Shown in pieces: positions 1 to 64,000 of a stretch of DNA of 64,000 bases. Source of the stretch: Streptacidiphilus sp. PB12-B1b (GTDB taxonomy: Bacteria; Actinomycetota; Actinomycetes; Streptomycetales; Streptomycetaceae); NCBI RefSeq assembly GCF_014084125.1, contig NZ_CP048405.1:7006001-7070000 (forward strand), given 5' to 3'. Each line of letters begins with the position of its first letter. Position 1 is the stretch's first letter. A model generated the notes under the pieces. That model was not told the DNA's origin and ran no database searches. It saw only the letters and a program-made list of their open reading frames with translations. The translations under genes and the position numbers were made by a program.

Positions 1-1
1 G

Positions 2-178
2 CAGCCGCCCGCGCTGCTCGCCTGGCCGAGCCGGCCGCAGGCCCCGGCCGAGGTGCGGCTGACCGGGATCCGGCCGGACCGGGAGCATCTCGCCTGCCTG
101 GCCGCCCGGACGGACACCGCGCCCGCCGTCGCCGGCGGCTTCGCCGGGCACCGGCTGCGCGCCTGGGCCACGCGGTGA
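2..178 (+). CDS. C-terminal end of an unknown protein (partial)
   Basis: An open frame runs from the window edge to TGA at 176-178, giving 58 residues that end in GHRLRAWATR. Codons have the strong GC bias at third positions expected of a real gene here. The piece is too short and too low in motifs for me to assign a family. The next gene, rpmB, lies on the other strand and converges on it, so this is the last gene of a plus-strand unit. I infer a real gene from composition only. Confidence 0.5.
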   Translation, partial: QPPALLAWPSRPQAPAEVRLTGIRPDREHLACLAARTDTAPAVAGGFAGHRLRAWATR

Positions 179-296
179 GACCCGGGCATGCGAGAGGCGG
201 CCGCCCAGGTGTGTCTCCACAGCTGGACGGCCGCCTCACAACCCTGCATGCTCGGGGCGTCCGGTGCGCCGAACTCGGCGGCGCCCCAATGGAACA

Positions 297-359
297 GTCC
301 GGCTCTGCCGCTAGTGCCAACCACGAAAACCTGGGCTGTCAATAGCTACAGAGCCGGAC
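297..359. repeat. Inverted repeat with 11-bp perfect arms
   Basis: GTCCGGCTCTG at 297-307 is repeated in inverse at 349-359, around a 41-nt less GC-rich loop. It lies between the convergent partial gene and rpmB. It could be a weak terminator structure downstream of rpmB or the remains of an insertion end. No T-run follows on either side. Confidence 0.5.
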
Positions 360-402
360 CATTGTCGCCTTCGCATTCAACGACTGCCCGCAGCTCACGG
401 GA

Positions 403-627
403 TCAGGCTGCAACGCGCCTGGCAAACTTACCCTTCTTCAAGCAAGAAGTGCAGAGCTTCAGACGCTTGGGCGTGCCGTCGATGACGGTGCGAAACGTCT
501 GGATGTTCGGGTTGAACCTACGCGCAGAACGTCCCTTGATACGACGGTTCTGGGCTCCACGGCCCAGACGCGCGACAGTCCGGCCGAACGTCGGCTCCTT
601 CTCACAGGAGTCACACCTGTTCGCCAT
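403..627 (-). CDS. rpmB: 50S ribosomal protein L28 (extended variant)
   Basis: The product has 74 residues and is a large-subunit ribosomal protein. It shows the actinobacterial L28 pattern: a CDSC pair near the N-terminus, FNPNIQ in the middle, the GTPKRLKLCTSC block, and a basic tail. The two CxxC pairs indicate the zinc-binding form. The ATG at 625-627 is preceded by GGAGGG at good spacing. It is odd in length: common Streptomyces L28 proteins have about 61-63 residues, while this one carries an extra basic stretch (about residues 20-34, RLGRGAQNRRIKGRSAR) and a longer tail. It may be a second, diverged L28 rather than the main one; the window cannot show whether another copy exists. Confidence 0.85.
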   Translation of the reverse strand: MANRCDSCEKEPTFGRTVARLGRGAQNRRIKGRSARRFNPNIQTFRTVIDGTPKRLKLCTSCLKKGKFARRVAA

Positions 628-1036
628 CGACTACCCTCCGTTACAGAGCTTGAATCTACCGTTAACTTTTGGCGTGAGCCGCCAAGAGCACATGCTCGCA
701 TACACTATGACATCTCGGCCTCGGGCGGCAAATGCCGCTCTCGCAGGCATGCCGGGACCCATGCCGACCGCGCAACCCACGCACAACGGCTGTTCGACTT
801 CCCGTCCACGCAATCGACCCGGCGGTTGAGCCGGGCCGGAGAACGGAACACGTATTTACGTGTCGCCCGGGAGCATCACCCACTGCAGTGCGCTCACTGA
901 CTCAATCACGGCTCCCAAGAGGCCCGTCCCAAGGGTACTACAGGCCCTTCACCGCCCCGTCCACGCCCGGAGCGCGAGCGCACGAGGGACGCGCACGGGG
1001 ACGCGTGCGGGAGCGGCCGGGAATGCGACGCCCCGT
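628..1036. other. Gene-free stretch between rpmB and tRNA-Tyr
   Basis: This stretch of about 410 bp is less GC-rich near rpmB (650-720). It should hold the rpmB promoter and leader on the minus strand, including a small hairpin TTGGCG/CGCCAA at about 675-692. The rest has no convincing gene, RNA or repeat that I can recognise. In S. coelicolor the neighbourhood of the equivalent tRNA-Tyr is an integration hotspot, but no duplicated tRNA end is visible here. Confidence 0.5.
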
Positions 1037-1084
1037 CACAAAAGCAGCGGCCCCTGATCCGCACTGCTGCAGATCAGGGGCCGC
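1037..1084 (-). terminator. Intrinsic terminator of tRNA-Tyr
   Basis: A perfect 13-bp stem (1047-1059 with 1072-1084) is followed on the minus strand by a TTTT tract (1040-1043). It starts 8 nt after the encoded CCA end of tRNA-Tyr and faces the same way, so it ends that transcript. Confidence 0.9.
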
Positions 1085-1091
1085 AATTCCC

Positions 1092-1176
<85 letters not shown>

Positions 1177-1405
1177 AGGGGCTTTGTCTCGCGGTCTCCC
1201 GTCCGACGAGGTAAACAATACCCGATCGCAGGGGGTGCTCCGCCACCCGGTTCATCAGGCGCGGACCGGGCGCGGCGAGCGTCTGCCACGGTCCACCGGG
1301 AGGAGGGCACCGGGGGCCCGCGATGGCTAGGCTGGAGCGGCGACGGCCCTCGAACGGAGACCGGCGCCTTCCGTGTCGTAGAACCGCCAAGGAGATTCAC
1401 AGATC

Positions 1406-1894
1406 ATGGCCGACTCCAGTTTCGACATCGTCTCGAAGGTCGAGCGGCAGGAGGTCGACAACGCGCTCAACCAGGCCGCCCGCGAGCTGACCACCCGCTT
1501 CGACTTCAAGAACGTCGGCGCCTCCATCGAGTGGTCCGGCGAGAAGATCGAGATGCGGGCCAACTCGGAGGAGCGGGTCAACGCGATCCTCGACGTCTTC
1601 CAGACCAAGCTGATCAAGCGCGGCATCTCGTTGAAGGCCCTGGACGCGGGCGAGCCGCAGCTCTCCGGCAAGGAGTACAAGATCTTCGCGTCCATCCAGG
1701 AGGGCATCTCCCAGGAGAACGCCAAGAAGGTCGCCAAGATCATCCGCGAGGAGGGCCCCAAGGGCGTCAAGGCCCAGGTCCAGGGCGAGGAACTGCGCGT
1801 CACCTCCAAAAGCCGGGACGACCTCCAGGCCGTCCAGGCCCTGGTCAAGGGCAAGGACCTCGACTTCGCGGTCCAGTTCGTGAACTACCGCTAA
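1406..1894 (+). CDS. yajQ: YajQ family nucleotide-binding protein
   Basis: The 162-residue product matches the YajQ/UPF0234 family over its whole length: the N-terminal SFDIVSKV, the central [18 protein letters not shown], and the C-terminal end FVNYR. In other bacteria YajQ proteins bind nucleotides, including cyclic di-GMP, and act as small cytoplasmic regulators; that role here is inferred. The ATG follows AAGGAG with good spacing, and a Streptomyces-like -10 (TAGGCT, about 1327-1332) lies upstream. The gene is divergent from tRNA-Tyr. Its last 18 coding bases are repeated at 3039-3056, which suggests that something inserted at the gene end while keeping the reading frame. Confidence 0.93.
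1874..1891 (+). repeat. Left copy of attachment-like repeat (3' end of yajQ)
   Basis: CAGTTCGTGAACTACCGC, encoding QFVNYR, matches 3039-3056 at 17 of 18 positions. The single difference is a synonymous G/C. It lies directly before the yajQ stop codon. Confidence 0.7.
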
Positions 1895-1946
1895 AGCAGG
1901 GCTCTGACCTGCGCGTTTGTAGTTCCTGGGCGGAGAGAGGGCACAT

Positions 1947-1987
1947 CGAGGGCACAGCGCTGAGCACAGACTCGATCGCTGCCCTCG
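1947..1987 (+). terminator. Possible terminator after yajQ
   Basis: CGAGGGCA at 1947-1954 pairs with TGCCCTCG at 1980-1987, and the stem can extend with one bulge (AGCG/CGCT). It lies 53 nt after the yajQ stop. No long T-run follows, only TTGTGT. Confidence 0.35.
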
Positions 1988-2035
1988 TTGTGTCCTCCTC
2001 GTCCGGCCAGAGGTGCGTGTAAGGGAAGTTGACGG

Positions 2036-2563
2036 TTACGGCTCGTAGCTCCAGGCGCGGCCGACCTGTCGATACTCCTCAACGGGCAGCGGTTCTACAC
2101 CGGTGCGCATGCGGGCTAGGTAGAGCAGGCCGTCGAGGTGGTCGATCTCGTGGTGGACCAGGCGGGCCAAGCCGCGTTCGTAGCTGGTGACGGCGGTGCT
2201 GCCGTCGAGGGTGGTGGTCTCGACGGTGATGGTCAGCGGGCGCGGGACCAGGCCCCGGACATCGAAGAAGGACAGGCAGCCCTCGTACTGCTCGTCGGTG
2301 TCGGACGAGCAGTCGATGACGCGCGGGTTCAGCAGCACGATGACCGGGGCTCCGGGTTCGGCGGGCTGGACCACGGCGGCGGCTCGGTCGATGCCGAGCT
2401 GAGGGGCGGCGATGCCCATGCCCTTGGCGAAGGAGTGAACCTGGCCGATCGGATCGAGCGAAGCGAACAGCCGGTCCACGGCCGCTTCGGCTTCCGCTCG
2501 CTCGGAAGGCAAGTCGAAACGTCGGGCAGGCCGTTCCAGGATCTCGGCTCCGTACTGGACCAC
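2036..2563 (-). CDS. def: Peptide deformylase
   Basis: The product (175 residues) removes the formyl group from the N-terminal methionine of new proteins. All three metal-site motifs are present: GMGIAAPQLG (48-57), EGCLS with ligand Cys96, and HEIDH (138-142) with ligands His138 and His142 and catalytic Glu139. The first usable start in frame is GTG at 2561-2563; it has no clear ribosome binding site, and the frame stays open upstream without another start, so the N-terminus may be trimmed. Streptomyces genomes carry several deformylases; this one resembles an accessory copy. It lies inside the segment bounded by the yajQ-end repeats, so it may have arrived with it. Confidence 0.85.
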   Translation of the reverse strand: MVQYGAEILERPARRFDLPSERAEAEAAVDRLFASLDPIGQVHSFAKGMGIAAPQLGIDRAAAVVQPAEPGAPVIVLLNPRVIDCSSDTDEQYEGCLSFFDVRGLVPRPLTITVETTTLDGSTAVTSYERGLARLVHHEIDHLDGLLYLARMRTGVEPLPVEEYRQVGRAWSYEP

Positions 2564-2746
2564 GCCGAGGTCAGGCGAGCCGGACCTGGAGATGGTCGGT
2601 AGGCAGGCGGACCGCGCGCTGGAAGCAGCGACGTCCAGATGAGCGACATCGTCTTCTCACATGCATCGAGGCCGATCGGTTGTGGCCGTCCTCGTCCAGC
2701 CCTCCGGCCACCGCCTGAACTCAGCCAGCAGCGTCCACCAGATCGG

Positions 2747-2932
2747 TCAGCTCTCCGCAGGTGATCCCGGTCTGAAGCCGGTCTCGAAGCGCCATATGAG
2801 GCTGCGCACCTCGCTGTACTCAGTCGAATCGAACTCGGCATCGGCCCATCGAGCCCGGATTGCCTCGGTCAGCGCCGTCGGATTGACTCGCCAGCCGGCC
2901 GCATCGCCATCAACTACCACGACGAACGTCAT
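2747..2932 (-). CDS. Small hypothetical protein, possibly truncated
   Basis: The 61-residue frame starts MTFVVVVDGDAAGWRVNP and ends shortly after SLIWRFETGF. The N-terminal part resembles short Streptomyces hypothetical proteins of roughly 110 residues, so this may be the front part of a broken gene. The frame reopens after the stop (LLAEFRRWPEGW region). There is no strong ribosome binding site. It lies inside the proposed integrated segment. Function unknown; a pseudogene remnant is as likely as a working gene. Confidence 0.35.
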   Translation of the reverse strand: MTFVVVVDGDAAGWRVNPTALTEAIRARWADAEFDSTEYSEVRSLIWRFETGFRPGSPAES

Positions 2933-3038
2933 GGACAGGGTCTATCAGTGGCCTCTGACATGACATCCCCATCCGCGCATGCAGGGCAGCCACCAGGGCA
3001 CATTGGGGAAGTATTCCCAGGTCAGCGCCTTGTGATTT

Positions 3039-3056
3039 CAGTTCGTCAACTACCGC
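3039..3056 (+). repeat. Right copy of attachment-like repeat
   Basis: CAGTTCGTCAACTACCGC repeats the end of yajQ (1874-1891) with one synonymous change and is not followed by a stop codon. It lies in non-coding DNA 138 bp before the dehydrogenase start. Confidence 0.7.
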
Positions 3057-3193
3057 CCGCCGCCCTCCTACGGGTCGGGGCGGGCCTGGGTGATGGCGGA
3101 TCAGGCCGTTGTGTGGGCGGCCGGTTGCGGCGGTGGGCGGGGGAGGATGGGTGTTGGACGGGTTTCTGTGGCTGCCGAGTGAGGGGAATCTCC

Positions 3194-4153
3194 ATGAGAC
3201 TGCGCTGCGCTGTGCTGGACGACTACCAGGGTGTGGCCCTGGCGAGTGGCGAGTGGTCGGTGCTGGCCGACAGTGTCGAGGTGAGGGTGGTGAGGGAACA
3301 CCTCGCCTCGCAGGACGAGTTGGTGGCGGCCCTGGCCGACTGCGAGATCGTGGTGGCCATGCGGGAGCGGACACCGTTCAGCGCCGAGCTGTTCGACCGG
3401 CTCCCCCGGCTGCGGCTGCTGGTGACCTCGGGCATGCGCAACGCCTCGATCGACCTGGCCGCGGCCGGGCGGCACGGAGTGACCGTGTGCGGGACGGCCG
3501 GCAGCTCCGAGCCGACGGTGGAGCTCACCTGGGCGCTGATCCTGGGGCTGGCCCGGCAGCTGGTCCCGGAGAGCACGGCCCTGCGGGACGGCGGCCCCTG
3601 GCAAAGCACCGTCGGCGTCGATCTGCACGGCAGCCGGCTGGGGCTGCTGGGCCTCGGCAGGATCGGCGCCAGGGTGGCACGGGTCGGCCAGGCGTTCGGC
3701 ATGGAGGTGTCGGCCTGGAGCCGGAACCTGACCGCCGAGCGGGCCGGGGAGGTCGGCGTCCGGCTGGCGGGGAGCATGGAGGAGCTGCTGGCGGACAGCG
3801 ACTTCGTCTCGGTGCACCTGGTGCTGGGCGAGCGGACCAGGGGCCTGGTCGGCGCGGCCGAGCTGAAGCGGATGCGGCCGTCGGCCTATCTGGTGAACAC
3901 CTCGCGCGCGCCCATCGTGGACCAGGCAGCGCTGGCCGAGGCGCTGCGCGGCGGCTGGATCGCCGGGGCCGGGTTGGACGTCTTCGAGACCGAGCCCCTG
4001 GCCGCCGACGACGACGTCCGCTCGCTGCCGAACCTGCTGGCCACCCCGCACCTGGGCTATGTCACGCGCCGGAACTACCGGACCTACTTCGAGCAGGCGG
4101 TGGAGGACATCGCCGCCTTCCTCGCCGGGGAGCCGGTCCGGGTCCTCGGCTGA
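3194..4153 (+). CDS. D-2-hydroxyacid dehydrogenase family protein (NAD-binding)
   Basis: The 319-residue product belongs to the D-isomer-specific 2-hydroxyacid dehydrogenases, which reduce 2-oxo acids or oxidise D-2-hydroxy acids with NAD(P). The Rossmann motif GLLGLGRIGARVA lies near residues 153-165. The catalytic features follow in order: NTSRAPIVD with the substrate-binding Arg, DVFETEPL with the Glu, and TPHLGY with the His. The ATG at 3194 is chosen because AGGGGA precedes it; a longer open frame upstream runs through non-coding DNA. It stands alone, convergent with yccF. The substrate cannot be read from the sequence. Confidence 0.9.
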   Translation: MRLRCAVLDDYQGVALASGEWSVLADSVEVRVVREHLASQDELVAALADCEIVVAMRERTPFSAELFDRLPRLRLLVTSGMRNASIDLAAAGRHGVTVCGTAGSSEPTVELTWALILGLARQLVPESTALRDGGPWQSTVGVDLHGSRLGLLGLGRIGARVARVGQAFGMEVSAWSRNLTAERAGEVGVRLAGSMEELLADSDFVSVHLVLGERTRGLVGAAELKRMRPSAYLVNTSRAPIVDQAALAEALRGGWIAGAGLDVFETEPLAADDDVRSLPNLLATPHLGYVTRRNYRTYFEQAVEDIAAFLAGEPVRVLG

Positions 4154-4196
4154 GCCGCTGAGCCGCTGAGCCCACGGCGGGCAAGGGCCGCGGCGG

Positions 4197-4598
4197 TCAG
4201 CGGGCGGCGAAGGGCTGGTCGGTGGGGACGATCTCGCGGCCGAGCGGCATCAGCGCCAGCGGGATCATCTTCAGGTTGGCCCAGGCGAACGGGATGCCGA
4301 TGATCGTCACGGCCAGCGCGAAGGCCGTGACGACGTGGCCCAGGGCCAGCCATACACCGGCGAAGATCACCCAGATCACATTGCCCACGACTGACGGCGC
4401 GCCCGCGTCGCCCCGCTCCACCGTGGTCCGGCCGAAGGGCCACAGGGCGTAGGCGGCGATGCGGAAGGAGGCGATGCCGAAGGGGATGGTGATGATCAGG
4501 ATGCAGCAGATGATGCCGGCGACGACATAGCCGATGGCCATCCAGATGCCGCAGAAGATCAGCCAGATGATGTTGAGGACGACATTGATCACGCTCAT
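4197..4598 (-). CDS. YccF domain-containing membrane protein
   Basis: The 133-residue protein is built of two YccF (DUF307) repeats. Each has a NxxWxIFxGxWxAxGHxxxxxxxxxxIIxIPF pattern: NIIWLIFCGIWMAIGYV near residue 8 and NVIWVIFAGVWLALGHV near residue 73. At least four membrane segments are visible. The family is widespread, and no biochemical role is established that I know of. It lies between the dehydrogenase (convergent) and htpX on the same strand. Confidence 0.9.
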   Translation of the reverse strand: MSVINVVLNIIWLIFCGIWMAIGYVVAGIICCILIITIPFGIASFRIAAYALWPFGRTTVERGDAGAPSVVGNVIWVIFAGVWLALGHVVTAFALAVTIIGIPFAWANLKMIPLALMPLGREIVPTDQPFAAR

Positions 4599-4704
4599 GG
4601 TGCGACCGCCTCCTGTGCGCCGCGCTGGGCGGTGGGCAGGGGTCCGGATGCGTTCCGGTCCCTACCGGAGAGTCTGCCACCACCGCCGCCCCGGGGCAGT
4701 CCGT

Positions 4705-5568
4705 TCACCTGCGGTACCCGGCCATCTGTTCCAGTCGGGCGATCCGTTCGGCCATCGGCGGGTGGGTGGAGAACAGCCGGGCGCCGGCCTCGCCCTGCCG
4801 GAACGGGTTGACGATCATCATGTGGCTGGCTGTCTGCAGCTGCGGCTCGGGCGGCAGCGGCAGCCGCCGGCTGCCGGCGTCCAGCTTGCGCAGGGCGCTG
4901 GCCAGGGCCATCGGGTCGCCGGTGAGCCGGGCGGCCGAGGCGTCCGCCGCGTATTCGCGGGAGCGCCCGACGGCCAGCTGGATCATGGTGGCGGCGAGCG
5001 GCCCGAGCACCATCAGCAGCAGCAGCCCGACCAGGCCGGGACTGTCGTCGTCCTCGCTGCGGCCGAGCGGTATCAGCCAGGCGAAGTTGGCCAGGAACAT
5101 CACCACGGACGCCAGCGAGCCGGCCACCGAGGAGATCAGGATGTCGCGGTTGTAGACGTGCGAGAGCTCGTGCCCCAGGACTCCGCGCAGTTCCTGCTCG
5201 TCCAGGATGCCGAGGATGCCCTGGGTGCAGCAGACCGCCGCGTTGCGCGGGTTGCGGCCGGTGGCGAAGGCGTTCGGGGCGGAGGTCGGGGAGATGTAGA
5301 GCCGGGGCATGGGCTGGCGCGCGGACATCGACAGCTCGCGGACGATCCGGTACAGCCAGGGCGCCTCGAACTCGCTCACCGGCCGGGCCCGCATCGCCCG
5401 CAGCGCCAGCCGGTCGCTGTTCCAGAACGCGAAGCCGTTGGCTGCCAGCGCGACCACCAGGCCCAGCAGCAGGCCGGTCAGGCCCCACGCTCCGCCGATC
5501 ACGACGATCAACACGGAGAAGCCGCCGAGGAGTACGGCGGTCTTCAGACCGTTGTGCCGGCGGTGCAC
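4705..5568 (-). CDS. htpX: Zinc metalloprotease HtpX
   Basis: The 287-residue membrane protease degrades damaged or misfolded membrane proteins. Two N-terminal membrane segments (about 10-48) are followed by the M48 site HELSH (His133, Glu134, His137) and the third-ligand region GRSREYAAD near residue 200; another hydrophobic pair lies between them. Length fits the family. A homologue sits next to the second nuo cluster in Streptomyces, and here too it follows nuoN after a 175-bp gap on the same strand. Confidence 0.93.
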
Positions 5569-5743
5569 GGGTGGGCCCTCCAGAACGAACGCTGGCGGTG
5601 ACGTTCACCGCCCATTCGTTGCATCCAACGGCCGGAGCCGACGTCCTGGTTCCCCGACGCGTCCCCGCCGGGCCGGGCCCGGGATGGTCGCACACCCGCC
5701 CCCGGACGGACGACCGCAGGTCAGAGCCGTGCGCCGGGCGCGG

Positions 5744-7297
5744 TCAGCCGAACAGCGAGACGGAGGTGACCTGGAGCACAAGCTGCGGCGCGAGCGAGAG
5801 GACCACGCCGAGGGCCGCGGCCAGGCCCAGGCCGACCGCCAGCGGCAGCGGCAGGGCGGGGCGGGGCGGGCGCGGGGCGGCCGCCGGTTCGGCGCTCGGC
5901 CGCGTCGGGTCGGGCTGGAACAGCTTCGCCGTCCACACCAGGTAGTAGTAGAGCGCGACGACGACGTTGACCGCCATCACCACGGCCAGCCAGCCCAGCC
6001 CGGACTGCACCGCCGCGCGGAACACCACGACCTTGCCGAACAGGCCGATCACGCCCGGCGGCAGCCCGGCCAGGCAGAGCAGGAAGAAGGCCAGCGCCAG
6101 GGCGGTGGCGGGGCGCCGGGCGTACAGCCCGCGGTAGTCGTCCACCCGGCCCGCGAGCAGCGCCACCACCGCGAACGCGCCCAGGTTGACCACGCCGTAG
6201 ATCAGCGCGTAGGCCACGGTGGCGCCGAGCGGGTCGTGCCGTCCGTGCCCGTAGCCCGCCGCCGCGATCGGCACCAGCAGGTAGCCGGCCTGGGCGATCG
6301 AGGACCAGGCCAGCAGCCGGACGGCGCTGTGCGGTGCATCGGTGCGCTGCCGCAGCGCCGCGGTGTTGCCGAGGGTCATGGTGAGGGCGGCGACGACGGC
6401 CAGTCCCAGTCCCCAGATTCGGCCGTACGGGTGAAATCCGACGACGGCGATCAGGGCCAGGCCGGAGATGCCGGCGGCCTTGCCGACCACGGAGAGGTAC
6501 GCGGCGACCGGCACCGGCGCGCCCGCGTAGGTGTCGGGCAGCCAGAAGTGGAACGGCACGGCGGCGGTCTTGAAGGCGAAGCCGACCAGCGTCAGCACCG
6601 CGCCGACCAGGGCCAGCGTCTTCAGCTGGTCCGGCACGTGCGGCAGCGCCGCCGCGATCCGGGTCAGGTACATGCTGCCGGTGGCCGCGTAGACGAAGCC
6701 GGCGCCGAGCAGTGTGACGGCGGTGGCGGCGACGGAGGAGAGGAAGAACTTCAGCGCGGCCTCGCCGCCCCGGCCGTCCCTGCGCAGCCCGACCAGGGCG
6801 AACGCGGGCAGCGAGGCCACCTCCAGGGCCACCACCAGGGTCGCCAGGTCGCGGGCAGCGGGCAGCAGCGCGGCCCCGGCGGCGGAGCTGAGCAGCAGGA
6901 ACCAGTACTCGCCGCGCGGCAGGCCGGTCTCCTCGACCGCGTGCACGGACAGCAGCGCGACCAGCAGCGCGCCGCCGAGCACCAGCAGTTGGAAGGAGAG
7001 CGCGAAGTGGTCGGCGACGTAGGAGCAGGCCCCGTTGTCAGTGGTGCCCGCTACGGTCTTGAGGCAGAAGGTGACGTGGGTTCCGTCGCGCAGCGGGATG
7101 AGCGCGAGCAGGGCCACGACCAGTCCTGCCATGGAGGCCCAGCCCAGCAGCGGCTTGCGCCGGGCGGGCAGGAAGAGGTCCGCGACCAGCACGCCGAGCC
7201 CGGTGGCGGCGGTGATCAGCGGTGGGGCGATCGTGGTCCAGTCGACGGACTGGATGAGCGAGCCCGCGGCGGCGGAGGCGAGTGGGGTCAGGGCCAT
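5744..7297 (-). CDS. nuoN: NADH-quinone oxidoreductase subunit N
   Basis: The 517-residue product is an antiporter-like proton-pumping subunit of the complex I membrane arm. Fourteen or so hydrophobic segments are visible, and the proton-antiporter core includes FKTAAVPFHFWLPDTYAGAP with the conserved Lys and His. It starts ATG at 7295-7297, 3 bp after the nuoM stop, so it is translationally coupled. It is the last gene of the ten-gene nuo operon. It belongs with the partial second nuo cluster of streptomycetes rather than a full 14-gene set. Confidence 0.93.
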   Translation of the reverse strand: MALTPLASAAAGSLIQSVDWTTIAPPLITAATGLGVLVADLFLPARRKPLLGWASMAGLVVALLALIPLRDGTHVTFCLKTVAGTTDNGACSYVADHFALSFQLLVLGGALLVALLSVHAVEETGLPRGEYWFLLLSSAAGAALLPAARDLATLVVALEVASLPAFALVGLRRDGRGGEAALKFFLSSVAATAVTLLGAGFVYAATGSMYLTRIAAALPHVPDQLKTLALVGAVLTLVGFAFKTAAVPFHFWLPDTYAGAPVPVAAYLSVVGKAAGISGLALIAVVGFHPYGRIWGLGLAVVAALTMTLGNTAALRQRTDAPHSAVRLLAWSSIAQAGYLLVPIAAAGYGHGRHDPLGATVAYALIYGVVNLGAFAVVALLAGRVDDYRGLYARRPATALALAFFLLCLAGLPPGVIGLFGKVVVFRAAVQSGLGWLAVVMAVNVVVALYYYLVWTAKLFQPDPTRPSAEPAAAPRPPRPALPLPLAVGLGLAAALGVVLSLAPQLVLQVTSVSLFG

Positions 7298-7300
7298 GGC

Positions 7301-8875
7301 TCAGCTGCCTCCGAGGAGTGCCGTGACGGCGGGGTTGCTGAGGCCGAGGAGCACGGCCGGCCAGAGCCCGGCGAGGACGGTGAGGGCGACGAGGGGGGTC
7401 CAGGCGGCGACTTCGTACGCCTGGACGTCGGCGATGCCCGGCGCGGTGGAGTTGTGCGGGCTGCGGGGGTCTCCCATGCAGATCCGGCGCACGACGTTGA
7501 GCATGTAGGCGGCGGTGAGCAGGGTGCCGAGTCCGGCGAGGGCCATGAAGACCAGGAACGCGGGGCGGGAGAGCCCCGCGGCGGGCTGGAAGGAGCCGAA
7601 GATGGCGAGGAGTTCGCCCCAGAACCCGGCGAGGCCGGGCAGTCCCAGGCTGGCGATGGCGGCGAAGGCGAGCAGTCCGCCCAGGCGGGGGGCGCGTCCG
7701 TACAGCGCCGCGCCGGTGCGGCCGGTGGCCCCGGCGATGGTGTCGAGGTCGGCGGTGCCGTAGCGGTCCTTGACCGCGCCGACGAGGAAGAACAGCAGGC
7801 CGGTGATCAGCCCGTGGGCGATGTTGGCGAACAGCGCCCCGTTGACCCCGGCGGCGGTGAGCGTGGAGATGCCCAGCAGCACGAAGCCCATGTGGCCGAC
7901 GGAGGAGTAGGCGATGAGCCGCTTGAGGTCGCCCTTGGCGCCGGGGCGGACCAGGGCGAGGCAGGCCAGTGAGCCGTAGACGATGCCGACCGCCGCGAAC
8001 GCGGCCAGGTACGGCGCGAACGTCGCCATGCCCTGGGGTGTGGCGGGGAGGAGGATCCGGACGAAACCGTAGGTGCCCATCTTCAGCAGCACCCCGGCGA
8101 GCAGTACCGAGCCGGTGGTGGGGGCGGCCGTGTGGGCGTCGGGCAGCCAGCTGTGGAAGGGCCACATCGGCGCCTTGACGGCGAAGCCGAGCCCGACCGC
8201 GAACACGACCAGGACCTGGGTGCTGTGCGAGAGCCCGGCTCCGTGGCGGTGCGCGAGCACGGTCATGTCGAAGGTGCCGGACTTGAAGCCGAGCAGCAGG
8301 AAGCCCAGCAGCATGCTGGCGGACCCGAGCAGGGTGTACAGGATGAAGCGGTTGGCGGCCGGGCCCCGGTTCTCGCCGCCCCAGCGGGCGATGAGGAAGT
8401 ACATGGGGATGAGCACGACCTCGAACGCCAGGAAGAACAGGATCAGGTCGAGCACCGCGAAGGTGCCGAGCATGCCCGCTTCGAGCAGCAGCAGCAGCCC
8501 GGTGTAGGAGCGGGGGCTGGGCGTGCCGGGCCCGTCGGGCAGTCGGCGCAGCGAGTAGACCGCGCACAGGAAGGAGAGCAGGGCGGTGAGCAGCAGCAGC
8601 GGGAGCGAGATCCCGTCCACGCCGAGGTGCAGCCGGACGCCGATGGCGGGGATCCAGGGGGCGTTGGTGACGGCCTGCATCCGGCCGGAGTGGCCTCGGT
8701 CGAATCCGGCGGCCAGGGCGACCGCCAGGGCGAGGGCCAGCCCGCTGACGGCGGCGCCGAAGCGCAGCGCACGGCGTCCGGCAGCCTGCTCGTCGGCGCC
8801 GAACAGGCCGGGGACGAGGGTGGCGGCGGCCCCGGCGAGCGGCAGCAGGATCAGCGCGATGAGGACGGCGTTCAT
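7301..8875 (-). CDS. nuoM: NADH-quinone oxidoreductase subunit M
   Basis: This 524-residue membrane subunit is one of the three antiporter-like proton channels. Characteristic stretches include FEVVLIPMYFLI with the key Glu, KAPMWPFHSWLPDAHT with conserved Lys/His, and SSVGHMGFVLLGI. The ATG at 8873-8875 overlaps the nuoL stop by 4 bp (ATGA), which fixes the start; a much longer open frame continues upstream inside nuoL but is not the gene. It acts with NuoL and NuoN in the distal membrane arm. Confidence 0.93.
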   Translation of the reverse strand: MNAVLIALILLPLAGAAATLVPGLFGADEQAAGRRALRFGAAVSGLALALAVALAAGFDRGHSGRMQAVTNAPWIPAIGVRLHLGVDGISLPLLLLTALLSFLCAVYSLRRLPDGPGTPSPRSYTGLLLLLEAGMLGTFAVLDLILFFLAFEVVLIPMYFLIARWGGENRGPAANRFILYTLLGSASMLLGFLLLGFKSGTFDMTVLAHRHGAGLSHSTQVLVVFAVGLGFAVKAPMWPFHSWLPDAHTAAPTTGSVLLAGVLLKMGTYGFVRILLPATPQGMATFAPYLAAFAAVGIVYGSLACLALVRPGAKGDLKRLIAYSSVGHMGFVLLGISTLTAAGVNGALFANIAHGLITGLLFFLVGAVKDRYGTADLDTIAGATGRTGAALYGRAPRLGGLLAFAAIASLGLPGLAGFWGELLAIFGSFQPAAGLSRPAFLVFMALAGLGTLLTAAYMLNVVRRICMGDPRSPHNSTAPGIADVQAYEVAAWTPLVALTVLAGLWPAVLLGLSNPAVTALLGGS

Positions 8876-10962
8876 CGGGTGGTCTCCACGAGGACGGCGA
8901 GGACGACGGCCCCGGCGAGCAGTGCGCTGAGGTAGGTCTGGGTGTTGCCGTTCTGGGCCCGGCGGACGGCCGCGCCCAGCAGCCGGGGCAGGCCGACGGC
9001 TGCGGCGATGTAGGTCTCGATGACCTCGCGGTCGAGGAAGCGGGCGAGCCCGGCGGCGGCGAGGACAGGGCGGACGGCCAGGTTCCGGTAGAGCCGGTCC
9101 ATGCCGAAGCCGCTGCTCGCGGGCCCGAGCAGCGGGCCGAGCAGCAGCCGGGCCGGGTCGGGGGCGAGCCGGGCGTCGCGGGCGGAGGCTGCGGCGTCGG
9201 CCATGGCCTGGTCGAGGCTGACGCCGGGGATGTCGGCGAGGTCGGCGGCGGCCTGGTCCGGGTGGGCGAGGGTGGCCGCGGGCCGGGTCGCCTCGTCGAG
9301 TTCGTGCGCGGCCAGCGCCGCCGGGGCCGTGGCCGCGTCGCTGACCAGGGCGGTGGCGCGGCGCCAAGCGGCGTAGGCGATGAGCACCCCGGCCAGGGCG
9401 ACGGCGGTGCCGAGGATCGCGGTGGTGCCGGAGGGGACGAGCGAGGTGCCGTCGAGGAAGGAGGGCAGCCAGCCGGTGCGCAGTCCGGCCAGGCCGAGGG
9501 CGACGGCGGGCACGGCGAGCAGCCACAGCGGCCAGCGCATGGCGCCGGGTTCCTCGGCGCCCGGGGCCGGGGCGGGCCCGGCTGCGGCGAGCGCGGCGGG
9601 GGCGCGGAAGGTCAGCAGCCACAGCCGGGTGGCGTAGACGGCGGTGAGCAGTCCGGTGAGCAGTCCGGCGACCAGGACGGTCCAGCCGACGGCGTGCGGG
9701 ACGGCGGAGGCCGGGCCGAGGCCGCCGGTGAGCGCGCGGCCCCGGGCAGCGTCCTCGGCGGCGGTGAGCACGGCGTCCTTGCTGAAGAAGCCGGAGAAGG
9801 GCGGGATTCCGGCCAGGGCGAGCAGGCCGATCGTCATCGTCCAGTAGGCGTCGGGGACGCGTCGGCGCAGGTCCGCCATGCGGGACATGGCGGTCAGCGA
9901 GTTGGTGTGGGCGGCGTGGATGACGACGCCCGCGGCGAGGAACAGCAGGGCCTTGAAGGCGCCGTGGGTGAGCAGGTGGAAGACGGCCGCGTCGCGGTCG
10001 CCGACGGCCAGGGCCCCGGCCATGTAGCCGAGCTGGCCGACGGTGGAGTAGGCCAGGACGCGTTTGATGTCGTCCTGGGCGAGGGCGCACAGCGCCGAGC
10101 CGACCATGGTGACGGCGGCCATGGCTCCGAGCACGGCCAGGGCGGCCGAGGAGAGCAGGAAGACCGGCAGCAGCCGGGCGACCAGGTAGATGCCGGCCGC
10201 GACCATGGTGGCGGCGTGGATGAGCGCGGAGACCGGGGTGGGGCCGGCCATGGCGTCCGGCAGCCAGGTGTGCAGCGGGAACTGGGCGGACTTGCCGGCC
10301 ACGCCGCAGAGCAGCAGCAGCGCGATGACGGTGGGGTGGTGGATCCGCCCGTCGGCGGCGGCCTGCAGGATGCCGCTGATGCCGAAGGTCCCGGCGGCGC
10401 TGCCCAGGGCGAGGATGCCGAAGAGGAAGGGCACGTCGCCGAGCTTGGTGACCAGGAACGCCTTGATGGAGGCGGAGCGGGCGTCCTCGTTCTCCCAGTG
10501 GTGGCCGACCAGGAAGTACGAGCAGATGCCCATGACCTCCCAGCCGACCAGCAGCACGATCAGGTCGCCGGAGTACAGGACCAGCAGCATGGCGGCGGTG
10601 AACAGCGACACCAGCGCGGTGTAGGAGGGGTAGCGGGCGTCGTTGCGCAGGTAGGAGGTCGAGTAGACCTGGACGCAGGTGGCGACCACGCCGACGAGGA
10701 CGGCCAGCAGGGTGGAGAAGCCGTCCAGGTGGAAGGAGAGGTCGATCGGGATGCCGCCGGTGGGGGTGAGCCGGGTGGCGGCGTCCAGGTGGTGCCCGCT
10801 GCCGAGGTCGGCGGCGACGGCGACGGCGAGCACGGCGGCGGCCAGGGTCGGCAGCACGGCCAGCGGCCGGACCAGGCCGGGGACGCGGCGGCCGGCGGCG
10901 AGGCCGGCCAGCGATCCGAGGAGGGGCAGCAGCGGGACGAGGACCGCCATGCTGAGGATCAT
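8872..10962 (-). CDS. nuoL: NADH-quinone oxidoreductase subunit L
   Basis: The 696-residue product is the largest antiporter-like subunit and carries the C-terminal lateral helix region. Seen in sequence: [47 protein letters not shown] (conserved Lys, His and the Ala/Pro-rich helix), and STVGQLGYM. The ATG at 10960-10962 overlaps the nuoK stop (ATGA). A second ATG four codons later is possible. The region from about residue 500 is less conserved and Ala-rich, ending with a final hydrophobic helix. Confidence 0.93.
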
Positions 10963-11375
10963 GCGACGGTGGCCTTCCCCTGGGGGGCGTCTGCCGGGGC
11001 GGTCGTGTCGGTGCCGGGTGCCATGCTGTCCTCGGTGCCGGTGCCGGAGTCCGCACCGGGGTCTCCGGGGCGGTCGGCGAGCATGCGCAGCCGGTCGATG
11101 TCGGCGGTGCCGTGGGTGCGGAAGACCATGAGGACGATGGCCAGGCCGAGGCCGATCTCGGCGGCGGCGATGGTGATGGTGAACAGGGTGAGGGCCTGGC
11201 CGGCGTGCAGGGTGTCGCGCAGCCAGACGTCGAAGGCCACCAGGTCGAGGTTGACGGCGTTGAGCATCAGCTCGACGGACATCAGGACGAGCACGGAGTT
11301 GCGGCGCGCGAGCACCCCGTACAGGCCGACGCTGAACAGCAGGACGGCGAGAACGGCGGGATAGACGAGATGCAT
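10959..11375 (-). CDS. nuoK: NADH-quinone oxidoreductase subunit K, with C-terminal extension
   Basis: The product has 138 residues; the typical NuoK has about 100. The first 97 residues contain the three expected helices with the conserved Glu of [16 protein letters not shown] (about residue 35) and the second in [12 protein letters not shown]. The last 40 residues are a hydrophilic Gly/Thr/Ala-rich tail not usual for NuoK. The stop overlaps the nuoL start, and the upstream nuoJ ends 6 bp before the ATG. It is part of the proton path at the junction of the membrane arm. Confidence 0.93.
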
Positions 11376-11381
11376 CCCGGG

Positions 11382-11930
11382 TCAGCGCTCCTCTCGGTGG
11401 CGGCGCGAGATGACGACGGCGCCGACGAGCGCGGCGAGCAGCAGCACGGACAGCGCCTCGAACGGCAGGACCCAGTAGCGGAACAGCATGGTGCCGTTGG
11501 CCCGGGTGCTGCCGCCGCCGGCGGCGAGGTCGATCCAGGTGCTGCGGAAGGCGTCGACGACCAGCGTGACCAGCGTCGCGGCGGCGGCGACGGCGACGCC
11601 CAGGGCGACCCAGCGGTTGCCGGAGTCGGCGTCGGGTGAGGCGCCGATGGGCGCCTTGGTGAGCATCAGCCCGAACAGGACCAGCACGACGACCGAGCCG
11701 AGGTAGATCAGGACCTGGACCCAGGCGATGAACTCGGCCGTGAGCAGGAGGTACTCGATGGCGAGCCCGCCGAGGGCCACGACCAGCCACAGCGCGGCGT
11801 GGACGAGCTGCTTGGTGGTGACGGTGAGCAGGGCCGCGCCGAGGACGGCGAGGCCGACCAGGACGAAGACGATCTCGACGCCGCCGGGCGTCAGGAAGGA
11901 GTGCCCCTGGGAGCTGAGCGAGCCGGTCAC
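11382..11930 (-). CDS. nuoJ: NADH-quinone oxidoreductase subunit J
   Basis: This 182-residue membrane subunit has five hydrophobic segments, with the family stretch [22 protein letters not shown]. The start GTG at 11928-11930 overlaps the nuoI stop (GTGA), so translation is coupled. The ribosome binding site would be inside the end of nuoI. It belongs to the membrane arm of complex I. Confidence 0.92.
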
Positions 11931-12532
11931 GAGGTGGCCTCCGGATCGGGCTTGTCGGCGGCTTCGGCTGCGGCGGCTGCCGCTTCTGCGGCGGCGGCCT
12001 TGTCGGCGGCCTTGCGGGCCGCGCCCACCTCCTTGGCCTCCTCGGCCAGCGGGTCCAGCGCGGGCGGCGCCGGGACGGTCCACATCCAGTCGCGGAGCCG
12101 CTCCCGCTCGTGGGTGAGGTCCAGGATGTCCGTCTCGGAGTACTCGAACTCCGGCGACCAGAACAGCGCGTCGAAGGGGCAGACCTCGATGCAGATGCCG
12201 CAGTACATGCACAGCGAGAAGTCGATGGCGAAACGGTCCAGCACGTTCCGGGTGCGGGCCCGGGCGTTGGGCTCCACCGCCGGGAGCGTCTCCTTGTGCG
12301 AGTCGATGTAGATGCACCAGTCGGGGCACTCGCGCGCGCACAACATGCACACCGTGCAGTTCTCCTCCAGCAGCGCGATCACCCCGCGCGAGCGCGGCGG
12401 CAGCTCGGGCTGGACGTCCGGGTACTGGTGCGTGACGGTGCGCCTGGTCATCGTCCGCAGGGTCACGGCGAGGCCCTTGGCCAGGCCGCGCCCGGGGACG
12501 CCGCCGCCGTGACGGCCGGGGAGGGGAGCCAC
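11927..12532 (-). CDS. nuoI: NADH-quinone oxidoreductase subunit I (2 x 4Fe-4S)
   Basis: The 201-residue product carries two ferredoxin-type 4Fe-4S sites: Cys59, 62, 65, 69 ([11 protein letters not shown]) and Cys108, 111, 114, 118 ([11 protein letters not shown]). It relays electrons toward NuoB. I choose the GTG at 12530-12532, which shares one base with the nuoH stop (TAGTG) and gives the usual [13 protein letters not shown] lead-in; an ATG at 12449-12451 would shorten it by 27 residues. The C-terminal 45 residues are Ala/Lys/Glu-rich and look disordered. Confidence 0.92.
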
Positions 12533-13494
12533 TAGGAGATCACCACCTTGACGACGCCGGTGAGGGCGAGCTGGGCGAGGGAGAGCGGGATGAGGACGGT
12601 CCAGGCGAAGCGCATCAGCTGGTCCTCCCGCAGCCGGGGGTAGGTGACGCGCAGCCAGATCACCACGAAGGCCAGGGCGAAGGTCTTCTGCAGGGTCCAC
12701 AGCCAGCCGAGGTCCCCGGCGAGCGGGCCGTGCCAGCCGCCCAGGAACAGCACCGAGGTCAGCGCGCACAGGACGAGGATGCCCGCGTACTCGGAGAGCA
12801 GGAACAGCGCGAACCGCAGGCCGGTGTACTCGGTGTAGGCGCCGAAGATGATCTCGGAGTCGGCCACCGGCATGTCGAAGGGCGGGCGTTGCAGCTCGGC
12901 CAGCCCGGCGGTGAAGAACACGAAGCCGCCGACGATCTGCCACGGCACCCACCACCAGTGGAAGGCGCCCATGATGCCTGTCAGCGAGACCGTCCCGGCG
13001 GCCATCGCCACCGAGGCGGCGGCCAGCAGCATCGGCAGCTCGTACGCCATCAGCTGGGCCGCCGTGCGGATGCCGCCGAGCAGCGAGAACTTGTTGGCCG
13101 ACGCCCACCCCGCCATCAGCGAGCCGAGGACGCCGACGCCCATCACCGCCAGTACGAAGAACAGCCCGGCGTCGAGGTCCTGCCCGACCAGGCCGCCCGG
13201 ACCGACCGGGATGGCGACCAGCACCAGCAGGTACGGCAGCAGGGCCACGGCGGGCGCCAGCTGGAAGATCCGGCGGTCCGCGTCGGCGGGGACGACGTCC
13301 TCCTTCTGCGCGAACTTGACCCCGTCGGCGACCAGCTGCGCCCAGCCGTGGAACCCGCCCGCGTACATCGGGCCCAGCCGGCCCTGCATGTGGGCCATGA
13401 CCTTGTGCTCGGTCTGCCCGATGACCAGCGGCACGACCAGGAACACCGCCAGGATCACCACGCAGCGGAGCAGCGCGTCAAGCGCGGTGGTCAT
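12532..13494 (-). CDS. nuoH: NADH-quinone oxidoreductase subunit H
   Basis: The 320-residue membrane subunit helps form the quinone cavity at the base of complex I. Typical blocks are visible: [43 protein letters not shown], and [30 protein letters not shown]. About eight helices are predicted by eye. The ATG at 13492-13494 overlaps the nuoC stop. A subunit that builds the quinone site without a local nuoD is notable, since NuoD normally supplies the other wall of that site. Confidence 0.94.
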
Positions 13495-14453
13495 GCGTCG
13501 TCTCCTGTCGGCTGCGGATCGTCCCCGCCCTCACCGGCGGCGTCCTGCGACGGTGCCGCCGGGGGCTCAGCAGGCGGCTCGGCGGCGGGCCCGGCAGGGG
13601 GCTCGGCCGGTGGCGGCTCGGGGGTGGGGAGCTGCCAGGGGGCGTCCGGGGTGGGCGCGGGGGGTGCCTCGGGCGCGGCTGCGGGGGCGGGCGCCGCGGG
13701 GGCGGCCTGGCTGGCGGAGCCCTGGTCGACGCTGCGGGTGCGGCGGGGACGGTCCGCGCGGACCGGGCGCTCGCCCGCCGCCGCTGCGGCGGCGCCCTCG
13801 GCGGCGGCCGCCGCGCGCGGGCCCCGGCCCGCACCCCGAGCGGGCCGCTCGGGGACGGGCGGGAGCGTGCCCGCGAGCGGGCCCCACTCGTTCGGGTCGG
13901 GGACGCCCGGCGGCAGCATCCGGCGGCGCGCGGCCGGTGCGCCGCCCTCGCCCGGGTGGTCGCTCTCGCCCGGTTCCTTGGCGCCCGGCCATGCCTTGGC
14001 AACCCGCGCCGCCAGCACGAACTCCTTGCGCAGCGGGTAGCCCTCGAAGCCCTCGGGCAGCAGCAGCGTGGCCAGGTCCGGGTGCCCGGTGAAGTCGATG
14101 CCGAACATCTCGTGGGTCTCGCGCTCGTGCCAGGCCGCCCCGGCGAACACCCCGGTCGCGGTGGGCAGCGCGGCGGCGTCCCGGGCGACGCGGGTGCGCA
14201 GCAGCACCGCGGTCAGCGGGCCGCCGGTGCCGACGGCGGCCAGGTGGGCGACCACGGAGAAGCCCTCGGCCAGTTCGTCGACGGCGCTGAGCCAGTCGAA
14301 GAAGGCCAGCCCGAGGCGGTCGCGGGCGGCCGTCAGCGCCTCGGTCCAGTGCTCCGCCGGGACGTCCACGGTCAGCAGCGCGAAGGCGTGCTCCGCCGTG
14401 GCCCACGGCCCGATCGCCGCGGCGGTCTCCTCCGGTGTGCGTTCGCTGCTCAC
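13491..14453 (-). CDS. nuoC: NADH-quinone oxidoreductase subunit C with long low-complexity tail
   Basis: The product has 320 residues. Residues 1-160 form a normal 30-kDa subunit, with the signature [13 protein letters not shown] (109-121) and [22 protein letters not shown]. From about residue 205 to the end there is a Pro/Ala/Glu-rich tail with no domain I know, so the protein is about twice the length of the folded part. The GTG start at 14451-14453 overlaps the nuoB stop (GTGA); the frame is open further upstream inside nuoB but not used. It connects NuoB to the peripheral arm. Confidence 0.88.
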
Positions 14454-15127
14454 GTCTGCGGGCCTTCCTCCGTCGCGGGCCCGCTCACCAGCGGGCGCTT
14501 CAGGGCGGCAGCCGAGGGGGCGGAGGAAGCGGGACGGCCCGGGTACTGGTCGGCCACCGACTCCTGGGCGATCTTCTCCTGGAGCTTGAGGATGCCCTGC
14601 AGCAGCGCCTCCGGCCGGGGCGGGCAGCCGGGCACGTAGACGTCGACCGGGATGATCTGGTCGACGCCCTTGGTGACCGCGTAGGAGTCCCAGTAGGGGC
14701 CGCCGGAGTTGGAGCAGGCGCCGAAGGAGATCACGTACTTGGGTTCGGGCATCTGCTCGTAGAGGCGCTTGATGGCGGGGGCCATCTTGTCCGTCACGGT
14801 GCCCGAGACGATCATCAGATCGGCCTGGCGCGGGCCGGGCGCGAACGGGATGACGCCCATCCGGATGAAGTCGTGCTTGGCCATGGACGCGGCGATGAAC
14901 TCGATCGCGCAGCAGGCGAGGCCGAAGTTGAAGACCCACAGGCTGTAGCGCCGCCCCCAGTTGAGGACGACCTTGACCGGGTCCGGGGCGAGCCGGGCGA
15001 GCGGGCCGAGCCGGCGCGGCTCGACCGCGCCGGGGCCGGGCCGGGCCGGGTCCGGCAGGCCCAGGGGCACGGCGGCCGAGGCGTCCGCGCCGCCGTGGGA
15101 GTGCGGGTGGCGGGGGTTCACGTCCAT
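14450..15127 (-). CDS. nuoB: NADH-quinone oxidoreductase subunit B (N2 cluster)
   Basis: The 225-residue product binds the terminal iron-sulphur cluster N2, which hands electrons to quinone. The four ligands are seen at Cys72-Cys73 (LACCAIEF), Cys138 (FGACSNSGG) and Cys168 ([11 protein letters not shown]). The ATG at 15125-15127 overlaps the end of nuoA by 10 bp. About 45 extra N-terminal residues before the conserved core are His/Pro/Ala-rich. The complete cluster ligands argue that the complex is electron-active. Confidence 0.94.
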
Positions 15128-15522
15128 TCCAGAACGCCCTTCTTCCAGGCGTAGAGCAGGCCGACGGCGAGGAAGCCGATGAAGACGAACATCTCGATCA
15201 GCGTCCCGGCGCCGAACCCGGGGGCGGCGAAGACGGTGGCCCAGGGGAAGAGGTAGACGGCGTCCACCGCGAAGATCACGTACAGGAAGGCGTAGATGTA
15301 GTAGCGGATCTGGGTGTGCGCCCAGCCCTCCCCCACCGGGTCCACGCCGCATTCGTACGCCAGGAGCTTCTCCGGCGTCGGCGCGTACGGGCGCAGCAGC
15401 CGGTTGGCGCCGAACGCCGTGGACACGAACAGCACACCGATGACCGCGAGCAGGCCGACCACGGCATAGCCGTGGAAGTACCCGGACTGCGCGGGCGCGG
15501 CGGCCGCCGCCAGTGCCTCCAT
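15118..15522 (-). CDS. nuoA: NADH-quinone oxidoreductase subunit A
   Basis: This 134-residue membrane subunit has three helices and the conserved loop [32 protein letters not shown]. It is the first gene of the nuo operon, so the promoter should lie in the 280 bp upstream (15523-15802), an AT-richer stretch (TGCATATTCATGACG) directed to the minus strand. The operon order A-B-C-H-I-J-K-L-M-N, with overlaps or gaps of 6 bp or less, suggests one transcript. Confidence 0.93.
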
Positions 15523-15673
15523 GCTCGCTGCCTCCCGGTCCGTTCCTTTGCATATTCATGACGTTCTGTACGCACGGGAGTCTAGGTCCACCGGCAGCGA
15601 CTGCGTGAACGGGACTCATCACGCGAGACGTCCGACCCGCCCGTGGTGAGACCGGCGCGGCCGGGCGCGCCGG

Positions 15674-15692
15674 GGGTGGGGTTATCCCCCGG
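15674..15692 (+). promoter_or_regulatory. Shared 19-bp promoter motif, copy 1
   Basis: GGGTGGGGTTATCCCCCGG, a near palindrome around GGGGTTAnCCCC. It matches 17138-17156 at 18 of 19 positions. In both copies AGGCT (a plausible -10) begins 47 nt after the motif end. Position relative to the kinase start: 110 nt upstream. Confidence 0.75.
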
Positions 15693-15802
15693 AACGGGAG
15701 GCCGATCCACCCCATCGCCAACGGCGGCCCCCGCGGCGAGGCTTGGGGCACGGACCGGAAGCCCGTGTCCCCGGCCGAACCGCGTACCCGAGGATGGACC
15801 CC

Positions 15803-16990
15803 ATGGCACACGACACCGCCCCGACCCGGGGACGCCCCGCCTTCAACCGGACCATGTGGCGTGAGGTCGGCTATCTGCTGCTGGGCCTGCCGCTGGGCGT
15901 CGTCGGCTTCGTGCTCACCGTCACCGGGCTGGCCCTGGGGGTGGGGACGCTGGTGACCTTCGTCGGGATCTGGATCATGGCCGGTGCGTTGCTCCTGGTC
16001 AGGAGCTTCGGGGTGGTGGAGCGCGGGCTGGCCAGGACGCTGCTGGACCTCGACGTCGCCGAGCCGCCGCCGCTGGTGTCCGGGCCCCGGGAGACGACGG
16101 TCTGGCGGCGGGTCCTGGCCGTGCTCTCCGACGGCCTGGCCTGGCGCACCGCGCTCTACCTGGTGATCAAACTGCCGTGGGGGATCTTCACCTTCACGCT
16201 GACGCTGGTCGGGTTGTGCGTGCTGTGGCCGGTGCTGCCGTGGCTGGTCCGGGGCCTGTCGACGGTGGACCGGCTGCTGGCCGGCTCGCTGCTGGCCCCG
16301 ACGCCGTTGACCGAGCGGGTGCGGGAACTGGAGGACGACCGGGGCACGGTCGTCGACTCGGCCGCCGCCGACCTGCGCCGGATCGAGCGCGATCTGCACG
16401 ACGGCGCGCAGGCCCGGCTGGTCGCCCTGGCCATGGACCTCGGTCTGGCCAAGGAGAAGCTGGCGGAGGATCCGGAGACGGCCGCGAAGATGGTCGCCGA
16501 CGCGCACGGCGAGGTGAAGCTGGCCCTCCAGGAGCTGCGCGACCTGGCCCGGGGCATCCACCCGGCGGTGCTCACCGACCGGGGGCTGGACGCCGCACTG
16601 TCGTCGGTGGCGAGCCGGTGCACGGTGCCGGGCGGCGTGCGCGTCAACGCGGACCTGCCCAGCGGCCCGGACCGAGCCTCGCGGCCGGACCCGGCGGTGG
16701 AGGGCATCGCCTACTTCACCGTCAGCGAGCTGCTCACCAATGTCTCCAAGCACGCGGACGCCCGCACCGCGACCGTCGACGCCTGGCGGTCCGGGGAGAC
16801 GCTGATGCTGCAGGTGCGGGACGACGGCCGGGGCGGCGCGCTGGAGCGGCCCGGCGGCGGCCTGGCCGGGCTGGCGGACCGGATCAGGGCGGTGGACGGC
16901 GTGTTCGTGGTGGACAGCCCGGTCGGCGGGCCGACGGTGGTGTCGGTGGAGCTGCCGTGGCGCACCCGGGGCGCGGTCCCCCGGGCCTAG
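15803..16990 (+). CDS. Sensor histidine kinase (NarL/DesK type) with putative sensor domain
   Basis: The product has 395 residues. Residues 20-165 form the four-helix 'putative sensor' module common in actinobacteria; the dimerisation domain carries [12 protein letters not shown] with phospho-acceptor His199; the C-terminal ATPase domain has [10 protein letters not shown] and DDGRGG. The ATG at 15803 is preferred over 15794 because GAGGATGG lies at proper spacing before it. There is no response regulator next to it. The downstream gene encodes a second copy of the sensor module alone, under a matching promoter motif, so the two are probably co-regulated. Confidence 0.9.
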
Positions 16991-17137
16991 GGGCCTGCCG
17001 GGGGCGGTAGGCGGGCCGTGGCGGCGGCGTTCGGGCGGCGGAGGCCGCGCGGACGCCGCCGCCGCTCGCGTCCGCCCGGGGCACCGGCAGGCCGGGCGGC
17101 GGCGGGCGGCGGCAGGCCGGGCGCCGGTGGCGCCTGC

Positions 17138-17156
17138 CGGGTGGGGTTAACCCCCG
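17138..17156 (+). promoter_or_regulatory. Shared 19-bp promoter motif, copy 2
   Basis: GGGTGGGGTTAACCCCCGG contains the perfect palindrome GGGGTTAACCCC (17142-17153). It lies 131 nt before the sensor-only gene, with the same distance to AGGCT as copy 1. Confidence 0.75.
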
Positions 17157-17287
17157 GTCGGGACGGCCACCGGCACCAGGGCTTTCCGGCCCGGCGGACG
17201 ACAGGCTGGAGGCAGACAGCAGCACACCGAGCCGGGCACGACACAGCGCCGCACGGCACGGCACGGGTTCGAGGAGAGCAGGGGACG

Positions 17288-17992
17288 ATGAGCAGCACGC
17301 TGGACAGCACGGGGTGGCCGCGGGAGACCGGTGCGGGTGCCGTGAAGGGCGCGGGCTCGCCCCGGCCGGTCTTCTGGCTGGCCCCGTTCTCCGCCCGCAC
17401 CTGGCGGGAGACGCTGCAGGCCGTGGTCAACCTGCCGGTGGGGGTGGTCGCCTTCAGCGCCGTGGTGACGCTGCTGGCGGGCGGCCTCGGGACGGCGGTG
17501 ACCTTCGTCGGGCTGCCGCTGCTGGCCTGCACCCTGGCCGGCTGCCGGGGCTTCGCGGCCATGGAGCGGGCCCGGGCCGCCGCGCTGCTGGACCTGGCGG
17601 TGCCCGCGCCCGCGCCGCCGCGCGCGGACCGTCCGGGGCCGGTGGCCTGGATGGGCGCGACGCTGCGCAGCGCGGCGGGGTGGCGGGCGGCGCTGTACGC
17701 CGTGCTGATGCTGCCGCTGGGCATCGCCTCGTTCACGCTGGCGGTCACGCTCTGGTCGGTGGCGCTGGTGGCGGTCACCTACCCGCTGTGGCAGTGGGTG
17801 TTCCCGACCTATGAGCACCGGCCGGGGATCGAGCTGTACGAGAACGGCGACCACACGCACTACCTGGGCTCGGTCCCGGAGATCGCCGGCTGCTGCGCGC
17901 TGGGGCTGCTCCTGCTGTTGCTCACCCCGCTGGTGCTGCGCGGGGTGGCGGGCATCCAGCGGGCGATGGTGCGCGGCCTGCTCGCGGGCTGA
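17288..17992 (+). CDS. Sensor-domain membrane protein lacking a kinase domain
   Basis: The 234-residue product matches the N-terminal sensor module of the kinase just upstream. Both share WRE-x-LPVGVVAF / LPLGVVGF, the GLGTAVTFVGLP pattern, ERARAAALLDL and a second helix pair beginning WRAALYAVLMLPLG. It ends after a final hydrophobic segment with no His-kinase core. It may bind the kinase or compete with it for the signal; that is inference. The ATG at 17288 follows GAGAGCAGGGG. The gene lies 297 bp after the kinase with its own promoter motif. Confidence 0.85.
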   Translation: MSSTLDSTGWPRETGAGAVKGAGSPRPVFWLAPFSARTWRETLQAVVNLPVGVVAFSAVVTLLAGGLGTAVTFVGLPLLACTLAGCRGFAAMERARAAALLDLAVPAPAPPRADRPGPVAWMGATLRSAAGWRAALYAVLMLPLGIASFTLAVTLWSVALVAVTYPLWQWVFPTYEHRPGIELYENGDHTHYLGSVPEIAGCCALGLLLLLLTPLVLRGVAGIQRAMVRGLLAG

Positions 17993-18047
17993 AGCACCGA
18001 CCGCCCCGAGCGCCCCGAACGCCGGACCCGAGCGCCGGAGCGTCCGT

Positions 18048-19787
18048 TCAGCGGGTCGGGACGGAGCGGGTGTCGCGGCCCGAGCGCAGCACCCGGCCGG
18101 GCACGGCGCCGGTCAGCCTGTCGTCGCGGACCGTCTCCACCCCGTTGACCCGGACGCTGACCACGCCCTCGGCCCGGGAGTCCAGCCGGGGGCTGTCGCC
18201 GGGCAGGTCGTGCACCAGGGTGGCCGGTCCGGCGTCGATCCGCTCGGGGTCGAACAGCACCAGGTCGGCGTGGTTGCCGACGGCGACGGTGCCGCGGTCG
18301 CGCAGCCCGAACAGCCCGGCCGGGTCGGCGGTGAGCATCCGGACGGCCTGTTCCAGCGGCAGCAGCCGGCGGCGGCGCAGGCAGTCGCCGAGGAAGCGGG
18401 TGGTGTAGGGGGCGCCGCACATCCGGTCCAGGTGGGCTCCGGCGTCCGAGCCGCCGAGCAGGACGTCCGGGTGGGCCCAGGTCTCGCGGCGCAGCTCCCA
18501 GCTGGCGGGGTCGTTGTCGGTGGGCATCGGCCACAGCACGGTCCGCAGGCCGTCGGCGGAGCAGATCTCGACCAGGGCGGTGAACGGGTCCTGGCCGCGT
18601 TCGGCGGCGATGTCGTGGACGACCCGGCCGGAGAGCCCGTCGTTGGCGGCCGTGTAGGTGTCGCCGATGACGTACCGGCCGAAGTCGGCGAGCCGCCGGA
18701 ACACCCCGGCCTCGGGGCTGCCCGCGCGGCGCAGCATCTCGGCGCGGACGGCGGGGTCGGCGAGCCTGGCGATGCGCTCGGGGACGGGCAGGCCGAGGAT
18801 CTCGCCCCAGCCGGGGATGAGGTTGAGCGCGCAGAAGGTGCCGAGGCTCATGTTCATCGGGGTGAGGATGGGCATGGTGAGCGCGACGATGCGGCCCCCG
18901 GCGGCGCGGGCGCGTTCGGACGCCAGCAGCTGGCGCGGCACCCGGGCGGGCACGGCGGCGTCGACGGTGAGGACATTCCAGTTCAGCGCGCGTCCGGCGG
19001 CGGCGGACATGTCGACCAGCAGGTCGATCTCCTCGTCCGCGAACTGGTCGAGGCAGCCGGCCACGATGGCTTCGATCTGCGTGCCGGGGTGTTCGCCCAC
19101 GGCCCGGCTGAGCGCGATCAGCTCCTCGCGGGAGGCGTGCCGGGAGGCGACCGGCCGGCCGTCGCCGTCGGCATGGGTGGAGGACTGGGTGGTGGACAGG
19201 CCCCAGGCGCCCTCCGCCATGCACTGCTTCACCAGGGCGACCATGGCGTCGAGTTGCGCCTCGGTGGGGCTGCCGCCGACGGCGTCGGGGCCCATGGTGT
19301 GGCGGCGCAGCGCGCAGTGCCCGACCATGAAGCCCGCATTGACGGCGATGCGGCCGTCGAGCGCGGCCAGGTACTCGCCGAACGTGGACCAGCCCCAGGG
19401 GACGCCCTCCTCCAGGGCGGCCAGCGACATGCCCTCGACCCTGCACATCATCCGGCGGGTGTAGTCGGCGTCCTGCGGGCGGGCGGGGTTGAGCGGCGCC
19501 AGGGTGAAGCCGCAGTTCCCGCCCGCCACAGTGGTGACGCCGTGGCCCAGCGAGGGGGTGGCGTACGGATCCCAGAACAGCTGGGCGTCGTAGTGGGTGT
19601 GCGGGTCGACGAAGCCGGGGGTGAGGACCAGGCCGTCGGCGTCCTCACGGGTGGCGGCGTCCTCGCGGCACTGCCCGGCGCCGGTGACCAGGGCGATCCG
19701 CCCGGCGCGGATGCCCACGTCGGCGCTGCGGGAGGGCGCGCCGGTGCCGTCCACCAGGGTCGCGCCGCGGATGAGGTGGTCGAGCAT
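18048..19787 (-). CDS. N-acyl-D-amino-acid deacylase-like amidohydrolase
   Basis: The 579-residue enzyme is of the D-aminoacylase/dihydroorotase-like amidohydrolase superfamily. Metal-site features: VDPHTHYDAQLFWDP (HxH, about residues 62-64), the GHGVTTVAGGNCGFTLAP block typical of D-aminoacylases, and the late LGGSDAGAHLDRMCGAPYTT with the metal or catalytic Asp. It would hydrolyse an N-acyl or cyclic amide bond; the substrate is unknown. It starts 24 bp after the LLM gene at 19812-20936 and likely shares its transcript, which is controlled by the operators at 20965-21040. Confidence 0.88.
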   Translation of the reverse strand: MLDHLIRGATLVDGTGAPSRSADVGIRAGRIALVTGAGQCREDAATREDADGLVLTPGFVDPHTHYDAQLFWDPYATPSLGHGVTTVAGGNCGFTLAPLNPARPQDADYTRRMMCRVEGMSLAALEEGVPWGWSTFGEYLAALDGRIAVNAGFMVGHCALRRHTMGPDAVGGSPTEAQLDAMVALVKQCMAEGAWGLSTTQSSTHADGDGRPVASRHASREELIALSRAVGEHPGTQIEAIVAGCLDQFADEEIDLLVDMSAAAGRALNWNVLTVDAAVPARVPRQLLASERARAAGGRIVALTMPILTPMNMSLGTFCALNLIPGWGEILGLPVPERIARLADPAVRAEMLRRAGSPEAGVFRRLADFGRYVIGDTYTAANDGLSGRVVHDIAAERGQDPFTALVEICSADGLRTVLWPMPTDNDPASWELRRETWAHPDVLLGGSDAGAHLDRMCGAPYTTRFLGDCLRRRRLLPLEQAVRMLTADPAGLFGLRDRGTVAVGNHADLVLFDPERIDAGPATLVHDLPGDSPRLDSRAEGVVSVRVNGVETVRDDRLTGAVPGRVLRSGRDTRSVPTR

Positions 19788-19811
19788 GGTCCCTCCGTAC
19801 GGTGGTGGCCG

Positions 19812-20936
19812 CTAGCGGGCCTGCTGGCGGAACCGGGTGGTGCGGTGCACCGGGTCGGTGTCGATCTTGGGGATGACGTGTTCGCCGATGAGCCGGATGG
19901 TGTCGGCGGTGGCCTCCGGCGGGATGCCGATGGGGAGCCCGAAGACGAGCTGGTCGGCGCCGGCCGACTCCCAGCGCTTGCACTGGCGCAGCACCTCGTC
20001 CGGGTCGCCGCAGATCATCAGCTCCTCCTGCACCAGCAGGTCGATCAGCTCCTCGCTGTACTCGGGCAGCAGCTCCGGCCAGACCGGTATCCCCTCCGGG
20101 CGGGGGAAGGTGTCGTGGTAGCGGAACAGCAGCGACTGCAGGTAGTTGAGGCCGCCGTCGACGGCGATCCGGCGGGCCTCGCGGCTGGTCTCGGCGCAGA
20201 TGGCGGTGGAGGTGACCATGACGTTGTCGTTGACGAACGCGCCCACCGGCTCGGCGTCGCGGACGGCGTTCTTGTAGGAGTTGACCACCCACTCCATGTC
20301 GGAGACCTTCTGCACGCTGAAGCCCAGCACGCCGAGGCCCTTGCGGGCGGCCATCTCGTAGGAGGAGGGGCTGCCCGCGGCGTACCACATGGCGGGGTGC
20401 GCGCCGCCGTACGGCTTGGGCAGGATCTTGCGGGGCGGCAGCGACCAGTGCTTGCCCTGGAAGCCCTGGTACTCGTCCTGGAGCCACATCTTGGGAAACT
20501 CCCCGATGGTCTCCTCCCAGATCTCCTTGGTGCCGTTCATGTCGGTGAGTTCGGGCATGAAGCCGAGGATCTCGTGGCTCCCGGCGCCGCGCCCGCTGCC
20601 GAACTCGAAGCGCCCGCCGGAGAGGTGGTCGAGCATGGCGACCCGCTCGGCGACCTTGACCGGGTGGTTGACCTTGGCGAGCGGGTTGAAGATGCCCGAG
20701 CCGAGGTGGATCCGCTGGGTGGCGTGGGTGAGGTAGCCGATGACCACGTCGTTGGCGGAGAGGTGGGAGTACTCCTCCAGGAAGTGGTGCTCGGTGACCC
20801 AGGCGTACTTGAAGCCCGCGCGGTCGGCCTGGACGACGTAGTCCATCTCCTCCATCAGGGCGTGGTGTTCGGCCTGCGGATCGGCCTGCGAGCGGCTCCT
20901 GGGCACGTAGCCCTGGATGAAGACTCCGAACTCCAT
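19812..20936 (-). CDS. LLM class flavin-dependent oxidoreductase
   Basis: The 374-residue product has the luciferase-like monooxygenase fold: MEFGVFIQGYVPR at the N-terminus, WVTEHHF (about 46-52), GSGRGAGSHEILGF (about 113-126) and GDPDEVLRQ near residue 320. These bind FMN or F420 and oxidise or reduce small organic substrates. The start ATG at 20934-20936 has GGTGGAA before it and lies 28 bp from the nearest operator. With the downstream deacylase it forms the second half of the catabolic-looking cluster. Confidence 0.9.
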   Translation of the reverse strand: MEFGVFIQGYVPRSRSQADPQAEHHALMEEMDYVVQADRAGFKYAWVTEHHFLEEYSHLSANDVVIGYLTHATQRIHLGSGIFNPLAKVNHPVKVAERVAMLDHLSGGRFEFGSGRGAGSHEILGFMPELTDMNGTKEIWEETIGEFPKMWLQDEYQGFQGKHWSLPPRKILPKPYGGAHPAMWYAAGSPSSYEMAARKGLGVLGFSVQKVSDMEWVVNSYKNAVRDAEPVGAFVNDNVMVTSTAICAETSREARRIAVDGGLNYLQSLLFRYHDTFPRPEGIPVWPELLPEYSEELIDLLVQEELMICGDPDEVLRQCKRWESAGADQLVFGLPIGIPPEATADTIRLIGEHVIPKIDTDPVHRTTRFRQQAR

Positions 20937-20964
20937 CGTTCCACCGTCCTGTCGGCTCCGACGT

Positions 20965-20985
20965 TATCTGACGGTCCATCAGATA
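20965..20985. promoter_or_regulatory. TetR-type operator, copy A
   Basis: Perfect inverted repeat TATCTGA-N7-TCAGATA in front of the LLM gene that starts at 20936. Its core resembles the operator at 24121-24135. Confidence 0.75.
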
Positions 20986-21019
20986 GGCCGACTCTGGCAC
21001 CGGCCCGCAGGCCCGTCAA

Positions 21020-21040
21020 TAGCTGATGCACCGTCAGATA
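21020..21040. promoter_or_regulatory. TetR-type operator, copy B
   Basis: TAGCTGA-N7-TCAGATA, arms matching at 6 of 7 positions. It lies 55 bp from copy A and just after the SDR stop, so the two sites could be bound together. Confidence 0.7.
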
Positions 21041-21058
21041 GGCTGCTCTGCACTCGTA

Positions 21059-21889
21059 TCAGCCGATGGAGACGCCGGCCAGCCAGCCGCCGTCCACCAC
21101 GATCGGCTGACCGGTGATGTACGAGGAGTCCGCGCTGCTCAGGAACAGCGCCAGCCGGGCGATCTCCTCCGGCCGGCCGATCCGCCCGAGCGGCACGGCC
21201 TTCGCGTACAGCCCCGCCACCGCGCGGGCCAGCGCCGCCGCCTCGGCCGGGTCGGTCGGCCGCGCCCGTTCCTGCGCGCCGCCGGGCAGGGCGTTGGCGG
21301 GGTCGGCCATCGGGGTGTCCACCGCTCCCGGGCAGATCGCGTTGACCCGGATGCCCTTGGCCGCCAGCTCCAGCGCCGCCACCCTGGTCATGCTGAGGAT
21401 CGCGCCCTTGGTCGCCGCGTACGAGGTGAGCAGCGCCATCCCGGTCTGCGCCGTGTACGAGGCGGTGTTGACGATGGTGCCGCCGCCGGCCGCCTCGATC
21501 GCCGGGGCGGCCGCGCGCATGCCGAGGAAGCAGCCGGTCTGGTTGACCCGCACCACCAGCTGGAACTCCTCCAGCGGGGTGCTCACCAGCTCGTTGAGGC
21601 GCAGGATTCCGGCGTTGTTGACCAGGCCGTCGAGCTTGCCGTAGGCGGTGTGGGCGGCCTCGACGGCCGCCGCCCAGTCGTCCTCGTCGCCCACGTCCAG
21701 GTGCTGGTAGCGCACCCGGCCCGGGCCGTGGAGCTGGCCGAGCTCCTTGGCCAGGGCCTCGCCCCGGTCGTCCAGGATGTCGGCGGCGATCACCTGCGCG
21801 CCCTCGGCGGCGAACAGTCGCGCCTCCTGCTCGCCCTGGCCCCGGGCGGCTCCGGTGACCAGGATGGTGCGGCCGTCGAGTTTCGGCAT
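21059..21889 (-). CDS. SDR family NAD(P)-dependent oxidoreductase
   Basis: The 276-residue enzyme is a classical short-chain dehydrogenase: TGAARGQG (12-19) binds the cofactor, NNAG follows at about 90, and the catalytic Ser and the Tyr/Lys of SYAATKGA lie near 145-165. It oxidises an alcohol or reduces a ketone of unknown structure. The form with VVRVNQTGCFLGMRAA and a long insert before PLGRIGRPEEIA resembles SDRs found with TetR regulators and LLM enzymes in actinobacteria. AGGAG precedes the ATG. It starts 43 bp after the LLM gene at 21933-22874. Confidence 0.9.
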   Translation of the reverse strand: MPKLDGRTILVTGAARGQGEQEARLFAAEGAQVIAADILDDRGEALAKELGQLHGPGRVRYQHLDVGDEDDWAAAVEAAHTAYGKLDGLVNNAGILRLNELVSTPLEEFQLVVRVNQTGCFLGMRAAAPAIEAAGGGTIVNTASYTAQTGMALLTSYAATKGAILSMTRVAALELAAKGIRVNAICPGAVDTPMADPANALPGGAQERARPTDPAEAAALARAVAGLYAKAVPLGRIGRPEEIARLALFLSSADSSYITGQPIVVDGGWLAGVSIG

Positions 21890-21932
21890 GGCGGGCTCCT
21901 CTTGTCCGGGCTACGGGGGCGGGGCGGTGCGG

Positions 21933-22874
21933 TCAGACCAGCGGCAGCACGTCGGTGGCGACGGCTTCGAGCTGGTCCAGGTACTCGTCCAGGCTGCGGC
22001 TGCGGGGCCGGAGTTGCAGATGGGTGACGCCCAGGGAGGCGTAGCGGCGCAGGGATGCGGCGAGCCGCTCGGGCTTGCCGGTGAGCGCGCGGCGGCCGGT
22101 CTCCCAGCCGGGCTCGCCGACGTAGAGCGCCGGGGGGATGGCGTTGACGGCGAACGGCCCGCTGCGGCCCGCCTGTTCGCGGACGGAGGCGATCAGGCCC
22201 AGCTGCGCGGGCAGTTGTTCGAGGCTGTCGCCCTGGGAGAGCCAGCCCTCGCCCAGCAGTGCGGCCCGCCGGACCGCGCGCGGGGAGGAGCCGCCGACCC
22301 AGATCGGTGGGCGCGGGCGCTGCGCCGGGCGCGGGCTGACGGCCAGCCCGGAGAAGGGGAAGCGCGGCCCGGGGTGGCTCGGGTACTCGTCCGTGAGCGC
22401 CGCCGACAGGGCGGTGAGGGTCTCGTCCAGGACGGGTCCGCGCTGGTGGAAGTCGACGCCCAGTGCCTCGAACTCCTCCGGGACGTGTCCGGCGCCCACG
22501 CCCAGCAGCAGCCGTCCGCCGCTGAGCAGGTCCAGCGTGGCGTACTGCTTGGCGGAGAGCAGCGGGTGCCGCAGCGGGGCCACCGCGACGTGGGAGAGCA
22601 GCAGGGTGCGGGTGGTGAGCGCGGCCAGCCAGCCGAGCGTGGAGACCGGGTCGTACCAGGTGGTGCCCATGGCGTCGGCCAGCCGGGCGGGGATGGCGAC
22701 GTGGTCGCAGCAGGCGATGTAGGCGTAGCCGAGGCGGTCGGCGGCGCGGGCGGCGCGGGCCAGCTCGTCCGGTCCGGCGGTGGTCTCCCAGGGCTCCCGG
22801 TAGAGGGTGCTCTGCGACTGCACCGGCAGCTGGATACCGTACTGCAGGAGGCTTGGTGACGTTGCGTCAGGCAT
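21933..22874 (-). CDS. LLM class F420-type oxidoreductase
   Basis: The 313-residue product is of the luciferase-like family with the TIGR-type F420 pattern: YAYIACCDHVAIP (about 49-61), LLSHVAVAPLRHPLLSAKQYATLDLLSGGRLLLGVGAG, and PPIWVGGSSPRAVRRAALLGEGW. These are normal signs of a coenzyme F420-dependent enzyme. Its ATG overlaps the end of the upstream amidohydrolase by 8 bp. A partial operator-like sequence (TGACG-TTG-CGTCA) lies across its first codons, 22857-22869. Confidence 0.9.
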   Translation of the reverse strand: MPDATSPSLLQYGIQLPVQSQSTLYREPWETTAGPDELARAARAADRLGYAYIACCDHVAIPARLADAMGTTWYDPVSTLGWLAALTTRTLLLSHVAVAPLRHPLLSAKQYATLDLLSGGRLLLGVGAGHVPEEFEALGVDFHQRGPVLDETLTALSAALTDEYPSHPGPRFPFSGLAVSPRPAQRPRPPIWVGGSSPRAVRRAALLGEGWLSQGDSLEQLPAQLGLIASVREQAGRSGPFAVNAIPPALYVGEPGWETGRRALTGKPERLAASLRRYASLGVTHLQLRPRSRSLDEYLDQLEAVATDVLPLV

Positions 22875-24099
22875 GGTCGGCGTACCCCTTCCAGAGCCCC
22901 TCCGGGGTGAGGTCGAGCAGCCGGACGGCGTTGCCGCGCACCAACTGCTCGATGATGTCCGGCTCCAGGTGCCCCATCTGCGACTCGGCGACCTCGCGGC
23001 TGCGGGGCCAGGTGGAGTCGGAGTGCGGGTAGTCGGTCTCGTACAGGACGTTGCCGGCGCCGATGGCGTCGAGGTTGCGCACGCCGTGCGGGTCGTCGAA
23101 GAAGCAGCCGTAGATGTGCCGGGCGAACAGTTCGCTGGGGCGGGTGAGCACCTTGTCGGCGACGCCTCCCCAGGCGGCGTTCTCCTCCCACACCACGTCG
23201 GCGCGGGCGAGGATGTAGGGGATCCAGCCGATCTGGCCCTCGGCGTACATGATCCGCACGCCCGGGAAGCGGTCGAAGACGCCGCTCATCAGCCAGTCGA
23301 CCATGGAGAAGCAGCAGTTGGCGAAGGTGATGGTGGAGCCGACGGCCGGGGGCGCGTCGGCCGAGGTGGAGGGCATCCGCGAGGAGGAGCCGATGTGCAT
23401 GGCGATGACCGTGCCGGTCTCCTGGCAGGCCCGCAGGAACGGATCCCAGGCGGTGGTGTGGATGCTCGGCAGCCCCAGGTGCGGGGGTATCTCGCTGAAG
23501 CACACCGCGCGCACGCCCCGGTCGGCGTTGCGGCGCACCTCGGCGGCGGCCAGTTCGGCGTCCCACAGCGGGACGATGGCCAGCGGGATCATCCGGCCCC
23601 GCGCCTGCGGGCCGCACCACTCCTCGACCATCCAGTCGTTGTAGGCGCGCACGCACAGCAGCCCCAGCTCGCGGTCGGCGGCCTCGGTGAAGGTCTGGCC
23701 GCAGAAGCGCGGGAAGGTCGGGAAGCACAGCGCGGACTGGACGTGGTTGGTGTCCATGTCGGCCAGCCGCTCGGGCACGGAGAACGACCCGGGCCGCATC
23801 TGCTGGTAGGTGATGGCCTCCAGCCGGACCTCCTCGCGCGGATAGCCCACGGCGGTGTCGAGCCTGGTCAGCGGCCGGTGCAGGTCCTCGTAGACCCACC
23901 AGTCGGCGATGGTTCCGGCGCTGCCGGGCTCCCCCATGACCGGGGCGAACCGGCCGCCGACGAAGGTCATGTCGGCGAGCGGGGCGCGGACGATCCGGGG
24001 CCCGGCGGCGAGGAACTTCTTGGGCAGGCGGTCCTGCCAGACGTTCGGCGGTTCGACGGTGTGGTCGTCCACCGAGATGATCCACGGGAAGCTGTCCAT
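22867..24099 (-). CDS. Amidohydrolase family protein (amidohydrolase 2 type)
   Basis: The 410-residue metal-dependent hydrolase or decarboxylase resembles aminocarboxymuconate-semialdehyde decarboxylase relatives. It has ISVDDHTVEPPNVW at the N-terminus (the metal motif DxH), AMHIGSSS (metal His) and ETDYPHSDSTWP near the C-terminus (Asp, catalytic). It is the first gene of the cluster. The ATG lacks a ribosome binding site, while TAGCCT lies about 9 nt upstream, so a leaderless transcript is likely. The operator at 24121-24135 sits where a -35 region would be, fitting repression. Confidence 0.88.
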   Translation of the reverse strand: MDSFPWIISVDDHTVEPPNVWQDRLPKKFLAAGPRIVRAPLADMTFVGGRFAPVMGEPGSAGTIADWWVYEDLHRPLTRLDTAVGYPREEVRLEAITYQQMRPGSFSVPERLADMDTNHVQSALCFPTFPRFCGQTFTEAADRELGLLCVRAYNDWMVEEWCGPQARGRMIPLAIVPLWDAELAAAEVRRNADRGVRAVCFSEIPPHLGLPSIHTTAWDPFLRACQETGTVIAMHIGSSSRMPSTSADAPPAVGSTITFANCCFSMVDWLMSGVFDRFPGVRIMYAEGQIGWIPYILARADVVWEENAAWGGVADKVLTRPSELFARHIYGCFFDDPHGVRNLDAIGAGNVLYETDYPHSDSTWPRSREVAESQMGHLEPDIIEQLVRGNAVRLLDLTPEGLWKGYADHA

Positions 24100-24120
24100 G
24101 TCGGCCAGGCTACCGCCGAT

Positions 24121-24135
24121 CTGACGGTGCGTCAG
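24121..24135. promoter_or_regulatory. TetR-type operator, copy C
   Basis: Perfect palindrome CTGACG-GTG-CGTCAG, 22 bp upstream of the amidohydrolase start. Same core as the sites at 20965 and 21020. Confidence 0.75.
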
Positions 24136-24329
24136 GAGTGCGGACGGCCCCGGCTCAGGGAGGCGCCCCGCCGCCCGGGGTGCGGGCGGCGGGGCTCGGG
24201 TCGCCCGGCGGCGGACAGGCAGAACGGGCGCCGGGCGGTGGGGAAACAGCTTGCGGGAGCGGCGTCACCGCACCGGGTGCGGACGCGGCGGGCCCGGTCG
24301 GTGCGGGTGCTGCGGCGGGCCGGTCGCGG

Positions 24330-25427
24330 TCAGAGCGTGCCGAGGGTGACCGTGGTGCTCCTGGTCGAACCGCCCCGGACGTAGCCGACCGGGACCTTCT
24401 GCCCCGGCTGCATGGTCGCCAGCACCTGGCTGAGCTGCGAGGAGCTGGTGATGGCGGTGCCGCCCAGCTTGGTGATCACGTCCCCGGGCTGGATGCCGGC
24501 CTTGGCCGCCGGGCCGCCGGAGGTGACCCCGACCACGCCCGCGCCGGTCTCCGAGCCGGAGCCGGAGCTGTCGGCGAGCAGTGTGCGGGTGGTGATCCCG
24601 AGCGCGGCCCGGCCGGAGTCGACGACCTTGCCGTCCTTGATCATCTGGTTGGCCAGGTCGGTGACGGTCGAGGCGGGGATGGCGAAGCCGATGCCGGGGG
24701 CCTGGCCGCCGCTCTCGTTGGAGTCGCCGGCGGCCAGCGTGTTGATGCCGACCACCTGGTTGGACAGGTTGACCAGCGCGCCGCCGCTGTTGCCGGGGTT
24801 GATCGCGGCCGAGGTCTGCACCATGTTGGGGATGGTCGCCCCCGGCGAGTCCTCGCCGCGCGGCTCGGAGACGGTCCGCCCGACGGCCGAGACGATGCCT
24901 TGGGTGACGCTGCTGGACAGGCCCAGCGGATTGCCCATCGCCAGCACGATCTGCCCGACGGCGACCTTGCCGCTGTCGGCGAAGACCGCCGGCTTCAGCC
25001 CGGAGGGCGGGCTGGTCAGCTTGATCACCGCGAGGTCGTTGGTGGGGTACGAGTAGACCAGCGTCGCCGCCAGCGTCGAGGAGCTGTCGGCCAGCGTCAC
25101 CTGGAAGCTGGTGGCACTGCCGACGACATGGGCATTGGTGACGATGTCGCCCTTGCTGTCGTAGACGATGCCGGAGCCCAGGCTGTCGCCCGCGGTGATC
25201 TGCACCACCGAGGGCAGCACCCCGGCGACCGTGTTCTCGTACTGCGTCTGCAGGTCACTGCTGACGCTCGGCGCGGGCGCGGGCGTCCCGCTGCCGGCGT
25301 CCGTGGACGAGCGGGAGGACGCCGAGGAGGAGCCGCTGCTGCACCCGGCCGACGCGGCGAGCAGCGCAGCCGCGAGGGCGAGCAGCGCGGGGGTGCGCAG
25401 CGGGCGGCGGGAACCGGCAGTCTCCAT
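24330..25427 (-). CDS. HtrA/DegP-like trypsin-type serine protease with PDZ domain
   Basis: The 365-residue envelope protease starts with an N-terminal signal containing SAGC near residue 28, possibly a lipoprotein site though -3 is Ser rather than Leu. Then comes a Ser/Thr/Pro linker, the protease domain with VTNAHVVG (His), NDLAVIKL (Asp) and NPGNSGGALV (Ser), and a C-terminal PDZ domain (GVVGVTSGGPAAKAGIQPGDVI). It cleaves damaged exported proteins. I choose ATG 25425-25427; the frame is open upstream into repeats but has no signal there. The SurA-like lipoprotein gene lies upstream on the same strand, which suggests a shared envelope-quality theme. Confidence 0.9.
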   Translation of the reverse strand: METAGSRRPLRTPALLALAAALLAASAGCSSGSSSASSRSSTDAGSGTPAPAPSVSSDLQTQYENTVAGVLPSVVQITAGDSLGSGIVYDSKGDIVTNAHVVGSATSFQVTLADSSSTLAATLVYSYPTNDLAVIKLTSPPSGLKPAVFADSGKVAVGQIVLAMGNPLGLSSSVTQGIVSAVGRTVSEPRGEDSPGATIPNMVQTSAAINPGNSGGALVNLSNQVVGINTLAAGDSNESGGQAPGIGFAIPASTVTDLANQMIKDGKVVDSGRAALGITTRTLLADSSGSGSETGAGVVGVTSGGPAAKAGIQPGDVITKLGGTAITSSSQLSQVLATMQPGQKVPVGYVRGGSTRSTTVTLGTL

Positions 25428-25509
25428 GGGCGCGACCTTTGCCTGAGGATATCTCGTGGGGCGATTTGACCCATATTGTCCATTTCGCCGCATCGATTCC
25501 CGCGCAGGC

Positions 25510-25580
25510 GCGCCACACCGCCGCGCCACACCGCCGCGCCGCACCGCCGCGCCGCACCGCCGCGCCGCACCGCCGCGCCG
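25510..25580. repeat. Tandem repeat, 13 bp x 5.4
   Basis: Units of GCGCC(A/G)CACCGCC: two with A then three with G, then a partial. The array sits between the SurA-like gene and the protease gene, in the latter's upstream region. The A/G change in blocks shows stepwise expansion. Confidence 0.9.
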
Positions 25581-25610
25581 TCCGCACCGCGCTCGGCGCT
25601 ACGCCCCGCG

Positions 25611-26219
25611 TTACGCCCGCAGCCAGGGCTCCGACGGCGCGGCCAGGGTCAGCTTCTGGTCGCTCCAGACCCCGTAGCGCGGGTTGACGGTGACCCCGAG
25701 CCGGTCGGCGGCGGCCGAGACGATCTTCTGCAGCTGCGTCCCGGCGTCACTGGCGGTCGGGTCCACGCCCGCGTGCTGGAGCAGCTCCAGCTCGCCCGCG
25801 CGCATCCGGTAGTACGTGTCCATCGCCGACGGCGCCAGCGACAGCTGCTGGACGAAGTCCTGCGACAGCGCCCGCGCGCCGCCCGCCTGCGCCGCGTCGG
25901 CCGCCTCCGCCTGCTGCACCTGGCCCTCGGTCACCGCGGGCAGCCCCTGCGCGGCCAGCGTCTGCTGCACCACCTGCGCCAGCACCAGCAGCTGCAGCGT
26001 CTGCCCGGAGACCGCCGAGCCCTGCTGGGCGGTCGGGTCCTGGGCCAGCGCCGTCTGGTAGGCCGTGACGTCCGCCTGCAGCGTCGCCACGGCGATCCGG
26101 TGGCCGCCCACCACGGCGGCGGCGCCGGGGTGCTCACTCCCCGCCGAGCACCCGGTCAGGGCCGCGGCCGCGCACGCGGCGAGGGCGGCAACGGCGGTAC
26201 GGCGACGACGGCGGTTCAC
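25611..26219 (-). CDS. SurA N-terminal-like lipoprotein
   Basis: The product has 202 residues and starts with GTG at 26217-26219, behind a perfect AGGAGG. A twin-charged N-terminus (NRRRRR) and hydrophobic stretch lead to the lipobox LTGC at about residue 24, so it should be a membrane-anchored lipoprotein. The rest matches the SurA N-terminal chaperone region: VVGGHRIAVATLQADV and a helical Gln-rich body. No PPIase domain is present. Streptomyces homologues of this small protein lie near mfd, as here. It probably helps fold exported proteins; this is inferred. Confidence 0.85.
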   Translation of the reverse strand: MNRRRRRTAVAALAACAAAALTGCSAGSEHPGAAAVVGGHRIAVATLQADVTAYQTALAQDPTAQQGSAVSGQTLQLLVLAQVVQQTLAAQGLPAVTEGQVQQAEAADAAQAGGARALSQDFVQQLSLAPSAMDTYYRMRAGELELLQHAGVDPTASDAGTQLQKIVSAAADRLGVTVNPRYGVWSDQKLTLAAPSEPWLRA

Positions 26220-26348
26220 AGGGCCTCCTGGCAGTGACGGCGCTGCGGGCACAGGGCACGCATGCGACTGACGATACGTCTGATCACCTGTCCGAGAGGG
26301 AGAATAGGCGCGCCGGAGCACCACTGTCACCAGGTCGGCGGCGGCGGG

Positions 26349-27227
26349 TCAGCCGACCCGGGTGGGCTCGTCCGCAGCGGCGGCCTCCGGAACCGGGGTG
26401 ACCTCGCCGAAGCGGGCCAGCGCCAGGGCGCCCGCCACCGCCACCGCGAAGCCGGCGATCGCCAGCGGGACCATCCCGGGCCGGGTGCGGTCGCCCAGCA
26501 GCACCACCCCGAGCACGGCCGGCAGCGCCGTCTCGCCGAGCACCATCGCCGCGGTCGCGGTGGTCACCTTGCCGCCGCGCACACCCTCGGTCATGAACAC
26601 GAAGGACACCGCGCCGCCCGCCAGCAGCGCGTACGTGGCCGGATCGGTCAGCAGCGGCACCAGGTCCATACCGTGCACCGCCGGCAGCACCCGCACCGCC
26701 AGGCCGACCACGCCGAAGCCCAGGCCGCACAGGGCGCCCATGACCGCCGCGCGCAGCGGCTCGCGCAGCCGCCAGACGAAGCCGCCGACCGCCGCGATCA
26801 CCGCCACCGCCGCCAGCAGCATCCAGTGGAACGCCGTGGACGGCTGCCGGTGGCCCTCCGCCCCGGCGGTCGCGCCGAGGACGGCCAGGCCGACGCAGAC
26901 CCCGGCCACGCCCAGCCACTCGGCGCGGCCGAGCCGGATCTTCAGCATCGCCGCGCCCAGCACCGCCGTCACCGCCAGCGCGCCCGCCAGCGCGGCCTGC
27001 ACCACGTACAGCGGCAGCGAGCGCAGCGCGATCAGCTGGGCGACGAAGCCCAGGCCGTCCAGCAGCAGCCCGGCCGCGAAGGGCAGATTGACCATGGCCC
27101 GGACGGTGCCGAGCAGGCCCGAGCCGTCGGCGGCGGGCGAGTGCCGCTGCGCGCCGAGGGCCTGCAGGACCATGGCGACGCCGAAGAACAGTGCGGCGGC
27201 GAGCGCCATGACGAGTCCGAAGAGCAT
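26349..27227 (-). CDS. DMT/EamA-type membrane transporter
   Basis: The 292-residue protein has about ten hydrophobic helices starting MLFGLVMALAAALFFG, in the two-half arrangement of drug/metabolite transporters (LYVVQAALAGALAVTAVLGAAMLKIRLGRAEWLGV in the first half, ATAAMVLGETALPAVLGVVLLGD in the second). Substrate unknown; related actinobacterial proteins are sometimes called magnesium-transporter-like. It lies between mfd and the SurA-like gene, all on the minus strand with gaps of 77-129 bp. Confidence 0.85.
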   Translation of the reverse strand: MLFGLVMALAAALFFGVAMVLQALGAQRHSPAADGSGLLGTVRAMVNLPFAAGLLLDGLGFVAQLIALRSLPLYVVQAALAGALAVTAVLGAAMLKIRLGRAEWLGVAGVCVGLAVLGATAGAEGHRQPSTAFHWMLLAAVAVIAAVGGFVWRLREPLRAAVMGALCGLGFGVVGLAVRVLPAVHGMDLVPLLTDPATYALLAGGAVSFVFMTEGVRGGKVTTATAAMVLGETALPAVLGVVLLGDRTRPGMVPLAIAGFAVAVAGALALARFGEVTPVPEAAAADEPTRVG

Positions 27228-27304
27228 ACGTCGAGCCTATCCGCCCCGGCGGCGGAACCCGTCACCGCACGTCAGCGCCCACCCGCGTCAGCGCCCACCC
27301 CGCG

Positions 27305-30892
<3,588 letters not shown>

Positions 30893-30998
30893 GGACTTCT
30901 CTCAGCCGGGGGCAACGCGCAGCACCCCGTCTGCGCGGCAGCCGGGGGGCCTCCAGCGTACGCCCCCGGCCGGGGGCGCCGCCCGGCCGTTACGCCGG

Positions 30999-32261
30999 TT
31001 ACGCCTCTTCGGACACGACGCTGTCGGACACAGCGCTGTCGGACACAGCGCTGTCCACAGCCTGGGGACGGGCCGCACTGCTGCCCGGCCCGGAACCGAC
31101 CGGCCCGGCCTGGCCCCGGGCGCCCGGTGAGCCGGGGAACGGCGCGGGCCCCGCCGACAGCGGCGACGCCCCCAGCGCGCGCCCGGCGCGGCCGGGCAGC
31201 CCGGCGGCGCCTGTGGCGTCGTGCCCGGCCCGGGCCGTTCCCGGGCCCTGGGCGGCGGGGGCGCGGTCGGCGGGCGCGGGCGCATCTGCCTGCGCACCGG
31301 CGCCGGGGCCTGGCCCGCCGTCATCGGCACCGGCGACGGCGACGGTGGCGGTGTCGGCGTCGGCGTCGGCGTCCGGGTCGGGGGCGGTCGGGGCCACGCC
31401 GACCAGGGCGGTCAGGGTCTGCCGGATGTGGTCGAGGTGGGCCCGCAGCTCGGCGCGGTGCTCGGCGAAGACCTCCTCCTCGCGGACCGAGGCGTCGGCG
31501 ATCCGGGCGGCCTCCCGGTGGGCGGCCCCGATCAGCCGCTCGGCCTGGGTGGCGGCCTCGGCCTCGATGTCCGCGGCCTGTGCCAGCATGGCCTTGCGGT
31601 AGCGCTCCGCGTCGGCCAGGCGGCGCTCCACCGCGGCGGCGGCCGTCTCCAGCACGGCGGTGGCGTCGGCCTCCAGCGCGTCCTGTTCCCGGTCGGCGGC
31701 GAGCTGCCGGGCCGCCAGCGAGGTCTTTGAGTCGTGCGCGGCGGCCGCGGCCCGGCCCCGGACCTCCTCGGCGTCGGCCTCGGCGGCCTCGGCCTGGGCG
31801 CGGGCCTCGCGCCGGGCCTCGGCCAGCTCCGCGTCGGCCTCGCTGCGGGCCCAGGCCAGCTCCCGGCGGGCGGCCTCGTCCGCCCCGGTGGTCACCCGGG
31901 TCGCGTAGCTGCGGGTGTCGACGGCGAGCGCGGCGGCGTCGGCGCGGGCCTGGGCGTCCAGCTGCCCGGCCTGCTCCTCGGCCCCGGTGCGCACCGCCCG
32001 GGCCTCCTCCTCGGCGAGGTCCAGCAGCCGGACGGCGCGCTCGCCCAGCTCCGCGAAGTCGGGCGGCCCGGCCTGGGCCGCTGCCCGGAGCGCGTCGTCC
32101 AGCTCCTGCTCCAGCCCGCGGGCGAGCCGGCCGAGATCGGCCAGCCGCTGCCAGGCCCGGTCCCGCTCGGCGGTGATTCCGTCCAGGGCCTGTTCGACCT
32201 GGGGGATCGCATAGCCGCGGCGGGCGACGGTGAAGCCGTGCGGAGAGACGGCGTCGCTCAT
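30999..32261 (-). CDS. DivIVA-like coiled-coil protein (cellulose-binding-protein family)
   Basis: The 420-residue product starts MSDAVSPHGFTVARRGYAIPQVEQALD, the N-terminal motif of DivIVA-like actinobacterial proteins. About 250 residues of Ala/Glu/Arg-rich coiled coil follow, and then a disordered Pro/Gly/Ala tail from about residue 285. The tail ends in short repeats (AVSDS). In Streptomyces, relatives such as Scy and FilP organise the growing hyphal tip; a similar cytoskeletal role is likely but not shown. The start has AGGACC before it, and a 35-bp palindrome lies 34 bp upstream. Confidence 0.8.
   Translation of the reverse strand: MSDAVSPHGFTVARRGYAIPQVEQALDGITAERDRAWQRLADLGRLARGLEQELDDALRAAAQAGPPDFAELGERAVRLLDLAEEEARAVRTGAEEQAGQLDAQARADAAALAVDTRSYATRVTTGADEAARRELAWARSEADAELAEARREARAQAEAAEADAEEVRGRAAAAAHDSKTSLAARQLAADREQDALEADATAVLETAAAAVERRLADAERYRKAMLAQAADIEAEAATQAERLIGAAHREAARIADASVREEEVFAEHRAELRAHLDHIRQTLTALVGVAPTAPDPDADADADTATVAVAGADDGGPGPGAGAQADAPAPADRAPAAQGPGTARAGHDATGAAGLPGRAGRALGASPLSAGPAPFPGSPGARGQAGPVGSGPGSSAARPQAVDSAVSDSAVSDSVVSEEA
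31011..31055. repeat. In-frame 15-bp tandem repeat x 3
   Basis: GGACAC(A/G)(G/A)CGCTGTC, three units, at the 3' end of the coiled-coil gene. It encodes the repeated five-residue tail unit (VSDSA/VSDSV) just before the stop. Confidence 0.85.
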
Positions 32262-32294
32262 GGGGCTGGTCCTCTCATCCGATGAATGAATCAG

Positions 32295-32329
32295 GTGCGC
32301 AAATGATCAGTATCTGATCAATTGTGCAC
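32295..32329. promoter_or_regulatory. 35-bp near-perfect palindrome upstream of the coiled-coil gene
   Basis: GTGCGCAAATGATCAG, then TAT, then CTGATCAATTGTGCAC: arms of 16 nt pair at 14 positions. It is AT-rich in a GC-rich region and lies 34-68 bp before the start codon at 32261, where a promoter would be. It looks like an operator for a dimeric regulator; which one is unknown. Confidence 0.75.
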
Positions 32330-32383
32330 AGACTCATCGCCTACCCCGGAGGACCGACACCCAGCGCCCAGAACAAGCCGTGC

Positions 32384-34837
32384 TCAGAACAGGCCGTCCC
32401 ACAGCTGCTCCAGCACCACCGACCACCAGGTCTCCGGTGTGGCCAGCGCCGCCGGGTCCAGCGCCAGCAGCTCCGTCTGCAGGTCCACCGTCCAGCGCGC
32501 GGCCTGCTCCGGCGTCAGCCCGAAGCGGAACCGCCACAGCCGTCCCAGCGCCGCCATGCAGCGGATGAACTCCGGCAGGCCGGTGTTGACGAAACGCGGC
32601 CGCTGCGCCTCCGGACCGGCCGGGTGCGCGGGCGTCCCCAGATCCACCGCCACGATCGCCGCCGTGCCGTACTGCACGCACAGCTGGCGACCGTAGTCGT
32701 TGCCCAGCACCAGGTAGGTGCCCGCGTCCGGCCCGGCCGCGATGCCGCGCTCGGCCGCCAGCTCCGCCAGGGTCGGCATCGGACGCCCCGGCTGCGACTG
32801 CGCCCAGAAGAACGGACCGAACTCCAGCGGCACCCCGGCCCAGATCAGCGCCGTCGAGACGGCCTCGGGCACGCCCTGCCGGGAGACCGCCTGCGACTCG
32901 TGCCGGAACACGTTCTGCGCGCCGAACGCCTGTGCCAGCTCGTCCGCCAGCGCCTGCGGCGCCAGCGGCGGCGAGGGCGGCACCGAGCCCTGGGCGGGCA
33001 GCGGCACCCGCTGCGAGCGCTGCGGCGCCGGCCCGGACGCGTGCGTGTGCAGCTCCGTGTGGTGCTCCAGCAGGTGCTGGACGCCGCGCTGCCGGGCCGC
33101 CTGGTCCAGCCCGTACGGGGCGATGCTGCTCACCCGCACGTTGGGCCACGCCTCCTGCACCATCCGCCGGCAGTAGCCCGCCGGGAGGTCGCAGCTCTCC
33201 AGCTCGGTGTGCAGCTCCAGCACCTGCTCCGGCGGCACGTTCAGCCGCCGGACCTCCTGCAGGATCTGCCACTCCGGGTGCGGCATGCCCAGCGCGGACC
33301 GCTGGATGATCTGCTGCTCCGAACCGTCCGGGCCTCGGTAGCGCAGCACCGCCAGGTAGCCCGGCCCGACCGCGGGCACCCCGGGCGGAGGCGTCCCCGG
33401 CGACGGCTGCGCCTGCGGGCCCGCCGTCGGCGGGGCGGGCGGCGGCGGGGGCACCGCGCCGGAACCGGCCCGGCCGTCCAGCGCGGGCGCGAACTGCGTC
33501 GGGACGTAGCTGTCCCCCGCCGGGACGCCGGAGGCCGGCGTCTGCGGCAGCAGCCCCGGCGGGGGCGGCGGCGGAGGCATGCCCGGACCGGCATGCCCCG
33601 AGGACACGGGCCCCGGGGACGCGGCCCCGGACGGCCCCGGATCGGCCAGCAGCCCCGGCGGAGGCGGAGGCGGCGCCCCCGGCCCGGCCGGACGGACGGC
33701 AGGCGCGGGCGCATGCGCGGACACCGGCGCGGGCGCGCCGGGCGGGACCGGCGGCAGGCTGCCCGGCTGCGCCAGCATCGTCGGCGCATGGTCCAGCCCG
33801 GCCCCGCCGGGCTGCACCGGGATGAACCCGGGCGGCGGGGGCGGGGGCGTCCCCGGCCCCCCGACAGACTGCGGCGACCGACCCGGCTGCGGGGCGTGCG
33901 CCTGCTGCGGGGCCTGCGCCTGCTGCGGTACGTACGGCGGCTGCGGTACGTACGGCGGCTGCGGTGTGTGCGGCGGAGCCTGCTGCGGCTGCGGGGCCTG
34001 CGCCTCGGGCGCGCGGGGCGGGGCGGGCGGCGGCGTCACCGACGACTGCGGCGGCTGCGGCGGCAGGTAGGCCGACTGCGCCGACGGCGGCGCGTACACC
34101 GGCGGCCGACGCTCGCCGTCCACCGGGCCGCCCGGGCCGCCCGGGCCGCCCTGGCCGCCCGGAACACCGGGGACGCCGGGGCCGCCCTGAATGCCAGGAA
34201 CGCCCGGGCCGCCCTGAACGCCCGGACCGCCGGGGCCGCCCGGGGCGCGGCCCGCTGGGGCGTCGGGCGGGGCCAGCATCGTCGGCACGTCCCCCGGCGG
34301 GCCGTCCGACACCGGCGGAGCCACCAGCAGCGACGGCTCCTCGACCGCCTGCCGGTGCGCCTCCGGACCCGCGCCAGCGCCGTGCGGCTCCGGCCCCGCG
34401 CCAGCGCCGTGCGGCTCCCGGCCCGCGCCGGCGCCCAGCGGCAGCCCGGCGGCCTCCGCGGCGATCGCCGCGGCCCCCGCCTCGCGCAGCCACTGCGGCG
34501 GGCTCAGCAGGAAGGACGTCGCCTCCGCCAGCTCCGCGTCCGGCGGCGCCGGGGTCCTGGTCGGGGTCGCCCCCACCGGACGCCCGTACGCCTCCTCGTA
34601 GCGGCGCACCACATCGTTGACGGGCAGCGCGGGCCACAGCGTGACCGCCCCGCCGTCCCGGGAGATCACCAGCCGCACCGCACCGCCGTCCGACGAGGGG
34701 CCGCCCGCGCGGTCCACCGCCCAGGCCACGAAGCCCAGGTCGAACTCCCGCACCCGCACCTCGCGGCGCTGGTACGAGGGCACACCCTCGTTGATCCACT
34801 CCTCGGCGCGCTGCTGCGCCTCCGCATAGGTCACCAC
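32384..34837 (-). CDS. Deaminase-like plus SUKH-4 protein with long Pro-rich linker
   Basis: The 817-residue product has four parts. Residues 1-95 form a small domain (WINEGVPSYQRREVRVREFDLGFVAWA) seen in other streptomycete toxin/immunity-type proteins. Residues about 95-490 are a Pro/Gly/Ala linker with collagen-like GGPGGPGVQ repeats and PPPPPPG blocks. Residues about 493-600 resemble a nucleic-acid deaminase: HPEW near 519 and CDLPAGYC near 549-556 supply an H-x-E and two Cys. Residues about 610-817 resemble SUKH-4 immunity proteins (LVLGNDYGRQLCVQYGT). No signal peptide. Starts GTG 34835-34837 after GGAGGGGTGA, 7 bp behind the WHH/SUKH gene. Domain names come from motif recognition. Confidence 0.7.
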   Translation of the reverse strand: MVTYAEAQQRAEEWINEGVPSYQRREVRVREFDLGFVAWAVDRAGGPSSDGGAVRLVISRDGGAVTLWPALPVNDVVRRYEEAYGRPVGATPTRTPAPPDAELAEATSFLLSPPQWLREAGAAAIAAEAAGLPLGAGAGREPHGAGAGPEPHGAGAGPEAHRQAVEEPSLLVAPPVSDGPPGDVPTMLAPPDAPAGRAPGGPGGPGVQGGPGVPGIQGGPGVPGVPGGQGGPGGPGGPVDGERRPPVYAPPSAQSAYLPPQPPQSSVTPPPAPPRAPEAQAPQPQQAPPHTPQPPYVPQPPYVPQQAQAPQQAHAPQPGRSPQSVGGPGTPPPPPPGFIPVQPGGAGLDHAPTMLAQPGSLPPVPPGAPAPVSAHAPAPAVRPAGPGAPPPPPPGLLADPGPSGAASPGPVSSGHAGPGMPPPPPPPGLLPQTPASGVPAGDSYVPTQFAPALDGRAGSGAVPPPPPAPPTAGPQAQPSPGTPPPGVPAVGPGYLAVLRYRGPDGSEQQIIQRSALGMPHPEWQILQEVRRLNVPPEQVLELHTELESCDLPAGYCRRMVQEAWPNVRVSSIAPYGLDQAARQRGVQHLLEHHTELHTHASGPAPQRSQRVPLPAQGSVPPSPPLAPQALADELAQAFGAQNVFRHESQAVSRQGVPEAVSTALIWAGVPLEFGPFFWAQSQPGRPMPTLAELAAERGIAAGPDAGTYLVLGNDYGRQLCVQYGTAAIVAVDLGTPAHPAGPEAQRPRFVNTGLPEFIRCMAALGRLWRFRFGLTPEQAARWTVDLQTELLALDPAALATPETWWSVVLEQLWDGLF

Positions 34838-34844
34838 GCCCGGC

Positions 34845-35867
34845 TCACCCCTCCACCGGGACGGCGCGGGCGAAGCCGCCGTCCACCATCAGCTGTGCCA
34901 CCGTCTGCAGCTCGGGCGGGCTGCCCGCCAGCCGCAGCAGGAACCCGTCGAAGTCGTCGCCGCACGGCAGCAGCAGCCGCTCGCAGCGCTGCTGCGGCGT
35001 CAGCCCCGGATCGCCGTCGTCCCGGGCGTCGTCGTAGGGCAGGAACCACACCGTGCCGATCGACGCGCCCTTCACCTTCAGCGCGATCAGACCGCCCTGG
35101 ACGTAGGCCACCCCGAGGTAGTCCTTGGTCAGGTGGTCGCGCAGGCACTTGTTGACGTACACCAGGTCGTCGACGCCGCGCTCCTGACGCAGGGTGAGGA
35201 ACGGCTGGTCGACCAGGACGCCCAGCTCGGTGTCGAGGGCCATGCCCTGGGGCGCGCGGCCCCCGGCCGCCTTGAGGAATGTCCGGTACGGCCCGGGCAG
35301 GCTGTAGCCCAGCCCCTCCTCCGCCGCCTGCATCCGCGTCTCGTCCACCCCCGCGGCCTGGACCGGCCCGTCCGGCTCCGCCCCGGACGGCTGCGGCTCC
35401 AGCGGGTCCAGCGCGAAGTGCACCGGCCGCCGCTCCTGCAACGGACGGGTGCCGCGCTTGCCGTGGTCCGCGGTGGACACGGCCAGGCCGCCGTGGTGCC
35501 GCAGCAGCGACTTCACCTCGACCGGTATCAACTCCATCCGGCGGCTGCCGGGCTGCGCCGGGCGCACCGAGTGGTGCCAGGTCCAGCCCGCCGGGGTCGC
35601 CACCGGCGACTCCAGGCCCGCCCACAGCTCGTGCCCCTGGGCGTGCAGCGCGGCATTGGCCGAGACGTAGTCGGTGAGCCGCAGCTCGTCCACCCCGAAG
35701 CCCTGCGGCGGATCGGCCACCTCGGCCGCCGCCCGCGCGTACGGGCCGAAGTCCGGATGCCCCTGACCGTCCACACGCACGCCGCCCGGATACCTGGCGG
35801 CGCGCACGGGATCGGGGAAGTGCACGACCTGCCCGGCGTAGGCCGCGTTGGGCCGACCTGTCGTCAT
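34845..35867 (-). CDS. WHH-type nuclease-like domain fused to SMI1/KNR4 (SUKH) domain
   Basis: The product has 340 residues. The N-terminal half fits the HNH/Endo VII WHH toxin fold: PDFGPYARAAAEV (about 38), then GWTWHHS (about 92-98), RMELIPVEVK and RHHGG (about 123-127). The usual His before the last motif is replaced by Lys (EVK), so activity may be reduced. Residues about 175-330 form a SUKH/SMI1-KNR4 domain (LGYSLPGPYRTFLKAAGG), a family known to neutralise such nucleases. A nuclease and its likely inhibitor are thus in one chain. ATG 35865-35867 follows AGGGGGC. It is the first gene of a two-gene unit with the deaminase/SUKH-4 protein. Confidence 0.75.
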   Translation of the reverse strand: MTTGRPNAAYAGQVVHFPDPVRAARYPGGVRVDGQGHPDFGPYARAAAEVADPPQGFGVDELRLTDYVSANAALHAQGHELWAGLESPVATPAGWTWHHSVRPAQPGSRRMELIPVEVKSLLRHHGGLAVSTADHGKRGTRPLQERRPVHFALDPLEPQPSGAEPDGPVQAAGVDETRMQAAEEGLGYSLPGPYRTFLKAAGGRAPQGMALDTELGVLVDQPFLTLRQERGVDDLVYVNKCLRDHLTKDYLGVAYVQGGLIALKVKGASIGTVWFLPYDDARDDGDPGLTPQQRCERLLLPCGDDFDGFLLRLAGSPPELQTVAQLMVDGGFARAVPVEG

Positions 35868-36093
35868 CGAGATTGCCCCCTGCTGGAACTGTCTGCCGGT
35901 CCAAGACTAGGGGCTGACCGGGCCCGGTGGATCTCCGGATTCTCCGCAGGGCCGCACCGGCACCCCGACTTCCGCATCCCTGTGGGCATTTGGCAGGCTG
36001 GCACCCTGCAGCAGCGGTGAGCGACCCTCACCCACGGGGGCTGCCGCGCGGCAAGTATCCCTGCTCCGCCGTGCGCAAGGACACGGAGGACCC

Positions 36094-36573
36094 ATGGACG
36101 TGGATACCGGCGAGCACCGACCGGCGGCCGCGGCACCCCTGCTGCGCCAGCGCCGGGACAGCCTCATGCCGATCGTGGCGGCCGCCCTGTCGGTGCGCAG
36201 CGGCACCCACACCTGCGTCGGCGAGAAGACCGGGCCGCCGCCCCCGCTGCACCCGCTGGTGTCCGAGTTCCTGGACGCCCTGCCGGACGCGCAGCGCGAA
36301 CGGTTCACCGGGCGCTGTCCGGAGGCCGTGCTGCTGTCGCAGTTCTTCACCGCCGCCGAGGAAGGCCGCTCCAAGCGCGCCGCGCGCAAGCCCTTCACCG
36401 AGGGCGACGCCCGCAAGTCGCTGCGCGGGGCCCGGATGACGACCGTCCGCATCCGCGAGGAGGGAGACCCGGCGCACGGCACCCACCAGCCGCCCTGCCG
36501 CTCCTGCGCGCCGCTGCTGGCCCACTACGGGGTGCAGTCCGTCGCCCTCGGCTCCGCCCCCGCCTCCGCCTGA
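36094..36573 (+). CDS. YwqJ-like deaminase domain protein
   Basis: The 159-residue, stand-alone deaminase-fold protein carries CPEA (Cys75, Glu77) and PPCRSC (Cys135, Cys138), giving the zinc-binding Cys and catalytic Glu expected of the YwqJ group, known as C-terminal toxin domains in other bacteria. Here there is no delivery domain and no signal peptide, so it would act inside the cell. The ATG follows GGAGG. It is divergent from the WHH/SUKH gene across 226 bp and is followed by the SUKH-3 gene after 44 bp, the usual place for an immunity partner. Activity is inferred. Confidence 0.75.
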   Translation: MDVDTGEHRPAAAAPLLRQRRDSLMPIVAAALSVRSGTHTCVGEKTGPPPPLHPLVSEFLDALPDAQRERFTGRCPEAVLLSQFFTAAEEGRSKRAARKPFTEGDARKSLRGARMTTVRIREEGDPAHGTHQPPCRSCAPLLAHYGVQSVALGSAPASA

Positions 36574-36617
36574 ACCCGCGCCGAGGCCGCACCCCGCACT
36601 ACCCAGAACGGATCACC

Positions 36618-37106
36618 GTGGACGTCAGATTCCCCGCCGACGCAGCATCGGTCCTCACCAAGGCCGGCTGGTTCCCCGGCCGCCGCCAGCTGCCCCGCGC
36701 CGAGCAGTGGGCGGACGCCCTGATCAACCACAGCTCCCCGGAGGGCCACCGGCACTCCGTCTTCCCCGCCGCCGTCGAGGCCTGGGCGGAGTTCGGCGGG
36801 CTGACGGTCGATCTGGAGGGCGCCGGCCGCGACCAGGCCCGGACGCCGTTCACCATCGACCCCATGGCCGGGCTGCACCAGCCGCGCACCCTGGCCGACC
36901 TCGGCCGCGCCCTGGACCTGCCGCTCGCCCCCCTCGGCGAGGAGCGCGACGGCCAGGCCCTGCTGGCCATCGACGCGCTGGGCCGGGTCTACAGCCTGGA
37001 CCACACCGGCGAATGGTTCCTGGGCCAGACCATGGACCGCGCGCTGACCACCCTGATCGTGGGCACCACACCGGAACGGCTGCAGTTCGTCGCCGACGCG
37101 CTCTAG
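36618..37106 (+). CDS. SUKH-3 family immunity-type protein
   Basis: The 162-residue protein resembles SUKH-3: LTKAGWFPGRRQLPRAEQW, AVEAWAEFGGLTVDL, and the C-terminal LGQTMDRALTTLI. SUKH proteins are known to bind and block toxic nucleases and deaminases. It starts GTG 36618-36620 with only a weak ribosome binding site, so it may be translated by coupling to the deaminase gene 44 bp before it. It probably guards against that deaminase. Confidence 0.78.
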   Translation: MDVRFPADAASVLTKAGWFPGRRQLPRAEQWADALINHSSPEGHRHSVFPAAVEAWAEFGGLTVDLEGAGRDQARTPFTIDPMAGLHQPRTLADLGRALDLPLAPLGEERDGQALLAIDALGRVYSLDHTGEWFLGQTMDRALTTLIVGTTPERLQFVADAL

Positions 37107-37151
37107 CCGCTCCCGGCAGGCCCGGCCCGCGACCGTTCCCGGCAGGCGTCC

Positions 37152-37168
37152 GGCAGGCCCGGCCTGCC
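37152..37168. terminator. Possible bidirectional terminator between SUKH-3 and GntR genes
   Basis: GGCAGGCC-C-GGCCTGCC, a GC-rich inverted repeat between two convergent genes. No T-run, so efficiency is uncertain. Confidence 0.35.
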
Positions 37169-37212
37169 GCCCGGCCCCGGCAGGTCCGGCGCCGGGCGGC
37201 ACCCGGACGCCG

Positions 37213-37584
37213 TCAGCCCTCGCCGTAGGCGTCCCGCAGCGCCGCCTCCACCACCGCCCGGGCCTCCTGCGGCGGCACGCCCAGCCCGCGCACCAGCCGC
37301 GCGTACTCGGCCGCGGCCCGCGCGGCGGCCCGGCGCGAGGAGTCGCCGGAGGCCGCGACGACCGTGCCGTGCCGCCCCCGGGTCTCCACCACCCCGGCCG
37401 ACTCCAGCTCCCGGTACGCCTTGGCGACGGTGTTCACCGCCAGCCCCAGCTCCTCGGCCAGCCGCCGCACCGTCGGCAGCCGCATCCCCACCGGCGCGGC
37501 GCCGCTCCGCGCCGACTCGGCGATCTGCGCCCTGATCTGCTCGTACGGCGGAACCTGCGAGGCGGGGTCGAGAACGATCTGCAC
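37213..37584 (-). CDS. GntR family transcriptional regulator (YtrA-type)
   Basis: The 123-residue DNA-binding protein has a winged helix (YEQIRAQIAESARSGAAPVGMRLPTVRRLAEELGLAVNTVAKAYRELESAGVVETRGRHGTVV) and a short C-terminal helix pair, the size of the YtrA subgroup. I choose GTG 37582-37584 because GGAGG lies 8 nt before it; the frame continues upstream through repeats. It follows the sensor kinase on the same strand after 236 bp of repeats. YtrA-type regulators often control ABC transporters or membrane proteins; no such partner is adjacent. Confidence 0.88.
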   Translation of the reverse strand: MQIVLDPASQVPPYEQIRAQIAESARSGAAPVGMRLPTVRRLAEELGLAVNTVAKAYRELESAGVVETRGRHGTVVAASGDSSRRAAARAAAEYARLVRGLGVPPQEARAVVEAALRDAYGEG

Positions 37585-37751
37585 GGAACGGGCCTCCGGG
37601 AGGACTGGCACAGCGGTCCCCCTACGGTAGTACCGCCACAGCACCCCGCCCCGCCACGGCACCCCACCGCCCAGCCATGCCCGCACCGCCCGTCACCGCG
37701 CCGCCCGTCACCGGCTGCCCGCACCCCGCGCACCCGCGCTTCACCGCGTCA

Positions 37752-37806
37752 CCCGTCACCGCGCCGCCCGTCACCGCGCCGCCCGTCACCGCGCCGCCCG
37801 TCACCG
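37752..37806. repeat. Tandem repeat, 15 bp x 3.7
   Basis: Units of CCCGTCACCGCGCCG between the sensor kinase stop and the GntR start; related partial units occur at 37689-37714. The rest of 37585-37820 is repetitive C-rich DNA with no gene. Confidence 0.85.
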
Positions 37807-37820
37807 CCCCCGCCCCCGCG

Positions 37821-39143
37821 TCACCGCGCGCCCCGCAGCCGGGCCTCGACACGGAAGCCGCCCGCCTCCGTCGGCCCCGCCGTGAACGTCCCGCCCAGCC
37901 CGGTCACCCGCTCGCGCATCCCCACCAGGCCGTTCCCGCCGCTCGGCAGCGCCCGTCCGGCCCCGCCGCCGACGGCCTCCGCCCCCGCCTCCGTCGGGCA
38001 GGCGTTGGACACCGCCAGCGCCACCCCGCCCGGGACGTACGCCACCACCACCTCCGCGTCCGCCCCCGGCGCATGCTTCAGCACATTGGTCAGCGCCTCC
38101 TGCACCACCCGGTACGCCGTCCGCTCCGTCTCCGCGCTCAGCCCCCGCCGCGCCCCGCCGACCGTCAACCGCACCCCCAGCCCGGCCGCCCGCGACTCGT
38201 CCACCAGCCGCGGGATGTCCGCCAGCCCCGGCGCGTCCGACGTCGGCACCGCCAGCACCGCCGCCGCCTCCTGACCGCTCACCGGCGCCGACTCCACCGT
38301 CCGCAGCACCCCCAGGATCTGCCGCAGCTCGTCCAGCGCCTGCCGGCCGATGTCCCCCATCAGCTTCGCGCTCTCCGCCGCCCGGACCGGATCCCGCTCC
38401 ACCACCCGCTCCAACGCGCCCGCATGCACCACCATCAGGCTCACCCGGTGCGCCACCACGTCGTGCATCTCCCGGGCGATCCGCGCCCGCTCCTCCGTCT
38501 GCGCCCGCCGCGCCCGCTCGCTCGCCTGCTCGGCCAGCAGCGCCAACTCCGTCTCCAGCCCCTCCGCCCGCTCCCGCAGCGCCTCCATCAGCCGCCGCCG
38601 CGCCCCCACGTACAGGCCCAGCATCGTCGGCGCGACCGTGATCCCCACCGCCACCAGCACCGACAGCAGCAACAGCACGTACTCCGGGAACCCGCTGCGC
38701 AGCGCCGCCGCCTGCTGGGTGCCGATGGTCAGCGACGACACCAGCGCCGTCTCCAGGATCGCCACCACGCACAGCAGCGTCATCGCCCGCCGCTCCGCGA
38801 ACCGCCGGGCCGCCCCCTCCGGCCGGTACGCGCCGAGTGTGTACAGACCCACCATCAGCAGCAGGTACCCGGCCTGCAACGGAATGGTCGCCAGCGCCGC
38901 GACCACCGGCACCAGCGGCCAGCGCCGCCGCACCACCAGCGTCAGGCTGGCCAGCACCCCGAACACCCCGACGCCGACCATCCACGCCGGGCCGAACCCC
39001 TGGTTGCGGACGAAGTTCGCCGCGCTGGACGCGCACTCCGTCGCCGCCGCCAGCGCCACCCCCAGGTCGAACCACATGCTGCGCCGCCGGGGCCACAGCC
39101 CCGCCACGTCCCCCGCGCCCACCCCGGGCGTCGCCATGCTCAT
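37821..39143 (-). CDS. Sensor histidine kinase (NarL/DesK type)
   Basis: The 440-residue kinase has about six membrane helices in residues 25-180, then a coiled coil, the dimerisation motif REMHDVVAHRVSLMV with phospho-acceptor His227, and an ATPase domain (YRVVQEALTNVLKHA, GNGLVGMRERV). The ATG has no ribosome binding site but TAGGCT lies about 8 nt upstream, so a leaderless transcript is plausible. No response regulator is next to it; the GntR gene follows downstream. It is divergent from ppc across 200 bp that must hold both promoters. Confidence 0.9.
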   Translation of the reverse strand: MSMATPGVGAGDVAGLWPRRRSMWFDLGVALAAATECASSAANFVRNQGFGPAWMVGVGVFGVLASLTLVVRRRWPLVPVVAALATIPLQAGYLLLMVGLYTLGAYRPEGAARRFAERRAMTLLCVVAILETALVSSLTIGTQQAAALRSGFPEYVLLLLSVLVAVGITVAPTMLGLYVGARRRLMEALRERAEGLETELALLAEQASERARRAQTEERARIAREMHDVVAHRVSLMVVHAGALERVVERDPVRAAESAKLMGDIGRQALDELRQILGVLRTVESAPVSGQEAAAVLAVPTSDAPGLADIPRLVDESRAAGLGVRLTVGGARRGLSAETERTAYRVVQEALTNVLKHAPGADAEVVVAYVPGGVALAVSNACPTEAGAEAVGGGAGRALPSGGNGLVGMRERVTGLGGTFTAGPTEAGGFRVEARLRGAR

Positions 39144-39343
39144 GGGGCCAGCCTACGGAAGCCCCGGCCCGCCGTCGGTAGGGCTGTCCCCCTGCCGTCC
39201 TCGCCCCCTCGCCCGGGGCCGCGCCGCGGTGTCCGGCATACGGCCGCCAGAGGTGCCCCGGCAGGGCCCACACCTATGCTGGTCGCGTCGGACAGCGCGG
39301 TCCGCAGAGCCGATGCCCCATCCACCTGCAAGGGAGCACCAGC

Positions 39344-42163
<2,820 letters not shown>

Positions 42164-42183
42164 CAGCACGCCAGTAACACCGC

Positions 42184-42223
42184 GCGGCCCGCAGCCCCCC
42201 GAACCGGGAGGACTGCGGGCCGC
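42184..42223. terminator. Stem-loop between convergent ppc and pth
   Basis: GCGGCCCGCAG (42184-42194) pairs perfectly with 42213-42223. It lies 20 nt after the ppc stop and serves both directions; no T-run. Confidence 0.6.
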
Positions 42224-42255
42224 CGCCGTACCGCGCCTTGCGCCGCGCCTTGCAG

Positions 42256-42279
42256 TGCCGTGCCGTGCCGTGCCGTGCC
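42256..42279. repeat. (TGCCG)n short tandem repeat
   Basis: Nearly five 5-bp units directly touching the stop codon of pth. Likely replication slippage. Confidence 0.8.
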
Positions 42280-42857
42280 TACGAGTTGTACGTCGTCTGC
42301 GCCCGCTCCAGGCCCTCGGAGATCAACGCCTCCACCGCGTCGGCCGCCCGGTCCACGAACCAGTCCAGCTCCTTGCGCTCGGTCGAGGAGAAGTCCCGCA
42401 GCACGAAGTCCGCGACCTCCATCCGCCCCGGCGGACGCCCCACCCCGGCCCGCACCCGGTAGTAGTCCGGGCCCTGCGACTTGGTGATCGACTTCAGCCC
42501 GTTGTGGCCGTTGTCACCGCCGCCCAGCTTCAGCCGCAGCGCCGCGTAGTCCACGTCCAGCTCGTCGTGGACCACCACCAGCCGGTCCAGCGGCGCCTTG
42601 TAGAAGTCCCGCAGCGCCGCCACCGGACCGCCCGACAGGTTCATGAACGACGTCGGCTTCGCCAGCACCACCCGCTGCCCCGCCAACCGCCCCTCCACCA
42701 CCTGGTTGCGGCTGCGGTGCGCCTTGAACTTCGCCCCGATCCGCCCGGCCAGCAGATCCGCCACCATGAACCCGATGTTGTGGCGGTTCCCCGCGTACTC
42801 GGGGCCCGGATTGCCCAGACCCACGACCAGCCACGGACCGCTCTGCTCGTCGCTCAC
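42279..42857 (-). CDS. pth: Peptidyl-tRNA hydrolase
   Basis: The 192-residue enzyme frees tRNA from stalled peptidyl-tRNA. The family core is present: [20 protein letters not shown] (with catalytic His), [20 protein letters not shown] and [12 protein letters not shown] choose GTG at 42855-42857 from protein homology; the ribosome binding site is modest (AGGA). It follows rplY on the same strand after 139 bp, the common streptomycete order prs-rplY-pth. Confidence 0.94.
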
Positions 42858-42996
42858 CCTCGTCGTCCTTCCCTGCTGCCGAACCACTGCCGAAGCCACG
42901 CCCCCGGGCCAACCGCCCGAGCAACCCGCCCGAACCACACGCCGCTGCCCCGGCCATGATGCACGGCCGGGGCAGCGGAGGAGAGCAGTGCGAGGA

Positions 42997-43590
42997 TCAG
43001 GCCTCGACAGCGGCCTCGGTGGTCGCCTCGGCGTCCTCGGACGGGGCCTCGATCTGCGCGGAGACGACCTGCAGGACCACGGTCTCCGGCTCCACGGCCA
43101 GGGTCGCGCCCTTCGGCAGGGTGATGTCCTTCGCCAGGATGGAGGTACCGGCCTCCAGGCCCTCGATCGAGACGGTGACCGACTCGGGCAGGTGGGTGGC
43201 CTCGGCCTCGAGCGGCAGGGTGTTCAGGATGTGCTCGAGCAGGTTGCCGCCGGGGGCCAGCTCGCCCTCGGTGTTGATCTGGATCTCGACGGTGACCTTC
43301 TCGCCGCTCTTCACCAGCAGCAGGTCGACGTGCTTCAGCGAGCGCTTGATCGGGTCGCGCTGCACGGCCTTCGGCAGGACGAACTCGTCCTTGCCGTCGA
43401 TCGCCAGGGTGAACAGGGCGTTCGGGGTCTTCAGCGCCAGCATCAGCGCGTGGCCCGGCAGGTTCACGTGGACCGGGGTGTGGCCGTGGCCGTACACGAC
43501 GGCCGGGACCAGGCCCTCGCGGCGGGCGCGACGCGCGGCGCCCTTGCCGAACTCGTTGCGGGGCTGGGCCTCAAGGCGGATCTCAGACAC
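42997..43590 (-). CDS. rplY: 50S ribosomal protein L25/general stress protein Ctc
   Basis: The 197-residue protein binds 5S rRNA. The N-terminal L25 domain ([30 protein letters not shown]) is followed by the beta-rich TL5 domain ([20 protein letters not shown]) and an acidic Ala/Glu tail. GTG at 43588-43590 follows GAGGAG; the frame is open upstream into the leader but lacks a signal there. It lies downstream of prs behind a terminator-like hairpin, so read-through from prs may be limited. Confidence 0.94.
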
Positions 43591-43661
43591 GACGGCACTC
43601 CTCGTACACAGGGCGGGCGCCGTCCGGCACAGCCCCCGCACGCGCGCTGGACGCACGCATG

Positions 43662-43719
43662 AAAAAAGCCACCGGCAGAACCTCACCCGAAAGAATTCTT
43701 GGATGAGTCGCCCGGTGGC
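43662..43719 (-). terminator. Intrinsic terminator after prs (or attenuator before rplY)
   Basis: On the minus strand the stem GCCACCGG...CCGGTGGC (outer arms 43712-43719 and 43668-43675) encloses a second stem CTCATCC/GGGTGAG, and a run of six T (43662-43667) follows directly. It lies between prs and rplY, about 70 nt before the rplY start. Confidence 0.85.
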
Positions 43720-43880
43720 GTCTCGCACAACCGTCCGCAGCCTGTGCGGTGCAGCGCGTCGATCACGGAGTCACGCGAAGTCGGGACTCCCTCGCCGGGC
43801 AATTCCTGGAGTCTAGCCCAGACCCGGCGAGGGCCCCAAAACGATCAGTCAATCAGTGGAGCAGTGGAGCAGTGGATCGC

Positions 43881-44855
43881 TCAGGCGTCCTCGAACAGGC
43901 TGGTCACCGAACCGTCGTCGAAGACCTCACGGATCGCCCGGGCGATCAGCGGAGCGATCGACAGCGTCGTCACCTTGTCCAACTGCAGCTCGCCCGGGGT
44001 CGGCAGGGTGTTGGTGAAGACGAACTCGCTGGCCCGCGAGTTCTTCAGCCGGTCCGTCGCCGCACCCGACAGCACACCGTGCGTCGCCGCCACGATCACG
44101 TCCGCCGCGCCCTGGTCGAACAGCGCGTCCGCGGCCGCACAGATGGTGCCGCCGGTGTCGATCATGTCGTCCACCAGCACGCACACCCGGCCCTTGACGT
44201 CGCCCACGACCTCGGCCGACATCACCTTGTTGGCCACGTTCGGGTCGCGCCGCTTGTGGATGATCGCCAGCGGCGCCGCCAGCCGGTCGGACCACTGGTC
44301 CGCCACCCGCACCCGGCCCGCGTCCGGCGAGACGATCGTCAGCCGGTCCCGGTCCACCCGGCTGGCCACGTAGTCCGCCAGCAGCGGCAGCGCGAACAGG
44401 TGGTCCACCGGGCCGTCGAAGAAGCCCTGGATCTGCGCGGTGTGCAGGTCCACCGACATCAGCCGGTCGGCGCCCGCCTGCTTCAGCAGGTCCGCTATCA
44501 GCCGCGCCGAGATGGGCTCCCGGCCCAGGTGCTTCTTGTCCTGACGGGCGTAGCCGTAGAACGGCATGATCACGGTGATGCTCTTGACCGACGCCCGCTT
44601 CAGGGCGTCGATCATGATGAGCTGCTCCATGATCCACTGGTTGATCGGGGCGGTGTGGCTCTGCAGCACGAAGGCGTCGGCCCCGCGGACCGACTCCTCG
44701 TAGCGCACGTAGATCTCACCGTTGGCGAAGTCCAGAGCCTTCGTCGGAACCAGGTCCACACCCAGTTGCTCCGCCACCTCCCGCGCCAACTCGGGGTGTG
44801 CGCGGCCGGAGAAGAGCATCAAGTTCTTCTCACCGGACGTTTTGATCCCGGTCAC
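43881..44855 (-). CDS. prs: Ribose-phosphate pyrophosphokinase
   Basis: The 324-residue enzyme makes PRPP from ribose 5-phosphate and ATP for nucleotide, His and Trp synthesis. Visible features: FANGEIYVRYEESVRGAD, YGYARQDKKHLGREPISARL, the Mg/PRPP-type site VDLHTAQIQGFF, and the PRPP loop VLVDDMIDTGGT. GTG start at 44853-44855. The gene follows glmU after 124 bp on the same strand. Confidence 0.96.
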   Translation of the reverse strand: MTGIKTSGEKNLMLFSGRAHPELAREVAEQLGVDLVPTKALDFANGEIYVRYEESVRGADAFVLQSHTAPINQWIMEQLIMIDALKRASVKSITVIMPFYGYARQDKKHLGREPISARLIADLLKQAGADRLMSVDLHTAQIQGFFDGPVDHLFALPLLADYVASRVDRDRLTIVSPDAGRVRVADQWSDRLAAPLAIIHKRRDPNVANKVMSAEVVGDVKGRVCVLVDDMIDTGGTICAAADALFDQGAADVIVAATHGVLSGAATDRLKNSRASEFVFTNTLPTPGELQLDKVTTLSIAPLIARAIREVFDDGSVTSLFEDA

Positions 44856-44979
44856 TGCACCGTCTCCTCGTTGCTGACGCGCGCTGGGCTAGCCGCCGCT
44901 CGCGGCACAGCTGCTGTGGGGGTTGGCTGAACACCTGGGGACTGCACTGCACGTCCGCGGCGCTCGGATGTCCACCAGG

Positions 44980-46494
44980 TTACGCGTCGGGAGCGGCTTC
45001 CGTCGCCTCCGGGTCGGCCGCCGGGGTGCTGACGGAGGCGTTCGCGGGGGCGCTCCCGGCGCGCGCGGCGGCCGCCGCCTCCGCCGCGGCCGTCCCCGGG
45101 CGCTTGCGCTCGACCCAGCCCTCCACATTGCGCTGCTGCGGCCGGGTGACCCCGAGCGCACCGGCCGGAACGTCCTTGTAGATGACCGATCCGGCGGCCG
45201 TGTAGGCCCCGTCCCCGACCGTCACCGGGGCCACGAACATGTTGTCCGAACCCGTCCGGCAGTGGCTTCCGATGGTCGTACGGTGCTTGTTCACGCCGTC
45301 GTAGTTGACGAACACCGAGGCCGCGCCGATGTTGCTGCCCTCGCCGATGGTGGCGTCCCCCACATACGTGAGATGCGGCACCTTGCTGCCGTCGCCGACG
45401 ACCGCGTTCTTCATCTCCACGTACGTCCCGGCCTTCGACCGCACCCCCAGCACCGTGCCCGGACGCAGGTACGCGTACGGCCCGACCTGGGCGCCCTCAC
45501 CGATGACCGCCTGGTCGGCTGTGGCATTACTCACATGCGCTCCGGCACCCACCCGGGTGTCCTTGAGCGTGCAGTTCGGCCCGACCTCGGCCCCGGCCGC
45601 GATGCTGGTCGCACCCTGCAGCTGGGTGTTCGGGTGGATCAGCGCGTCCGGCTCGTACGTCACCTGGACGTCCAGCCACGTCGTCGCCGGGTCCACCACG
45701 GTGACCCCGGCCCGCATCGCGGAGTCCAGCAGCCGGTCGTTCATGATCCGCCGGGTCTCCGCCAGCTGCACCCGGTCGTTGATCCCGAGGACGTCCCGGA
45801 AGTCCGCCGCCACCAGCGCGCCCACCCGGTGCCCGGCCTCGCGCAGGATGCCGAGGACGTCGGTCAGGTACTCCTCGCCCTGGCTGTTGTCGGTGCGCAC
45901 CTCGCCCAGGCCCTGCGCCAGCAGCTTGCCGTCGAAGGCGTACACGCCGGAGTTGATCTCGGTGATCGCCCGCTCGTCCTCGCTGGCGTCCTTGTGCTCG
46001 ACGATCGCCCGCACCTCGCCGGCCGGGCCGCGCAGGATCCGGCCGTAGCCGGTGGCGTCCGGCACCTCGGCGGTCAGCACCGTGACGGCGTTGCCGTCGG
46101 CGGCGTGCGCCCCGGCCAGGCGGCGCAGGGTGTCGGCGGTGAGCAGCGGGACATCGCCGTAGCTGACCACGACCGTGCCGTCCAGCACGGTGCCCTCGGC
46201 GGCCAGCGCCTCCAGCGCGACCCGGGCGGCGTGCCCGGTGCCCTTCTGCTCCTCCTGCACGACGACCCGGACACCCGGGTCGATCTCGGCGAGGTGCGCG
46301 GACACCTGCTCCCGCATGTGCCCGACGACGACCACGAGGTGGTCGGGCGTCAGCTCCCGGGCGGCGGCGACGGCATGCCCGACGAGGCTGCGCCCGCAGA
46401 GCGGATGCAGGATCTTCGGCAGGACCGCCGACTTCATCCGGGTGCCCCCGCCGGCGGCGAGGACGATGACAGCGGCCGGGGGGGTCGGGCTCAC
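44980..46494 (-). CDS. glmU: Bifunctional GlmU (N-acetylglucosamine-1-phosphate uridyltransferase/acetyltransferase)
   Basis: The 504-residue enzyme makes UDP-GlcNAc for peptidoglycan. The N-terminal uridyltransferase domain has LAAGGGTRMKSAVLPKILH (about 12-30); the C-terminal part is a left-handed beta helix of hexapeptides (NTQLQGATSIAAGAEVGPN, KAGTYVEMKNAVVGDGSK) with the acetyltransferase site NYDGVNKHRTTIG. The last 40 residues are an Ala-rich tail. GTG 46492-46494 follows GAGGAG at good spacing. Next to tRNA-Gln, as in other streptomycetes. Confidence 0.96.
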   Translation of the reverse strand: MSPTPPAAVIVLAAGGGTRMKSAVLPKILHPLCGRSLVGHAVAAARELTPDHLVVVVGHMREQVSAHLAEIDPGVRVVVQEEQKGTGHAARVALEALAAEGTVLDGTVVVSYGDVPLLTADTLRRLAGAHAADGNAVTVLTAEVPDATGYGRILRGPAGEVRAIVEHKDASEDERAITEINSGVYAFDGKLLAQGLGEVRTDNSQGEEYLTDVLGILREAGHRVGALVAADFRDVLGINDRVQLAETRRIMNDRLLDSAMRAGVTVVDPATTWLDVQVTYEPDALIHPNTQLQGATSIAAGAEVGPNCTLKDTRVGAGAHVSNATADQAVIGEGAQVGPYAYLRPGTVLGVRSKAGTYVEMKNAVVGDGSKVPHLTYVGDATIGEGSNIGAASVFVNYDGVNKHRTTIGSHCRTGSDNMFVAPVTVGDGAYTAAGSVIYKDVPAGALGVTRPQQRNVEGWVERKRPGTAAAEAAAAARAGSAPANASVSTPAADPEATEAAPDA

Positions 46495-46654
46495 GGGTGG
46501 TGGCTCCTCGGCGTCACGGGGTGGTGGAGGGAAGAATGCGCTCCGGGCCACCACTACCGCAGGGGGTATCGCACAGGCGTGCCCGAACGGTTCGAGGATA
46601 GCGGGGTCGGTTCGACCGATGACCAGGCCGGGCCGGTCAGGCGTCGAACACAAG

Positions 46655-46727
46655 CTCCGCTGCTAGGACTCGAACCTAGACCGAACGCCACCAAAAGACG
46701 TCGTGCTGCCAATTACACTACAGCGGA
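46655..46727 (-). tRNA. tRNA-Gln (anticodon TTG)
   Basis: The minus strand begins TCCGCTG, pairing with CAGCGGA and discriminator G. The anticodon arm ACGTC-TTTTGGT-GGCGT gives anticodon TTG, and the T-arm has GGTTCGAGTCC. 73 nt; CCA is not encoded. It lies between a hypothetical gene and glmU on the same strand. Confidence 0.93.
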
Positions 46728-46773
46728 TCATTTGTCAAGCGGAGAATATTTCTCCTCTCGGAACGCTCATAGC

Positions 46774-47616
46774 CTACGGCTTCCGGCGCTTCGTCTCCAA
46801 CACCAATCCGCCCCACCAGCCCTCGATGCGCCGATACAGATCGGCGCTCCCGAGAACGTTGATGACGAGACATCCCCGATAGTCCTCACCGGTGTTCTTG
46901 CGCACCGTCAGGGGGTTGTGCCTCTTCAGCGTGGGACGCCGGAGTTCGGCGACGTCCACGCCGACCAGGTCGGCCCAGAACCCCTGGGCCCCGTCGACGT
47001 CAGCGGACTCGTGGATGTGCACGCGGAAGCGGAGCCGCGACCGGTCCACGCCGAGCAGGTCCAGCCAGGCCAGGTAGACCGTGATCACATCGGGATCGCT
47101 GTTGATCAGCGCCACGGACTCACGACGGGCGTACGCCTTGTCCTTTGTGCCCTCCGCCCAGTACAGCACCACGCCCATGACGAACAGTTCCCGGTCGCTC
47201 ACGTCCCCGATCGACGCGGCCGCAGCCTCCTTGGCGGTCCGCCGCTCCGCGTCGCGCAGCCGCCGCAGCGGCTCCCACCGCGCCTCCGAGGCCCGCCGGG
47301 CAAGCTCCTCGCGGGTGAACCGCGGCGGCGGCTTCGGCAGATCCCGCACCCACAGCGACACCGAACTGCGCGACACCCCCAGTGCCTCCTCGATCTCGTC
47401 GTACGTCCGCCCCTCGCGCCGCAGCCGGCGCGCCTGCTCGCGGAGGTCGTCCTTGGCGTTGGGCCGCCTGGTCCATTCGGGCGGTGGTTCGCCCGCGAGC
47501 ATGCGGGTGAGCCGGTCGTTGTTCCAGATCTTCAGCTCGTCCCTGATCTGACGGCGGCTCATGCCGCCCCGCCGCAGCGCGACCGCCTGCTCCCGCAGGG
47601 CCTCTTCGGTGTCCAT
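46774..47616 (-). CDS. Hypothetical protein with helix-turn-helix motifs and a LAGLIDADG-like region
   Basis: The product has 280 residues. Residues 1-45 and 55-95 look like two helix-turn-helix units (LRRGGMSRRQIRDEL and RREGRTYDEIEEALGVSRSSVSLWV), typical of resolvase-type DNA readers. Residues about 135-275 (ELFVMGVVLYWAEGTKDKA, INSDPDVITVYLAWLDLLGV, GWWGGLVL) resemble a single LAGLIDADG-type endonuclease fold. It may be a DNA-binding or solo homing-type protein; no intron or intein is near. I choose ATG 47614-47616 from the start of the helical region, though the ribosome binding site is weak. A 20-bp palindrome lies 50 bp upstream. Confidence 0.65.
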   Translation of the reverse strand: MDTEEALREQAVALRRGGMSRRQIRDELKIWNNDRLTRMLAGEPPPEWTRRPNAKDDLREQARRLRREGRTYDEIEEALGVSRSSVSLWVRDLPKPPPRFTREELARRASEARWEPLRRLRDAERRTAKEAAAASIGDVSDRELFVMGVVLYWAEGTKDKAYARRESVALINSDPDVITVYLAWLDLLGVDRSRLRFRVHIHESADVDGAQGFWADLVGVDVAELRRPTLKRHNPLTVRKNTGEDYRGCLVINVLGSADLYRRIEGWWGGLVLETKRRKP

Positions 47617-47666
47617 ACGAACCACTCTGGGCGCGGCCGTCCGGGCGCGGGCCGGACAGCCGCCCG

Positions 47667-47686
47667 CATCACTCGTTCGAGTGATG
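47667..47686. promoter_or_regulatory. Perfect 20-bp palindrome upstream of the HTH protein
   Basis: CATCACTCG-TT-CGAGTGATG, 9-bp arms. It lies 50 bp before the hypothetical gene (minus) and 136 bp before the desaturase (plus). An autoregulatory site for the HTH protein is possible. Confidence 0.7.
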
Positions 47687-47746
47687 GTGTGCTCATCGCT
47701 CCGGCACGCTCGCCGCGATTGGACGCGCACGGAGCGGGGCAATCAA

Positions 47747-47777
47747 CCTACGATGCCGTAGGTTACGGAACCGTAGG
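47747..47777. promoter_or_regulatory. Double operator before the desaturase
   Basis: Two adjoining inverted repeats: CCTACG-ATGC-CGTAGG (47747-47762) and TACGG-AA-CCGTA (47764-47775). They lie 45-76 bp before the desaturase start and fit a TetR-type dimer pair; the TetR gene just downstream of the desaturase is the obvious candidate. Confidence 0.75.
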
Positions 47778-47822
47778 CAGGCCCCCGCCCCTTACCCCTC
47801 CCAGGCCGCGAGGTAGCGAGAC

Positions 47823-48806
47823 ATGACCACTCAACCCGCTGACGAGAACGGCGCGCCCGCCGCGACGGCCGTCCTGTCACAGCCGCGCCCGCCGTCCGCC
47901 GCCCCGGCCACCCGCGGCGGGGAGACCAAGGGCTTCGCGGAGCAGTTCGCGCTCGGGTCCTTCATCGTGGTGCCGTTCCTGGCGCTGCTCGCCGCCGTCC
48001 CGGTGGCCTGGGGCTGGGGGCTGGGCTGGCACGACGTGGTGATCATGGTGGTGATGTACTTCACCGCCTGCCACGGCATCACCATCGGCTTCCACCGGTT
48101 CTTCACCCACGGCTCGTTCAAGGCCAACCGGGCGCTCAAGATCGCCCTGGCGGTGGCCGGCAGCCTGGCCATCGAGGGTCCGGTGGTGCGCTGGGTGGCC
48201 GACCACCGCAAGCACCACCGCTACTCCGACAAGGAGGGCGACCCGCACTCCCCGTGGCGCTACGGCGAGTCCGTCCCCGCCCTGCTCAAGGGCCTGTGGT
48301 GGGCGCACATGGGCTGGCTGTTCGACGAGGAGCAGACCCCGCAGCAGACCTACGCGCCGGATCTGGTGGGCGACCGGGACGTCTCCTGGGTGTCGCGGCA
48401 GTTCGCCTTCTTCACCGCGACCTCGCTGCTGCTCCCGCCGCTGGCCGGCGGCCTGTGGTCGTGGTCCTGGCAGGGCGCGGTGACGGCGTTCTTCTGGGGG
48501 TCGCTGGTGCGGGTGGCGCTGCTGCACCACGTGACCTGGTCGATCAACTCGATCTGCCACGCCTCCGGGCGGCGTCCGTTCAAGTCCCGGGACCGCTCCG
48601 GCAACGTGGCCTGGCTGGCGGTGCTGTCCTGCGGCGAGTCCTGGCACAACCTGCACCACGCGGACCCGACCTCGGCCCGGCACGGGGTGCTGCGCGGGCA
48701 GGTGGACTCCTCGGCCCGGCTGATCCGCTGGTTCGAGCTGGCCGGGTGGGCGCGGGACGTCCGCTGGCCGAGCCCGGAGCGGGTCGAGGCGCGGCGGGCG
48801 GCATGA
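47823..48806 (+). CDS. Acyl-CoA (fatty acid) delta-9-type desaturase
   Basis: The 327-residue membrane di-iron enzyme introduces a double bond in acyl chains. All three histidine boxes are visible: HRFFTH (91-96), HRKHH (128-132) and HNLHH (near 275). Hydrophobic segments lie at about 43-82 and 190-230. An NGAP/Pro-rich N-terminus precedes them. It is followed 7 bp later by a TetR gene, so both form an operon that should sense membrane fluidity or acyl-CoA state. Confidence 0.94.
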   Translation: MTTQPADENGAPAATAVLSQPRPPSAAPATRGGETKGFAEQFALGSFIVVPFLALLAAVPVAWGWGLGWHDVVIMVVMYFTACHGITIGFHRFFTHGSFKANRALKIALAVAGSLAIEGPVVRWVADHRKHHRYSDKEGDPHSPWRYGESVPALLKGLWWAHMGWLFDEEQTPQQTYAPDLVGDRDVSWVSRQFAFFTATSLLLPPLAGGLWSWSWQGAVTAFFWGSLVRVALLHHVTWSINSICHASGRRPFKSRDRSGNVAWLAVLSCGESWHNLHHADPTSARHGVLRGQVDSSARLIRWFELAGWARDVRWPSPERVEARRAA

Positions 48807-48813
48807 TGGTCCT

Positions 48814-49527
48814 GTGAGTGACAGCAGCGGTGGTTCAGGGGGCGCGGGGAGCTCGGCGGTCCCCGCGAAGGCGGCACGCGCGCGCAGGGCCCCGGCGGCG
48901 GGAGGACGCACGGCCCGGGTGCGGATGAGCGGGAAGCAGCGCCGGGAGCAGTTGCTGGACGTGGGCCGGATGCTCTTCGCGGAGCGGGGCTACGAGGCGA
49001 CGTCGGTGGAGGAGATCGCGGCGCAGGCCGGCGTGTCCAAGCCGGTGGTGTACGAGCACTTCGGCGGCAAGGAGGGGCTGTACGCGGTCGTGGTCGACCG
49101 GGAGATGCAGCTGCTGATGGACATGGTCACCGGGTCGTTGACCGGCGGGCACCCCCGGGAGCTGTGCGAGGAGGCGGCGTTCGCGCTGCTGGACTACATC
49201 GAGACGTCGACGGACGGCTTCCGGATCCTGGTGCGGGATTCGCCGGTGGCGCAGTCGACGGGGACGTTCGCCTCGCTGATCAACGACATCGCCACCCAGG
49301 TGGAGGACATCCTGGGGCACGAGTTCAAGTCGCGCGGGTACGACCCGAAGCTGGCGCCGATGTACGCGCAGATGCTGGTGGGGATGGTGGCGCTGACCGG
49401 GCAGTGGTGGCTGGACGTGCGGAAGCCGGTGAAGGCCGAGGTGGTGGCGCACCTGGTGAACCTGGCCTGGCACGGCCTGGAGGGGATGGAGCGGCGTCCG
49501 CAGCTGGTGGGGCGGCGCAAGAACTAG
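48814..49527 (+). CDS. TetR family transcriptional regulator
   Basis: The 237-residue regulator has an N-terminal DNA-binding domain (RREQLLDVGRMLFAERGYEATSVEEIAAQAGVSKPVVYEHFGGKEGLYAVVVDRE, about 45-100) and a C-terminal ligand domain. Its GTG start is 7 bp after the desaturase stop. In S. coelicolor a TetR gene sits in the same place after the desaturase. It probably binds the paired palindromes at 47747-47777 and responds to acyl-CoA; this is inferred. Confidence 0.9.
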   Translation: MSDSSGGSGGAGSSAVPAKAARARRAPAAGGRTARVRMSGKQRREQLLDVGRMLFAERGYEATSVEEIAAQAGVSKPVVYEHFGGKEGLYAVVVDREMQLLMDMVTGSLTGGHPRELCEEAAFALLDYIETSTDGFRILVRDSPVAQSTGTFASLINDIATQVEDILGHEFKSRGYDPKLAPMYAQMLVGMVALTGQWWLDVRKPVKAEVVAHLVNLAWHGLEGMERRPQLVGRRKN

Positions 49528-49560
49528 CCGCCCGGGCCCGCCCGGGCCCCCCGCACGCGC

Positions 49561-49938
49561 CTATCCGGCGGGCTTCCGGGCGACGGGTTCGAGGAACTCG
49601 ATGCGGTTGCCGACCGGGTCGTGGGAGTAGAAGCGGTGGTGGCCGGGGAGGTCGTAGTCCCAGGTGACGGGCGCGCCGAGGGCGGCGATCTGCTTGGCGT
49701 AGGCGTGGATGCCGCTGATCCGCAGGGCCGGGTGGGCCTTCCTGGCAGGGGTGAACGGGTCCTCGATGCCGAGGTGGAGCTGGACCGGGCCGGCCTGGAA
49801 CCAGCAACCGCCGCGGGCGGCGAGCAGCGGGGGCTTGCGGAGCTCGGTCATGCCGAGGATGCCGGCGTAGTAGCCGCGCAGCTGGTCCTCGCTGCCGGCG
49901 GGTGCGGCGAGCTGGACGTGGTCGAGGGCGACGATCAT
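49561..49938 (-). CDS. VOC family (glyoxalase/bleomycin resistance-like) protein
   Basis: The 125-residue protein of the vicinal oxygen chelate fold begins MIVALDHVQLAAPAGSEDQLRGYYAGILGM and contains a metal-type His near residue 7, HLGIEDPF (about 56) and a C-terminal DPVGNRIEFLEP with the usual Glu. It may be a small lyase, isomerase or binding protein. It follows tam on the same strand with a gap of 10 bp, so the two are probably co-transcribed. Confidence 0.88.
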   Translation of the reverse strand: MIVALDHVQLAAPAGSEDQLRGYYAGILGMTELRKPPLLAARGGCWFQAGPVQLHLGIEDPFTPARKAHPALRISGIHAYAKQIAALGAPVTWDYDLPGHHRFYSHDPVGNRIEFLEPVARKPAG

Positions 49939-49948
49939 GGCCTGTTCC

Positions 49949-50752
49949 TCAGTTCGCGGCGGGGCGGTCGGTGGCGGGCGTCTCGGTGGCGGGAGCCTTG
50001 GTGGCGATGACGAAGATACGGCGGTAGGGCAGGACGGTGCCGTGCGGGGTGGCGGGGTAGGCCCGGTCGAGGAGGGCGGCGTACTGGTCGAGGAAGGCCT
50101 CGCGGTCGGCGGGGTCGGTGAGGGCGGTCAGGGTGGGGCGCAGGCCGGTGCCGAGCATCCAGTCGAGGACCGGGCGGTCGCCGGTGAGCAGCTGGAGGTA
50201 GGTGGTCTCCCAGGCGTCGACGGTGCAGCCGAGGTCGGTGAGCAGGTGGAGGTAGTGGGCGGGCGGGTGGACGGCGGGGGTGTGCACCGGGGGGAGGTGG
50301 GCCCAGCGGGGGGTGGCGCGGAGGTCGGCGAGGAGGGTGTGGCTGGGCTGGTCGAAGTTGCCGGGGACCTGGAAGGCGAGGGTGCCGCCGGCGGGCAGGG
50401 CGTCGATCCAGCGGGGGAAGAGGCGGGTGTGGTCGGGGATCCACTGGAGGGCGGCGTTGGAGAGGATGAGGTCGGCGTCGGGGCGGTGGGTGGTGATGTC
50501 GCCGGGCTGGACGTCGATGTCGGGGTGGTCGTGGCGGGCTTGGCGGATCATGGCGGGTGAGTTGTCGATGCCGGTGATCCGGGCGCGGGGCCAGCGCCGG
50601 GGGAGGGTGGCGGTGGTGTTGCCGGGGCCGCAGCCGAGGTCGACGACGCGCTGGGGGGTGCCGGGGATGCGGGCGACGAGGTCGTGGAAGGGCCGGCTGC
50701 GGTGGTCGGCGTGGCGGAGGTACTGGGCGGGGTCCCAGGTGTCGGTGGTCAT
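49949..50752 (-). CDS. tam: Trans-aconitate 2-methyltransferase
   Basis: The 267-residue SAM-dependent enzyme methylates trans-aconitate, a by-product that inhibits aconitase. The SAM motif VVDLGCGPGNTTATL (about 37-51) and the family stretch SNAALQWIPDH are visible; the N-terminus MTTDTWDPAQYLRHADHRSRPFHDLV is typical. ATG 50750-50752 follows GGAG; another ATG 27 nt upstream is less likely. It is divergent from tamR with palindromic sites between. In S. coelicolor the same pair is known to be controlled by TamR. Confidence 0.92.
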   Translation of the reverse strand: MTTDTWDPAQYLRHADHRSRPFHDLVARIPGTPQRVVDLGCGPGNTTATLPRRWPRARITGIDNSPAMIRQARHDHPDIDVQPGDITTHRPDADLILSNAALQWIPDHTRLFPRWIDALPAGGTLAFQVPGNFDQPSHTLLADLRATPRWAHLPPVHTPAVHPPAHYLHLLTDLGCTVDAWETTYLQLLTGDRPVLDWMLGTGLRPTLTALTDPADREAFLDQYAALLDRAYPATPHGTVLPYRRIFVIATKAPATETPATDRPAAN

Positions 50753-50777
50753 GGTGGCTCCAGGGGTGGACGGGTCC

Positions 50778-50803
50778 AAAGTATCTCGATATCAAGATAC
50801 TTT
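50778..50803. promoter_or_regulatory. TamR operator, site 1
   Basis: AAAGTATCTCGAT then ATCAAGATACTTT: 26 bp, 12 of 13 positions symmetrical, centred on GATATC. It lies 26 bp before tam in the shared tam-tamR region. Confidence 0.85.
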
Positions 50804-50822
50804 CAGTGTGCTCGCGTCTGTT

Positions 50823-50836
50823 TCTTGATGTCAAGA
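50823..50836. promoter_or_regulatory. TamR operator, site 2
   Basis: TCTTGA-TG-TCAAGA, a perfect palindrome similar to the core of site 1, closer to tamR (38 bp before its start). Confidence 0.75.
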
Positions 50837-50874
50837 GACTTCACATCGACACATCCACCGATACACTGATCTCC

Positions 50875-51372
50875 ATGGAGGACGAGGTCGACCGGCTGGT
50901 CATGGCGTGGCGCCGCGAGCGCCCGGACCTCGACGTGGAGCCGCTGGAAGTGCTGAGCCGGGTCAGCCGGCTCGCCCGGCACCTGGACCGGGCGCGCCGT
51001 ACCGCCTTCGCCGAGCACAGCCTGGAGCCGTGGGAGTTCGACGTGCTCACCGCGCTCCGCCGGACCGGCGCGCCCTACCAGCTGTCCCCCGGGCAGCTGC
51101 TGACGCAGACTCTGGTGACCTCCGGCACCATGACCAACCGGATCGACCGCCTGGCCGGCAAGGGCCTGGTCCAGCGGCTGCCCGACCCCGGCGACCGCCG
51201 GGGCGTCCTGGTGCGGCTGACCGAGTCCGGGCAGCACCGCGCGGACGAGGCGCTGGCGGGGCTGCTGGCCCACGAGCGGGCGCTGCTGGCGGAGCTCTCC
51301 GCGGCCCAGCAGGCCGATCTGGCCGGGCTGCTGCGGCAGTTGGTCGCGCCGTTCGACAACCTCCCGGAGTAG
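50875..51372 (+). CDS. tamR: MarR family regulator TamR
   Basis: The 165-residue regulator is of the UrtR/PecS type, with an extra N-terminal helix (EDEVDRLVMAWRRERPDLDVEPLEVLSRVSRLARHLDRA) and winged helix (LTQTLVTSGTMTNRIDRLAGKGLVQRLPDPGDRRGVLVRLT). In S. coelicolor the homologue binds trans-aconitate and citrate and controls tam and aconitase. ATG 50875 is preferred over upstream frames by homology. The gene is autoregulated through the sites at 50778-50836, judging from layout. Confidence 0.92.
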   Translation: MEDEVDRLVMAWRRERPDLDVEPLEVLSRVSRLARHLDRARRTAFAEHSLEPWEFDVLTALRRTGAPYQLSPGQLLTQTLVTSGTMTNRIDRLAGKGLVQRLPDPGDRRGVLVRLTESGQHRADEALAGLLAHERALLAELSAAQQADLAGLLRQLVAPFDNLPE

Positions 51373-51551
51373 CCCGCCCGGCCGCGCCCACGGCCACGGC
51401 GGCAGCACGGGCCTGATCGCGCGTCCCCTGACCGCATGTCTTTTGATCACGTGTCTGCAGAAGTCTTGCCAAGGGCTACTCACCGGTTGCCATACTCCCT
51501 GGAACCGGGGGCCGCATCCGAACGCGGCGCCCCACTGAGGGGGTCCCACTC

Positions 51552-52463
51552 GTGCTCAGCACCTCCCGCACCGCCCGCTGTCTCATGGGCGTCGCCTCCG
51601 CGGCCCTGGCCGCGGCCGCGCTGACGGGCGCCACGGCGCCGGCCGCCGTCGCGCACAGCACCACCGCACCGGACGCACACGGCTCCACGCACCACGCCCC
51701 GGACTACTACGTCTCCCTCGGCGACTCCCTCGCCGCCGGATACCAGCCGAACGCGGGCGGCAACACCGACGAGTCCTACACCGACCAGCTGTACGCGCGG
51801 CTCAGGAAGCACGACCCGAACCTGGTGCACGTCAAGCTCGGCTGCAGCGGCGAGACCACCCAGACCATGATCAGCGGCGGGATCTGCTCCTACGCCGGGG
51901 CCTCCTCGCAGCTGGACGCCGCGGTGAAGTTCCTGGACGCGCACAAGGGCCAGGTGTCGTACGTGACCCTGGACATCGGCGCCAACGACGTCGACGGCTG
52001 CACCACCGCGACCGGGCTGGACATGGCCTGCGCCGAGCAGGGCATCGCCACCGTCGCCGCCGAGCTGCCGCAGATCGCCGGGGCCGTGCACAAGGCCGGC
52101 GGCGCCACGCCGCGGTACGTCGGCATGAACTACTACGACCCCTTCCTCGCCGCCTGGCTGACCGGCGCGGCCGGACAGCAGCTGGCGAAGGATTCGGTGA
52201 CCCTGTCGACCGGCTTCAACGCCGCCGTCCAGGCCGGGCTGCACAGCTCGGGCTTCCAGCTGGCGGACGTCTCCCGGACCTTCGCCACCGACGACTTCGG
52301 CCGCCCGGTGACGCTGCCCGGCATCGGCCGGGTGCCGCTGAACGTGGCCCACGTCTGCGAGTGGACCTGGGAGTGCACGCCGTACCACAACATCCACGCC
52401 AACACGCTGGGCTACGGCGTCATCGCCAACGTCTTCGAGCGCGTGCTGGAGGGCCGCCGCTGA
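51552..52463 (+). CDS. Secreted SGNH/GDSL-type esterase or lipase
   Basis: The 303-residue exported hydrolase has a signal peptide (about 1-35, cleavage after AVAHS region), block I YVSLGDSLAAGYQ with the nucleophile Ser near 57, block III LDIGANDVDGC with Asn, and the C-terminal TPYHNIHANTLGYG with the catalytic His. Several paired Cys suggest disulfides. It would hydrolyse esters outside the cell; substrate unknown. It stands alone with a strong terminator after it. GTG start at 51552. Confidence 0.9.
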   Translation: MLSTSRTARCLMGVASAALAAAALTGATAPAAVAHSTTAPDAHGSTHHAPDYYVSLGDSLAAGYQPNAGGNTDESYTDQLYARLRKHDPNLVHVKLGCSGETTQTMISGGICSYAGASSQLDAAVKFLDAHKGQVSYVTLDIGANDVDGCTTATGLDMACAEQGIATVAAELPQIAGAVHKAGGATPRYVGMNYYDPFLAAWLTGAAGQQLAKDSVTLSTGFNAAVQAGLHSSGFQLADVSRTFATDDFGRPVTLPGIGRVPLNVAHVCEWTWECTPYHNIHANTLGYGVIANVFERVLEGRR

Positions 52464-52491
52464 GGCGCCTTCCCGGCCGTACGGCCGCAGC

Positions 52492-52533
52492 AGAGCCCGC
52501 CCCCGCCGTTCGGGGGGCGGGCTCTCCGTTTTC
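52492..52533 (+). terminator. Intrinsic terminator after the GDSL hydrolase
   Basis: AGAGCCCGCCCC pairs with GGGGCGGGCTCT around a short loop, followed by CCGTTTT. Confidence 0.88.
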
Positions 52534-52588
52534 CGGAGGACCAGAAAGGAGAAAACTGTATGCAACTATAAAGATCCTCTGATAAAGG

Positions 52589-54370
52589 ATGGGGAGGGAC
52601 GTGTCCTCCGAAACTGTGACGAACAGCTCCGGTGTCTGGCGTGTGCGGGCGGGCGCCGTGGCCGTCTGGTACCTGCGGATCGCCGCGCTGCTGAACTTCG
52701 TCGGAGCCGTCTCCGCCCCCTTCCGCAGTCAGGTCACCCGGCACAACACCGGCGACTTCTTCACCCCGTACCTGCTCAGCGCGGGCTTCACCTCGGGCGC
52801 GCTGGCACTGTTCATGGCGGTCATGCTGCGCCGACGCAAGCGGGCCGCCTGGCTGTTCAACGTGGTGCTGGTGAGCCTGTACCTGCTGGTGGTGGTGCTG
52901 TTCCTGGCGGTCTACCCGCAGGCCAAGGGGCTGTGGTTCAACTGGATCTCGCTGGTGCTCACGCTGGCGCTGCTGATCGCGCTGGTGGTCGGCCGCCGCG
53001 AGTTCCGGGCCAAGGGCGACCGCTCCAATCCGCTGCTGGCGCTGGCCGCGCTGATCGGCGGCGGCGCGGTGGCCGTGCTGCTGGGCACCGCGCTGGTGTC
53101 GGCGACGGACACCGCCAGCGGCTCGACCCTGTGGGACCGGACCAGCTACACCCTGATGCGGGTCTACACGCTGGCGCCCTCGGGCAGCCGCTACGACGAC
53201 ATCGTGACCCCGCACTGGGTGGACATCAGCATCAACGTGATGAGCGTGCTGATCTTCCTGCTGGTGCTGTACGCGCTGTTCCGCGCCCCCAAGGGCAAGG
53301 AGTACCTGGCCCCGGAGGACGAAGCGCGGCTGCGCGAGCTGCTGGACAAGAACGGCGAGCGGGACTCGCTGGGCTACTTCGCGCTGCGCCGTGACAAATC
53401 GGTGCTGTTCTCGCCCTCCGGCAAGGCCGCCGTGGTGTACCGGGTGGTCGGCGGGGTGTCGCTGGCCTCGGGCGACCCGATCGGGGACGTCGAGGCGTGG
53501 CCCGGCGCGATCGAGCGCTGGCAGGCGCAGGCCCGCGAGCACGCCTGGGTGCCGGCGGTGATGGGGGCCAGCGAGGAGGGCGGCACGGTCTATTCCCGGC
53601 ACGGGCTGAACGCGCTGGAGCTGGGCGACGAGGCCATCGTCGAGGTCGACGAGTTCACCCTGGAGGGGCGCGCGATGCGCAACGTCCGCCAGGCGCACAA
53701 GAAGGTCGGGCGCGCCGGTTACACCGTCCGGGTGCGCCGCCACGCGGACATCCCGGACGACGAGATGGACACCCTGCTGCAGCGCGCCGACCACTGGCGC
53801 GACGGCCAGACCGAGCGCGGCTTCTCGATGGCGCTGGGCCGGCTGGGCGATCCGGACGACGGCCAGTGCGTGATGCTGGAGTGCCGTGACGGCACGGGCG
53901 AGCTGCGGGCCCTGCTCAGCTTCGTGCCCTGGGGCCGCGACGGCCTGTCGCTGGACCTGATGCGGCGGGACCGGGAGTCCGACAACGGCCTGCTGGAGTT
54001 CATGGTGATCGAGCTGATCGGTCAGGCCAAGGTCCTCGGCTTCGAGCGGGTGTCGCTGAACTTCGCCATGTTCCGGGCCGTCTTCGAGCGCGGCTCGAAG
54101 CTGGGCGCGGGGCCGGTGCTGCGGATGTGGCGCTCGGTGCTGCTGTTCTTCTCCCGCTGGTGGCAGATCGAGTCCCTTTACCGGGCGAACGCCAAGTACC
54201 GGCCGATCTGGGAGCCCCGCTACCTGCTGTTCGAGCGCAGCGGCGACCTGCCGCGGATCGGCCTGGCCTCGGCGCGGGCCGAGGGCTTCATCACCACGCC
54301 CAGCCTGCCCAGCCTGTTCAAGCGCCGACACAGCCGCGTCCCCGAGGCGGGCGTGGCGCAACGGATCTAG
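52589..54370 (+). CDS. Membrane protein with MprF/LysX C-terminal (DUF2156) domain
   Basis: The product has 593 residues. Residues 25-245 hold about six helices; residues about 255-570 match the GNAT-like phosphatidylglycerol lysyltransferase C-terminal domain (YRVVGGVSLASGDPIGD, MRNVRQAHKKVGRAGY, LDLMRRDRESDNGLLEFMVIELI). Such enzymes add an amino acid to a membrane lipid. No aminoacyl-tRNA synthetase domain is fused, unlike LysX. ATG 52589 and GTG 52601 are both possible starts; neither has ideal spacing. An AT-rich promoter region precedes it. Confidence 0.85.
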   Translation: MGRDVSSETVTNSSGVWRVRAGAVAVWYLRIAALLNFVGAVSAPFRSQVTRHNTGDFFTPYLLSAGFTSGALALFMAVMLRRRKRAAWLFNVVLVSLYLLVVVLFLAVYPQAKGLWFNWISLVLTLALLIALVVGRREFRAKGDRSNPLLALAALIGGGAVAVLLGTALVSATDTASGSTLWDRTSYTLMRVYTLAPSGSRYDDIVTPHWVDISINVMSVLIFLLVLYALFRAPKGKEYLAPEDEARLRELLDKNGERDSLGYFALRRDKSVLFSPSGKAAVVYRVVGGVSLASGDPIGDVEAWPGAIERWQAQAREHAWVPAVMGASEEGGTVYSRHGLNALELGDEAIVEVDEFTLEGRAMRNVRQAHKKVGRAGYTVRVRRHADIPDDEMDTLLQRADHWRDGQTERGFSMALGRLGDPDDGQCVMLECRDGTGELRALLSFVPWGRDGLSLDLMRRDRESDNGLLEFMVIELIGQAKVLGFERVSLNFAMFRAVFERGSKLGAGPVLRMWRSVLLFFSRWWQIESLYRANAKYRPIWEPRYLLFERSGDLPRIGLASARAEGFITTPSLPSLFKRRHSRVPEAGVAQRI

Positions 54371-54420
54371 CGTGGATGCAGGGCCCCGGCGGGAGGCCCC
54401 GGCGGGAACGGAGGAGCGGC

Positions 54421-55215
54421 GTGAGCAGCAGCCGACCCGGCGCCTCCGACACCGGCACCCTGCGTGACCGGTGCCGACGGTACGTGGTGCGGGCGGCCGA
54501 CGCCGAGTGGGGCGCGCTGTTCCGGGCGGTGCGCGGTGCGCTGCTGCGGCGGCGCTGGGCGGCGGTTCCGCTGACGCTGGTGGCGACGGCGGCGGTGCTG
54601 GTGTTCCAGGTGGTTCAGCACTCGGCGGGCGGGGCGGCGCTGGTGGGACGGATCGGGGTGGTCCAGGCGTCGCTGCCGCTGTGGCGGGAGCTGCTGCGCA
54701 CTCCCCTGTCGCTGTTCGTGCCGGCGCCGGATCTGCCGGTGTGGGGTGCGGCGGCGCAGGTGTTCCTGGTGTTCGGGATCGCGGAGCTGGCGCTGGGCCG
54801 GTGGCGGACGCTGGCGGTGGCCTACCTGGGGTCGCTCGCCGGGACGCTGTACGCGCGCAACGGCGTCCGGCTGGGGCCGGGGAGCCCGTTCGGGCTGCCG
54901 CCGGTGGACGCGCTGGTGCGGGACACCGGCCCGTCGGCGGCGGTGGTGGCGCTGGCCGTCTGCGTGGCCTGGCGCTACCGGGCCTGGGTGACCGGGGGCG
55001 CGGTGGTGCTGGGGATGGTGCTGGAGGAGGCACTGCTGCCGAACCTGGCCGGGGCCGAGCACCTGTGCGCGATCGCGTGCGCGCTCGCGGTGTCCGGCTA
55101 CGGCGAGGTGGTGGGGTGGCAGTGGGGGCGGACGGCGAGCGCGCTGCGCAGCGTGCTGGCGGTGGGTCCGCTGACGGAGCAGGTCCGGCGGACGTCCCGG
55201 GCGGCGGCGGCCTAG
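54421..55215 (+). CDS. Rhomboid-like membrane protein
   Basis: The 264-residue protein has about seven hydrophobic segments from residue 45. It contains DTGPSAAVVALAV, where rhomboids carry their active Ser, and a late GAEHLCAIACAL with His. It lacks the exact GxSG, so protease activity is uncertain; it fits the actinobacterial rhomboid-like family. GTG 54421 follows GGAGGAG. It lies 50 bp after the MprF-like gene and probably shares its transcript. Confidence 0.8.
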   Translation: MSSSRPGASDTGTLRDRCRRYVVRAADAEWGALFRAVRGALLRRRWAAVPLTLVATAAVLVFQVVQHSAGGAALVGRIGVVQASLPLWRELLRTPLSLFVPAPDLPVWGAAAQVFLVFGIAELALGRWRTLAVAYLGSLAGTLYARNGVRLGPGSPFGLPPVDALVRDTGPSAAVVALAVCVAWRYRAWVTGGAVVLGMVLEEALLPNLAGAEHLCAIACALAVSGYGEVVGWQWGRTASALRSVLAVGPLTEQVRRTSRAAAA

Positions 55216-55222
55216 CCGGGCG

Positions 55223-56341
55223 CTAGTCGGCCGGGCCGAGGCCGGCCCGCCGGGCCAGGGCGACGGCGGCGAGGGTGGAGTGGACGCCGAGCTTGCCGAG
55301 GACGTTCTGCATGTGGGTGCGGACGGTGTGCGGGGAGAGGTAGAGCCGGTCGGCGACGGCCTGGCGTCCGAGCCCGGCGACCATGCACCGCAGAACCTGG
55401 CGCTCGCGCGGGGTCAGCGACTCGACCAGCCGTTCGCTCTCGGTGCGGTCCCGGCGGGCGGCGGTCAGCTCCCGGACCACACCGGTGAGCAGCAGCGGCG
55501 GGATGTGCGTCTCGTCGCGCAGGACGCCGCGGACGATGGCGGTGAGCCGTCCCAGCGAGCTCTCCTTGGCGACCCAACCGCTGGCGCCGGCCTGGAGGGC
55601 GCGGACGGTGCGGCGCGGGTCGTCGTCGGCGGCGGCCAGGACGATGACCCGGAGCTGCGGGTGGGCGGCGCGGGCGCGGGCGGCGAGGGCGATGCCGTCG
55701 CCGGTGTCGGCGAGGGTGCGCGGCTCGCGGCCGTCCCCGTCGCGGTCCTGGGCGGCGCGGTCGGGCCGGGGTGCGGGGAGGTGCGCCGCGCCGGGGACCG
55801 GGGTGGCGGCGGGCGTGGCGGCGGCCGGGGTGGCGGGGGCGATCCGGGCGACGGTCGCGGGTCGGCGCTGGGCGGGCAGCGGGAGCACGGCGCGGGTGGT
55901 GGCCGTGCGGGGCCGGTCGGGGCGGTGCGGCCCGGCCGGGTCGTCGCGTCCGGGGGCGGTGGCGGCCCGGCTCGGCGCCGCAGGGCCCTGGCCGCCCGGG
56001 CCGTGCCCGGGGCCGCTGCTGTGCCCGGGGCTGCTGCCGTGCCCGGGGCTGTGCCCGGTGCCGTGCCCGCCGCCGATGGGTGCGGCCGGTGCGGGCGGCG
56101 GCGTCGCGGTCCGGGCCGGGTCGGCGATCGGGGGGAGCTGCGGTCCGGGGCCGAGGTCGGCGTCCACCAGCAGGACCTGGAAGGGCCGGTTCTCGGCGGC
56201 GGCGCGGTCCAGGGCGCGTTCGGCCGTGGACGTGCCTCCGGCCGCGGCCACGTCGATATCGGGCTCGGCCGCGAGAGCGGTGGCGAGTGCCTCCGCGAAG
56301 ATGCGGTGCCCGTCGGCGACCAGGACCCGGATACGCCCCAC
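55223..56341 (-). CDS. LuxR/NarL-type response regulator with a split receiver domain
   Basis: The product has 372 residues where 210-225 would be usual. The receiver starts normally (RVLVADGHRIFAEAL; phospho-acceptor Asp60 in VLLVD) and then breaks off. From about 67 to 213 there is a Pro/Ala/Arg/His-rich stretch including an HGTGHSPGHGSSPGHSSGPG segment. The receiver then resumes (DGIALAARARAAHPQLRVIVLAAADDD, Lys259) and the LuxR helix-turn-helix follows (LTPRERQVLRCMVAGLGRQAVADRLYLSPHTVRTH). The acceptor residues are kept. No kinase is adjacent. The start ATG at 56339-56341 has GGGGTGA before it. Confidence 0.85.
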   Translation of the reverse strand: MGRIRVLVADGHRIFAEALATALAAEPDIDVAAAGGTSTAERALDRAAAENRPFQVLLVDADLGPGPQLPPIADPARTATPPPAPAAPIGGGHGTGHSPGHGSSPGHSSGPGHGPGGQGPAAPSRAATAPGRDDPAGPHRPDRPRTATTRAVLPLPAQRRPATVARIAPATPAAATPAATPVPGAAHLPAPRPDRAAQDRDGDGREPRTLADTGDGIALAARARAAHPQLRVIVLAAADDDPRRTVRALQAGASGWVAKESSLGRLTAIVRGVLRDETHIPPLLLTGVVRELTAARRDRTESERLVESLTPRERQVLRCMVAGLGRQAVADRLYLSPHTVRTHMQNVLGKLGVHSTLAAVALARRAGLGPAD

Positions 56342-56539
56342 AGCTCACCCCTTAGTGCGGCACCGGCCCCCCGCCGCTCCGCAGACCCAGGGTAGGGCCA
56401 ACGGAGCGTCCACAGCATGGGAAGCGCGGGACCGCAATCGTTCCGAAGGGCGATCGTGCCCGGCCCGAGCCCCGCCGTCCAGGGGGTCGACGCCCCGGGC
56501 CCGGGGGGCTCGGGGCGTCGACGGTCCGCCGGGCCGGGG

Positions 56540-58555
56540 TCAGCCGGCGGCGGTGGTGCTCTGCGGGTCGCTCAGCCGGGGCTGCGGCGCGGTGGCCGCG
56601 GCGCGGATCGGGGCGGGCAGTTGCCCGGTTCCGGTCGCGGCCGTACGCACCGTCGGCAGCGCCGGGGGCCGGCCGTTGGGCACCTTGACCAGCTCGGTGC
56701 CGGCGGCGGCCACGGAGTCCTCGATCTCGTACAGGGTGTTGCCGGGGAAGCCGGCGGTCCCGTAGATCTGGACGCTGTTGACGGACGCCGACTCGTGCTC
56801 CAGGAAGGCGACGGTGTCCGGCGACAGGTACTTCGGCGAGGTCCACACCAGCGGGCCGTAGGTGGCGGCGGCGGAGGCCGCGACCGCGCCGTCCTGCCAG
56901 CCGGTGTTGTTGGCGACGGTGGCCTCGCCCTCGCCGCCCCACCAGAAGTCGGCCAGCGCGAAGGAGAGGGTCTCGCCGTTGCTGCTGTTGTCGACCGTCC
57001 AGAAGTACCAGACCTTGTGCAGCGCGGTGGTGTGCTCCAGCGCGTAGATGCTGCGGCCGCCGACCGCCACCAGGTGGGTGGAGGACGGGTTGAGGCCGTT
57101 CATGTAGGAGGCGATCGAGCCGGGCAGGCCCCAGGTGCTGTTGAGCAGGACGACCAGGCGGCCGTGGTAGCCGCCGCTCCCGGCGGTGGCGGCCGCGGAC
57201 AGCGCGGTCCGGTAGTCCATGTCGTCGGCGAGGACGATCCAGGTGGGCGCGGAGGTCGTGGCCCGGGCGGTGGCGACCGACTCGTCGGAGGGGTTGCCCG
57301 CGCTGATCCGGTCGACCTTGTAGCCGAGCGCCTGGACCTGGGCGGCGACCCTGGCGGACAGCTCGGAGGTGCTGCCCTCCAGGTAGACCGTCCAGCCCTG
57401 GTGCAGCGAGCGCTTCAGCTCGTTGGCGGCGGCGGTGTCCAGGGAGCCGCCGGAGGTCATCAGCAGCGGGCCCTGCTTCTCGGCGGCCAGCGCCACCGCG
57501 GCCGGGGCGTCGCCCTGGTCCGAGCGGTTGACCAGCACCGCGTTGAACGCGGTGACCAGCCCGGCCTTGCTGGTGCCGGCGGCGTTGTAGTCCCAGCGGG
57601 AGGCGGCGTCGTCGGTGCCCAGGCCGCCGGTGCCGTAGATGTCGAACAGCCCGTTCTGCTGCGCCTGCACCGGCTGCCAGACCGGGTCGGTGCCCGGGGC
57701 GACGGTGACCGGCGAGGCTCCGGCGACGCCCAGGGCCAGCGTCTTGACGACCTGGTCGGCGGCGGCGGGTTCGTAGCTGGCGTACGCCAGGGTGTGCCCG
57801 TCCGGCGACAGGCTGGCGGACTGGACGCCGTTGGGGTCGTCGGTCAGCTGGACGGCGGTGCCGGTGCCGTTGGCCTTGATCGCGTACGCCTGGGCCGGCT
57901 GGCCGTCCACCTGGCGCAGGAACAGCAGCGTGGAGCCGTCGGCGGAGTAGACCGGCTGGTAGGCGTTGCCGACGAGTTCGGCGGCCTTGCCGGTGCCGGT
58001 GCTGTACGTCCAGATGTTCTGCGTCCCGCCGTTGGTGCTGCGGGCGAAGGCGACCAGGCCGGTGGGCGAGACGTCGGGCTGGGTGTCCTGGTCCGAGGCG
58101 GGCTCCGTGCTGCTGTTCATCAGCCGCACCGGGGCACCGACGGCGTCCGAGGTCTGGGCGTAGATCTGGCCGTCGGCGTCGGTCAGCAGGTCGCTGCCGC
58201 TCCAGCCGAAGGCCGCGTCGTCGGCGTTGCCCTGGGCGGGCGTCAGCTGGAAGGCGGAGCTGCCGTCCGGCCGGCTGCTGGCGAGCACGCCGTTGACGGC
58301 GGAGGCCACCCGGCTGCCGTCCGACGACCAGGCGACCCGTCCGAACGAGCCGTAGGAGAGGGCGGGCAGCAGGCGCTCGCCCGAACCGTCGCTGTTGATC
58401 ACGGCGGCCTCGCCGGAGCTGGTCCGGAAGGCCAGCACGCCGGCGGCCGGGGTCGCCGCGTGGGCGGCGGTGGCGCCGAGCGTGCCGACGATGCCCGCCG
58501 CCAGGGTGGCGGCGGACGAGAGCACCGCGAGAGAGCGGCGCGAACGAAGTATCAA
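56540..58555 (-). CDS. Secreted beta-propeller protein with cell-wall-binding-like region
   Basis: The product has 671 residues. Start TTG 58553-58555 behind GGGGGA; the frame is open far upstream but a signal peptide begins right here (RSRRSLAVLSSAATLAAGIVGTLG, cleaved near AHA). Residues 40-330 carry TolB/WD40-like repeats (GRVAWSSDGSRVAS, PDVSPTGLVAFAR, ASLSPDGHTLAYASY). Residues about 380-520 resemble cell-wall-binding type 2 repeats (GWTVYLEGSTSELSARVAAQV, THLVAVGGRSIYALE). It may be an envelope-attached binding protein. Confidence 0.75.
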   Translation of the reverse strand: MILRSRRSLAVLSSAATLAAGIVGTLGATAAHAATPAAGVLAFRTSSGEAAVINSDGSGERLLPALSYGSFGRVAWSSDGSRVASAVNGVLASSRPDGSSAFQLTPAQGNADDAAFGWSGSDLLTDADGQIYAQTSDAVGAPVRLMNSSTEPASDQDTQPDVSPTGLVAFARSTNGGTQNIWTYSTGTGKAAELVGNAYQPVYSADGSTLLFLRQVDGQPAQAYAIKANGTGTAVQLTDDPNGVQSASLSPDGHTLAYASYEPAAADQVVKTLALGVAGASPVTVAPGTDPVWQPVQAQQNGLFDIYGTGGLGTDDAASRWDYNAAGTSKAGLVTAFNAVLVNRSDQGDAPAAVALAAEKQGPLLMTSGGSLDTAAANELKRSLHQGWTVYLEGSTSELSARVAAQVQALGYKVDRISAGNPSDESVATARATTSAPTWIVLADDMDYRTALSAAATAGSGGYHGRLVVLLNSTWGLPGSIASYMNGLNPSSTHLVAVGGRSIYALEHTTALHKVWYFWTVDNSSNGETLSFALADFWWGGEGEATVANNTGWQDGAVAASAAATYGPLVWTSPKYLSPDTVAFLEHESASVNSVQIYGTAGFPGNTLYEIEDSVAAAGTELVKVPNGRPPALPTVRTAATGTGQLPAPIRAAATAPQPRLSDPQSTTAAG

Positions 58556-58668
58556 AATTCCCCCAGATTCGGGCACGTACTGTGCGGCTGCCCGCCGGAA
58601 CTCCTGCATTCGGGACCATGGCAGCCGGGTCATGCTAGCGGCGTCCGCCACCGCCGCGATACCGCAAT

Positions 58669-59880
58669 TCAGAGCAGCCGCCGGGCGCCCGCCGAGGGCA
58701 CCGCGGCGAAGGAGCGCGGGGACTTCCAGCCCTCGGCGGCGAAGGCGTCGGCGACGGCGTCGGCGATCCCGTCGGCGGCGCCCTCCTCGGCCAGGACCAC
58801 CACCGAGCCGCCGAAGCCGCCGCCGGTCATCCGCGCGCCGAGCGCGCCCGCGGCGTTGGCCGCGGCCACCACCAGATCGGTCTCGGCGCAGGAGACCGCG
58901 AAGTCGTCGCGGAGCGAGGCGTGGCCCTCGGTCAGGATCGGCCCGACGGCGCGCAGACCGGCCGCGGCGCCGCCGGGGCCGCCGGGGCCGTCGGGGCCGC
59001 CGGGGCTTTCCGGCCCGTCTGCGCCGTCCAGCAGGGCGACGACCCGCTCCACCCGGGCGTCCTCGGTGACCACATGGCGGGTCAGCGACCGCAGTTCGCC
59101 CGCCGGCAGCTGCTCCAGCGCGGCCTCCAGCTCGGCGTACGGCAGATCCCGCAGGGCGGCCAGGCCGAGCAGGCGCGCGGCGCGCTCGCACCCGGCGCGC
59201 CGCTGCGCGTACGCGCCGTCCGCCAGCTCGTGCTTGACCTGGGTGTCCACCACCAGCAGCACCAGCCCCCGGGCGGCCAGGTCCAGCGGCACCTGCCGGG
59301 CGCTGAGGTCCCGGGTGTCCAGGAACAGCGCGGCGCCCTCGGTGCAGCAGCTGGACGCCATCTGGTCCATCACCCCGCAGGGCACCCCGGCGAAGTCGTT
59401 CTCGGCGCGCTGCGCCAGCAGCGCCAGCCCGGGCCGGTCCAGGCCCAGCCCGTACAGGTCGTCGTAGGCCAGGCCGACGGCGCACTCCAGCGCCGCCGAG
59501 GAGGACAGCCCGGCGCCGACCGGCACGTCGCTGTCGACGTACAGGTCGGCGCCGCCCACCCGGTGACCGGCCCGGCCGAGCGCCCAGACCACGGCCGCCG
59601 GGTAGACCGCCCAGCCGCCGACCGCCCCCGGCCCCAGCCGGGCCACCTCGACCTCGGTCACCTGCGCGGCCTGGGCGCTGTGCAGCCGCAGCAGCCCGTC
59701 GTCGCGCCGGACGGCGGCGACGCGGGTGGCCTGCGGCAGCGCCAGCGGCAGCACGAAGCCGTCGTTGTAGTCGGTGTGCTCGCCGATCAGGTTGACCCGC
59801 CCGGGGGCCTGCCAGACGCCGTCCGGGTCGGCGCCGTAGCGGGACCGGAAGCCCTTGACGGCGCTGTCGAGGTGGGACAC
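58669..59880 (-). CDS. galK: Galactokinase
   Basis: The 403-residue enzyme phosphorylates galactose. Motifs: GRVNLIGEHTDYNDG (28-41), VGAGLSSSAALE (121-132), and MTGGGFGGS near the C-terminus. An unusual stretch of about 20 residues (286-308, Gly/Pro/Asp repeats) lies between VVALLDG and LRAVGPILTEGH, where other galactokinases have a short turn. GTG start 59878-59880. It is the third gene of galT-galE-galK, 43 bp after galE. Confidence 0.95.
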   Translation of the reverse strand: MSHLDSAVKGFRSRYGADPDGVWQAPGRVNLIGEHTDYNDGFVLPLALPQATRVAAVRRDDGLLRLHSAQAAQVTEVEVARLGPGAVGGWAVYPAAVVWALGRAGHRVGGADLYVDSDVPVGAGLSSSAALECAVGLAYDDLYGLGLDRPGLALLAQRAENDFAGVPCGVMDQMASSCCTEGAALFLDTRDLSARQVPLDLAARGLVLLVVDTQVKHELADGAYAQRRAGCERAARLLGLAALRDLPYAELEAALEQLPAGELRSLTRHVVTEDARVERVVALLDGADGPESPGGPDGPGGPGGAAAGLRAVGPILTEGHASLRDDFAVSCAETDLVVAAANAAGALGARMTGGGFGGSVVVLAEEGAADGIADAVADAFAAEGWKSPRSFAAVPSAGARRLL

Positions 59881-59923
59881 GGCTGCTCCTCTTCCGGTCC
59901 GTGCGGACCGTGTGTGTTACTGG

Positions 59924-60895
59924 TCAGTCCTGCTGGTCGGGTTCCTGGGCCAGGGCGAAGGCCCAGGCGTCGGCGACGATGCCGTCGAGGTCGGCGCGGC
60001 TGGGCTGCCAGCCGAGGACGCTGCGGGCGCGCGCGGCGGAGGCGACCAGGACGGCGGGGTCGCCGGGGCGGCGCTCGGCGGTGACGGCGGTGATGTCGCG
60101 TCCGGTGACCCGGCGCACCGACTCGATGACCTGGCGGACGGAGAAGCCGCTGCCGTTGCCGAGGTTGCAGATCAGGTGCTCGCCGGGGGTGGCGGCGGCG
60201 ACCGCGAGCAGGTGGGCCTCGGCCAGGTCGGCGACGTGGATGTAGTCGCGGACGCAGGTGCCGTCGGGGGTGGGGTAGTCCTCGCCGTAGACGGCGATGT
60301 GCGGGCGCTTGCCGAGGGCGGCCTGGATCACCAGCGGGATCAGGTGCGACTCGGGGTCGTGCCGCTCGCCCTGGACGCCGTAGGCCCCGGCGACGTTGAA
60401 GTAGCGCAGCGAGACGGCGGCCAGCCCGTGGGCCCGGGCCTCGCTGGTGATCATGTGGTCGACGGCGAGCTTGGTGGCGCCGTAGGGGTTGGTCGGCGCG
60501 GTGCGGGCGGTCTCCTCGATGGGGCTGGTCTCGGGCTCCCCGTAGACGGCGGCCGTGGACGAGAACACCAGCCGCCGCACACCGGCCTTGCGCATGGCCG
60601 TCAGCAGCTCCAGCGAGCCGGCGACGTTGTTGCGCCAGTACTTCTCCGGGTCCGCGACGGACTCGCCGACCTGGGAGCTGGCCGCGAAGTGCAGCACGCC
60701 GTCGAAGGAGCCGTCCAGGAGGTCGGCGGCGTCCTGGATCCGGCCCTGCACGAAGGCTGCACCGGCCGGCACGGAGCGGCGGTGGCCGGTGGACAGGTCG
60801 TCGAGCACGACGACCTCGTGGCCGGCCTCGACGAGGTGCGCGCCGACGACCCCGCCGACGTAGCCGGCGCCGCCGGTGACCAGGTATTTGCTCAT
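59924..60895 (-). CDS. galE: UDP-glucose 4-epimerase
   Basis: The 323-residue SDR enzyme interconverts UDP-galactose and UDP-glucose. The NAD motif [10 protein letters not shown] (7-16), the [10 protein letters not shown] block with Ser, [11 protein letters not shown] with the Tyr/Lys pair, and [12 protein letters not shown] are present. Its ATG overlaps the galT stop by 4 bp (ATGA), so the two are translationally coupled. Confidence 0.95.
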
Positions 60896-62007
60896 GGGGA
60901 GACCTCTCGTAGGCGCTGTGCCGCCGTCTCCGGCGACACGTCGTTGATGAACACGTCCATGCCGGATTCGGAGCCCGCCAGGAACTTGAGCTTGCCTACG
61001 GTACGACGGATCGTGAACAGCTCCAGGTGCAGTGCCAGTTCGCCGCAGTTCCCCGGGCCGGAGCCGACCGGGCTCTGGTGCCAGGCGGCGATGTACGGGG
61101 TGCGGTTGCCGGTCCCCTCGAAGAGCCGGTCGAAGCGGCGCAGCAGGTCGAGGTAGAGGGTGCAGAACTCGGCCCGTTCGGCGTCGTTCAGCGCGAGCAG
61201 GTCGCCGACCCGGCGGTGGGGGTAGAGGTGCACCTCGTACGGCCAGTGGGCGGCGTAGGGGACGAACGCCGTCCAGTGCTCACCGGCGACGACGACCCGG
61301 TCGTCCGGGGTGCCGGCGGCGGCGCGCTCGGCGGCGAGGAGGTCGTCGAAGAGGTTGCGGCCGGTGCGGCGGCGGTGGGCGGCAGCGGCGGCGAGCATGC
61401 GCTCGGTGCGGGGGGTGACGAAGGGGTAGGCGTAGATCTGGCCGTGCGGGTGGCCGAGGGTGACGCCGATCTCCGCGCCGCGGTTCTCAAAACAGAACAC
61501 CTGCTCGATACCGGGCAGTGCGGACAGTTCGGCGGTGCGGTCCGTCCAGGCGTCGAGGACCAGTCCGACCTGCGCGGGCGTCAGGTCGGCGAAGGAGGCG
61601 TCGTGGTCGGAGGTGAAGCAGACCACCTCGCAGCGGCCGTTCCCGGCCCGCGCCAGGTGCGGCAGCGCGCCGCTGACGGTCTCGGGGAGCCCGGCACCGG
61701 CGGTGGTGAGCGAGGGGAACCGGTTCTCGAAGACGACGACCTCGTAGTCGGCGGCGGGGACCTCGCTCAGCCGGCCGTCCCGGGAGGGGCACAGCGGGCA
61801 CTCGTCGGCCGGGGGGTGGTAGATCCGGCCCTGCCGGTGCGAGGCGACGACCACCCACTCGTCCAGCAGCGGATCGTAGCGCAGCTCGGAGGCGGTCTCC
61901 GTGGAGCCCAGGGGCCTCCGGTCGGGGACGTCCCGGACGGCGTCGTCCCGCGAGTCGTAGTAGATCAACTCACGCCCATCCGCCAAACGGGTGCTGGTCT
62001 TCTTCAC
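60892..62007 (-). CDS. galT: Galactose-1-phosphate uridylyltransferase
   Basis: The 371-residue enzyme swaps UMP between UDP-glucose and galactose 1-phosphate. The histidine-triad site [12 protein letters not shown] carries the catalytic His; CPLCP near the front and [10 protein letters not shown] are zinc- or structure-related. I choose GTG 62005-62007 ([17 protein letters not shown] follows), the usual streptomycete start; another GTG four codons upstream is possible. First gene of the gal operon, with its promoter in 62008-62110. Confidence 0.94.
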
Positions 62008-62530
62008 TCGCTCCACCTTCACACCAACCTGAACCGCATGCCAACACATTCAAACACAATGACTCAGTACCCAACAGATGCAGGGTCGGTGATCTCCCCG
62101 ACCCCCGAGCGGGGCGCGCAGACGCGCGGACGCGCAGGCGAGAGCGGAGCAGCGGGCGCGGGCCGCGAGGGGAGACGGCCGTGCGCGGGCCGGGCACGGC
62201 GGCGCAGGCGCGCAACGCCGGGCAGGCCCGTAGCGCCGCCCAGGCAGGCGGGCGGTGCAGGGCGGCGTGGGGCGGGTGAGCGCGGAACGGCGGGTGCGCT
62301 GCGGGCGGACGCGAGCGGACGCGCGCAGCGGGCACCTGAGCCCGGTCCGGCGTGAGCCGCACCGGCGACCGTGTGCGGCCCGGCGGCACCAGTCGGTATC
62401 AGGGGCGGCACCGCACCAGCGACCGGCACGTGGTGCATCGCCCGGCGGCCGACCTCCGGCCGCAGGGCGCCGTCCAGCTGCCGACCTCCCGCCCCACGAG
62501 GGCCTGCCAGGCGGGCGGCGGGGGCGGCGG
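62008..62530. other. Gene-free stretch between galT and the response regulator
   Basis: The first 100 bp, AT-rich, hold the gal promoter and direct hexamers. From 62110 to 62530 the DNA is very GC-rich with many GCGGGC-type words. Open frames exist on both strands but show no start signal or family. I see no RNA gene. Confidence 0.55.
62043..62058 (-). promoter_or_regulatory. Direct hexamer repeat in the gal promoter region
   Basis: On the minus strand TGTGTT-N4-TGTGTT, period 10 bp, 36-51 bp before the galT start. The S. lividans gal promoter is known to use similar direct TGTG-type hexamers for galactose control, so this is a likely operator. Confidence 0.55.
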
Positions 62531-63199
62531 TCAGGGTTCTGGGGGGAGGTCCAGTAGGCCGGTGCGGGCGGCGAGGGCGGCTGCTTCGAGGCGGGTGCGG
62601 ACGCCCAGCTTCATCAGCACCCGCTGCACATGCGTCCGGGCCGTGCTCGGGGCTATCGCCATGCCGTCCGCGATCTCGCGGGTGTCCTCTCCCTCGGCGA
62701 TCCGTATCAGCACCTGGACCTCGCGGCGGGTCAGCACCCGCAGCAGCCGGACCGCCTCGTCGTCCGGCTCGGCGGCGGGCCGCAGCAGGTGCTCGAAGAC
62801 CGACTGCAGCAGGTCCGGGGCGATCGCGGCCTCCCCCGCGCGGACGCGCGTCAGCGCCCGCTCGACGACCTCGATCCGCTCGTCCTGCCGCACGTACCCC
62901 GCCGCGCCCGCGGCCAGCGCCGCGGCGACCCCGGCCAGGTGCACCACGCCGCCCATGACGACGACGGCGACCTCCGGTCGCTCCCGCCGGATCCGCCGCA
63001 CCACGTCGAAGGCGGACGGCTCCTCCGGGTGCGCCATGCCCAGCAGGCAGACCTCCGGCCTGCGGTTCACCACCAGCTCCGCGGCCGACCCCACGGGGGT
63101 GCCCACGGCCAGGACCCGGTGCCCCCGCAGCCGCAGCGCCGTCGCCAGCGCCTCCGCGAGCAGTCGATGGTCGTCCATCACCACGAGCCGTACGCCCAC
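62531..63199 (-). CDS. LuxR-type response regulator with degenerate receiver
   Basis: The product has 222 residues. The receiver keeps the acidic pair Asp9-Asp10 (VVMDDHRLL) but has Gly54 where the phospho-acceptor Asp should be (VCLLG), Gly83 for the usual Thr/Ser, and Gln105 for the conserved Lys. The C-terminal LuxR helix-turn-helix is complete (LTRREVQVLIRIAEGEDTREIADGMAIAPSTARTHVQRVL). It must therefore work without normal phosphorylation, perhaps by ligand binding or dimer control. GTG 63197-63199 is preferred since GAGGGGG precedes it. No kinase gene is adjacent. Confidence 0.87.
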   Translation of the reverse strand: MGVRLVVMDDHRLLAEALATALRLRGHRVLAVGTPVGSAAELVVNRRPEVCLLGMAHPEEPSAFDVVRRIRRERPEVAVVVMGGVVHLAGVAAALAAGAAGYVRQDERIEVVERALTRVRAGEAAIAPDLLQSVFEHLLRPAAEPDDEAVRLLRVLTRREVQVLIRIAEGEDTREIADGMAIAPSTARTHVQRVLMKLGVRTRLEAAALAARTGLLDLPPEP

Positions 63200-63380
63200 G
63201 GTGGCGCCCCCTCTCACTCGGCCGTTCCCGGCCGTGACGCACCATCACAGCGCATTCCGTGCACGGACCGCCAGCACTTCACCAGGTCGTCCGCATCCGA
63301 CCGCGCCGCACGGCACCGCCCACCGCCGCCAGACCCCCGCCCGGCCGCCCGCGCCGGAACGGCTTTGGCAGGCTGGACCC

Positions 63381-64000
63381 ATGCCCCCTCTCCCTGGAAC
63401 CGACGCACTGACCGACGACGCCGCCCGGATGCTCGACCGCCCCGGGCGGCGCCTGCTCGGGCTGTGCGGACCGCCCGCCGCAGGGAAGTCCGTACTCGCC
63501 CGTGCCCTCGTGGACGGAATCAACCTACGCCTCGGCACTGACACTGCCGCCTATCTGCCGCTGGACGGCTTCCACCTGTCCAACCGTCAGCTGGAACGAC
63601 TCGGCCTCGCGGACCGCAAGGGCTCGCCGCCCAGCTTCGACGTCCACGGCTATGTCGCGCTGCTGCGCCGGGTCGGCGGGGTGCCGCCGCCGGAGCACGA
63701 CGTCTACGCGCCGGACTACGACCGCGCCCTGCACGAGCCGGTCGCCGCGCGGCACGTGATCAGGCCCGGCGTCCGGCTGGTCGTGACCGAGGGCAACTAC
63801 CTGGGGCTGGACGCCGCCGGCTGGCGCGAGGCGGCGGCACTGCTCGACGGGCTCTGGTACCTGGACGCCCCCGACGACCTGCGCGAGCAGCGGCTGGAGG
63901 AGCGGCACCGGGGCAACGGCTCCTCGGCGGAGCGCACCCGCAGCCGGATCGCCGACAACGACCGGCCCAACGGCGAGCTGGTGAAGTCCGCCCGGAGCCG
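63381..64000 (+). CDS. P-loop nucleoside/nucleotide kinase family protein (partial)
   Basis: The frame starts ATG 63381 and is cut by the window end (206 residues seen). Walker A GLCGPPAAGKS lies near residue 27-37, and LPLDGFHLSNRQLERLG follows, with VTEGNYLGLD further on. The pattern resembles uridine kinase/phosphoribulokinase-like proteins of the YegV/fructose-uptake type. The substrate is unknown. It is divergent from the degenerate response regulator. Confidence 0.85.
   Translation, partial: MPPLPGTDALTDDAARMLDRPGRRLLGLCGPPAAGKSVLARALVDGINLRLGTDTAAYLPLDGFHLSNRQLERLGLADRKGSPPSFDVHGYVALLRRVGGVPPPEHDVYAPDYDRALHEPVAARHVIRPGVRLVVTEGNYLGLDAAGWREAAALLDGLWYLDAPDDLREQRLEERHRGNGSSAERTRSRIADNDRPNGELVKSARS

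Follow-up and report, generated by a model that had tools for sequence, protein, structure and literature searches.

Streptacidiphilus sp. PB12-B1b carries an open yajQ (DUF520) gene at 1406–1894 of the plus strand (Pfam DUF520, 7.8e-60), near the start of the 64,000-nucleotide stretch of DNA that we analysed as a whole and refer to as the window. A tRNA-Tyr gene on the minus strand (1092–1176, ARAGORN), some 230 nt upstream of yajQ, belongs to the context, not to the element described below. On the other side, the chromosomal flank holds a D-2-hydroxyacid dehydrogenase gene (3194–4153, plus strand; Pfam, 9.3e-55), and the same neighbour is found in the relatives G062 and G070. SLP1 of S. coelicolor reportedly uses a tRNA-Tyr in the neighbourhood of yajQ; the locus may thus present two targets for integration, tRNA-Tyr and yajQ.

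The last six codons of yajQ (1874–1891, plus strand, CAGTTCGTGAACTACCGC) recur on the same strand at 3039–3056 (CAGTTCGTCAACTACCGC), matching at 17 of 18 positions with 1,165 nt between the starts. The single mismatch is synonymous (GTG/GTC, valine). This recurrence had been noted in the preliminary description and held up in the genome scan, the shuffles and the simulation. With the variable base written as N and up to three mismatches allowed, pattern scans of the window found only the copies at 1874 and 3039 (0.11 matches expected), and none of 100 shuffles of the window contained two. Among 2,000 simulated 1,165-nt segments, none held a copy of at least 17/18. Across the 7.67-Mb genome, a single contig, seven places match at up to two mismatches, namely the two copies at zero and five others at two, and a reversed control pattern also gave five; at up to one mismatch the repeat is unique to 1874 and 3039. 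The target end is directly repeated at both boundaries, and we refer to the two copies as the attL and attR cores. After the right core comes CCG instead of the stop codon present at the five other tabulated right junctions. The segment has a G+C content of 65.5% against 73.4% for the window, with 12 of 1,258 sliding windows as low or lower; yajQ itself is at 64.4%.

Both cores are embedded in a set of flanking motifs. Twelve nucleotides past the left core stands an inner arm, CTGACCTG (1904–1911, plus strand), inverted relative to the inner arm CAGGTCAG (3018–3025, plus strand), which ends 13 nt ahead of the right core. Farther inward, the attL side carries two outer GGGCACA repeats at 1939 and 1950 with an 11-nt period (1939–1956, plus strand), and the attR side carries one (2996–3002, plus strand) whose partner is lost: three of four outer repeats are kept. 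The layout, in which CAGGTCAG stands 13 nt before the core and CTGACCTG about 12 nt after it, with outer GGGCACA repeats, is common to the yajQ elements of relatives, and outer repeats with the 11-nt period occur at both ends of the elements in G062 and G167. All six tabulated right junctions place the inner arm exactly 13 nt before the core; its sequence is exactly CAGGTCAG in five, and S. alboflavus has CAGGCCAG, one change. At the left junctions, CTGACCTG follows the core after 12 nt in five of six, with CTCACCTG in G083. Core-to-arm spacing at other loci is 10 to 13 nt, and the second site of G062 has CCCACCTG in place of CTGACCTG. The likeness is not limited to motifs: 1892–2021 and the start of the G062 element are 91% identical, 3018–3056 and the end of that element are 95% identical, and the element-side arms are alike across different hosts. 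A core flanked by inverted sites and outer arm sites is the attP arrangement of tyrosine integrases, and the yajQ arrangement, judged from its sequence, resembles it.

The preliminary description had reported the pattern of site-specific integration without an integrase. No working integrase gene is present, as stated there, but the last 31 codons of a tyrosine integrase gene survive antisense at 1929–2021 (minus strand, beginning YTHLWPDEEDTTRAAIES, identified by homology), with the stop codon lost. Read from 2021 to 1929, the remnant is YTHLWPDEEDTTRAAIESVLSAVPSMCPLSA, and its counterpart in G062 is YTHLWPDEEDTTRAAIESALGAVPPMCPLAA; we take its first tyrosine to be the catalytic one. At the nucleotide level it is 91% identical to the end of the G062 integrase gene, and at the amino acid level 75% identical to residues 409–436 of the G167 integrase. 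The integrase gene expected beside one att site is represented in PB12-B1b only by this remnant; open, full-length integrases stand at yajQ in G167 and at loci L077 and L142. Eight of 37 first-look candidates in the PB12-B1b genome were scored, and none was an integrase of the G167 type at E<=1e-80.

Between the cores lie a def gene and a small, broken-looking gene, both as previously described. The def open reading frame (2036–2563, minus strand; Pfam Pep_deformylase, 3.7e-29) has lost its 5' end relative to homologues but carries the three deformylase motifs, GIAAPQ, EGCLS and HEIDH. Just beyond it, a 58-nt stub (2573–2630, minus strand; 75–88% nucleotide identity) is what is left of a gene that in relatives stands ahead of def. 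The stub finds a match upstream of def in 14 of 19 related loci with a def match; none was found in the G062 def locus (L168). Relatives with the stub sequence hold 241–248 nt upstream, mostly 244, including the def start, that are missing in PB12-B1b. In G037 (L170), the gene cut down to this stub is an HTH_31 regulator (2.3e-7). The small gene is the remnant of a 123-codon gene, identified by homology (2685–2960, minus strand; open part 2747–2932). It shares 60% amino acid identity over 57 residues with open copies in G071 and G052, and its middle is deleted, as read from the match to L190. Members of this family occur in 8 other genomes of 200; the remnant has no Pfam or NCBIfam match, and a 123-aa relative has no Pfam match.

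The genome holds five def-like matches, including the one in the segment. Among 200 genomes searched, its nearest relative is a G062 copy (93% amino acid identity) about 184 kb from the G062 yajQ gene. Between PB12-B1b and G062, def shows dN 0.041 and dS 0.393, a dN/dS of about 0.10, and yajQ shows dN 0.028 and dS 0.167. The low dN relative to dS fits purifying selection on def. Since dS is higher for def (0.39) than for yajQ (0.17), the interior need not share the age or history of the site. We considered def as standing cargo of yajQ elements and rejected this: the interior of the segment is unique to PB12-B1b among the compared loci, and the relatives of def sit elsewhere.

Within a genus sample of 14 genomes, 13 carry the yajQ-end pattern, and three carry it twice: PB12-B1b, G062 and G037. 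The copies in G062 are 5,106 nt apart, and a frameshifted tyrosine integrase, readable in two frames, lies directly after yajQ in antisense. Both copies in G037 end complete yajQ genes on different contigs (C2:98269 and C4:3497728) with near-identical flanks, one of them close to a contig end; this pair is probably an assembly duplicate. In the wider family, G167 has perfect core copies 12,962 nt apart (C2:189512-202474), and the gene directly past yajQ, in antisense, is an open 440-aa integrase (Phage_integrase, 3.5e-21). A Pfam scan of 11 further open reading frames in this element, three of them without a match, assigned an HTH_17 xis-like gene, an HTH_31 regulator and a Prim-Pol gene, along with GNAT, PhyH, HNH (just below the score cut-off), MFS and DUF3800 cargo. 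No FtsK_SpoIIIE match falls within the element; the five in that genome are on contigs C1, C9 and C12. Additional paired sites span 5.9 kb in G083, 3.9 kb in S. alboflavus and 4.4 kb in S. caatingaensis, whose second core is degenerate with three mismatches.

Some of these sites appear to hold more than one element. Past the far core of G062 (L119, 8527–8800) comes another att-like arm in a more decayed state, and tandem accretion at its yajQ gene is possible. By eye, a further integrase end is apparent past the far core in the same interval. Open integrases located 2.4–5.5 kb beyond yajQ in G130, G144 and G168 suggest tandem elements there as well. The preliminary description had set integration against two other outcomes, namely the same spacing and genes throughout the family, or a second copy that is absent or degenerate in all relatives. 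Spacing instead ranges from 1.2 to 13 kb with varied content, and 6 of 162 pattern-bearing genomes have two copies.

An empty site should read from the yajQ end directly into the sequence beyond the far core. For six elements, the 160 nt past the far core were compared with the first 400 nt after yajQ at 145 loci, which include several duplicates of one genome. The far flank of G167 matches nine loci, among them S. xanthophaeus, with 80% identity that starts at base 1, and L087 and L092, which begin to match only about 130 nt on. That of S. alboflavus has 17 matches, including S. flavofungini at 93% (base 3 against base 23), and that of S. caatingaensis has one, S. huiliensis at 84% (base 28 against base 58). 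In contrast, the sequence past the near core matches other occupied sites. For these three related elements, flank comparison shows integration at the sequence level, and the predicted empty site was found in relatives. For the PB12-B1b segment itself no empty site was found: the 160 nt after 3056 match none of the 145 yajQ flanks, nor do the far flanks of G083 and G062. Its integration is therefore concluded from the homology of both ends to those of related elements. The CCG in place of a stop codon after the far core indicates that the right flank of PB12-B1b has probably changed, unless its junction was different from the outset. Because the far core of G062 precedes a further, decayed att-like arm, a second tandem element that was since lost is one possible route to such a change.

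How widespread are elements of this kind? Of 394 family genomes, 16 contain the attL pattern and none contains the reversed control. Thirteen of the 16 carry it at yajQ together with further arm or integrase homology; G007 and G223 have it at yajQ with neither, and G098 has it at a different gene, one that ends QYYNYR. The strict attR pattern is found in only four of the 394. Element-side homology was detected at 7 of 80 loci picked by yajQ similarity and at 2 of 30 in another locus set. The five integrases that lie directly at yajQ cluster in a tree from which the broken G062 integrase was left out and in which two of the five, rows L070 and L143, are partial; support is moderate (83/86, below the tool's star level), and next to the cluster stand the tandem group and integrases from other targets.

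An integrase match at E<=1e-80 is present in 14 of 200 genomes. Six are at or near yajQ (G062, G068, G130, G144, G167 and G168), six are separated from yajQ by megabases or lie on a different contig (G030, G033, G127, G138, G140 and G191), and in G022 and G181 no yajQ is present within some 1.5 kb of the match. The idea that all integrases of this type use yajQ is rejected by the six located elsewhere, and target choice varies inside the subfamily. A phage or plasmid source was likewise considered: matches to the G167 integrase in 975 phage and 83 plasmid records are all below 60% identity, and these collections contain no close relative of it.

Three other loci drew our attention by inspection. 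At L140 (G098:C3:284332-284360, minus strand), another gene, one that ends ...QYYNYR (AACTACCGC TAG), is followed by an att-like arm that contains CTGACCTG and repeats of GGGCAC, and about 4.5 kb on by a C-terminal integrase piece. L140 is possibly a secondary target that shares only the AACTACCGC part of the core. At L167 (G140:C212), an integrase with some 40% identity to that of G167 adjoins the end of a gene that looks like glutamine synthetase and whose product closes with HPHEFELYFDI; the gene end is followed by CTGACCTG and GGGCAC arms, as would be expected of a related integrase with another protein-gene target. Finally, at L122 (G165), an inverted yajQ-end copy lies within about 50 nt after the gene (4791–4841), hairpin-like, and no element arms were seen there.

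We conclude with high confidence that 1874–3056 is most probably a decayed relic, similar to a CIME that retains only attL and attR, of a Streptomycetaceae integrative element with the yajQ 3' end as its target. The interpretation put forward in the preliminary description, site-specific integration at the end of a gene, is supported by the integrase-bearing relatives with the same repeats and arms. Entry would have occurred at the yajQ 3' end by tyrosine-integrase recombination across the 18-bp core; we infer both this chemistry and the bases exchanged. The last six yajQ codons would have served as attB, and attP would have carried the same core between the inverted inner arms (CAGGTCAG and CTGACCTG) and the outer GGGCACA repeats. 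With the gene end contained in the core, yajQ would have been rebuilt at attL with its protein kept, leaving the second copy at attR. Deletions, which we place later, would then have removed any replication genes and all but the 3' end of the integrase gene. The accessory fragments, namely def, the regulator stub and the small gene, would have stayed or arrived afterwards. The ancestor probably resembled AICE-type elements, and the segment presumably no longer excises.

Simpler origins of the repeat account for less of the locus. A short duplication at the yajQ end that arose by slippage or unequal exchange, with no integration at all, would suit a repeat that on its own is short and carries one change; it leaves the inverted arms, the integrase remnant and the matching elements elsewhere unexplained, and we regard it as very unlikely. 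Chance resemblance of the two copies is less credible still. In its favour, the five further genome matches at two mismatches equal the count of the reversed control, but neither the shuffles nor the simulated segments reproduced the pair, and its homology to the attachment sites of relatives makes coincidence an exceedingly remote prospect.

Another alternative is a minimal, non-autonomous element that is still alive, whose sites remain usable and which an incoming yajQ-type integrase would excise or carry along in tandem, moving def with it. Core and inner arm have been retained at each end, def appears to be under purifying selection, and G062 has a tandem-like arrangement at the same site; transfer of CIMEs after accretion has also been described, in the main text of PMC5704250. 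Against a live element stand the lost outer repeat and altered right flank, the missing 5' end of def, an interior confined to PB12-B1b among the compared loci, and a genome in which the scored candidates include no integrase of the type at the threshold above. On balance, a live element seems unlikely. A bolder version would posit a Streptomycetaceae element group dedicated to the yajQ 3' end, with the segment as a minimal member that the group's integrases could still move, in trans or in tandem, and that would carry an additional def gene along, perhaps as protection against deformylase inhibitors; we consider this improbable and offer it as speculation.

Among known systems, the joint presence of Int, Rep and Tra defines AICEs, and most of those listed with tyrosine integrases use tRNA genes (both in the main text of PMC3218068). 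According to the main text of PMC9513070, AICEs can accrete and decay at a single site, and 14 of 51 sites lie in protein genes. The yajQ elements resemble AICEs in the tyrosine integrase beside one att site and, in G167, in the HTH_17 xis-like and Prim-Pol genes; they differ in targeting a protein gene, and the PB12-B1b segment has no rep or tra gene. Measured against the combination of Int, Rep and Tra (FtsK/SpoIIIE), PB12-B1b retains only an integrase remnant, and G167 has an integrase and Prim-Pol. Since the FtsK_SpoIIIE matches of G167 lie off the contig of its element, we do not class that element as an AICE. The retention of attL and attR with the loss of integration and transfer genes, together with tandem-like relatives at the site, is what likens the segment to a CIME as set out in the main text of PMC5704250. 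Its right junction is partly degraded, and mobilisation in cis by an incoming element, a trait of CIMEs, is at most hypothetical for the segment.

The closest precedent for a protein-gene 3' end with a duplicated gene end, tandem insertion and integrase remnants is PAISt, at the bacA 3' end of S. turgidiscabies. As the main text of PMC4057263 describes it, PAISt has a tyrosine recombinase and a duplicated gene end at its far side, as at yajQ; integrase remnants occur in relatives, again as here, and PAISt inserted in tandem in tests. Unlike the yajQ elements of 1.2–13 kb, PAISt measures 674 kb, divided into a 105-kb and a 569-kb module, and has an 8-bp palindromic core in bacA (PMC4057263). 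The dusA-targeting family (PMC4482086) likewise ties integrases to one conserved protein gene, but at the 5' end of dusA rather than the 3' end of yajQ. Among the papers listed by literature searches, no title or abstract start names yajQ as an integration target. The gene goes unmentioned in the main text of PMC3218068, PMC9513070, PMC4057263 and PMC5704250; an earlier mention among the 14 protein-gene sites of PMC9513070 is possible.

The finding brings no new principle: the kind of element is familiar, and its landing site at yajQ is probably undescribed. With it, yajQ, a conserved gene, joins the natural integration targets in Streptomycetaceae. The 440-aa integrase of G167 and the attP-like arrangement are a candidate integration tool beside the phage and AICE systems. 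Elements worn down to att sites and scraps, as in PB12-B1b, leave no integrase gene for annotation to find and are easily overlooked.
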